The notes beneath the pieces are model-generated. The model was given only the letters and a program-made list of their open reading frames with translations. It searched no databases and was not told where the DNA came from. This document shows, one piece after another, positions 1 through 31,409 of a DNA stretch of 31,409 bases. Source of the DNA: a virus. The number at the start of each line of letters is the position of its first letter. Position 1 is the first letter of the stretch. The position numbers and the translations under genes were made by a program. The DNA is taken from IMG/VR virus record IMGVR_UViG_3300008448_000390, positions 1-31,409 of that record; one strand, 5' to 3'.

Positions 1-114
1 TTTACAAAAATATATTTGTAAAAGTTATAAAGCAAAAATAGAATATTTATATAAAGATAATAATTATGAAGCGTATGATTATGAAGAAAATATTACTGAA
101 ATGTTTAGATCTAA
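1..114. repeat. Terminal direct repeat, left copy (114 bp)
   Basis: Bases 1-114 are identical to 31296-31409. This indicates a circular or circularly permuted molecule, or a true short terminal repeat. The repeat lies inside a coding sequence that becomes complete only when the ends are joined. That favours an assembly overlap of a circular or permuted genome over a packaged terminal repeat. Confidence 0.95.
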
Positions 115-205
115 AAAATCTCTTTTTAAAAAATTAAATAATATAATAAATGAAAAAATTAATTTAAATAAACTAAAAGTAGATTTCAAAAATAAAATAG
201 GATAA
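1..205 (+). CDS. 3' part of junction-spanning small protein
   Basis: The reading frame is open from base 2 and stops with TAA at 203-205. When the ends are joined it continues the ORF that starts at 31186, giving one 104-residue protein. The part here is rich in Lys, Asn, Tyr and Ile and has no membrane segment. The start, the domain and the two related genes are described under the 31186 entry. Confidence 0.8.
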   Translation, partial: LQKYICKSYKAKIEYLYKDNNYEAYDYEENITEMFRSKKSLFKKLNNIINEKINLNKLKVDFKNKIG

Positions 206-213
206 ATAAATGC

Positions 214-242
214 TTGACCGTAATAAATAAGCAAAACATTAT
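214..242 (+). promoter_or_regulatory. Candidate sigma70-type promoter
   Basis: TTGACC (214-219) is followed after 17 bases by CATTAT (237-242), matching the -35/-10 spacing of housekeeping promoters. It would start a transcript near 249, covering the structured leader and the genes from 545 onward. This is motif evidence only. Confidence 0.5.
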
Positions 243-292
243 AGCATTACATTTATAGTCATAAGCACGAGCATCCAAAAAAACACAAAAAT

Positions 293-329
293 AATAGTGG
301 TTGTCATGAGATTCATGATGACCACTATT
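293..329. repeat. 17-bp inverted repeat / hairpin
   Basis: Bases 293-309 pair with 313-329 around a GAT loop. All 17 positions pair, two of them as G-U wobbles in RNA. On the plus strand it is followed only by TCGAG, so it is not a standard terminator. On the minus strand it is followed by a T-rich run, but no leftward gene enters it. Confidence 0.8.
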
Positions 330-430
330 TCGAGTCAGGATCTTAAAAAGAAATTTGAAAATCTTGAAGACAACCAAATAAATTTATTTTAACTTTACAA
401 AAAAACCAAGCGACATAATATAGCACTAAG

Positions 431-471
431 CCCGATGCCCATACATCGGGTGGATCTTTATGGGAAGATTT
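431..471 (+). promoter_or_regulatory. Tandem hairpins with complementary loops (predicted kissing-loop RNA)
   Basis: Hairpin A: CCCGATG (431-437) pairs with CATCGGG (444-450), loop CCCATA (438-443). Hairpin B: ATCTT (454-458) pairs with AAGAT (465-469), extendable by two G-U pairs, loop TATGGG (459-464). The two six-base loops are exact reverse complements, so they could pair as a kissing complex. It lies in the leader about 75 bases before the 545 start codon. Confidence 0.6.
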
Positions 472-544
472 TTAATTTGGGAACCTACCTAATAATATCC
501 ACTCTATATATGGCACTCGGCAAAATTTAGCTGAGGAGCTAACA

Positions 545-817
545 ATGAAACCAAGAAAAAACAATTTTAAAATCAATGACGAGGTATGTTTTATATATGG
601 TCATGATATTGCATTTGGATATATCAAAAAGAATGATCCTGCCAATACCAATTGCTACATAGTAAGATTTATTGATTCCGAAGAAACCATAGATGATATA
701 TCAATAGTATATGTAAATTTATATAAAAAGCCACAAGATTTAGTAAATAGTTTATATTTACGATCTAAAGAAACTCGTAAATTTTTTAGAGAAAGCTTTA
801 GGGAGAAAAAGATATGA
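545..817 (+). CDS. Small hypothetical protein, SH3-like pattern
   Basis: A 90-residue protein of unknown function. Its N-terminal 30 residues (F-K-I-N-D-E-V-C-F-I-Y-G, then G-Y-I-K-K) resemble the start of the products at 6656 and 31186, suggesting a small beta-barrel of the kind that begins with a basic residue-G/N-D-x-V/C-F. The C-terminus is basic. The start has a good site (GAGGAG), which lies in the loop of a small hairpin. The stop overlaps the next ATG (ATGA), so translation is likely coupled to the BRO-N gene. Confidence 0.75.
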   Translation: MKPRKNNFKINDEVCFIYGHDIAFGYIKKNDPANTNCYIVRFIDSEETIDDISIVYVNLYKKPQDLVNSLYLRSKETRKFFRESFREKKI

Positions 818-1518
818 ATGAATTACAATTATTTAACTTTGAAGAAAAAGAAATAAAAACAATACAAATAAATAATGAGATTTATTTTGTAGGAAAAGAT
901 ATTTGCAATATATTGGAACTTGCAGACGTAAGTAAGGCAATAAGTAGACTTGATGAAGATGAGAAGCTGATAAGAACATTATTCCTATCAGGTCAAAACA
1001 GGGAAGTTTTATTTATAAATGAATCAGGTCTTTACTCTTTAGTTTTAACAAGTCGTAAACCAGAGGCAAAAAGATTTAAAAAATGGGTCACTAGCGAAGT
1101 TATCCCATCCATCCGAAAAACTGGAGGTTACAATTCAAACGATACCAAGATTGATAGACTTATAGAATTAATGATGCAAACTAATTCTAATTTAACTGCA
1201 TTGGTCAATAATCTAGCAATTAAGCATGAACCAAAAGTAGAAACATCTAAGTACTTTCAACCTTCATTCTCAAGCAATTCTAATGATGACATTCATCTTT
1301 ACCATAGGATTACTATCTATGGAAAGAAGTTTAGACCAGACTTGGATCAATCTCAGATTAGAGACAGAGCAAAAGAAATAGGAATGATGGCAAGTAGACT
1401 TTCTAAAGAGAGAAATATTCAGATTATCAAGGAAGACAATTTGGATGGAAGATTTCAGAATAAGATTTCCTACTATCACCAAAATGTATTGAAAGAAGTA
1501 TTTGACTTAATATTTTAG
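814..1518 (+). CDS. BRO-N domain antirepressor-like protein
   Basis: A 234-residue protein. Residues 1-105 match the BRO family N-terminal domain: an F-x-G-K-D-I-C-x-I-L-E-L segment near residues 26-37, the L-D-E-D-E-K motif near 46-51, then an N-E-S-G-L-Y-S-L-V-L-x-S-R-K-P-E-A-K-x-F-K-K-W pattern. The C-terminal half carries a second, unassigned charged domain. BRO-N proteins in phages bind DNA and several act as antirepressors. Here no repressor gene is recognised, so the role may be general early regulation. ATGA overlap with the preceding gene; a hairpin (1526-1550) follows. Confidence 0.85.
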   Translation: MNELQLFNFEEKEIKTIQINNEIYFVGKDICNILELADVSKAISRLDEDEKLIRTLFLSGQNREVLFINESGLYSLVLTSRKPEAKRFKKWVTSEVIPSIRKTGGYNSNDTKIDRLIELMMQTNSNLTALVNNLAIKHEPKVETSKYFQPSFSSNSNDDIHLYHRITIYGKKFRPDLDQSQIRDRAKEIGMMASRLSKERNIQIIKEDNLDGRFQNKISYYHQNVLKEVFDLIF

Positions 1519-1525
1519 AACAAAA

Positions 1526-1550
1526 CCGAGTAGGGCAGAATCCTACTCGG
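1526..1550 (+). promoter_or_regulatory. 9-bp perfect hairpin before the replication gene
   Basis: CCGAGTAGG (1526-1534) pairs with CCTACTCGG (1542-1550) around a seven-base loop. It is followed by AAAACTTAAAC rather than T's, so it is not a usual rightward terminator. It may be an mRNA processing or attenuation element, or a leftward terminator (TTTTGTT follows on the minus strand). Confidence 0.6.
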
Positions 1551-1574
1551 AAAACTTAAACAAAAGGATAGAAC

Positions 1575-2897
1575 ATGAATAACACACCAACCGAAAAGAG
1601 CAAGCAAAAAAACGGAGAGTTTATACCAAACTTCACGCAGTACCCAAATGAGATCCTTGATGAGTGGATGCCCCACTTGTCAGGGAACCAGACCAAGATT
1701 ATGAATGTTTTTGTTCGTCAGATCTATGGCTACCACAAGGAATATGATAGAATCTCTATTAGACAGATCTCTCAGAAAACAGGAATATCTATTTCTAAAG
1801 TCTTTAAAGATGTTAAAAGTTTAATATCAATCGGATGTATTAAGATCCTAAAAAAGGGAGATAAGCACAATTCCCATCTTTACCAAATCTTAAATATTAC
1901 TGAAGAGTTACCCCAGAGGGAACACTCCAAAAGAAATAAGGGTGTTACCCCAGAGGGAACAGGGTGTTACCCTATAGGTAACTCAGGTGTTACCCCAGAG
2001 GTAACTGAAGAGTTACCCCAGAGGGAACAACAAAATAAAGAAATAAAAGAAATAAAATGTGAAATAAAGCAAACGATTCCAAATCACAGAGAACAGAGAA
2101 CAGATTTAGCCCACACATCCAAGATCGAGTCTTATTCAGTTGAGAAGCTACTAGAAAAATCCAATAACTTTCTGCAACAAGTCGGATTTGGATTTTCCAG
2201 AAATCCCAGATACATCCTAGATCAGATCTACAAGCTTCTCCCAGACGACTACCAAGTCAAAGAGGATGCCAAGGATACCGAGATCTTAAAACAAGCTATA
2301 GAACGCTTTGAGAGCGGTTCTGGAGCCGATAGGGACGCAATCTCCAAGAAACTCTTTCAGGGAGTCGAGGCAATGGCTAAACTCTATCTAATTAAAAAAT
2401 ACGGTGAGGAGTTTAGGGATGTTCTTTATCCTAAGATCTTAAACGATAACTTGATCCTTTATCTTAATTGCAATCCTACTCTCAAGTACTGTTTGCAGGG
2501 ATTTAGTAACGATATAGATGGGGTCTACTCAGAGATCAATCGAATTGTCAGAAAACGACAAGAACAAGAAGAACGGGACAGGATCAAAGAAGAACAAAGA
2601 TACCTTGAAAGGGAAAGGATCAAAGCCGAGGCACTCTCCAGACCACACTACTCGGATGAGGACATTCGTGCAATGGGATTGAGGACAGTTCCGGAACTTC
2701 TTCAGGCTATGCAGGACAAAGGGAGTAATATTGACGCACTCGATAAAAAATATCAAGCAGTTGACCAAACTATAACCGATAGAGAGAGGGAGAGGTTAGG
2801 AGAGTTACTGAGAATTAAAATTGCAAAAGGGAATTTGGATCTAAACGAAGAAAATGAGTATTTGGCATTAAATAGGAAAATAAAAGGGCATGATTGA
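1575..2897 (+). CDS. Replication initiator, lambda O-like (Phage_rep_O)
   Basis: A 440-residue protein. Residues about 14-110 have the Rep_O winged-helix pattern: F-T-Q-Y-P-N-E-I-L-D, then a L-S-x-N-Q-T-K-I-M-N-V-F-V-R-Q-I-Y-G-Y-H-K block, I-S-I-R-Q-I-S, T-G-I-S, and a final L-x-x-x-G-C-I-K-I. Residues 111-151 are encoded by five iterons, as in lambda O, where the origin lies inside the gene. The remainder is highly charged, with a predicted coiled-coil around 320-360 (R-Q-E-Q-E-E-R-D-R-I-K-E-E-Q), likely for helicase or loader contact. The start has AAGGAT. Its stop overlaps the next start. No helicase loader (P/DnaC) is certain in the window. Confidence 0.85.
   Translation: MNNTPTEKSKQKNGEFIPNFTQYPNEILDEWMPHLSGNQTKIMNVFVRQIYGYHKEYDRISIRQISQKTGISISKVFKDVKSLISIGCIKILKKGDKHNSHLYQILNITEELPQREHSKRNKGVTPEGTGCYPIGNSGVTPEVTEELPQREQQNKEIKEIKCEIKQTIPNHREQRTDLAHTSKIESYSVEKLLEKSNNFLQQVGFGFSRNPRYILDQIYKLLPDDYQVKEDAKDTEILKQAIERFESGSGADRDAISKKLFQGVEAMAKLYLIKKYGEEFRDVLYPKILNDNLILYLNCNPTLKYCLQGFSNDIDGVYSEINRIVRKRQEQEERDRIKEEQRYLERERIKAEALSRPHYSDEDIRAMGLRTVPELLQAMQDKGSNIDALDKKYQAVDQTITDRERERLGELLRIKIAKGNLDLNEENEYLALNRKIKGHD
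1907..2028. repeat. Five palindromic iterons, putative replication origin
   Basis: Five 17-bp copies of GTTACCCCAGAGGGAAC-like sequence lie at 1907-1923, 1944-1960, 1966-1982, 1989-2005 and 2012-2028. The last four are spaced 22-23 bp start to start, about two helical turns. Copies 3 and 4 have perfect GTTACC/GGTAAC arms. A purine- and A-rich, GC-poor stretch follows (2029-2072). Iterons with dyad symmetry inside an O-type gene next to an AT-rich tract is the layout of lambda ori. Confidence 0.8.
2029..2072. other. AT-rich purine tract beside iterons (candidate unwinding element)
   Basis: About 44 bases with very few C's or T-runs, consisting of repeated AAATAAA/GAAATAAA words, directly follow iteron 5. 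By analogy with lambda ori this is where the duplex would open. This rests on composition and position only. Confidence 0.55.
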
Positions 2898-3087
2898 ATT
2901 AGAGTTCGTATATGAAATCGGATATGAACTGAACGATGTTCAATTTCAAATTAATACATTAAAAAAAGCAATACTGGATAATGATATGTATTTTGCTTCC
3001 GATCTTACATATGAAATAATTCCATTGTATTGCAATAAATTAGAGATAAAAGTTAGGGCATTAAGGGATAAGTTAGAAAATGGATGA
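2890..3087 (+). CDS. Small helical protein, tandem paralogue 1
   Basis: A 65-residue acidic, predicted helical protein of unknown function. Its last ten residues (R-A-L-R-D-K-L-E-N-G) are nearly identical to those of the next gene, and both genes end in the same DNA context, AAGTTAGAAAATGGAT, where the following start codon overlaps. This indicates a small tandem duplication. The start overlaps the end of the replication gene. Confidence 0.7.
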   Translation: MIELEFVYEIGYELNDVQFQINTLKKAILDNDMYFASDLTYEIIPLYCNKLEIKVRALRDKLENG

Positions 3088-3295
3088 TGAACTATATAGA
3101 ATGTTATATGATTTAGAAGATACTTATGAAGAATGTCATTTTTATATTAATCAGATTAAAAATTTTAGTATAAAAGATCGAGATGTTAAAGGTGCAAAGC
3201 ATAGAAATAAATTATCTTTTGAGAGACTTCAAAAAATGTTAATTTATCAAATAATATTTACAAGAGCTTTGAAGGACAAGTTAGAAAATGGATAA
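3080..3295 (+). CDS. Small helical protein, tandem paralogue 2
   Basis: A 71-residue predicted helical protein, unknown function. It ends R-A-L-K-D-K-L-E-N-G, like the product of the preceding gene. Both have a similar size and an aromatic-rich N-terminal helix followed by a polar second helix. Its start overlaps the upstream stop by eight bases, and its own stop overlaps the thyX start the same way. Confidence 0.7.
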   Translation: MDDELYRMLYDLEDTYEECHFYINQIKNFSIKDRDVKGAKHRNKLSFERLQKMLIYQIIFTRALKDKLENG

Positions 3296-3995
3296 TACAG
3301 TCGAACTAATTGGAATCTATGGAGACGATGAAATTATAGCATGCAGTGCATGGACAAGCACGTCAAGAGAATTGACAGAGGAGAAGAGAGAACGTATTCC
3401 AAGATTATTAAATGATCTATGGTCTAATGGGCATGAGACACCATTTGAAAAAGGAGTAGTACACTTTCTTGTCAATTGCGACATTGCAAGTCATATCCAT
3501 CTTCTTAAGCACCGTATGTCAAGTTTGAATGCAGAAAGTGCGAGATACAAGGAATTAAAAGAGGATAAGTTTTATATTCCAAAGGATTGGATAGATTTAG
3601 AAATTACACAAGAGATTGAAATGTGCGATGGGGATGTACCATCTTACAGAGCAAACTTTCACACATGGGATAAAATCATACAAGATTTTACAGAAGAATC
3701 AAATAGATTATATCATGAATGCTTAAATCAATTAACTCCTATTCTCGGACGGAAAAGAGCTAAAGAATCAGCAAGGTATTTCAAGACTTACAACAGTCAA
3801 ATCCAGAGTGATGTCATGTTTAACATGCGAAGCTTTGCAAACTTTCTTAAACTTAGAAAATCGGAACATGCACAATTGGAAATAAATGAGATAGCCAGTC
3901 AGATGTTGGATCTAGTAAGACAGACAGGAAAATTTGAGCATACTCTTAATGCGTGGGGATATAGTAGAATAATAGACAACGGAGATATGGAATAA
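3288..3995 (+). CDS. thyX: Flavin-dependent thymidylate synthase
   Basis: A 235-residue protein, the usual length for ThyX, which converts dUMP to dTMP using FAD, NADPH and methylene-tetrahydrofolate. The signature is visible as K-H-R-M-S-S-L-N-A-E-S-A-R-Y at residues 74-87, matching RHRxxSxNExSxRY with Lys in place of the first Arg. H-E-T-P-F-E at 49-54 is the other conserved FAD-site segment. Further conserved parts are the R-x-x-Q-like Q-S-D-V-M-F-N-M-R-S-F-A-N-F-L-K-L-R stretch and the Q-L-E-I block near the end. It would supply thymidine for phage DNA. It lies in a chain of overlapping early genes and shares its start context with the preceding small gene. Confidence 0.93.
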   Translation: MDNTVELIGIYGDDEIIACSAWTSTSRELTEEKRERIPRLLNDLWSNGHETPFEKGVVHFLVNCDIASHIHLLKHRMSSLNAESARYKELKEDKFYIPKDWIDLEITQEIEMCDGDVPSYRANFHTWDKIIQDFTEESNRLYHECLNQLTPILGRKRAKESARYFKTYNSQIQSDVMFNMRSFANFLKLRKSEHAQLEINEIASQMLDLVRQTGKFEHTLNAWGYSRIIDNGDME

Positions 3996-4216
3996 TGAGT
4001 AAACAGTACTACACCAAAGCGGAAATCATAGAAAAGTTTAATATCAAGAAACATCTTTATCAATCATTAGTAAATACTGGAAAATTAAAAAGAATTAAAG
4101 TTGATGATAAAACAAACTATCATACGATAGATAATGTAGAAGAAGTTATTAAAGAGATCGAGGAGAGAAAGAAATTGAGAGTAAAAGATTGGGAAAGAGG
4201 GTATAGATCATGTTGA
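3995..4216 (+). CDS. Small HTH (excisionase/MerR-like) protein
   Basis: A 73-residue protein. The N-terminus Y-T-K-A-E-I-I-E-K-F-N-I-K-K-H-L-Y-Q-S-L-V-N-T-G-K-L (residues 6-31) fits the helix-turn-helix_17 type seen in excisionases and small phage regulators, followed by a charged helix. With no integrase present, it is more likely a transcription or replication accessory factor than a true Xis. Overlaps thyX by one base. Confidence 0.6.
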   Translation: MSKQYYTKAEIIEKFNIKKHLYQSLVNTGKLKRIKVDDKTNYHTIDNVEEVIKEIEERKKLRVKDWERGYRSC

Positions 4217-4377
4217 AAGAGATTTTGTTTATGATGTTTGCAATTATTTTTACTATGGCTTTTGGAGTATACACGATTAAGTTAGCAATCAGGAATCACA
4301 ATGGAACTTATAAAATTGAGAGAACGGTTGAACAGATTGATCCTGATTACGATAAGAAATACCCAAAGAGGAATTGA
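4210..4377 (+). CDS. Small membrane protein
   Basis: A 55-residue ORF starting at ATG 4210, overlapping the previous stop by seven bases. Residues 4-26 form one hydrophobic helix (I-L-F-M-M-F-A-I-I-F-T-M-A-F-G-V), followed by a charged tail. Function unknown; such proteins are common among phage early genes. The next gene's ribosome site (GAGG) lies in its last codons. Confidence 0.6.
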   Translation: MLKEILFMMFAIIFTMAFGVYTIKLAIRNHNGTYKIERTVEQIDPDYDKKYPKRN

Positions 4378-4378
4378 T

Positions 4379-4552
4379 ATGAAGACTGGATCTATTATTG
4401 AGTTTATATTATTTGGAGTTATCTCTTTTGCTTTTGGCTATGTTTCTGGAATGATGCCTATTTTAGATGGTATCACTTTTGGGGCTACTTATGGATTGTT
4501 ACTATTTCTGTTTATTTTTCATGACCATAAAAAAAATAATAGACATGAGTAA
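4379..4552 (+). CDS. Small two-helix membrane protein
   Basis: A 57-residue protein with two predicted membrane segments, about residues 7-25 and 31-48, and a basic C-terminus (H-D-H-K-K-N-N-R-H). The ATG at 4379 is preferred because GAGG lies about eight bases upstream. An in-frame ATG at 4301 would run through the preceding gene. Function unknown; it could be a membrane-acting early protein. Confidence 0.6.
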   Translation: MKTGSIIEFILFGVISFAFGYVSGMMPILDGITFGATYGLLLFLFIFHDHKKNNRHE

Positions 4553-4673
4553 AATGATAAATAGTATTAGTTTACCGTATCAACGGAAATTAATTAAAAT
4601 AAATCAAGGAGATAGAAACTATTTATTATGTCTGAATAGGGATGGTTGCTCATCCCTATTAAATTATAAGTAA
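4545..4673 (+). CDS. Very small hypothetical protein
   Basis: A 42-residue ORF starting at ATG 4545, which overlaps the preceding stop (ATGAGTAA). It has no recognised domain. A perfect 10-bp inverted repeat (4635-4660) lies in its 3' part, so either the peptide is unconstrained there or the region is mainly an RNA element. Coding status is uncertain. Confidence 0.4.
   Translation: MSKMINSISLPYQRKLIKINQGDRNYLLCLNRDGCSSLLNYK
4635..4660 (+). promoter_or_regulatory. 10-bp perfect hairpin
   Basis: AATAGGGATG (4635-4644) pairs fully with CATCCCTATT (4651-4660) around GTTGCT. No T-run follows on either strand, so it is not a standard terminator. It ends 13 bases before the start codon at 4674 and could protect or regulate that mRNA. 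Confidence 0.65.
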
Positions 4674-4898
4674 ATGAAAGAATTATTAAAAATATATCAA
4701 TATGCAAGAAAAAGATTCTTACAATCAGAATTAAATAAATTAACTGATATTGAGAAAGACAGAGAAATATGTTATATGATAGCATTTATTACAGTAGAAG
4801 GAAAATCAAGAAATTATACAATATTCAAGGATGCTATTGTACAGGCACAAAAAGATAATGAAATTATAAAAGCAATGAAGGATGAAATCAATGAATGA
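4674..4898 (+). CDS. Small hypothetical helical protein
   Basis: A 74-residue charged, mostly helical protein of unknown function, with no membrane segment or known motif. Its ATG directly follows the preceding stop codon, and its 3' end overlaps the Cys-rich gene, keeping it in the same transcriptional chain. Confidence 0.6.
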   Translation: MKELLKIYQYARKRFLQSELNKLTDIEKDREICYMIAFITVEGKSRNYTIFKDAIVQAQKDNEIIKAMKDEINE

Positions 4899-5136
4899 AG
4901 ATTGGAAATGTTCAAATTGTAAATTTTTTTCTTATGAGGGGAAAATAACTAAATCATATAGAGGAAATATAGAGTCTATAGTTGAATATGGAATATGTAT
5001 AAATAAAAAAACAATATTTGATGATAACAGGCAAGATGGAATAATAAGTCAATATAAAGAATTTGATGAAGACTCTTTTCAGGTAGGTATAGATTTTGGA
5101 TGTATACATTTTAAGGAAGAATCAGAATTTGAATAA
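4891..5136 (+). CDS. Cys-rich small protein, probable metal-binding
   Basis: An 81-residue protein with C-S-N-C-K-F-F near the N-terminus, a C-I-N-K motif in the middle and F-G-C-I-H-F near the end: four spaced cysteines typical of short phage zinc-binding proteins. The start at 4891 is chosen over 4882 because AAGGATG sits at proper distance, whereas the upstream ATG has no room for one. Function unknown. Confidence 0.6.
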   Translation: MNEDWKCSNCKFFSYEGKITKSYRGNIESIVEYGICINKKTIFDDNRQDGIISQYKEFDEDSFQVGIDFGCIHFKEESEFE

Positions 5137-5293
5137 TACAAAAACAAATTACAAGCTATTTCCAGAATTTCAGATGGCACTATTTGATTTCATGGGAACT
5201 ATCGGCAATGTATACGAAGAGACAGATTTGAAATTGTCAGACAGAGAAAAATTGAAAATAGCATTGATAAGAGAAAGAAATGCCAAGCAGTAA
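5129..5293 (+). CDS. Small hypothetical protein (TTG start)
   Basis: A 54-residue protein of unknown function. The TTG at 5129, with AAGGAAG nine bases upstream and an eight-base overlap of the previous stop, is a better start than the ATG at 5096, which would overlap the Cys-rich gene by 41 bases. The sequence has a hydrophobic middle (M-A-L-F-D-F-M-G) and a basic tail. Confidence 0.5.
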   Translation: MNNTKTNYKLFPEFQMALFDFMGTIGNVYEETDLKLSDREKLKIALIRERNAKQ

Positions 5294-5699
5294 TATTAGA
5301 AACAATATTGCTAAGATTAAAAGATCTCAGTATGTAAGCCAAAAGCAAAAATATGAAGAACCGTTTAAGAAGTTTTTAATATTCAATAACATAGATTTCA
5401 TCCAGGAATTTTGTCCTATACCTAACAGAAAGTTCAGAGCAGATTTCTTCCTTAAAAAATACAATACTCTTATAGAGATAGAAGGTGGGATTTGGAATCA
5501 AGGAAGACATACCAGAGGATTTGGTTATGCCAACGATGTTCGGAAATACAATGATTTTATTTTAGCAGGTTACAAGCTTATTCGTTTTACATCGGATGAC
5601 TTTATGGCTATTACAAAATATGAGTATTACATTAAAGATTATATCAAAACGACAATAGAGAAAATTACAGGAGATAAATATGCAGATAGGACATTATAA
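5280..5699 (+). CDS. PD-(D/E)XK endonuclease (Vsr/DUF559-like)
   Basis: A 139-residue protein with a restriction-endonuclease-like core: F-R-A-D-F-F-L with Asp55, then L-I-E-I-E-G-G with Glu66 and Glu68, a conserved G-R-H-T-R-x-x-G-Y-x-x-D-x-x-K-Y-N block, and the final G-Y-K-L-I-R-F-T strand. This is the arrangement of Vsr-type and DUF559-type nucleases found in many phages, which are thought to act on branched or mismatched DNA in recombination or packaging. The fold is clear; the substrate is not. ATG 5280 overlaps the previous gene and it overlaps the next by 20 bases. Confidence 0.8.
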   Translation: MPSSNIRNNIAKIKRSQYVSQKQKYEEPFKKFLIFNNIDFIQEFCPIPNRKFRADFFLKKYNTLIEIEGGIWNQGRHTRGFGYANDVRKYNDFILAGYKLIRFTSDDFMAITKYEYYIKDYIKTTIEKITGDKYADRTL

Positions 5700-6015
5700 A
5701 GACGAGAAAATTTTCCTCCATGTTCCAACACATCCAGTAGCAGAATTGGAAGTCAGGGAGAATACTCAAAGAAATGCAGACACACAACCAGACTTAAAAC
5801 TGTACTACAAAGAATTAGAAGTCGGGGCTTTGTGGAATAAGCAAAGTCAAAAAGGGCATCCATATACTACGGGACATTTTTATATCTATGATCGTAAAAT
5901 TCAGATAGTAATATTTAAAACTCAGAATGGTGGAGTGGTTAGGATTGCAGACAAGGTAGAGAAGACAGAAAAGCCCAAACCTTTTGGTGTCTACTCGGAG
6001 GAGAGTGAGTTTTGA
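5680..6015 (+). CDS. DUF736-like protein, possible ssDNA-binding
   Basis: A 111-residue protein. The segment E-V-G-A-L-W-N-K-Q-S-Q-K-G-H-P-Y-T-T-G-H-F followed by I-Q-I-V-I-F-K-T resembles the DUF736-type pattern (G-A-L-W-K-K followed by K-G-x-x-Y-x-x-G and I-x-I-V-V-F-K), an OB-like small domain. Its place beside the nuclease suggests a DNA-processing role, which is inference. Good ribosome site AGGAG. Confidence 0.55.
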   Translation: MQIGHYKDEKIFLHVPTHPVAELEVRENTQRNADTQPDLKLYYKELEVGALWNKQSQKGHPYTTGHFYIYDRKIQIVIFKTQNGGVVRIADKVEKTEKPKPFGVYSEESEF

Positions 6016-6464
6016 CTCCATTGGAATGGCTTAGAATAGTGGAGATCTTTACGGAGGATAAAGAACTCTACAAATATTGTGATCCTGATTTTGTTATAGA
6101 TAAGGACAAGGTATCGGTTAAGATTGTTAAACGTATCCAAGACACTTTGAAAACCTATCCAGACTCCTATTGCGTGATCAATGAGAGAGACAATTATTTC
6201 TTTGTGTTCTTGTTTGCACATGGGGAGTGGGTTTTGTATTCCTTTGGTGTTCACCCTGATTTCAGAACCCATGAGAACTTACAAAGATTTTGGGATCATC
6301 TAACCAGAGAGCATGAAGAGTTTATATGCTATCTATACGATAATAATACCAGAGCTATCAATTGGCTTAAGAAGATGGGAATGGTCGCAGAGTCTAAAGT
6401 GGTGGAAGCCAGAAAGACGGCTATAAAATTAAGATTGACAAAAGAGAAAACGGAGTTAGAATAA
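6012..6464 (+). CDS. GNAT-fold acetyltransferase-like phage protein (TTG start)
   Basis: A 150-residue protein. Its second half (S-F-G-V-H-P-D-F-R-T, then N-T-R-A-I-N-W-L-K-K-M-G-M) matches the acetyl-CoA domain of GNAT proteins. Similar proteins occur in T7-like and other podoviruses, sometimes near virion genes. The start is TTG at 6012 with a strong GGAGGAG site, overlapping the previous TGA as TTGA. The substrate is unknown, and catalysis is not certain because the cofactor loop is degenerate. Confidence 0.65.
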   Translation: MTPLEWLRIVEIFTEDKELYKYCDPDFVIDKDKVSVKIVKRIQDTLKTYPDSYCVINERDNYFFVFLFAHGEWVLYSFGVHPDFRTHENLQRFWDHLTREHEEFICYLYDNNTRAINWLKKMGMVAESKVVEARKTAIKLRLTKEKTELE

Positions 6465-6468
6465 ATTT

Positions 6469-6663
6469 ATGATTTGGATTAGCTTGGCTTTGGTTATTAT
6501 ATCAACGGAATTTATTTTGGCAGTACTCTATTATCTCAGAGAGATCCGAAAACCGATAGAAGTAAATATAGATGTGAATTCCATTGAAGATCGGTTGAAG
6601 GCTTTAGAGGATCAAGTAAGCAATATCAGAGTGGCACAGGGAATGAGGAGGAGGGATGGATAA
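6469..6663 (+). CDS. Small membrane protein with coiled coil
   Basis: A 64-residue protein. Residues 2-23 are a membrane helix, and residues 38-55 form a short heptad-like helix (I-E-D-R-L-K-A-L-E-D-Q-V). The C-terminus is basic because the DNA there (GAGGAGGAGGG) also serves as the strong ribosome site of the next gene. Function unknown. Confidence 0.65.
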   Translation: MIWISLALVIISTEFILAVLYYLREIRKPIEVNIDVNSIEDRLKALEDQVSNIRVAQGMRRRDG

Positions 6664-6949
6664 TTGGAAATTAGGTGATAAATGTTTTTATATGTATGGT
6701 AACAAGCCAAAAGAAGGTAGAATTAAAAAAATTACTTTTTTCGGAGAAAATGCAAATGGTAAAATTGAATTATATAAATATAAAGTAACTGTAAATTATT
6801 CATTTTATATTGCAGGTATTTGTAACGTTGATACTGATGAACCAGAAGAAATATTTCCAACGAAAGAAGCACTTATGATACACTTGGATAATTTAATAGA
6901 AGAGAGCATACATAATTACAAAAGGTATGAAGAAACATGGATAAGATAA
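6656..6949 (+). CDS. Small SH3-like paralogue protein
   Basis: A 97-residue protein of unknown function, starting N-W-K-L-G-D-K-C-F-Y. It aligns with the product of the junction gene at 31186 (N-W-K-I-G-D-K-C-F-F), including the G-x-I-K-x-I-x-F-x-G-E segment and a C-terminal K-x-x-L-x-x-x-L-x-N-x-I-x-E helix. More distantly it resembles the 545 product. Very strong ribosome site. Overlaps the next start. Confidence 0.7.
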   Translation: MDNWKLGDKCFYMYGNKPKEGRIKKITFFGENANGKIELYKYKVTVNYSFYIAGICNVDTDEPEEIFPTKEALMIHLDNLIEESIHNYKRYEETWIR

Positions 6950-7086
6950 CAGAGAAAGATAAAAATAATAAAGTAATTTTACAAAATCATAATTTTATGA
7001 TAAAAATTTATTTTGAAAATGAAGAACAATTACAAATTGCCTACAATGATTTAAAGAATATATATAATTGCGAAGTGGACGAGTAA
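6937..7086 (+). CDS. Very small hypothetical protein
   Basis: A 49-residue ORF (ATG 6937, TAA 7084-7086) bridging two genes: it overlaps the previous stop by 13 bases and touches the next start (TAATG). The sequence is polar with a beta-like F-M-I-K-I-Y-F stretch and then E-E-Q-L-Q-I-A-Y-N-D-L-K-N-I-Y. It fills an otherwise empty gap and keeps the coupled gene chain intact. Function unknown. Confidence 0.55.
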   Translation: MDKITEKDKNNKVILQNHNFMIKIYFENEEQLQIAYNDLKNIYNCEVDE

Positions 7087-7346
7087 TGGATAAGATACTT
7101 AACAAACCTTTCAGACTGCCAAAGGGAAGTAACAAGAAGTTTGGAGTCTATGTGAAGAACAAGTCTACAGGGAAGATCGTCAAAGTCACTTTCGGAGATC
7201 CTAATCTATCCATCAAGAGAGATGACCCAGAAAGGAAAGCAAGTTTTCGAGCTAGACACAATTGTGAGGATGCTAAGGACAAGACTAGTCCGAAGTATTG
7301 GTCATGTTCAATGTGGAGTAACAAGCCAGTGAGTAAAATTGTATAG
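7086..7346 (+). CDS. Conserved small phage protein (DUF5872-type pattern)
   Basis: An 86-residue protein. The pattern K-K-F-x-V-Y-V-K-N, V-K-V-T-F-G-D-P-N, I-K-R-D-D-P-E-R, S-F-R-A-R-H-N-C and Y-W-S-C-x-M-W is a well-conserved phage module, found alone or fused to capsid or protease genes. The two cysteines and the basic core suggest metal or nucleic-acid contact, but the function is unknown. ATG 7086 is chosen; an upstream TTG at 7068 would run into the preceding ORF. It lies directly before the terminase genes. Confidence 0.7.
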   Translation: MDKILNKPFRLPKGSNKKFGVYVKNKSTGKIVKVTFGDPNLSIKRDDPERKASFRARHNCEDAKDKTSPKYWSCSMWSNKPVSKIV

Positions 7347-7350
7347 TGAT

Positions 7351-7773
7351 ATGAGTGCTTCAAAAAGCAAAGAAAAAGCAAAAATAGTAGGGAAGCCAAT
7401 TCAAAAGGGACAAGTGCTAAACCCAACAGGAAGACCAAAGTTGCCTGAAGACATTCTTCAGATGAAGAGGGCATCTACCGAACAACTAATCAGTGCTTAT
7501 CATAAATTTGCTTTTACCGAGATCAAAGAACTCAATAACGAGAAGCCAGTCAATCTAATAGAACAGGGTGTAAGACAGACTATCTCAAACTTTGCAAACA
7601 CAGGAGAGATAGCAGATATTAGTAAGCTATGGGATAGGGTTTTAGGAAAGCCTTTGGAGTCTATTGATATAACTAGCAAAGGTGAGAGTCTTACAAATGA
7701 CAAGTTGACTCCTGAAGAGAGGAGAGCTATGATAGACAGACTAAGATCCGAGATGGGAAACAATAACGCTTGA
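7351..7773 (+). CDS. Terminase small subunit (DUF5681-type)
   Basis: A 140-residue protein with the G-K-P-I-Q-K-G-Q-V-L-N-P-T-G-R-P-K motif typical of DUF5681 small terminases, followed by helices for oligomerisation. Small terminases bind the packaging site and hand DNA to the large subunit encoded immediately downstream. ATG 7351 is preferred to the in-frame TTG at 7339. The stop overlaps the next start as TTGA. Confidence 0.75.
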   Translation: MSASKSKEKAKIVGKPIQKGQVLNPTGRPKLPEDILQMKRASTEQLISAYHKFAFTEIKELNNEKPVNLIEQGVRQTISNFANTGEIADISKLWDRVLGKPLESIDITSKGESLTNDKLTPEERRAMIDRLRSEMGNNNA

Positions 7774-9158
7774 ATAATACAAGATACATTAATAGCCTAA
7801 TCGAGGATGGATGGAGAAATGGAGACTTGTATTACAAACTCAAAGATCATCAAATAGATTTGTATAATCAGATCACTAAAGGAAGCAATAAAAAACACGT
7901 GGTAAACTGTTCTCGTAGATTTGGAAAGTCTTATACTCTTTGCCTTATTGCCATTGAGCATGCATTGAAAAGCAAAGTTCATGTAAGATTTGCAGCACCG
8001 ACATCCAAGCAATTGAAAGAGATCATTCAACCTATTATGGTCAAGATCCTTTCCGATTGCCCAAAAGAATTGAAACCAGACTTCAAAAGTCAGGATAATA
8101 AGTATGTATTCCAAAATGGTAGTGAAATACACATTGCAGGGTGTGACAATGGGAATGCAGAAAACCTTAGAGGGCATGAGTCAGATTTAAATCTAATAGA
8201 TGAGGCAGGTTTTATAGATGACTTGGAATATGTTCTTAAAGACATTCTCATGCCACAGACTTTAACCACAGGAGGAAGAACAATTGTCAGCAGTACTCCT
8301 CCTAGAACTCCAGCTCATTATTATAATAGACTATGTACAGAGGCACAGTTAGGAAGATTCTATTCTCTCTTTACTATCTACGACAACACAAGCATAGATC
8401 AGGAAACTATAGAAGAGTATTGTCAGGAAGCAGGTGGAGTCAATTCTACCACTTGGAAGAGGGAATATCTTTGCCAGTTTGTAGTCGATGAACAGATTGT
8501 CGTTATACCTGAATGGAATGAAAGTTACATCGGAGAGCTAGAACTGGATGCATGGAGAATGTACTACCACAATTATACAGTCATGGATATAGGAGGACGT
8601 CATAAGACGGCGGTTCTCTATGGCTATTATGATTTCAGGAAGAGTGCATTACAGATAGTGGATGAGTCGGTCTTTACTGGACAAGACACAACAACAGATT
8701 TGATTGCTAAGACTATCCAATATAAAGAGTCAGTTTTATTTGATTCTATGGTTGAACCTAAACGTATTGCAGACAATAACAATGTGATCTTATTACAGGA
8801 CATGTCACTCATGCACAATGTCCACTTCGCACCAACCAATAAGGATACTCTTATGGCAATGGTAAATGAAGTGAGAGTGTTTATATCACAGGGACGGTTA
8901 AGAGTGGCTAGTATATGCAGAGAATTGATAGGATGTCTTACAAGTGCAATATGGAACAAACAGAGAACACAATTTGACATATCGGATCTCTACGGTCACT
9001 TTGATGCATTGGCAGCCTTGATCTATATGATACGTAACTTGGATCAGTATTCCAATCCAGTGCCATTCACGGGGACGGCAACACCATATACACATCATAT
9101 TAATTATCAGCAAGAGAACCAAGAGAGAGCAAATTTAAAAAGGATGTTCAGAAGATGA
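7770..9158 (+). CDS. terL: Terminase large subunit (TTG start)
   Basis: A 462-residue packaging ATPase and nuclease. Walker A is C-S-R-R-F-G-K-S at residues 47-54, and Walker B is L-N-L-I-D-E-A-G with Asp144-Glu145. The motor motif S-S-T-P-P-R-T follows near residue 173. The nuclease domain begins around residue 270 with V-M-D-I-G-G and ends with a D-L-Y-G-H-F-D-A segment carrying later acidic residues. Length is usual for the family. The start is TTG 7770 overlapping the small subunit's TGA, which suggests coupled translation; no strong ribosome site is seen. Confidence 0.93.
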   Translation: MNNTRYINSLIEDGWRNGDLYYKLKDHQIDLYNQITKGSNKKHVVNCSRRFGKSYTLCLIAIEHALKSKVHVRFAAPTSKQLKEIIQPIMVKILSDCPKELKPDFKSQDNKYVFQNGSEIHIAGCDNGNAENLRGHESDLNLIDEAGFIDDLEYVLKDILMPQTLTTGGRTIVSSTPPRTPAHYYNRLCTEAQLGRFYSLFTIYDNTSIDQETIEEYCQEAGGVNSTTWKREYLCQFVVDEQIVVIPEWNESYIGELELDAWRMYYHNYTVMDIGGRHKTAVLYGYYDFRKSALQIVDESVFTGQDTTTDLIAKTIQYKESVLFDSMVEPKRIADNNNVILLQDMSLMHNVHFAPTNKDTLMAMVNEVRVFISQGRLRVASICRELIGCLTSAIWNKQRTQFDISDLYGHFDALAALIYMIRNLDQYSNPVPFTGTATPYTHHINYQQENQERANLKRMFRR

Positions 9159-9259
9159 AAGAACTTATTATAATATCTACATCTGCAATATTATATACTT
9201 CAATATGTATTTCATTATTTTTTTTTACACTATGGTTATTAGCAAAAATATTAAAATGA
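9155..9259 (+). CDS. Very small membrane peptide
   Basis: A 34-residue ORF (ATG 9155, overlapping the terL stop as ATGA). Nearly the whole peptide is one hydrophobic helix (I-I-I-S-T-S-A-I-L-Y and L-F-F-F-T-L-W-L-L-A) ending in lysines. AAGGATG is upstream. Function unknown. Confidence 0.5.
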   Translation: MKELIIISTSAILYTSICISLFFFTLWLLAKILK

Positions 9260-9279
9260 AAAAAGGATGTTAAAAAATA

Positions 9280-9573
9280 ATGAGAAAAGAATACCCATTA
9301 CATGAATCACGTAGGATAGAAAACGGATGGGACATTGATTTGATTTGGTGTCCATCTCAGATTTATAAAACATTTACGGTAAATGGCAAGGAAATTGAAA
9401 TCTATCTTCGATGGAGATTTGATGATCCTTGGGAAGTATATATTGAAAATAGATGGAATTATATATCTCTTAAGAAAGAATATCAAGCAGAAGAATATCA
9501 AGAACTTATGGATTTTATAGACGATAATATAGATAAAATAGTAGAACAATACAAGGAAACAAATAATGGATGA
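9280..9573 (+). CDS. Hypothetical protein
   Basis: A 97-residue protein of unknown function, rich in Trp and Tyr in a beta-like N-terminal half (G-W-D-I-D-L-I-W, Y-L-R-W-R-F-D-D-P-W) and ending in an acidic helix. AAGGATG lies 11 bases before the ATG. Overlaps the next small ORF. Confidence 0.65.
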   Translation: MRKEYPLHESRRIENGWDIDLIWCPSQIYKTFTVNGKEIEIYLRWRFDDPWEVYIENRWNYISLKKEYQAEEYQELMDFIDDNIDKIVEQYKETNNG

Positions 9574-9700
9574 AACATCACTTAGATTATACGAAATACT
9601 ATTACTAGTTGGTAAAGATGAATTTGAAAAAATGATTAAAGAATATTTACAAGATGAAATAAATAAAATAGGAAAAGAAGAAAATGTTAACCAAAACTAA
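9566..9700 (+). CDS. Very small hypothetical protein
   Basis: A 44-residue acidic helical ORF (ATG 9566, TAA 9698-9700). It overlaps the previous stop by eight bases and the portal start by 17. The ribosome site of the portal gene (GGAAAAGAAG) lies inside it, so it may act by coupling translation to the portal gene. Confidence 0.5.
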   Translation: MDETSLRLYEILLLVGKDEFEKMIKEYLQDEINKIGKEENVNQN

Positions 9701-11675
9701 ATTAGAAAGCAATGCAACTTACTACGCCAATTTACCAGTAGATGAGATTGGTGGAGAGCTACAAAAAAAAGTAGATGATTACTACCAATACGTAAGACTC
9801 AATGGGATGTTGGATCTATGGCGAAAGTCATATCGACAATACTTCAGAGCAGGCTTTCACTTAGGAGATACGGTCAGAGGTGGAGAGTCTGGAGAATATT
9901 CTTTTCTGTATGTCAATCACTTTAGATCTATCTTACAAGCTATCTTATCTATCACAGTCTCACAAAGACCGACATTCGATGCAAGAGCAGTAAACAACGA
10001 TTACTCATCACAAGCACAGACCAAACTTGCACAGGGTCTACTTGATTACTACATGAGAGAAAAACGCCTGGAAAGATATGTAGCAGATGCCGTCGAGTTT
10101 GCTATCTGGAGTGGTGAAGGCTACTTGGCTTTGAATTGGGATGTAGCACTAGGAAGAGAGTATGGCGTAGGACAGAACAACGAACCAGTTAGGGAAGGTG
10201 ACATTAAGTTTACGTCATGTTCTGGGATTGATATTATACGGCATCCATATCTAAGAAAGTTTGAAGATAGAAATTGGCTTATTGTAAGAGAGTTTGTAAA
10301 CAAGTATGAATTGGCAAAGAAATATCCAGACTTTGCAGATGATATAATTAACTCGGAGATGTTCTCTCAAAATCTTAAGAATGACTTTCTTGATTTCTAT
10401 AAAATCACAGACTCGGACCTAATCCCATTCTATAGATTCTATCACGACAAGACTCAATCAGTTCCCAATGGGAGATACTCAGAATTCATAGAAGGAGGAA
10501 CAGTGATCTTCGATAGTGATCTTCCATACCCTGAGATACCAGTCTATGCACTTCACCCTGGTTCAATTTATGCAAGTCCTTTTGGTTATACAGTATCATT
10601 CGACATGCTACCTATTCAAAGAGCTATCGACGGTCTTGCATCTACAATCCAGACTAACCAAGAAGCCTTTGGAGTGCAAAATGTTCTAGTTCCGAAAGGA
10701 TCTAACTTAGATGTCGAAGAATTAGTGGGAGGATTAAACATAGTTCAGTATGACGCAAAAATGGGCAAGCCTGAACCAATGAATTTAACTGCTACACCTG
10801 TAGAGATCTTTAATAGATATAAAGAATTAATCAATGAGATGGAAAGTATTTCAGGGATTAATTCAGTAGTGAGAGGAAACCCAGAGGCAAGTCTGAAGAG
10901 TGGAGCTGCATTGGCATTGGTTGCATCACAGGCAATTCAGTTCTTGCAATTGACTCAACAGAGATACGTGCAACTATTAGAAGACTCAGGAACTGCAATC
11001 ATTAACATGCTAAAGGCTTATGCAGCCGTTCCGAGAGTAGCAACGATAGTAGGAAAAATGAATACTCCATATATGAAGGAATTCAAAGGAGAAGATCTCG
11101 AGAATGTTCAACGGGTCATTGTAGACATGGGCAATCCCTTGTCGAAGACCACGGCAGGAAAGATCCAAATAGCAGATACTCTTCTTCAGTATGGATTTAT
11201 TAAGAATAGTGATATGTATTTCTCAGTATTGCAGAATGGAAGATTAGACTCAATCCTTGATCCAGTCCAAAGACAACTCATGCTCATAGCACAAGAGAAC
11301 GAACAGATGTCCGATGGCATAGATCCTCCTGTATTGGTAACTGACAATCATCCTATGCACATTCAGGAGCATAAGCAATTGTTAGACAGTCCAGAAGCTA
11401 GAAATAATGTGGAGTTAGTGTCTATTGTCTTACAACACATGCAAGAACATATTCAGCAATTGCAAACTGGAGATCCCAACTTGTTTAATATTCTTGGTAT
11501 TCAGTCTCTTCCTCCTACTCCTCCACAGGGACAACCCCCAATAGATCAAGTGACACAGGGAGCAAGCGTCAATCCATTGGAACAGACAACGGGATCTTTG
11601 CCGAACTTGCCAACCAATCCAATGACTGGAGAGAAATACCAAACACCAAGTGGAGCTAGTGCAGTACCAATTTAA
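9684..11675 (+). CDS. Portal protein (podovirus type)
   Basis: A 663-residue protein directly downstream of terL and upstream of the scaffold, the standard place of the portal (head-tail connector dodecamer). The N-terminal half includes the W-R-K-S-Y-R-Q-Y-F-R-A-G-F region and a conserved V-N-H-F-R-S-I-L-Q-A segment. The middle holds the P-x-x-R-A-I-D-G-L-A-S-T-I-Q-T-N-Q clip/crown-type block and a G-I-N-S-V-V-R-G-N-P-E stretch. The last 80 residues are rich in Pro, Gln, Thr and Asn. Length fits P22-type or similar podoviral portals. Confidence 0.88.
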   Translation: MLTKTKLESNATYYANLPVDEIGGELQKKVDDYYQYVRLNGMLDLWRKSYRQYFRAGFHLGDTVRGGESGEYSFLYVNHFRSILQAILSITVSQRPTFDARAVNNDYSSQAQTKLAQGLLDYYMREKRLERYVADAVEFAIWSGEGYLALNWDVALGREYGVGQNNEPVREGDIKFTSCSGIDIIRHPYLRKFEDRNWLIVREFVNKYELAKKYPDFADDIINSEMFSQNLKNDFLDFYKITDSDLIPFYRFYHDKTQSVPNGRYSEFIEGGTVIFDSDLPYPEIPVYALHPGSIYASPFGYTVSFDMLPIQRAIDGLASTIQTNQEAFGVQNVLVPKGSNLDVEELVGGLNIVQYDAKMGKPEPMNLTATPVEIFNRYKELINEMESISGINSVVRGNPEASLKSGAALALVASQAIQFLQLTQQRYVQLLEDSGTAIINMLKAYAAVPRVATIVGKMNTPYMKEFKGEDLENVQRVIVDMGNPLSKTTAGKIQIADTLLQYGFIKNSDMYFSVLQNGRLDSILDPVQRQLMLIAQENEQMSDGIDPPVLVTDNHPMHIQEHKQLLDSPEARNNVELVSIVLQHMQEHIQQLQTGDPNLFNILGIQSLPPTPPQGQPPIDQVTQGASVNPLEQTTGSLPNLPTNPMTGEKYQTPSGASAVPI

Positions 11676-11686
11676 TAGGAGATAAT

Positions 11687-12598
11687 ATGGAAGAGACAAT
11701 AGAATCAAGTGAAATAGAAAGCAGTTCAGAACCAATCGAGTCAACAGAAGAAGTAGCAACACAAGAATCAATTGCAACACCAAAACTCAGAGAAGCCAAA
11801 GTAGATGTCGATGGTCATGTATTGCAGATTAACGAGAAGCAATTGAAAGCATTATGGGGATTGCCAGACAATGAAGAATTAACCGACAAAGAATTTAAGT
11901 CTTTGGTCTCGGCATACAAAGCACAAAAGACGGCGGATCAAAGATCATTGCAGGCATCCAAACAGGAAAAGCTTGTAAAGGAGATTGCTGAATTAATCCA
12001 GAAGAATCCTTTCGAGTTACTCCAAAGGGCAGGATATGATCCTAGAGAACTAGCAGAACAATACTTGGCACAAGCAATCGAAGAAGACATGCTTCCAGAA
12101 AGCGAAAAAGAATTGAGAAGAGTCAGACAAGAACGGGATGAACTCGAACGACAATACAGAGAGGAGATGACTCGGAGAGAACAGGAGCAAGTAGAACAAG
12201 CACAAGTACAGGCACAGCAAGAAATCACATCTCAGATTATTGAGTCACTCGAAAACAGTACTCTTCCTAAATCTGCAGATGTCGTGCGAAGAATTGCAAA
12301 CTACATGCTTATAGCAGAACAGAGAGGATTGGCAATACATCCAAAACAAGTTATTCCTTTAGTTGAAGAGGATTTCAGGAATCTTAATTCACAGATTTTA
12401 AAGTCTATGGATAGCACTAATAGAATTAATTACATTGGCGAAGATCTCCTCAAGCAGATCAGACAGGAGGATCTTGCTAGACTTAAAAAGCCTACAAGTA
12501 ACTCAGTTCAATCTCAACCAAGATCTTCTAGAGAGACTACTAAGAAAATTACTAAAGAAGAATGGAGAAAGCAGTTAGCAGAGAGAATTAAAAGTTAA
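11687..12598 (+). CDS. Capsid scaffolding protein
   Basis: A 303-residue protein between portal and major capsid genes, the expected place of the scaffold. It has an acidic Ser/Glu-rich N-terminus (first 35 residues), a central coiled coil (about 135-185, R-R-V-R-Q-E-R-D-E-L-E-R-Q-Y-R-E-E-M) and a basic C-terminus (T-K-K-I-T-K-E-E-W-R-K-Q-L), the part that usually contacts the coat protein. Good site TAGGAG. Confidence 0.8.
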   Translation: MEETIESSEIESSSEPIESTEEVATQESIATPKLREAKVDVDGHVLQINEKQLKALWGLPDNEELTDKEFKSLVSAYKAQKTADQRSLQASKQEKLVKEIAELIQKNPFELLQRAGYDPRELAEQYLAQAIEEDMLPESEKELRRVRQERDELERQYREEMTRREQEQVEQAQVQAQQEITSQIIESLENSTLPKSADVVRRIANYMLIAEQRGLAIHPKQVIPLVEEDFRNLNSQILKSMDSTNRINYIGEDLLKQIRQEDLARLKKPTSNSVQSQPRSSRETTKKITKEEWRKQLAERIKS

Positions 12599-12693
12599 AC
12601 TTACTATTTTTTTTATTGATTTTTTTAAGGAGATCCTTTTGAGTTATAAGTATAGGTGAGTCTTACTGGCTCTCCTTGTTTATTAAATTCAAA

Positions 12694-12713
12694 AAAACTT
12701 ATGGGTAAGTTTT
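12694..12713. repeat. AAAACTTA inverted repeat
   Basis: AAAACTTA (12694-12701) and TAAGTTTT (12706-12713) flank TGGG. Two more copies lie nearby: TAAGTTTT at 12726-12733 and AAAACTTA at 12819-12826. The copies flank the candidate promoter and might be operator sites, though such AT-rich words are also common by chance. Confidence 0.5.
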
Positions 12714-12756
12714 GCCGACTGGTCATAAGTTTTTCTTTTCTATTGTTAAAAATAGG

Positions 12757-12786
12757 TTGACAACTTTTTTATTATGGTCATAAAAG
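12757..12786 (+). promoter_or_regulatory. Candidate capsid gene promoter
   Basis: A perfect -35 hexamer TTGACA (12757-12762) is followed 18 bases later by TAAAAG (12781-12786), a weak -10. It lies about 140 bases upstream of the capsid start, giving a long 5' leader. GGTCATAA occurs at both 12721 and 12777, flanking it. Confidence 0.5.
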
Positions 12787-12857
12787 TAATATGGTCTCAT
12801 TAGATCTCCTATAAGCGAAAAACTTACACGCAATAATTACAACAAGGGTCAACCTGA

Positions 12858-12923
12858 TTCGATATACCGAGACAAGCAAAGTCTTAATAAAATTGCATTA
12901 TTAAATTTATCGAGGTATTCGAA
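12858..12923 (+). promoter_or_regulatory. Structured RNA leader covering the capsid ribosome site
   Basis: TTCGATATACC (12858-12868) pairs with GGTATTCGAA (12914-12923), leaving one bulged T. This buries the GG of the Shine-Dalgarno CGAGG and the A of the ATG. Inside are AGAC/GTCT (12870-12873 with 12881-12884) and TTAATAA/TTATTAA (12884-12890 with 12898-12904), which share one base, so they stack or compete. The fold would hold capsid translation down until melted or bound. Confidence 0.55.
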
Positions 12924-14494
12924 TGTCAGCAAATACATTAGCCACACTGAATGGCTTTTACAAACAAATCTATGGTGACTCTCTCATTAATCTGATTCCA
13001 GAGTCTGCAAAATTCATCAAAGAAGTTCCATTTGAAAGACGTAAAAAACTTGGTGATTATTACAATGTGCCAGTAGTTCTACAGGCAGAACAAGGCTTCA
13101 CTTACAACGATGGGGACGGTACTGCTTTTGCATTGAATGGTGCATTGGCAATGGGAACCAAGAACGCACAAGTAAGAGGTGCTGAAAAAGTTCTCCAATC
13201 TCAGATTTCTTACAAAGCCGCCGCCGCCGCAACTTCCAATAAAGAAGCCTTTGCAGATGCAACAAGTACTTTATTTGAAAACATGGTCGAGTCAATGTCT
13301 AACAGATTAGAGCTAAGTTCTTTCTATGGTCAACAGGACATTGCAGAAGGAAGAGGAAGTGTAGCCACTGTATCAACTACAGGAGCAAGTGCTTCTTTTG
13401 GAGTAGCAACTTATACAAGAGCTACAACCACAGCAACAATCACAACAACTTCTCCTCATGGATTAGTTGCAAATCAAAAAGTATATTTTACCGATGATGC
13501 AGGAAATTCTGTAGTACCAACTACAAGTTTAGTTTTATCCACTGGATTAACAGCAACAACCTTCCAATTAACTGTAAACACTGGAACTAATGCATCTGCA
13601 CAAGCTTGCACTATTGCTCCTTTTGTTAGAACAGGATCTGCAACAGATTCTTTTTGGTTTTATGTAGATAGAAATCAGTGGTCAACAGGTTTATGGGCAG
13701 GTAAAGTAGGAGCTGAATTACAGATTTTCTATGATGACAATACTACTCTTATTTCTTCTGGAGCAAACTCAGTATTGACTGTTGCGGCAATTGATCCACA
13801 ATATAAGAGAATTCGTATAACAAGCACATCTACTGGAACTACAGCTATCGAGACAGCAGCAGGAACAAAAGCTAATTTTGATACAGGTTTTAGAGTGTAT
13901 TTTAATGGAACTTACACAGGATCAGGTACTTCACCCTATAAAGATTTTATTGGTATTGATAAAATTATCACTACTTCCGGAACTCTTTTCGGTATTGATA
14001 ACACTATTTACTCTCTCTTTAAGGGAAACGAGTATACTGCAAGTGGTGCTTTATCTCTTAACAGTATCATAGCAGCTACCGAAAATGCAGTAGCTCAAGG
14101 TCTTATGTCAGACGTTTGTGCTTATGTTCCAATTTCATCTTGGAATACATTAGCATCAACCGAAGCAGGTTTGAGACGATATGACTCTTCCTACAAAAAC
14201 AGTATTGCAGAAAATGGAGTACAAAAACTTGCGTTCTATGGTGCTAATGGAAAGATAGAGATTGAACCACATCCAATCTTGAAAGCAGGCGAAGTATTTA
14301 TAATTCCCAAAAAGGAATTTATTAGAGTAGGATCAACAGACGTAACCTTCCAGACACCTGGAATGGATGCAACTGAGATCTTCCTCCAATTGCCAAGCAA
14401 TGCAGGTTACGAAGTTCGTGCTTATGCAGATCAAGCTTTACTTTGTATGGCACCTGCTAAGTGTACCAAAGTTACTGGGTTTACAGTAGCGTAA
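12923..14494 (+). CDS. Major capsid protein (HK97 fold, with inserted beta domain)
   Basis: A 523-residue protein downstream of the scaffold, and the best major coat candidate in the window. The N-terminal 130 residues and C-terminal 150 residues (I-I-A-A-T-E-N-A-V-A-Q-G, then N-T-L-A-S-T-E-A-G-L-R-R-Y and the final E-V-R-A-Y-A-D-Q-A) fit a coat protein core. Residues about 155-350 are Thr/Ser/Gly-rich beta sequence (A-T-I-T-T-T-S-P-H-G-L) like surface insertions in other coat proteins. A poly-Ala stretch near residue 100 is encoded by a GCC run. A terminator-like hairpin follows. Confidence 0.87.
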   Translation: MSANTLATLNGFYKQIYGDSLINLIPESAKFIKEVPFERRKKLGDYYNVPVVLQAEQGFTYNDGDGTAFALNGALAMGTKNAQVRGAEKVLQSQISYKAAAAATSNKEAFADATSTLFENMVESMSNRLELSSFYGQQDIAEGRGSVATVSTTGASASFGVATYTRATTTATITTTSPHGLVANQKVYFTDDAGNSVVPTTSLVLSTGLTATTFQLTVNTGTNASAQACTIAPFVRTGSATDSFWFYVDRNQWSTGLWAGKVGAELQIFYDDNTTLISSGANSVLTVAAIDPQYKRIRITSTSTGTTAIETAAGTKANFDTGFRVYFNGTYTGSGTSPYKDFIGIDKIITTSGTLFGIDNTIYSLFKGNEYTASGALSLNSIIAATENAVAQGLMSDVCAYVPISSWNTLASTEAGLRRYDSSYKNSIAENGVQKLAFYGANGKIEIEPHPILKAGEVFIIPKKEFIRVGSTDVTFQTPGMDATEIFLQLPSNAGYEVRAYADQALLCMAPAKCTKVTGFTVA

Positions 14495-14506
14495 GACAAC
14501 CTAACT

Positions 14507-14529
14507 GAGAGGAGGAAACTCCTCTCTTT
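14507..14529 (+). terminator. Terminator-like hairpin after the capsid gene
   Basis: GAGAGGAG (14507-14514) pairs with CTCCTCTC (14519-14526) around a GAAA tetraloop and is followed by only three T's. It is probably a partial terminator, or an mRNA-stabilising 3' hairpin, that keeps capsid mRNA in excess over the downstream genes. Confidence 0.65.
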
Positions 14530-14551
14530 GCAATACTACAAGGAGATAAAA

Positions 14552-14620
14552 ATGTACGGTAAAAAATCAGGATCTAAGATGCCAGTTAAAAAGCCTATGT
14601 CCAAAAAGAAAGGAAAGTAA
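14552..14620 (+). CDS. Very small basic peptide (22 aa)
   Basis: An ORF of 22 residues (M-Y-G-K-K-S-G-S-K-M, then P-V-K-K-P-M-S-K-K-K-G-K) with an ideal AAGGAG site. Ten or so basic residues and none acidic. Short Lys-rich peptides like this recur among phage virion genes. Its stop abuts the fibre gene start. Function unknown; perhaps a DNA- or capsid-binding peptide. Confidence 0.55.
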   Translation: MYGKKSGSKMPVKKPMSKKKGK

Positions 14621-15778
14621 ATGCCAGAAGTAAATGTAAATGGTGTTCCAATACAATATCCGGCAACTGGAGACACTGAATGGGGAGATGAAGCCACAGA
14701 ATTTGCAATACAAACAGCAGCTGCATTTCTAAAACTTGGATTATCCACAGGAACATCTGTAGACATTCCAAACACTCTAACAGTTGCAGGTACTACTACT
14801 CTAAATGGAACAGCAAATCTAAACGGCAATACAAATTTAGGAAATGCAAATACTGACACAACTGCAGTTACTGGAATATTAAACGTAGACTCTGGAACTT
14901 TGTATGTCGATCCTACTAATAACAGAGTTGGAATCAATGACTCTTCTCCATCTGAGGCATTAGATATAACTGGAAATGCTTTGGTAAGTGGAAGTATCAC
15001 AGGAGCATCTGCAACTTTAACAAATTTGACTGTAGATACTAATCTAATTAAAACAGATTCTACAAATGATCGAGTAGGAATTAATACTACAAGTCCAACT
15101 GTTGCATTGGATGTAACTGGAGATGTAAAGCAATCAGGAGTTTTATTTAATTCAGATGGTACTGTATCTTCTCCAAGTATTTCATTTACTAGTGATACTA
15201 ACACTGGTTTATATCGTATTGGATCTGATAAAATTGGTATTGCAACTAATGGAGCAAGGGTCGGAGAAATTGGTGTAGATTATGGTGGTTTTACTGGAAA
15301 TGTAATACAAGTGGCTTATGCAGAATTAACGACGTCAACAGTTACAAGTTCAGTAAGTATTCCAGTAGATAATACTATTCCACAAAATACGGAAGGTGTG
15401 GAAATATTAACTTGTTCCATTACTCCAAAATATGCGAATTCAATTTTGTACATTGAATCTAACTCTTTTATAGGAGAAAGTGCAAATAATGTTGATAACA
15501 TTGTTCAAGCATTATTTAGGGACTCAACGACAGATGCAATTTCAGTTTCATTTAATAATGCATCTCCACCAAGTTCAAGTTCTTTTGGAGGAGGGTTAAG
15601 TTTTAATCCCACTTACATGTTAGCAAAAGAATCTGCAAACTCAACAAGTTCTACGACATTTAAATTAAGGGCTGGAGGTGGTGGTTCTCCTACAACATTG
15701 AGAGTAAATGGAACAAGTTCTCAATTTTTTAATGGCAAACTTATTACTTATATAAGAATTATTGAGGTTCAAGTATGA
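14621..15778 (+). CDS. Tail fibre / receptor-binding protein
   Basis: A 385-residue protein. The N-terminus (V-N-V-N-G-V-P-I-Q-Y-P, then D-T-E-W-G-D-E-A-T) is typical of particle-binding ends of short fibres. Repeats of N-x-R-V-G-I-N-x-x-S-P-x-x-A-L-D-x-T-G occur at about residues 99 and 146, and a related S-D-T-N-T-G-L-Y-R-I-G-S-D-K-I-G-I unit follows, the pattern of beta-helical fibre shafts. The last 150 residues lack repeats and are the likely receptor-binding tip. It overlaps the chaperone gene by four bases. Confidence 0.8.
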   Translation: MPEVNVNGVPIQYPATGDTEWGDEATEFAIQTAAAFLKLGLSTGTSVDIPNTLTVAGTTTLNGTANLNGNTNLGNANTDTTAVTGILNVDSGTLYVDPTNNRVGINDSSPSEALDITGNALVSGSITGASATLTNLTVDTNLIKTDSTNDRVGINTTSPTVALDVTGDVKQSGVLFNSDGTVSSPSISFTSDTNTGLYRIGSDKIGIATNGARVGEIGVDYGGFTGNVIQVAYAELTTSTVTSSVSIPVDNTIPQNTEGVEILTCSITPKYANSILYIESNSFIGESANNVDNIVQALFRDSTTDAISVSFNNASPPSSSSFGGGLSFNPTYMLAKESANSTSSTTFKLRAGGGGSPTTLRVNGTSSQFFNGKLITYIRIIEVQV

Positions 15779-16119
15779 TAGATTATGGAAATATACTTTC
15801 TGTATTTTATGCCAATAAGAAATGGAAAATAATAGATTGTTATGATTATAATACTTTGGATTGGTACGACCAAAATAAACCAAGTAAAGATGAATTAGAC
15901 TTAAAGTGGAATGAAACTATAATTAAATTCAAAAAAAATAATTGTGAAGCAAAAGCTAAAGAATTAATTTCTAAATGTGATTGGTCGGTATTGCCAGATG
16001 TAAACTTACAAAATAAATCAGATTTTGAAAACTATCGTTCTATATTAAGAAATCTTATTTTAAATCCGATAGAAGATCCTATCTTTCCTATAGAACCAAC
16101 ACCAATATGGAGTAAATGA
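15775..16119 (+). CDS. Tail fibre assembly chaperone-like protein
   Basis: A 114-residue protein directly after, and coupled to, the fibre gene. Its C-terminal half (C-D-W-S-V-L-P-D-V-N-L, then F-E-N-Y-R-S-I-L-R, N-P and the final P-x-W) follows the pattern of phage tail fibre assembly chaperones (D-W-x-x-x-P-D, then Y-R-x-x-L-R, then P-x-W). It is expected to help fold the upstream fibre. Confidence 0.7.
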   Translation: MIDYGNILSVFYANKKWKIIDCYDYNTLDWYDQNKPSKDELDLKWNETIIKFKKNNCEAKAKELISKCDWSVLPDVNLQNKSDFENYRSILRNLILNPIEDPIFPIEPTPIWSK

Positions 16120-16121
16120 TA

Positions 16122-16280
16122 ATGGAACAAAAAAAAGGTTTGTATGACAACATACATGCAAAGAGAAAAAGAATCGAAGCAGGTTCAGGAGAGAGAATGA
16201 GATCAGCTAAGAATCCAAATTCTCCTAGTGCCAAAGACTTTAAACAAGCAGCCAAGACAGTTATTAAGAAAAAAAAGTAG
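16122..16280 (+). CDS. Conserved small basic phage protein (52 aa)
   Basis: An ORF of 52 residues beginning M-E-Q-K-K-G-L-Y-D-N-I-H-A-K-R-K-R-I-E-A-G-S. The pattern K-K-G-L-Y-x-N-I-H-x-K-R-x-R-I-x-x-G-S-G-E-x-M-R is widespread in phage virion clusters of unknown function. It ends in poly-Lys. It starts two bases after the chaperone gene. Confidence 0.7.
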   Translation: MEQKKGLYDNIHAKRKRIEAGSGERMRSAKNPNSPSAKDFKQAAKTVIKKKK

Positions 16281-16289
16281 GAGATTAAA

Positions 16290-16586
16290 ATGCCTGGAAT
16301 AATGAAGCAAGCTAAACTTAAAGCAATCATGGATATTATATCACAGATGGACGATCTTGAGATGGATCGTATGATGCCAAAAGAGATGGAACAAGAAAAA
16401 ATGTATGACATGGAAGAGAAACCAGTCAAGAAAGGCATTACAATAATGAAGCTAGAATCTTCTAAAAAGCCTGAAATAGAAGAAGAGGGAGAAGGCGAAG
16501 AGATGGAAGAAGAAGACGATGAGGAAATTGATCCTCTTTCTTCGCTTGCCAGACTTAAAGAGAGATTGAAAAAAGGTAGAATGTAA
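16290..16586 (+). CDS. Acidic small protein
   Basis: A 98-residue protein, Met-rich in its first half (M-D-D-L-E-M-D-R-M-M-P) with an acidic stretch (E-E-E-G-E-G-E-E-M-E-E-E-D-D-E-E) around residues 66-81 and a basic C-terminus. Site TAGGAG. Its place between fibre chaperone and adaptor suggests a virion or assembly role. Function unknown. Confidence 0.65.
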   Translation: MPGIMKQAKLKAIMDIISQMDDLEMDRMMPKEMEQEKMYDMEEKPVKKGITIMKLESSKKPEIEEEGEGEEMEEEDDEEIDPLSSLARLKERLKKGRM

Positions 16587-16590
16587 TTAA

Positions 16591-17472
16591 ATGGATTTTA
16601 CGTCTACAGGTCTGATTGCACAGATTAAAAGACGTGCATTAATTCCAACTTCTCAGAATTTATTTAGCAATTCAGATTTTATTGATATGCTAAATGAAGA
16701 ATTACAAAATAGAATCGTGACATACATAATGTCCGTTAGAGAAGATTATCTCCTGAAATACAATGATATATTACAAGATGGATCTACTAAGGAATTTACT
16801 ATTCCTTACAATGCCATAGGAAATAAATTAAATTCAGTATCATTATACGACAATAGCAACCAAAACAATTTTAACATTACTAATGTTCCAAGACTTGCAC
16901 TTTCACAAATCAATGAGATGGCAGGATACTACTTGGAAGGGAACAAAATCAAAGTCACTCCACAAGCTTTTAATAGTGGATATTTAAGAGTTTATTACTA
17001 CAGAAGACCGTCAGACATAGTGCCATTAACATCGGTCGGTCTTATTAGTTCTATTGTCACTAATACTTCTATCACTTGTGCTTCTCTTCCTAATACTATT
17101 ACAACAGGAACAGAGATTGACATAGTAAGTAATGATTCTCCATTCCAAACAATCAAATCAGTCACGGCAGGGACAGTAGCAGGTAGCGTAATTAATCTAT
17201 CCGATACTACAGATATTGAAACTGGATTCTATGTATGTCTTAGAGATCAATCTCCTTATGCTCAGATAGTTCAAGACGTTATACCTTTATTAATCCAAGC
17301 AGTGGTAGTGCGAATAATGGAATACATGGGAGATACCAATGGACTACAGGCAGCCTTATTGACTTATGCCCAAATGGAGTCAGACAATAGGAATCTTATC
17401 TCTCCTCGTGTAGATGGACAACCAAAAAAAATAGTATCATCCAAGAGATTGCAAAGGCATCTAGTATGGTGA
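16591..17472 (+). CDS. Head-tail adaptor protein
   Basis: A 293-residue protein. The N-terminal helices (I-A-Q-I-K-R-R-A-L-I-P then F-I-D-M-L-N-E-E-L-Q) and the following beta part (F-T-I-P-Y-N-A-I-G) match adaptor proteins of SU10-type and related podoviruses, which sit under the portal. A beta-rich insertion (about residues 150-210, Thr/Ser/Ile-rich) interrupts the helical core before the C-terminal V-V-R-I-M-E-Y-M-G segment. It is immediately upstream of the nozzle gene, as expected. Confidence 0.75.
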   Translation: MDFTSTGLIAQIKRRALIPTSQNLFSNSDFIDMLNEELQNRIVTYIMSVREDYLLKYNDILQDGSTKEFTIPYNAIGNKLNSVSLYDNSNQNNFNITNVPRLALSQINEMAGYYLEGNKIKVTPQAFNSGYLRVYYYRRPSDIVPLTSVGLISSIVTNTSITCASLPNTITTGTEIDIVSNDSPFQTIKSVTAGTVAGSVINLSDTTDIETGFYVCLRDQSPYAQIVQDVIPLLIQAVVVRIMEYMGDTNGLQAALLTYAQMESDNRNLISPRVDGQPKKIVSSKRLQRHLVW

Positions 17473-17476
17473 TCTT

Positions 17477-19936
17477 ATGCAAGTTCTAAATTTAAAAATA
17501 GCAGGGCTTTTTACCAATCCTAATCAGTTTTCTGAAATACCAGAAGGAGCATTGATCCAAGCAGACAATATCCAGATCGACAAAGGATCAGTAGCGGAAC
17601 CAAGAAGAGGGCAAGCAAAGTATGGTCAAATGCCATCTTCTTACACTGGGACTATAGACGCATTATTTGAATATAATAATAGACTTTTAGCTAGTTATGA
17701 CAACAAAATTGCGTATGACAATGGTAGCGGAACATTTACGGCATACACAGATCCATACTCGGCACAGTCAGGGTATAGAATCAAGTCAACCAAAGCCAAT
17801 AAGAATTTCTATTTCACTACTACTCAGAATATTAAGAAAATCTCAGTTTTAACAGATCAACCAATCTCGGCAGGTGTGCCAAGGGCATTAGATGCAAGTC
17901 TATCTGTAGTGGCAGGAAGTTTTCTTCCTAACAATAAATCAGTGTGTTACAGGTTTGTTTGGGGCTATAGAGATGCCAACGACAATTTACTTTTAGGTTC
18001 TCCAAGTGGGAGGGCAGTAATAGTCCATGAATCAGGTGGGGATAAAGATGTAAGTGTTACATTGTATATCCCAGACAATGTATTGGAAGGGTATTTCTTT
18101 CAGGCATATAGATCAGCAATAGTAGATAAGAATATAGTTCCATCGGATGACTTGCAATTAGTGTATGAAGGAGTGGCAACTTCTACAGATGTTAATATTA
18201 ATGGCTACGTAACTTTTACAGATATAACTCCTGACGATTTAAGAGGAGCAGCACTCTATACCAATCCAACACAAGAAGGAATTTTGCAAGCTAATGAGGA
18301 ACCTCCTTGTGCTATTGATATTTGTACTTTTAAAAACATGACTTTCTATGCAAATACTAAGTCTAAACAAAATATATTTATTACATTGATTGCAGTAGCA
18401 TTAATCCCTTCCTCTCCTAGCACTACAAAATTAGTGTATGACGATACAATAACTATCAATGGAATCACTTATACAGCTAAGGCGACAGAAAGTGTAGGTA
18501 GTGGACATTTTAAGTTATTTAATGGAAGTTCAGATGCTGCAAACATAGCAGACACAGCAAAGAGTCTTGTTAAGATTATCAATCTAAGACAGGCTAATGT
18601 GAGTGCTTATTACGTTTCTAATTATGGAGATTTACCAGGTAAAATACAAATTATAGCCAATGATTATTCTTTGCCACAATTTGCAGTGGTATCCTCAAAG
18701 TCTCAATGTTGGAATCCAGTACTACAATCAAGTGGAACAGACAATTCATCTTCTAATGACGTAAATCCAAATAGAGTTTATTTTAGCAAATTACAACAAC
18801 CCGAAGCAGTACCGATATTAAATTATCTTGATGCAGGCGTGGCAACAGATCCTATTTATAGAATTATTCCTTTGAGAGATTCTGTTTTTGTTTTAAAAGC
18901 CAATGCAATTTATAGAATAATAGGAGAAGATCCTACTTCTCTAAGAATCTCATTATTTGACAATACAGTCTCCTTAATTGCCACAGAGTCGGCAGTTGAA
19001 ATGAACAATCAAATCTATTGCTATACAGACCAAGGGATGTGTGCAGTCAGCGACAATGGAATACAAATCATTTCCAGACAGATAGAAGATCAAATCCAAC
19101 AGTCTGAAATATTAAGCAATTTTCAAACTCTCTCTTTTGGCGTAAGTTATGAAGTAGATAGGAAATATATCTTTTATTGTAAGAAAATAGAAACTGACAC
19201 TTATCCTACTCATGCCTATGTTTTTAATTTCTTCACCAACGCTTGGACTAAATATATTAATAATCGTTCATGTGGTATAACATTTGATAATAGACTGTAC
19301 ATGGGTGGAGTCGATGGATATATATATAAAGAGAGAAAGCAATTAAACTCTTCAGACTATGTAGATGACGTTTACAATGTTACTATCAATAGTATTGCAG
19401 GGAATGTAATAACTTTACAAGATGCTACTAATGTAGCAATCAATATGGTTTTATCTAAAGGAAATATTTATTCAGTTATTACAGTAGTAAATGGAAACAA
19501 TATTACAGTAGAATCAGGCGTAGGATTTACTACAGGATCTGCTTTTGTCTATGAAGCAATAGAATCTATAATTCAATGGTCTCAGAACAGTATTCAAAAC
19601 CCAGGTATTTTAAAACATTTTAGGGAAGTGACAATGTTATTTAGAACAGCAGATTTCTCTTCTATTGAACTTGGATTCTCTTCAAACTTTGATCCCAATC
19701 CAGAATATACCGAGGTTTCTCCTTTGAGGTCGGATCAATGGGGTTCTTTCCCTTGGGGTTCAATTCCTTGGGGCTTTGGTTCTGGTTTGGCTTATCCTAT
19801 TAGGACATATATTCCATTGCTTAAAAGACGTGCTTCTTGGATATTTTTTAAGGTTAGATCCAAGAAAGCACAATCCTATTTTGCAATACAAGGTCTTAGT
19901 GTGCAATACGAAAACATGTCCGAGAGGTTTAAATAA
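17477..19936 (+). CDS. Tail nozzle / stabilisation protein
   Basis: An 819-residue beta-rich protein after the adaptor. The N-terminus (L-K-I-A-G-L-F-T-N-P-N-Q-F, P-E-G-A-L-I-Q-A-D-N-I-Q-I-D, then V-A-E-P-R-R-G) is the conserved start of beta-propeller tail nozzle proteins of podoviruses. A G-C-S-like I-T-F-D-N-R-L-Y-M-G-G-V-D-G-Y block and a P-W-G repeat near residues 750-775 (S-F-P-W-G-S-I-P-W-G-F) follow. It is the largest structural protein and likely forms the exit channel. Confidence 0.8.
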   Translation: MQVLNLKIAGLFTNPNQFSEIPEGALIQADNIQIDKGSVAEPRRGQAKYGQMPSSYTGTIDALFEYNNRLLASYDNKIAYDNGSGTFTAYTDPYSAQSGYRIKSTKANKNFYFTTTQNIKKISVLTDQPISAGVPRALDASLSVVAGSFLPNNKSVCYRFVWGYRDANDNLLLGSPSGRAVIVHESGGDKDVSVTLYIPDNVLEGYFFQAYRSAIVDKNIVPSDDLQLVYEGVATSTDVNINGYVTFTDITPDDLRGAALYTNPTQEGILQANEEPPCAIDICTFKNMTFYANTKSKQNIFITLIAVALIPSSPSTTKLVYDDTITINGITYTAKATESVGSGHFKLFNGSSDAANIADTAKSLVKIINLRQANVSAYYVSNYGDLPGKIQIIANDYSLPQFAVVSSKSQCWNPVLQSSGTDNSSSNDVNPNRVYFSKLQQPEAVPILNYLDAGVATDPIYRIIPLRDSVFVLKANAIYRIIGEDPTSLRISLFDNTVSLIATESAVEMNNQIYCYTDQGMCAVSDNGIQIISRQIEDQIQQSEILSNFQTLSFGVSYEVDRKYIFYCKKIETDTYPTHAYVFNFFTNAWTKYINNRSCGITFDNRLYMGGVDGYIYKERKQLNSSDYVDDVYNVTINSIAGNVITLQDATNVAINMVLSKGNIYSVITVVNGNNITVESGVGFTTGSAFVYEAIESIIQWSQNSIQNPGILKHFREVTMLFRTADFSSIELGFSSNFDPNPEYTEVSPLRSDQWGSFPWGSIPWGFGSGLAYPIRTYIPLLKRRASWIFFKVRSKKAQSYFAIQGLSVQYENMSERFK

Positions 19937-20350
19937 ATGGCTTCTCTTCCAACACTTACAAGAATACAAAAAGAGGATCTTGGAACAGAGGCTCCTGAAT
20001 GGATCAATGGTATTCTCTCAGTCATGAATCAATTCATGGAAGAAATCTATCAGTCTTACAATAGAAATCTTACAATCCCTGAAAACGTGGCAGGTCAAAT
20101 AAAGACTTTGGATATAGTCACTACTAACAATTATACAAGTGGAGACTTCGCAACGATTAGATTTTCTTCTGAATTAAAAAGAAGAATGTCAATTCTATTA
20201 ATTGGTCAAGTAGTACAAAGTGATGATCCAACGGTAAAGTATGATTATTGTTTTCCTTCATGGGAAGATAACAATGGAACGATTGTAGTCAGATTTATTT
20301 CTGGACTAGCAGACAGTAAGAAATACAAAATAACATTTTTAGGAATATAA
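19937..20350 (+). CDS. Small tail-tip / virion protein
   Basis: A 137-residue protein of unknown function directly after the nozzle gene. A helical N-terminus (E-W-I-N-G-I-L-S-V-M-N-Q-F) precedes a beta domain rich in Ile, Val and Thr. Its position suggests a distal tail component or fibre anchor. Site GAGAGG. Confidence 0.6.
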   Translation: MASLPTLTRIQKEDLGTEAPEWINGILSVMNQFMEEIYQSYNRNLTIPENVAGQIKTLDIVTTNNYTSGDFATIRFSSELKRRMSILLIGQVVQSDDPTVKYDYCFPSWEDNNGTIVVRFISGLADSKKYKITFLGI

Positions 20351-20351
20351 T

Positions 20352-21686
20352 ATGGCAATAATAAGACCAGAAGAAATAGATCAGAACGTAGCACAGGCTC
20401 CGACATTAGGAAGACAAACAGGAGCAATTTCTCAAGGTGGAGGGATGCAACCACAGAGAAGAAACGTATCTCAGAGAGGAAGTGGCTTTACCAATCTACA
20501 ACAGTATGTTACTGCCAATGAAAATAATGCAAACCCTGAATTGGTAAGACAGAGAACAGCACAAGCAGGCACTGGACTACGACAGGCACAAACAGGATTT
20601 GAGAACGTAGCAAAGCAGGCACAAACTGGACTACAGGGAATACAGGGAGTCAATACTTTTGTTCAAGATGTTTTGAGAGATCCAACAGCAGCAGCAGCCA
20701 ATCAAGCTAATTTACAAAGGTTCCAAGCACTAAGAACGGGACAAGAAGCAATTGCCAATCCTACAGATGTATTTCGTCCATTTACTCAAGCAAGATCTGG
20801 ATTTGAATCTCAAAGAGAACAGTTAGCAGGTGGTCTTAGAAGAGACGTGACTGGAACAGGCTTGCAAGAGTTTATCAGATCACAAAGAGCAAATCCATCA
20901 TTAGCAACACAGGGAGAGAATGTCCTAGATAGATTTCTTACAGAATCAACAACAGCAGGTAAGACAGCACTACAGCAAGCACAAGAGAGAGCAGGTCAAA
21001 TACAAGCTACTCAAATCCCAGGTATTTCGGCAGAAGTCGAAGAACTAAGACAACAAGTAGAACCATTGCAATATAGAACACAACAGGGAATACAAAGAGG
21101 AATTATGACTCCTGCTCAAGCAGAAGAAAATTATTTAAAAAGTTTAAATAATTTATACATAGCTCAACAAGTAGGATTAGGTGCAAATATACAACCAGAT
21201 ACAATTCAATATTCTAATAATATTTTACAGACTCCGATAGTAGGTTATAATAGACCTGAAGATTTAGGAACTGCAACACAGTCAAGTATAGACCAAGCTA
21301 AAATACAATATGATAGATATAATAATTTTTTAAATCAAAAAGAATCTATTGATAAATCGATAAGGGATAACGAAAGAGAATTAAGAAAAGCAGAAAATTC
21401 GGTAGTAGATCCTTATGACATCACTGGTGCAATAAGAAAAGCTCAAGTTGAAAATGAACTTAGAGGAAATATAGAAAATTTAACAAAACAAAAAGAAACT
21501 TTATTCTCTCAATCATCTGGAATTGATGTATCAAAAGTCCCAATATACCAACAATATCTTAATAGAATTAATAAATCAAGACAAGAATTACTAAAAGAAT
21601 ACGATCCTAGTAGACTTGCAAGAATAAATGCACTATCTCAACTATCAGGATTAAATTTCCAAGACTTACTAAATAGAGGAGTATAA
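20352..21686 (+). CDS. Gln/Ala-rich internal virion (ejection) protein
   Basis: A 444-residue protein dominated by Q, A, R and G, with long predicted helices and no membrane segment. Repeated Q-A-Q-T-G-F/L-Q-x words occur around residues 70-100 (R-Q-A-Q-T-G-F-E-N, then K-Q-A-Q-T-G-L-Q-G). Such genes between the tail nozzle and lysis genes in podoviruses usually encode proteins ejected with the DNA. Codon and word use shift from the 3' third, which is more AT-rich (21120 onward). Confidence 0.65.
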   Translation: MAIIRPEEIDQNVAQAPTLGRQTGAISQGGGMQPQRRNVSQRGSGFTNLQQYVTANENNANPELVRQRTAQAGTGLRQAQTGFENVAKQAQTGLQGIQGVNTFVQDVLRDPTAAAANQANLQRFQALRTGQEAIANPTDVFRPFTQARSGFESQREQLAGGLRRDVTGTGLQEFIRSQRANPSLATQGENVLDRFLTESTTAGKTALQQAQERAGQIQATQIPGISAEVEELRQQVEPLQYRTQQGIQRGIMTPAQAEENYLKSLNNLYIAQQVGLGANIQPDTIQYSNNILQTPIVGYNRPEDLGTATQSSIDQAKIQYDRYNNFLNQKESIDKSIRDNERELRKAENSVVDPYDITGAIRKAQVENELRGNIENLTKQKETLFSQSSGIDVSKVPIYQQYLNRINKSRQELLKEYDPSRLARINALSQLSGLNFQDLLNRGV

Positions 21687-21687
21687 C

Positions 21688-22707
21688 ATGCCAGTTACAG
21701 CAGCAATAATTGGAGGATCAACACTAGCAGGGGGACTACTAGGCAATGTCCTAGCAGGTCAACAAGCACAAGCTATGGCAGGAGCTAATAGGCTACAACA
21801 ATTATCTGCATTGGCTCAATTAGCAAATCGTCCGCCAGAAATTGGAAATATAACATATCAGCAATACGCAGAACCGATTGACTATGAATTGGCAGGCACT
21901 CTAACTCCTGAACAGTTACAACAAACAGAACTCAGAAACATCTTAAGAAATGAACAAGCGAGACAAGCACAATTAGACGTACTAGGTGAATACCAAGATC
22001 TTTCCCAAACTGGATTGACAGCAGTAGATAGGGCAGCACTTGCCGAGATACAAAACCAGATTGCCACACAAGAGAGAGGACAGAGAGAAGCTATCCTCCA
22101 AAACATGGCACAAAGAGGATTGGCAGGTTCAGGAACAGAACTAGCAGCCAATCTCTTAGCAGGTCAATCAGCAGCACAGAGAGCGAGCCAAATGGGTATG
22201 GATCAGGCTGCACAAGCACAGCAAGCACGATTGCAAGCACTTTCGAACGTAGCACAGATGGGGCAAGGATTGGAAGAGACGGACTACCAAAGGGCAGCTA
22301 GACAAGCACAGGCAAGTGATGTAATAAATGAGTTTAACACTAGAAATAAAATTATAGCAGAAGCTGAAAACCTAGCAAATAAACAAGACATTATGAATCG
22401 TATAACAGCAAATAAAAATAGGATCAGAGAAGCAAGAACAGATCTTATTAACCAGGCATTAACGGAGAACGTCATAAATAAACCACTTGCACAATATGGA
22501 TTACAAACGAAATACATTTCAGGTGTGGCAGGTGGGTTACAAGACATAGCAGGATCAAGAGAGAGACAGGCTACCAACAGATACAACACTCAATCTCAGA
22601 TGTTGGGAGCAGGATTACAAACTGGAGGAACATTGGCAGGGGCTTATATGAATAGACCTGCAACCCCAAAAGATCCATATTCTACAAACGTATCATACGG
22701 AGCATAG
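21688..22707 (+). CDS. Ala/Gln-rich internal virion (ejection) protein
   Basis: A 339-residue protein. Residues 3-22 are hydrophobic and glycine-rich (A-A-I-I-G-G-S-T-L-A-G-G-L-L-G-N-V-L-A-G), a possible membrane-inserting end; the rest is mainly amphipathic helix. The G-L-A-G-S-G-T-E-L-A-A-N segment near residue 150 is often seen in phage ejection or internal core proteins. Good site GAGGAG; one-base gap from the previous gene. Confidence 0.65.
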   Translation: MPVTAAIIGGSTLAGGLLGNVLAGQQAQAMAGANRLQQLSALAQLANRPPEIGNITYQQYAEPIDYELAGTLTPEQLQQTELRNILRNEQARQAQLDVLGEYQDLSQTGLTAVDRAALAEIQNQIATQERGQREAILQNMAQRGLAGSGTELAANLLAGQSAAQRASQMGMDQAAQAQQARLQALSNVAQMGQGLEETDYQRAARQAQASDVINEFNTRNKIIAEAENLANKQDIMNRITANKNRIREARTDLINQALTENVINKPLAQYGLQTKYISGVAGGLQDIAGSRERQATNRYNTQSQMLGAGLQTGGTLAGAYMNRPATPKDPYSTNVSYGA

Positions 22708-22716
22708 GAGAATAGT

Positions 22717-23733
22717 ATGTTATCAAAAAGACCACAAAGTAATAGTTTTCTTGATTCTTTGCAATATCCAAGTATAGACAGGGATCAACCTTCATTTAAT
22801 CCAGAAGATGTATTTCTATTGCCAGAAGATGTAGGTAATTTTAAAAAACCTAGAAATATAAAAAATCTAATTACATCTACTACACCAATGGCACAATCAA
22901 GAATGCCCACAATGACTCCTTCTTCTATGCCTACTCCAAGACCATCTATGCCATCAATGGAAGAACCACAATCAGAACAAGACAGTACTAATTTCCTCGG
23001 ATCTCTTCTTGCTCAGGGTGTGGCAAGTTTAGGAGCAGGTATTCAGGGTGGGGACATCGCACAAGTAGGAAGATCATTCGAAGCAGGCAGACAGAGAGCG
23101 GAACAGGACAGAAAAGCCAAAGCCTTGATTGATCCTAAAAGCGAAGAAAGTAAACGGAGAAGAATGGTATTTGAGAAAGCACTTGGATTTTCTATCCCAG
23201 AGGAATACAGTGCTACCGATCTGAATGATCCTGTTGTATTGCAAAGTATTAGAGATAAGAAGATGCAAGCTATGGCTCCAAAGGGTGGGGGTGTTCGTGG
23301 CGGTGGTGTAAAACAGGAAAAGCCAGAGAAGGAAAGAAAATTATCACAAGACGAAAGACAATTATTAAATAATAGTGCTTTAGCTTATAAAGCAATATTT
23401 GATATGGAAGATGCTATAAAAAGAGGAGTCAGTAAAACATCTATATTAGGCGATAATGATTATACTTATGCAGCTAATAGGTTTGTTGAAGGAATAGGAA
23501 GGATGCAATCAGGTGGAGCCATTGGAACAGAAGAAGCTGAAAATTTTAAAAAACTTATTCCAGGAAGATTTGATAAAGAAGAAACTGCTAAAAATAAAAT
23601 TAAAGATATGAAAGCTGAATTAGAAGCTAGATTAAAATCTATAAATTTTGATCCAAAAGAAGTTTTAAAATCTAGAACATATACAGAAGATATATCTTCT
23701 CCAAATAAAGTTAAATTTAGCGAGGAACAATAA
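22717..23733 (+). CDS. Structural protein, Pro/Met-rich N-terminus
   Basis: A 338-residue protein of unknown function in the ejection-protein cluster. Residues about 60-95 are low-complexity (P-M-A-Q-S-R-M-P-T-M-T-P-S-S-M-P-T-P-R-P-S-M-P). Then comes G-S-L-L-A-Q-G-V-A-S-L-G-A-G-I-Q-G-G, a charged helical stretch, a G-G-G-V-R-G-G-G-V linker and a C-terminal helical domain. Site TAGGAG. Confidence 0.65.
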   Translation: MLSKRPQSNSFLDSLQYPSIDRDQPSFNPEDVFLLPEDVGNFKKPRNIKNLITSTTPMAQSRMPTMTPSSMPTPRPSMPSMEEPQSEQDSTNFLGSLLAQGVASLGAGIQGGDIAQVGRSFEAGRQRAEQDRKAKALIDPKSEESKRRRMVFEKALGFSIPEEYSATDLNDPVVLQSIRDKKMQAMAPKGGGVRGGGVKQEKPEKERKLSQDERQLLNNSALAYKAIFDMEDAIKRGVSKTSILGDNDYTYAANRFVEGIGRMQSGGAIGTEEAENFKKLIPGRFDKEETAKNKIKDMKAELEARLKSINFDPKEVLKSRTYTEDISSPNKVKFSEEQ

Positions 23734-25485
23734 ATGCCAGATATTACATTAGAAAATGGTATTGTAGTAGAAGGATTTCCTGACAATCCTACTCAAGATG
23801 ATTTAGCTAAACTTGATAGAATAAAAAAGAAATATCAAACAGTATCTCAGCCTACTCCTCCCACTCCATCCGAAAGACCGAGATCTCCACTACAATCTGG
23901 ATTAATTGGTGCATCACGAGGAGCAACTTTTGGACTAGCAGACGAAGCAATAGCTAGACTAGAATCAATACGATCAGGTAGACCATACGAAGAAGTACTA
24001 CAAGAAGCCAGAGGAATGTATAAATCGGCATCCGAGCAGAACCCTGCATCGTATTTTGCAGGAGAAATAGGGGCAGGCGTAGCAGCACCAATAGGACAAG
24101 CAGCAACAGGAGCAAAGCTTGGAAGATTGGCAATAACTGGAGCAGGGACAGGAGCTTTGTCAGGATTGGGATACTCAGAGGGTCAAGACATCGGAGAAGT
24201 GGCAAGGGATGTTGGTATCGGTGGATTATTGGGTGGATCTTTGCCAGTGTTGGGAAGAGGTATTGCAAAAGGTGTACAGTCTTTAAAGCCAGCAGCAGAT
24301 GAAGCAATTAAGACAAGTCTTACAGGATTTACTGGAAAAACCAGAGCATTTTTGGATCAATTAGACAAGAACCCTGAACAAGTAAAACGTATTGAAGAAA
24401 AGTTTGCAGGAGATTTGCAAGCAGAAGTATTGCCAGAAATTAGTTTAAAAATAGATAGATTTGTTGAAAGAAATCCATTTGCACAAAGAGCAAAAGCAAA
24501 TAGTAAACTTTCAGTAGAAAAAATTCCTGAAAATGTAAGAGTTAATAAAAAACCTGCAATTGATGAAATAGATAAAGTTTTAAATGTATTAAAAAAAGAT
24601 ACTGTAACTAGCACATCAAGAGAAGCACAAGAAACGCTTAATGTTTATAAACAAAGAATAATTAATGAATTAGGAGCAGATGAAACAGGAAAAGCAAGTT
24701 CAGATATAGCAGGTAGAGATTTAAAGATATTTTTACAAAATATTGGAGATGATATAGAAAAATATGGAGGATATGGAAATCCATTAAAAAATTCAAAAGT
24801 AGGGCAAACATTAAAAAATGTAAGACGGTCATTTGATCAAGAGTTAAAAGATAAAGCTCCTGAATATAGAGATATAATGAAAACTGTAAATAATGATACT
24901 GCTGCTTCCGTAAGACTTACAAAACAATTTATGAATAAAGAAGGCGTAGATTCTGGAAAAATAAATACATTTATTAATCGAACAACTCAAAAACCACAAT
25001 TAATGGAAATAGATAAACCAACAAAAAAAGCTGTTGAATTATTACAGAAAGATATACCATTACAAACATTAGGACAGGATATTAAAGATATTAATCTTAA
25101 AAAAGCAATTGAAGCACGAGGAAATCAAGGATCTAATATTGCTACTCCAGTCACAATAGCAATGACTGCACTAGGTGGAGGATTGGGTCAATCAATTGGA
25201 GGTACTACAGGAGGTTTTGTAGGTGGGGGATTGGGAGGTTTTCTCGGAAACGTAGCATCTAGGCAATTAGAACAAAGAGGCGGGAAAATCGCTGAATCTG
25301 TACTAAGAGGGACTAAAGGCATCCGAACTCAAACAGCCATTCCAGAATCTACCCAAAGAGGATTCCAAGCACAGCAAGGATTACAAAAAGGTTTATTGGA
25401 TCAATTCTTGACAGAAAATGCAGGCGAGGTAAGACGTAGGAGAGAGATGGAATCAAAGTTACCTGAAAACAGGGTAAGGAAATAA
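23734..25485 (+). CDS. Large ejection protein with glycine-zipper segment
   Basis: A 583-residue protein. The N-terminus (I-T-L-E-N-G-I-V-V-E-G-F-P-D-N-P-T-Q-D-D-L) is the short beta module that begins many phage virion proteins. Next comes R-G-A-T-F-G-L-A-D-E-A-I-A and an Ala/Gly-rich stretch (residues 110-190), then a long helical middle. A glycine-zipper near residues 470-510 (A-L-G-G-G-L-G-Q-S-I-G-G-T-T-G-G-F-V-G-G-G) could insert in a membrane. It likely helps form the DNA channel through the host envelope. Confidence 0.7.
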   Translation: MPDITLENGIVVEGFPDNPTQDDLAKLDRIKKKYQTVSQPTPPTPSERPRSPLQSGLIGASRGATFGLADEAIARLESIRSGRPYEEVLQEARGMYKSASEQNPASYFAGEIGAGVAAPIGQAATGAKLGRLAITGAGTGALSGLGYSEGQDIGEVARDVGIGGLLGGSLPVLGRGIAKGVQSLKPAADEAIKTSLTGFTGKTRAFLDQLDKNPEQVKRIEEKFAGDLQAEVLPEISLKIDRFVERNPFAQRAKANSKLSVEKIPENVRVNKKPAIDEIDKVLNVLKKDTVTSTSREAQETLNVYKQRIINELGADETGKASSDIAGRDLKIFLQNIGDDIEKYGGYGNPLKNSKVGQTLKNVRRSFDQELKDKAPEYRDIMKTVNNDTAASVRLTKQFMNKEGVDSGKINTFINRTTQKPQLMEIDKPTKKAVELLQKDIPLQTLGQDIKDINLKKAIEARGNQGSNIATPVTIAMTALGGGLGQSIGGTTGGFVGGGLGGFLGNVASRQLEQRGGKIAESVLRGTKGIRTQTAIPESTQRGFQAQQGLQKGLLDQFLTENAGEVRRRREMESKLPENRVRK

Positions 25486-25486
25486 T

Positions 25487-25618
25487 ATGCCAACTAAATC
25501 AAAAGCACAAGAAAAACTCATGCAAGCTGTAGCACACTCACCAAAGTTTGCAAAGAAAGTAGGAATCCCTGTTAAGGTAGGGAAAGAATTTATAAAACCA
25601 GTAAAGAAGAAAAAATGA
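25487..25618 (+). CDS. Conserved small basic phage protein (43 aa)
   Basis: An ORF of 43 residues: M-P-T-K-S-K-A-Q-E-K-L-M-Q-A-V-A-H, then P-K-F-A-K-K-V-G-I-P and a Lys-rich tail. The pattern S-K-A-Q-x-x-L-M-x-A-x-A-H-x-P-x-F-A-K-K-x-G-I-P is very common in tailed phages and of unknown function. AAGGAA site; its stop overlaps the next ATG (ATGA). Confidence 0.75.
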   Translation: MPTKSKAQEKLMQAVAHSPKFAKKVGIPVKVGKEFIKPVKKKK

Positions 25619-25818
25619 AATTTGATCTAGACTTCAAAGATATTCTTACCTATGGTTCTTTTATCGTTTCTCTCACAGTGGCATATTATACCCATGAAGT
25701 TAGACTTGTAAAACTGGAAAGTGAAACACTACAAGACAGAATGATAGTGCAAGAAATTAAGTTAGAACTCAGAGAGATCAAAGCAGACATAAAAGAATTG
25801 TTAAAACATACGAGGTAA
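25615..25818 (+). CDS. Small membrane protein with coiled coil, holin/antiholin candidate
   Basis: A 67-residue protein. An acidic N-terminus precedes a membrane helix at residues 9-27 (I-L-T-Y-G-S-F-I-V-S-L-T-V-A-Y-Y), then a charged coiled coil to the end. One-helix proteins of this type sit in many lysis clusters as holins, pinholins or accessory proteins. The role is inferred from position next to the lysis genes. Confidence 0.6.
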   Translation: MKFDLDFKDILTYGSFIVSLTVAYYTHEVRLVKLESETLQDRMIVQEIKLELREIKADIKELLKHTR

Positions 25819-25822
25819 CACA

Positions 25823-26281
25823 ATGGGAGAAGAAGAACTATTTGATGTACTGCATAGACCAGGTGAAACAAAAAAATCAAGAATAAAGGCACTAGAAAAG
25901 TTATCTAAAATTGTAGACTTAAATAAATTAGATTATGATTACAATGCAGCAATCAAGGCAGGCATGGCTCCAGATGAAAGAGGTCACTGGGAAAACAAAT
26001 TTAAAAAACCTTCTCACATAACTTTTGGATCTGATAGTATTTATTCCAATCCAATATCTAAGGGAGGAGAATGGGAAGAAATTGCACCACTACCAACGGG
26101 AGAGAGTTATCAATTTACGCCTTCTCTATACCAACAATTGAGGGTTCCAAAAAAAGAATATGAAAACTATTTTAAAGATTTCGAATCAGGAAAAGGTGGA
26201 GCTATATTGAATTATCCTAAAGAAGAAAACAAAGCAATACTAAAAGATTATATAATATCCAACATACTAAAAAAGAAATGA
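25823..26281 (+). CDS. Conserved phage protein with D-Y-D...P-D-E-R-G-H-W module
   Basis: A 152-residue protein. The segment L-D-Y-D-Y-N-A-A-I-K-A-G-M-A-P-D-E-R-G-H-W, then F-K-K-P-S-H-I-T-F-G-S-D-S-I-Y-S and G-G-x-W, is a module conserved in many phages, alone or fused to lysis or virion enzymes. Function not established. It overlaps the holin-like gene by four bases. Site CGAGG. Confidence 0.7.
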   Translation: MGEEELFDVLHRPGETKKSRIKALEKLSKIVDLNKLDYDYNAAIKAGMAPDERGHWENKFKKPSHITFGSDSIYSNPISKGGEWEEIAPLPTGESYQFTPSLYQQLRVPKKEYENYFKDFESGKGGAILNYPKEENKAILKDYIISNILKKK

Positions 26282-26502
26282 AAATTAAATTTAAAGTAAA
26301 ATCATACTACCAACCAACACCAAAAAAGATGAGAAAGATTGGTGACGCTCTTTTAGGGGCAAGTCAATTCATGACAGGCTACTCAATCGTCATGGACGAA
26401 AAATGGTTGGCTTTTACTTGTATTGCAATTGGTACTATTGGAAAGTTTATGACCAACTTTTTTGTCGAAGAAGAAGAACAACAAGACCGAGGCTATACTT
26501 GA
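26278..26502 (+). CDS. Holin-like protein, two membrane helices
   Basis: A 74-residue protein with two hydrophobic segments, about residues 22-40 (K-I-G-D-A-L-L-G-A-S-Q-F-M) and 45-63 (A-F-T-C-I-A-I-G-T-I-G-K-F), a basic N-terminus and an acidic C-terminus. Size, topology and placement immediately before the peptidase gene suggest the holin that would release or activate the endolysin. It overlaps both neighbours. Confidence 0.65.
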   Translation: MKIKFKVKSYYQPTPKKMRKIGDALLGASQFMTGYSIVMDEKWLAFTCIAIGTIGKFMTNFFVEEEEQQDRGYT

Positions 26503-27098
26503 AAAAGATTCTCGACATACAACAGAACGATCAAATAGATAACAAGCTACTTGGAAGAATTAAGCCAAGTGGTCAATGTGGCTATACATCGGCGGCAATG
26601 TTATTGTCATCAGTATATGAAAAAGCTAAAACAGATGAGTTTATAATTGAACTAATACTTACAATGGATAAGGCTTTTATTGATAACAAGTCGGATGTCC
26701 GTAATGGTGCATTTCTTGCCAAATATCCAGACTATCTTAATGCAATACTTAAGAAGAATAATATCCCAAAGAAAGCAAAATTTCTTCCGCACTCAGGGAC
26801 TAACCAAGACATTATCAATGCAATAGATAAGGGATCTCCTGTGATGTGCAGTACTATGATAACAAAAGACGGTCATTATATTTGTATCATAGGATATGAC
26901 AACGAAAGGAAAGTTTGGATAGTCAATGATCCTTTTGGGCATTATTCTTTTGCTGACTCCAAATACGCAATCATTGGAAAAAACTCAGGATCTAAAGTAG
27001 AATATCCATATACTCTCTTAGGAAATGCAATGGTCGCATCTAGTAGAATTGCAACAGGTGGGTCAAAGTCAGGTTATAGACTGTTATGGTTAGAATAG
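26499..27098 (+). CDS. C39-like cysteine peptidase, probable endolysin (TTG start)
   Basis: A 199-residue protein with a papain-like C39 core: Cys27 in S-G-Q-C-G-Y-T-S, His126 in D-G-H-Y-I-C-I-I-G-Y-D, and Asp144 in V-N-D-P-F-G. C39-like domains in phage lysis clusters cut the peptide part of the cell wall. The start is TTG 26499, preceded by GAGG and overlapping the previous TGA as TTGA. An ATG at 26403 in this frame would overlap the holin gene by 100 bases and give an unlikely basic, Tyr/Trp-rich leader. No signal peptide, so release would need the holin. Confidence 0.8.
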   Translation: MKKILDIQQNDQIDNKLLGRIKPSGQCGYTSAAMLLSSVYEKAKTDEFIIELILTMDKAFIDNKSDVRNGAFLAKYPDYLNAILKKNNIPKKAKFLPHSGTNQDIINAIDKGSPVMCSTMITKDGHYICIIGYDNERKVWIVNDPFGHYSFADSKYAIIGKNSGSKVEYPYTLLGNAMVASSRIATGGSKSGYRLLWLE

Positions 27099-27448
27099 TA
27101 TTATTAATCTTACTACTTGGATGTGCTACAGATAACCAGATCAATAAGCCAATAGATACCAAAGAAGCAATTAAAGACTTACAATCAATCGAAATTAATA
27201 CTATAAAGGATTCTGCTATCAGAGAGAGAGTGGTGAGAGTATTGCAGGATTGTGGAGAGTATGGAAAGGAAGCTTATAAGAGTGCTACTGCTTTACAAAG
27301 TCGAGTAGTCGAATTAGAAAAGCAATTAACAGAACTAGAAGAAGAAATAAAACCATATAGGTACTTTAAAAGATTCCTTTTAGTGTCTATAATTGCAGTT
27401 CTAATATTTTTTGGAATTAAATTTTATCTTAAACTAAAACCAATCTAA
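27086..27448 (+). CDS. Unimolecular spanin (u-spanin)
   Basis: A 120-residue protein with a lipoprotein signal (I-V-L-L-I-L-L-L-G-C, lipobox cysteine at residue 13), a periplasmic middle ending in a coiled coil (residues 65-90) and a C-terminal membrane helix (about 94-114, F-L-L-V-S-I-I-A-V-L-I-F-F). One protein anchored in both the outer membrane (lipid) and the inner membrane (helix) is the architecture of T1 gp11-type u-spanins, which fuse the two membranes in the last lysis step. It implies a two-membrane host. It overlaps the peptidase gene upstream and, tail to tail, the leftward HTH gene. Confidence 0.8.
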   Translation: MVRIVLLILLLGCATDNQINKPIDTKEAIKDLQSIEINTIKDSAIRERVVRVLQDCGEYGKEAYKSATALQSRVVELEKQLTELEEEIKPYRYFKRFLLVSIIAVLIFFGIKFYLKLKPI

Positions 27449-27639
27449 TAATTTTTTGCGTGCTTGATAAACTTAGCAGGTTGAACCTGTAGTCTATCTT
27501 GCCATTCCAATCTAATCAATTCCAGATCCTCAGAATTGACAGAACCATCTGCCAAGATTCTAAGTTTTCTTTCTTTGATTAATCGTCTAATTGTAGTTTG
27601 GTGAACTTTCAAATATCGTGATGCATCCTTAATTTTCAT
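27445..27639 (-). CDS. Small HTH regulator (excisionase/MerR type)
   Basis: A 64-residue protein. I-K-D-A-S-R-Y-L-K-V-H-Q-T-T-I-R-R-L-I-K-E-R-K-L (residues 3-26) is a helix-turn-helix of the HTH_17 type, followed by an acidic helix and a basic tail. ATG at 27639 is chosen over 27699 because TAGGAGAGAA precedes it directly, and the longer form would cover the hairpin at 27661-27689. It is leftward in an otherwise rightward genome, a likely repressor or regulator of early genes. The 3' end overlaps the u-spanin gene by four bases. Confidence 0.75.
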   Translation of the reverse strand: MKIKDASRYLKVHQTTIRRLIKERKLRILADGSVNSEDLELIRLEWQDRLQVQPAKFIKHAKNY

Positions 27640-27660
27640 ATTCTCTCCTATAAAATAAAA

Positions 27661-27689
27661 TGAACCGTTCGGAAATACCGAACAGTTCA
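27661..27689 (-). terminator. Leftward terminator / attenuator hairpin
   Basis: Arms of 12 bases (27661-27672 with 27678-27689, one mismatch) flank a five-base loop. Read leftward, the GC-rich hairpin is followed by TTTTATTTTA and then the ribosome site of the HTH gene. It would terminate the membrane-protein transcript and let the HTH gene be made only by readthrough. It could also be a DNA operator. Confidence 0.7.
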
Positions 27690-27701
27690 GATCTATCAAT
27701 C

Positions 27702-28202
27702 TTAATCTAACTTTATATCATGCCAACTATTTTTGTATGTCTCGTTTATATTTTTAATCTCCCTATCATATTGCTGAACAGCTAACTCAGTTAGGTATAC
27801 TATGATTGCAATTGGTAACACGCTCATAATCAATGCTTGGCTAAATGCGAGCAATGTTCCAGGGTCGTCAATCGGTTGTTTACATGCTCCTGCACAAACC
27901 AGAAATGAATTAGTATTAGCAGTGGTAGATATTAGAAAAGCAAGTATCACAGAACCCCACATAAGAGCATAAGTTCTCATTAAGTGAAATACGATAATGG
28001 CTATGTCCAGTGCAAGGGATATTCCCAGAGCATAGATTGTCAGAGTAGTTTCCGATTGGATAAGATCCATTCTAGTTTGCAATAGATAGTACTTAATAGC
28101 TGAATAGTTAGAAATTATCCCTACAGTTCCAAAGAAGATTGCAATGGAAAGTTTAAGTCTTTTGGTCTCGAAGAATTGAAAGAATTTTGATTGATTTTTC
28201 AT
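27702..28202 (-). CDS. Four-helix membrane protein, superinfection exclusion candidate
   Basis: A 166-residue protein with four predicted membrane helices (about residues 17-40, 53-75, 78-97 and 117-139), two cysteines (103, 107) in a short loop, and charged ends. Good GGAG site. No family recognised. A leftward, separately controlled membrane protein beside a small HTH regulator is the typical setting of a host-modifying or superinfection-exclusion gene, but this is inference from position. Confidence 0.7.
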   Translation of the reverse strand: MKNQSKFFQFFETKRLKLSIAIFFGTVGIISNYSAIKYYLLQTRMDLIQSETTLTIYALGISLALDIAIIVFHLMRTYALMWGSVILAFLISTTANTNSFLVCAGACKQPIDDPGTLLAFSQALIMSVLPIAIIVYLTELAVQQYDREIKNINETYKNSWHDIKLD

Positions 28203-28357
28203 GTTGTTATGTCTCCTTTTGTGTTTATCGAATTTTCGTGAAAAAACTTAAATGAAATAAAAATCATTTTTTTTCTTTTTTTATCTTTTTTTTGTTTACT
28301 TTTTTTCGGGATAGGTTACGATAATAAATATATAAGAGATCAAAGGAGATCAAAACC
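28203..28357. promoter_or_regulatory. Divergent promoter region
   Basis: This 155-bp region separates leftward and rightward genes. A rightward candidate is TTTACT (28295-28300), then 16 bases, then TACGAT (28317-28322). A leftward candidate is weaker (TTTAAG, 17 bases, GATAAA on the minus strand). A small dyad, TTTTC-GT-GAAAA (28234-28245), lies near the leftward promoter and could be an operator. Long T-runs on the plus strand fill 28267-28307. Confidence 0.55.
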
Positions 28358-28540
28358 ATGAAAAAAAATCAAAAACTAACACTAGAAAATAAAGGCAAAA
28401 TAATTAATGAAATTATTGGAATCGTAAAGGCATCTGCAAAAAAAGCAAATGTTTCAAATTTGGATGCAGGTGATTTATTTTTTAAGTTAGCTTTTATGGA
28501 AGATAAGAAATTATTAAAATTATATTCTCAAATTTCCTAG
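28358..28540 (+). CDS. Small early protein (first gene of the right operon)
   Basis: A 60-residue basic helical protein of unknown function with an ideal AAAGGAG site. Its TAG stop (28538-28540) lies inside the 5' strand of stem I of the hammerhead candidate, so the ribozyme begins where the gene ends. Confidence 0.65.
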   Translation: MKKNQKLTLENKGKIINEIIGIVKASAKKANVSNLDAGDLFFKLAFMEDKKLLKLYSQIS

Positions 28541-28589
28541 CCTGACGATGGGGAGCTTGCCACTCCCCGAAACCCTTTTGGGTCGCTAG
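28537..28589 (+). ncRNA. Type I hammerhead self-cleaving ribozyme candidate
   Basis: All core elements are present in order. Stem I 5' strand CTAGC (28537-28541). CTGACGA, matching CUGANGA (28542-28548). One extra T (28549). Stem II GGGGAG (28550-28555) with CTCCCC (28563-28568). GAA (28569-28571) with A15.1 (28572). Stem III CCC (28573-28575), loop TTTT, GGG (28580-28582). T16.1 (28583) and C17 (28584). Stem I 3' strand GCTAG (28585-28589). Both ends open from stem I, the type I topology. Cleavage is predicted between 28584 and 28585. The extra T between A9 and stem II departs from consensus; a one-base insertion at this place is known in a chrysanthemum viroid hammerhead. Confidence 0.8.
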
Positions 28590-28608
28590 AAGCAAACAAG
28601 GAGAAAAT

Positions 28609-28770
28609 ATGAACAACACAACAATCAGAGTAAATAAAGAGCTTATCGAAAAAGCAATCGAGAAGCATAAAAAAATTAAGAAACTAAACCCAGAAGAGAA
28701 AATCTTTGTTCAGGGTTTTATTGCTAGTCTGTTAGCCAAGTATGCCGCTGGCAATTTAGTGGAGAAATGA
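28609..28770 (+). CDS. Small basic early protein (53 aa)
   Basis: An ORF of 53 residues (ATG 28609, TGA 28768-28770) with a strong AAGGAG site. Lys-rich helical N-terminus (I-E-K-A-I-E-K-H-K-K-I-K-K-L) and a G-F-I-A-S-L-L-A-K-Y-A-A-G hydrophobic segment. Function unknown. Predicted ribozyme cleavage would give its mRNA a new 5' end 24 bases before the ATG. Confidence 0.65.
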   Translation: MNNTTIRVNKELIEKAIEKHKKIKKLNPEEKIFVQGFIASLLAKYAAGNLVEK

Positions 28771-28771
28771 A

Positions 28772-29092
28772 ATGCTAGATAAAGATTGTATTTTAATAAA
28801 AAATTATATATCAAACCCAAAAACTTATGATGACTTTTGGGAAAACGCAAAAACACTTTCGTATCAATATTCATCCAGATCAAAATTAGATTTTTTTTCT
28901 TGGAGAGATGCATATGGTATTCCGTATGCAATACACTTTGATAAGACTGGAATTAAAACAGCCCAACAAATAGAAGAGTTTATGACAGAGGACGATACCG
29001 AAAAGAAATACGTGAGAGCAAATAAATTAGTCGTTCCAAGGATTAATTTATCGGAGTATTTGAATCAAAAAAAACAGGAGATAACAGCATGA
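28772..29092 (+). CDS. Hypothetical early protein
   Basis: A 106-residue protein of unknown function with a mixed aromatic N-terminal half (Y-D-D-F-W-E-N-A-K, S-W-R-D-A-Y-G-I-P-Y) and an acidic C-terminal part. GGAG site. The stop overlaps the next ATG by four bases. Confidence 0.65.
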   Translation: MLDKDCILIKNYISNPKTYDDFWENAKTLSYQYSSRSKLDFFSWRDAYGIPYAIHFDKTGIKTAQQIEEFMTEDDTEKKYVRANKLVVPRINLSEYLNQKKQEITA

Positions 29093-30003
29093 ATGAGATT
29101 ATAATCCAAAATAACAACCCACTCGAAAACATTCGCCAGTCAACAGACGTGGCAGGAGCATGTAAAGAGATAGTCACTAAGACAGCAATAAGCATCCAAG
29201 GAAAAAAATATGTCCCTGTAGAGGGATGGATGAGCATTGCAACGGCTCATGGGTGTGTAGCTAGTATATCAAAAGTTGAATCAGTAGAAGGAAATATTAA
29301 TTTTGTAAGAGGCTATAAAGCAACTGCAGAAATTAGACGCATGACAGATAACATGCTAATTTCTACAGCCGAGGGTTTTGTAGGTGAAGATGAACCTGTT
29401 TGGTTTGGAGGAGAGTCTGAAGTATACGACAAGCAGACCAAAAGAAAGGTAAAAAAAATCTTACCAAAACGACCAGATTTTGCAATTCGTGCAATGGCTC
29501 AAACAAGAGCTTTGTCGAGAGTATGTAGGTCTGCTTTTGCTCACATAGTAGTACTTATGGATGCAGGTCTTAGCACTACGCCTGCAGAAGAAATGTCTTA
29601 TGACATTGAAGTTAAAGCAACAGAAAGTAGAGAAGAGATAGTTAAACCAGAAACCAAGCCTGAACAAAAACAGCCAATAAAATCAAGCATAGAAGAAACA
29701 TTCTCTAAGTTCAAAACTGCCATTAGTGAGTGTCTTCTCACTCTCAATCTGGATAGATTTATAAAGGCAAGTCAGACTTTTGATAAATACGTCGAAACTC
29801 TTCCAGAAGAGATTTACGAAGAATATAGCCATTACATGACTAAAACTCTAACTCAGATTACAGAACAAATAGAGTCAGGAGATTTTGCAACTAGCGAAGT
29901 ACAGAGAGATCAATTGATTAAACTTTTTCCAGTCTGGAAAAACGAAATTACACGAGTCTATAACAACCAACCAAAAAAAGACCAAGAGGAGAGAATATTT
30001 TGA
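29089..30003 (+). CDS. Conserved phage protein, putative single-strand annealing / recombination
   Basis: A 304-residue protein. The N-terminal 175 residues form a conserved phage domain: I-S-I-Q-G-K-K-Y-V-P-V-E-G-W, T-A-E-G-F-V-G-E-D-E-P-V-W, R-A-M-A-Q-T-R-A-L-S-R-V-C-R-S-A-F-A-H-I-V-V-L and T-P-A-E-E-M. The Q-T-R-A-x-S-x-x-x-R block with a downstream T-P-A-E-E-M is shared with phage recombination proteins of the annealing type, but I am not certain of the family. The C-terminal part is charged and helical. Early position and the nearby nuclease suit DNA recombination. Good AGGAG site. Confidence 0.6.
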   Translation: MNEIIIQNNNPLENIRQSTDVAGACKEIVTKTAISIQGKKYVPVEGWMSIATAHGCVASISKVESVEGNINFVRGYKATAEIRRMTDNMLISTAEGFVGEDEPVWFGGESEVYDKQTKRKVKKILPKRPDFAIRAMAQTRALSRVCRSAFAHIVVLMDAGLSTTPAEEMSYDIEVKATESREEIVKPETKPEQKQPIKSSIEETFSKFKTAISECLLTLNLDRFIKASQTFDKYVETLPEEIYEEYSHYMTKTLTQITEQIESGDFATSEVQRDQLIKLFPVWKNEITRVYNNQPKKDQEERIF

Positions 30004-30365
30004 ACACCGAAATAAAAACAAATACAAATCGTTACTGGAGTATTAACGAGGATAAATATGTGTTTGGCAATAATATGTATGGCAATCATAATTTTATACA
30101 TTCAGAATGGACTGGGCTTGTCGATGAAGATCTAAATCCTATCTATGAAGATGACATTATTTTTGTGACTGAAACAGACAGAGAAGCTTATTATGTTGTA
30201 GTTAGGCACGACTATCAAAACTATAATGTATTCGATACATACCCAATAAGACAACCGTATTCTTCTTTGGGTCTTGGATGGATCACGGCAAGTTTTATAA
30301 AGGGAGTTAAAATTGTCGGAAACATCCGAGAAGAAAAGTACAGAAAGTACAGGGAAATGATATGA
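30000..30365 (+). CDS. YopX-family protein (TTG start)
   Basis: A 121-residue protein with the YopX-type pattern W-T-G-L-V-D-E-D-L-N-P-I-Y-E-D-D-I-I-F-V, a middle beta region, and the closing I-V-G-N-I-R-E-E motif. YopX proteins are common phage and prophage proteins of unknown function forming small beta-barrels. Start is TTG 30000 with GAGGAG upstream, overlapping the previous stop as TTGA. Confidence 0.75.
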   Translation: MNTEIKTNTNRYWSINEDKYVFGNNMYGNHNFIHSEWTGLVDEDLNPIYEDDIIFVTETDREAYYVVVRHDYQNYNVFDTYPIRQPYSSLGLGWITASFIKGVKIVGNIREEKYRKYREMI

Positions 30366-30550
30366 AAAAATTCTATGGCTATGCACAAGCAGGAATAAAT
30401 AAGATAGGAGGTGTATCATCTTGCGAGGTGATACACATTGAACTCTCGGAGGAAGATGCAAAGAATAGAGCGATCAGACAAAAAAGTCTGATTGCTACTA
30501 TCGACCAACTATGGAACAAGGAAGGATTGAATGGAAGAAATAGTAAGTAA
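30362..30550 (+). CDS. Small hypothetical protein
   Basis: A 62-residue protein of unknown function; the first part is beta-like (Y-G-Y-A-Q-A-G-I-N-K-I-G-G) and the rest helical. It contains a perfect 8-bp inverted repeat (30411-30418 with 30429-30436). ATG overlaps the YopX stop. Confidence 0.6.
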   Translation: MKKFYGYAQAGINKIGGVSSCEVIHIELSEEDAKNRAIRQKSLIATIDQLWNKEGLNGRNSK

Positions 30551-30896
30551 ATTTGCGGATCTAAAACCTACTCACAGATACTATTGTGATTCTTGTCAGG
30601 ACACAGGTAAGATTGAAACATTAGTTTACACAGGAAAAAATATAGGCTATCTTGCACACGGTCAAGTCATTGTATCCTATGATAGATTTGCAAGGATTTG
30701 TTGGAACTACCACAAGGGATTACATCCAAGTTTGCCAGAATACAATAAGTTTTTAATGAGCAATCGAGAAGCAATAGAAACTTATTGTAAAAGTGCGGAG
30801 AAATACAATCCATCTGCATACTATGACGTTAAAAGTACAGATCCTTGCACATGCAGAAGAGGTAACTGGACAAAGGAGAAGAAACAATATGATTGA
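30531..30896 (+). CDS. Zinc-finger-like early protein
   Basis: A 121-residue protein. C-D-S-C-Q-D-T-G-K-I at residues 19-28 resembles the C-x-x-C-x-D-T-G zinc knuckle found near the start of helicase-loader and related phage proteins. Further cysteines (C-W-N, C-K, C-T-C-R) follow. The length is short for a loader and no ATPase motif is present, so only metal binding is suggested. ATG overlaps the previous gene by 20 bases; site GGAAGG. Confidence 0.55.
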   Translation: MEEIVSKFADLKPTHRYYCDSCQDTGKIETLVYTGKNIGYLAHGQVIVSYDRFARICWNYHKGLHPSLPEYNKFLMSNREAIETYCKSAEKYNPSAYYDVKSTDPCTCRRGNWTKEKKQYD

Positions 30897-31035
30897 TTTA
30901 AGGTTCAAACTATTCGATTGGATCATCTGGATCAAGCCAGTTGACTATCTTTTGTTCAGCGAACGGCATAGGATCTCTTGTAAGGTATATGTTATATGGT
31001 ATGTGGCTATTGTGATAAGGAGAGTTATAAGATGA
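30889..31035 (+). CDS. Small basic hydrophobic protein
   Basis: A 48-residue ORF starting at ATG 30889 with AAGGAGAAG upstream. Hydrophobic and aromatic, with two short candidate membrane segments (L-F-D-W-I-I-W-I and V-Y-V-I-W-Y-V-A-I-V-I) and a basic tail (R-R-V-I-R). An upstream in-frame start at 30793 would cross the preceding gene and is rejected. Function unknown. Confidence 0.55.
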   Translation: MIDLRFKLFDWIIWIKPVDYLLFSERHRISCKVYVIWYVAIVIRRVIR

Positions 31036-31193
31036 GCATATCACAGATAGAAAGTGCATTGGTAACCTTGATTACAGTAGAGGCATATTTAGAAAGATCC
31101 TTGAAAAGTATTCTAAGTAAAAAAGAAAAAAATCAGTTAAAACAGACTCGTATGGGAATTGAATTAAAATCTAAAAGGAATGAAAATGAATAA
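31032..31193 (+). CDS. Small helical protein
   Basis: A 53-residue ORF starting at ATG 31032, overlapping the previous TGA (ATGA). Helical and Lys-rich (Y-L-E-R-S-L-K-S-I-L-S-K-K-E-K). Unknown function. Overlaps the junction gene by eight bases. Confidence 0.55.
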   Translation: MSISQIESALVTLITVEAYLERSLKSILSKKEKNQLKQTRMGIELKSKRNENE

Positions 31194-31409
31194 TATTAAT
31201 TGGAAAATAGGAGATAAATGTTTCTTTATCACAAGAAATGAACCATATTTAGGAATAATTAAAGATATAAAATTTTACGGAGAATATGACGAATATTTAC
31301 AAAAATATATTTGTAAAAGTTATAAAGCAAAAATAGAATATTTATATAAAGATAATAATTATGAAGCGTATGATTATGAAGAAAATATTACTGAAATGTT
31401 TAGATCTAA
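31186..31409 (+). CDS. 5' part of junction-spanning SH3-like protein
   Basis: Starts at ATG 31186 (AAAGGAATGA upstream), runs off the window end and continues at base 2 to 205, giving 104 residues. N-W-K-I-G-D-K-C-F-F, G-I-I-K-D-I-K-F-Y-G-E and a C-terminal helix match the 6656 product; the 545 product is a more distant relative. Unknown function. Confidence 0.75.
   Translation, partial: MNNINWKIGDKCFFITRNEPYLGIIKDIKFYGEYDEYLQKYICKSYKAKIEYLYKDNNYEAYDYEENITEMFRS
31296..31409. repeat. Terminal direct repeat, right copy (114 bp)
   Basis: Exact copy of bases 1-114. Joining the copies gives a unique length of 31,295 bp and restores a 104-codon gene. Confidence 0.95.

Follow-up and report, generated by a model that had tools for sequence, protein, structure and literature searches.

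A probable lambda-type replication origin within the initiator gene of an uncultured phage, apparently inherited together with its DNA-binding domain

That a replication origin can lie inside the gene for its own initiator has long been known from phage lambda. In lambda O (NC_001416), four iterons begin at codon 117, with start-to-start steps of 20/24/23 and in codon frames 0, 2, 2 and 1, and the least stable 50 bp lie directly after them. Lambdoid origins have been described as lying midway along O and consisting of an AT-rich region and iterons, of which lambda has four and the Stx phages six (PMC7466680). The O protein is portrayed as an N-terminal DNA-binding part and a C-terminal P-binding part with a flexible linker between them, a dimer sitting on each iteron (PMC6022878). 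In the account given of PLE satellites, the binding domain co-varies with the origin under a conserved C-terminus; repeated swapping of RepA/ori modules was inferred there, cognate pairing was demonstrated experimentally, and an origin-directed nuclease was proposed as the driver of module turnover (PMC8263062).

The window studied here is an entire IMG/VR virus record of 31,409 bp, which carries an O-like initiator gene encoding a 440-aa protein. The protein matches Pfam Phage_rep_O over residues 20-93 (5.6e-12; 46.5 bits against a cut-off of 28.7), giving it the N-terminal winged-helix domain of such initiators, and matches the O-like replication initiation family of PHROGs (2.4e-21). An AlphaFold model of the full-length initiator (mean pLDDT 62) was used for domain limits only (Table 1). 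We propose that this gene very probably houses a lambda-type origin that is inherited as a cassette with the binding domain, an explanation built on the anatomy of the locus, the constraint on its DNA and its co-variation with the protein, and one in which binding by the initiator and origin activity are presumed.

Table 1. Features of the initiator gene and its candidate origin, in window coordinates
Feature	Position	Strand	Basis or remark
O-like replication initiator gene, 440 aa	1575..2897	+	Pfam Phage_rep_O; PHROGs replication initiation O-like
Approximate limits of exchangeable cassette (binding domain, iterons and tract)	1613..2081	+	blastn switch points 38-40 and ~467-512; junction views
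N-terminal winged-helix DNA-binding domain, residues 37-105	1683..1889	+	AlphaFold secondary structure; Rep_O match at residues 20-93
Predicted recognition helix, residues 73-86	1791..1832	+	putative role, after winged-helix proteins
Predicted disordered linker, residues 107-190, overlapping iterons and tract	1893..2144	+	pLDDT under 50
Iteron 1	1907-1923	+	codon frame 2; 37 bp (3.5 turns) from iteron 2
Iteron 2	1944-1960	+	codon frame 0
Iteron 3	1966-1982	+	codon frame 1
Iteron 4	1989-2005	+	codon frame 0
Iteron 5	2012-2028	+	codon frame 2
A-rich purine tract, candidate unwinding element	2029..2073	+	rank 1 in A content
Conserved helical C-terminal domain, common to four N-terminal types; candidate helicase-recruiting part	2130..2558	+	putative function

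The two ends of the record (28772-31409 and 1-1575) probably belong together in a nearly complete, circularly permuted genome that was cut in its early region, since in the relative L008 the antirepressor and O genes are immediately preceded by homologues of these right-end genes. Genes run rightward apart from two adjacent leftward ORFs (27445-28202, minus strand), one encoding a small HTH_17/excisionase-like protein and the other a protein of 166 aa that has no clear family. The Bro-N/antirepressor-like gene beside the initiator (814-1518) is itself mosaic, with a common C-terminal part and differing N-terminal parts in the window, L006, L007 and L036. A small nuclease-like protein (5280-5699), with a PHROGs match to HNH endonucleases at 1.5e-6 as well as matches to unknown families, is kept downstream of O in L008 as well.

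A preliminary description of this DNA had reported five 17-bp palindromic iterons, four of them at a two-turn spacing and the first offset by 37 bp. All five were recovered at the same positions, with start-to-start steps of 37/22/23/23. As palindromes they are imperfect, 12, 12, 12, 14 and 12 of 17 positions in iterons 1 to 5 equalling their own reverse complement. The array does lie inside the initiator gene, but not in the middle of Rep_O, where it had been placed: it occupies codons 111-152 of 440, starting more than 330 bp into the coding sequence and behind the Rep_O domain (residues 20-93). Several imperfect palindromes at about two helical turns behind a binding domain is the arrangement of lambda O. 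No further copy with two or fewer mismatches occurs elsewhere in the 31,409-bp record.

As a control for chance, the codons of the gene were reshuffled synonymously 5,000 times with the protein kept. The mean pairwise identity of the iterons is 0.918, compared with a reshuffled mean of 0.594 and a maximum of 0.782, so that none of the 5,000 reshuffles reached it; the observed palindromy was reached by one. Of seven other window genes taken as controls for a repeat score, none rose above its own reshuffles.

These controls bear on the possibility that the repeats are a feature of the protein, a flexible linker with repeated peptide words, the DNA repeats simply following from those of the peptide. 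The words GVTPE and EELPQRE, noted in the preliminary description, do each occur twice, and the region is predicted to be disordered. Read in its three frames, however, one DNA word gives three different peptides, EELPQRE, GVTPE and GCYPIGNS, and the peptide words are therefore a by-product of the DNA. The spacings are not multiples of three, and codon reshuffling under a fixed peptide never restored the identity of the repeats. Silent sites point the same way. Among four type-A genes (window, L006, L007 and L025; types are defined below), none of the 28 degenerate third positions of the iterons is variable, whereas the spacers vary at 3 of 17 and the binding domain at 60 of 106 (Fisher p 7e-9, domain versus iterons). 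Because degenerate third positions are invariant within the iterons, the constraint acts on the DNA itself; judged by these comparisons of sequence, the array is under constraint as DNA. On the codon-frame and silent-site tests we reject the peptide explanation, to which we attach almost no probability. Iterons and tract encode part of residues 107-190, which AlphaFold predicts to be disordered, and a disordered linker may well tolerate a constraint imposed at the level of DNA.

Adjoining the last iteron, as in lambda O, is an AT-rich tract (71% A, 84% A+T and 82% purine), which has the highest A content of the 1,279 45-bp windows of the gene. The purine tract described earlier is thus present as the A-richest 45 bp of the gene, although it is not its least stable stretch: a nearest-neighbour ranking puts 2025-2074 second among the least stable 50-bp stretches of the gene. 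In the record, 537 of 31,360 windows are at least as unstable as the least stable one of the gene. Among the relatives introduced below, the tract ranks first by stability in L036, L008, L040 and L052 and third in L006 and L007, as against second in the window; in L025, L053 and L057 it falls outside the three least stable stretches. GC skew, which had been suggested as a check, gave no usable origin signal. A DnaA-box origin was considered and rejected, with 29 window matches at up to one mismatch against 45 expected and none in 1575-2897.

Scans of viral contigs yielded 10 contigs with the same C-terminal domain; L039 is without the N-terminus, leaving nine relatives to be compared with the window. 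Left out of this ten-gene comparison were L039/L056, a single contig with just the C-terminal part; L041, represented by 40 codons at the end of a contig; and L042, L043 and L044, which are 38-40% identical over the binding domain only. The ten genes fall into four N-terminal types: A (window, L006, L007, L025 and L036), B (L008), C (L040 and L052) and D (L053 and L057). The five-site array stands at identical positions and spacing in all five type-A genes and in none of the five genes of other types, which have the same C-terminal domain. Two relatives illustrate opposite exchanges: L025 keeps the domain and iterons with a diverged C-terminus, whereas L008 keeps the C-terminus with a different Rep_O domain and without such iterons. 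This distribution supports a tie between the iterons and the DNA-binding domain of the initiator that contains them; close linkage alone could account for part of their co-inheritance.

The points at which relatives switch were located by blastn, in gene coordinates that place the iterons at 333-454. Window and L025 align from -22 to 496, and window and L008 from 467 on; L025 and L040 align from -69 to 38 and again from 507 on, and L036 and L053 from -78 to 40 and again from 615 on. Relatives thus switch just past the array, and two gene pairs switch near codon 13 as well. The moving unit is accordingly domain, array and tract together, spanning approximately codons 13 to 168.

With switch points just after it, the array might instead be a recombination hot spot, and module exchange might reflect that hot spot and not an origin. 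We regard this as highly improbable. In the exchanges between types the partners do not have the sites in common, so the array cannot serve as homology; the second switch point, near codon 13, is away from the array; and a hot spot would leave unexplained a concerted change of sites and recognition helix in L036.

L036 has a binding domain 78% identical to that of the window and keeps all five sites at 37/22/23/23, their sequences changed together. Position 5 of the half-site is C in 10 of 10 cases in the window and in 1 of 10 in L036, and position 7 is G in 0 of 10 and 7 of 10, respectively. Changes in the L036 protein cluster from residue 57 on and include S72P, K75G, K78R, V80L and S82I, which fall within or beside the predicted recognition helix (73-86). 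Nucleotide divergence between the window and L036 climbs at about codon 57-60, and for this reason L036 may have arisen by recombination inside the domain and not by stepwise change. By either route, recognition helix and sites go together.

It could also be argued that the array serves chiefly for regulation or incompatibility, as a site at which the initiator or another phage protein controls expression or copy number, while replication starts elsewhere. Plasmid-borne lambda iterons are reported to block initiation of phage replication, and iterons can be inhibitory competitors (PMC3349717); iteron 1, moreover, stands apart at 3.5 turns. Several observations nevertheless make such a role improbable as the main one. 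The array lies deep within the coding sequence, with no second copy near a promoter or anywhere in the record, and the A-rich tract adjoins it as in lambda. The gene contains no DnaA-box-like site. Finally, the upstream antirepressor-like gene is independent of iteron type, being shared at 75% by L025 (A) and L008 (B) and at 72% by L040 (C) and L053 (D).

Repeats in the other N-terminal types are suggestive. Type B has steps of 34/24/23 and type C of about 21/24/22, both roughly two-turn, and type D has steps of 15 bp. They do not stand out clearly under the synonymous control, in which the repeat score was reached by 4 of 40 reshuffles for L008, 5 of 40 for L040, 5 of 40 for L053 and 40 of 40 for L057; in L052 the top-scoring repeat falls in the A-rich stretch. 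The control is a strict one, given that lambda O itself returned 1 of 40 and mEpX1 2 of 40.

Wider searches returned few further members. An exact iteron scan of viral contigs found 25 stretches, three of them from the family (L009, L019 and L025); the other 22 have a single exact match each, in most cases within an unrelated gene. Scanning for iteron pairs gave 12 stretches, four of which are family; among the other eight, L061, L062 and L064 have palindromic repeats within coding sequence. Also among the eight, on another phage contig, a small DNA-binding-protein-like gene (L067:8596-9171, minus strand) holds five GTTATC-N5-GATAAC-type palindromes at 22/23/24/24 and is apparently an independent example of an origin within an initiator, with a half-site like that of L036. 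L042 and L043 have three exact repeats at a 24-bp step; in L042, a distant Rep_O relative, these are 27 bp long (L042:4337-4411) and read in a single frame, unlike the three-frame array of the window. A binding-domain profile scan of viral contigs gave no new full gene, and binding-domain and C-terminal profile scans of 84,980 bacterial and archaeal species genomes found no relative, host or prophage.

The C-terminal part of the initiator has no family match in Pfam or PHROGs, and its conserved domain gave no meaningful E-value against PDB sequences (best 0.26). Predicted alone, the domain reaches a pLDDT of 84; fold searches with it led to no assignment (Foldseek best E 3.0; the top VIA-align match, at Z 4.8, is a designed protein). 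Directly after O there is no recognised P or DnaC gene: two ORFs without a PHROGs match come first, followed by ThyX; a divergent loader is possible. The window ORFs scanned, which for PHROGs were all but about ten, mostly late-region ones, included no recognisable P, DnaC, helicase, primase or polymerase.

In the model that we propose, every 17-bp palindrome is a binding site for the N-terminal winged-helix domain, which probably acts as a dimer, as in lambda. The four sites at two-turn spacing would let the protein stack along a single face of the DNA, again on the lambda precedent, and iteron 1, lying 3.5 turns upstream, would face the other way and probably assist or regulate. By the same analogy, the complex would strain the adjoining A-rich tract, which would then open. 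The C-terminal domain, held on a floppy linker encoded by the iterons, may recruit the host helicase or its loader, a step for which we can cite no precedent. Together, the binding domain, the iterons and the A-rich tract would form a cassette of ~470 bp that is swapped among related phages, while the C-terminal part stays.

It is tempting to speculate further, although we hold this broader reading only tentatively and think it rather doubtful, that origins in this group of phages of about 30-32 kb plug in as cassettes. Four or more different DNA-binding domains, each accompanied by an iteron type and tract of its own, would be swapped between a shared 5' stretch of ~13 codons and a shared, hitherto undescribed C-terminal domain that recruits the host helicase without P or DnaC. 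Such turnover might be driven by origin-directed interference, whether from decoy iterons, from nucleases that cut the origin or from rival phages, in line with the proposal made for PLE satellites. We found no description of this phage group in the open-licence literature.

Beyond the locus itself, the natural swaps bear on which domain reads the iterons. In one kind, domain and iterons are kept but joined to a new C-terminus; in a second, the C-terminus is kept behind a new domain and other repeats; in a third, the recognition helix and the five sites have all changed in concert. The three-frame array shows cleanly how a function of the DNA can override the choice of codons. The C-terminal domain common to the types, in turn, is a candidate for a new way of capturing the host helicase.

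Set against the described systems, the locus extends the lambda design of an origin within O to a group of uncultured phages far removed from the named phages that were searched. The lambda-style layout proposed for it earlier is borne out, with five iterons from codon 111 and the A-richest tract of the gene, where lambda has four from codon 117. In both, iterons lie within the initiator gene behind the DNA-binding domain, at about two turns and in all three frames, and an A-rich tract follows them on the same strand. The window differs from lambda in having five sites instead of four, one of them 3.5 turns off, in the sequence of the sites, in an unrelated C-terminal part and in that no P gene was detected. 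The best named relative of the binding domain, at 42% identity over residues 20-89, is O of Escherichia phage mEpX1 (JQ182727), which likewise has a Rep_O domain and four internal iterons at 20/24/24, then an A-rich, least stable stretch. Its site sequence differs, however, the similarity is limited to the binding domain, and a DnaC-like gene directly follows O in mEpX1, whereas none was found in the window. Stx phages P27 and 933W also have more than four iterons in the O gene together with an AT-rich region, but as described these are six iterons of the lambda sequence type, accompanied by lambdoid O and P genes (PMC7466680). In PLE satellites, as reported, the initiator is RepA_N, not Rep_O, and the origin lies in a separate intergenic region, whereas the candidate origin of the window lies in the gene beside the binding domain (PMC8263062). 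A single exchange therefore moves both here, unlike in PLE. To the known designs the locus adds a C-terminal domain without a family, a new and distant member, and natural swaps that are unusually clean.

Follow-up and report, generated by a model that had tools for sequence, protein, structure and literature searches.

A predicted pseudoknot-stabilised type I hammerhead ribozyme conserved between the first two genes of a phage early operon

Hammerhead ribozymes of all three types, with pseudoknots and with clusters around single genes, were reported from phages and prophages in 2011 (Perreault et al., PMC3088659), and published phage hammerheads cleave in vitro, one array also in E. coli (PMC3088659). 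That survey rejected sequences with core mutations or core-adjacent mispairs unless activity had been measured (PMC3088659), a rule by which copies carrying an extra base may be under-represented in it, and insertions of 1 or 2 nt beside CUGAnGA are within the known range (PMC10085705). A published review treats the role of hammerheads in phages and bacteria as an open question (PMC6155905).

The sequence studied here, the window, spans an entire IMG/VR virus record (31,409 bases). Among its products are a P22-like portal, a terminase and a phage replication protein O, which mark it as all or part of a tailed-phage genome. Its 819-aa protein (17477-19936) shares about 30% identity, across 76% of its length, with a protein of a Silvanigrella aquatica phage, the sole named phage record matching this protein and a weak hint at the host. 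On the plus strand at 28537-28589, between the first two genes of the early (right) operon, lies a complete type I hammerhead, which by sequence has every mark of the class and is predicted to be a self-cutting RNA. All the features claimed for it in the original prediction were found, namely an invariant core (C3 U4 G5 A6 N7 G8 A9, G12 A13 A14, A15.1-U16.1 and H17), three surrounding helices of 5, 6 and 4 bp (stems I, II and III), and the type I topology in which loops close stems II and III and stem I is open. Read 5' to 3', the element comprises the 5' strand of stem I (CUAGC, 28537-28541, from the pattern reading), the core segment C3-A9 (CUGACGA, 28542-28548, N7 being C, read from the sequence and its relatives), the stem II hairpin at 28550-28568 (GGGGAG 28550-28555 pairing with CUCCCC 28563-28568 around the loop CUUGCCA), the core G12-A13-A14 (GAA, 28569-28571), the stem III hairpin ACCC-UUUU-GGGU at 28572-28583 (ACCC 28572-28575, GGGU 28580-28583, including A15.1-U16.1) and, after H17 (C28584), the 3' strand of stem I (GCUAG, 28585-28589, from the pattern reading and covariation). 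Applied to this fold, the hammerhead rule places the predicted cleavage site at 28584/28585. Stem II usually, though not by strict definition, follows A9 directly; here one U intervenes at 28549. The element begins one base 5' of the stop codon UAG (28538-28540) of the first gene, so the stop codon is inside stem I. Of the folds open to the 63-nt element, the hammerhead has the lowest energy (-21.0 kcal/mol).

In an alignment of 29 elements 17 of the 19 pairs change on both sides, giving a covariation score of 0.727 versus 0.211 for shuffled alignments and at most 0.159 for slid versions. All five stem I pairs covary, as do three of the four in stem III, where the A15.1-U16.1 pair is invariant, and both-sided changes affect five of the six stem II pairs among the relatives. 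The pairing percentages of stems I-III arise partly by selection, because these stems were required when the elements were collected. The pseudoknot was not a criterion when the elements were picked. It is formed by UUGC of loop II (28557-28560) and GCAA of the tail adjoining stem I (28592-28595), both halves being identified by their covariation with each other, and makes this a pseudoknot-stabilised hammerhead. This interaction, missed in the original prediction, covaries above every shuffle: in the 29 elements 92% of its cells are paired (alignment columns 21-24 with 68-71) and three of the four pairs are unbroken throughout, and among 74 elements with the extra U at least four Watson-Crick pairs are possible in 51, compared with 16.6 on average, and never more than 28, in 300 shuffles. 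Two G+C-rich hairpins within an A+T-rich stretch, present in several copies in some contigs, might also be a transcription terminator or a DNA repeat with hammerhead-like hairpins, but we consider this extremely improbable, as no U run lies 3' of the element, the single-stranded core is invariant while the stems vary by compensation, and even a looser descriptor (stems of at least 4, 4 and 3, extra base allowed) matched only 3 times in 600 dinucleotide shuffles of the window searched on both strands, a chance of about 1 in 200. A terminator was specifically rejected, since the terminator scan found none at the element.

Four related contigs were found through two neighbouring proteins, without the RNA element as query, and in each of the four the element directly succeeds the opening gene of the corresponding operon. 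The original prediction had staked itself on relatives preserving CUGANGA, GAAA and the paired stems, and all four keep them. N7, which is C in the window, reads T, A, A and T across these relatives, with the rest of CUGANGA fixed; one C-G pair of stem III becomes U-A, and none has lost the extra U. Changes among these close relatives are thus confined to N7, loops, and compensated or wobble pairs. The first gene upstream is of three unrelated types across the five phages, and it is flanked in all of them by the promoter-like leader on its 5' side and the ribozyme on its 3' side. In the window this gene encodes 60 aa (28358..28540, plus strand, from the ORF list) and its product has no PHROGs match. 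The leader ahead of the swapped gene (28294-28357) is strongly conserved in the five phages, and begins with a promoter-like block (28294..28325, plus strand; TTTACT 28295-28300 and GATAAT 28320-28325) that is kept in the four related contigs, with a spacing between the two motifs of 17-19 nt when the five contigs are read side by side. The block, which is absent from the listing of the consensus promoter scan, may act as a promoter. Downstream, the next gene (53 aa, 28609..28770, plus strand) is likewise kept in the four contigs, two of which (L006 and L007) have an additional small gene between it and the ribozyme. A 304-aa protein encoded at 29089-30003 (PHROG 19042) is also kept in related contigs.

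The type I covariance models of Rfam, proposed in the original prediction as a check, gave no match in the window. No Rfam hammerhead model matched it at gathering, nor anywhere in the stretch at E values up to 10, and RF00163 (Hammerhead_1) run alone against the window gave no match even at E 10, its gathering cut-off not being reached. The Rfam 15 hammerhead models also reach gathering in none of 24 related loci with type I phage hammerheads (among them L009, L011, L012, L018, L020, L036, L070, L145, L180 and L223), some copies of which lack the extra base. As every other copy tested was also missed, the negative result reflects a limit of the models and is not counter-evidence. Rfam scans at loose thresholds returned only chance-level matches to unrelated families, and the scan at gathering found neither pistol nor twister-P5 in the window. 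Annotation of phage genomes consequently passes over ribozymes of this kind, which the Rfam models missed in every copy tested.

Viral contigs were scanned with a descriptor of the full type I fold, in which stems I-III were required. This identified at least 143 distinct elements, of which 88 have the extra U and at least 53 have no extra base, frequencies that are not comparable with each other. The extra U, the one deviation noted originally, is a trait common to a large phage set and not a defect. Both kinds occur together in single contigs (L020, L034, L046 and L066). Searches of whole records used a covariance model built in this analysis, which gave nine matches in record G011, six in G015 and one in the window; the nine in G011, a 35.6-kb virus record that includes L020, are both with and without the extra U. 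As a check on chance, matches to the core and stem II were followed outwards: of 109 from viruses, 72 complete a full type I fold, versus 5 of 120 from bacterial genomes, and the few bacterial cases include the multi-copy contigs L329 and L332. BLAST of the region against named phages gave no match. The short element alone gave weak matches. Two of the records hit in this way hold covariance-model matches: a Christensenellales phage, whose three copies score up to 71.7 bits, and Aphanizomenon phage CL131 (without the extra U, 50.5 bits). Matches of the short element to Gordonia, Prochlorococcus, Synechococcus, Microbacterium and Streptomyces entries are partial, and the Silvanigrella phage record has no covariance-model match.

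The extra U bears on how actively the element might cut. One publication reports in its title that the consensus catalytic core of a viroid contains an extra nucleotide. We take this viroid to be chrysanthemum chlorotic mottle viroid, with the extra nucleotide between A9 and stem II. According to a passage in another paper, which cites other work, a viroid hammerhead whose core has an extra nucleotide is weakly active (PMC11014351), and the cleavage rate could for this reason be low here. Because of the extra U, which every close relative shares, the element could be a hammerhead by descent that is slow or conditional, leaving the junction mostly uncut and serving as a regulated or weak processing site. 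A competing fold in the window agrees with this: in an 86-nt context an alternative about 1 kcal/mol more stable pairs UUUCCU with the ribosome-binding site. We nevertheless regard this as rather unlikely, as the extra U is so widespread, the core is strictly conserved, the pseudoknot is intact and relatives are without the competing UUUCCU pairing. A related proposal, in which UUUCCU 5' of stem I would keep the ribosome-binding site covered until the RNA is cut, was abandoned, as relatives lack UUUCCU.

The position of the element relative to coding sequence is systematic. Among the matches listed, 133 elements have sufficient flanking sequence. In 128 of these a stop codon on the same strand lies at the 5' edge (from -60 to +20 of that edge, most within 3 bases), and 124 of 133 have a same-strand ribosome-binding site and start no more than 160 nt from the cut; in the opposite-strand control these numbers fall to 56 and 35 of 133, respectively. 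This stop-to-ribosome-binding-site placement fits mRNA splitting, and the programmed splitting proposed originally is well supported by it. The window itself has the predicted 24-base leader for the next gene, running from the predicted cut to the ATG at 28609 and carrying AAGGAG (28598-28603, plus strand), a layout repeated in relatives. Since the pseudoknot tail ends 2 nt 5' of AAGGAG, and abuts or overlaps the ribosome-binding site in L002 and L006, it is also conceivable that the element mainly controls translation of the second gene, the uncut fold and pseudoknot hindering ribosomes and cleavage freeing the leader. This seems improbable, as the start codon is further off in many relatives (median 39 nt from the cut) and the downstream genes belong to no common family. 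Indeed, no single gene family is linked to the ribozymes on either side, 90 downstream proteins falling into 34 PHROGs families and 73 upstream proteins into 37, mostly of unknown function with some ATPases, primases, helicases and anti-restriction proteins. Other ribozyme classes occur in the same gene clusters as the hammerheads, pistol at L070:799-874 and L072:1682-1749 alongside hammerhead arrays, and twister-P5 in two copies at L066:1870-1925 and 2315-2370. Such co-occurrence would be predicted from published work on ribozyme association (PMC10085705, PMC4604425), and suggests that ribozyme class is interchangeable at these junctions. A broader proposal, which we offer tentatively, is that phages use interchangeable hammerhead, pistol and twister ribozymes as standard cutters of early-operon junctions, the cut in the window being a fixed device by which a swappable first gene is expressed separately from the genes behind it.

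From the fold, its covariation and its conserved place and strand we infer that the element is very probably a pseudoknot-stabilised type I hammerhead that cuts between C28584 and G28585, splitting the message between the first gene and the remainder of the operon. In the early transcript the hammerhead would fold over the junction of the first and second genes, held by the pseudoknot between loop II and the tail 3' of stem I, and would cleave itself co-transcriptionally. The upstream piece would then carry the folded ribozyme at its 3' end and terminate in a 2',3'-cyclic phosphate, and the downstream piece would start with a 5'-hydroxyl and the 24-nt leader carrying AAGGAG. A likely use would be to separate the swappable first gene from the rest, allowing the two halves to decay and be translated independently; unequal expression of the two genes, as originally suggested, is conjecture.

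The five related phages, in which a fixed ribozyme follows a swappable first gene, offer a clean test of the role of such elements, to which the large set with its counted stop and ribosome-binding-site placement adds. Several known systems can be set beside this locus. The phage pistol and twister-P5 ribozymes share gene clusters with hammerheads but have different folds and active sites. The hammerhead of chrysanthemum chlorotic mottle viroid processes the viroid's own genome RNA and has no mRNA role. Hammerhead_1 of Rfam is alike in type I topology and core, although the model itself gives no match here. The phage and prophage set of Perreault et al. (PMC3088659) has in common with our elements the core, the type I topology, a location between phage genes and the occurrence of several copies flanking single genes; about 40% of known members also have a pseudoknot, which connects stem I with stem II (PMC3088659). 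The window element differs in its extra U after A9, a shared feature that earlier catalogues may or may not include. As intergenic phage hammerheads and pseudoknots of this kind are already published, the window element is a further example of a known sort.
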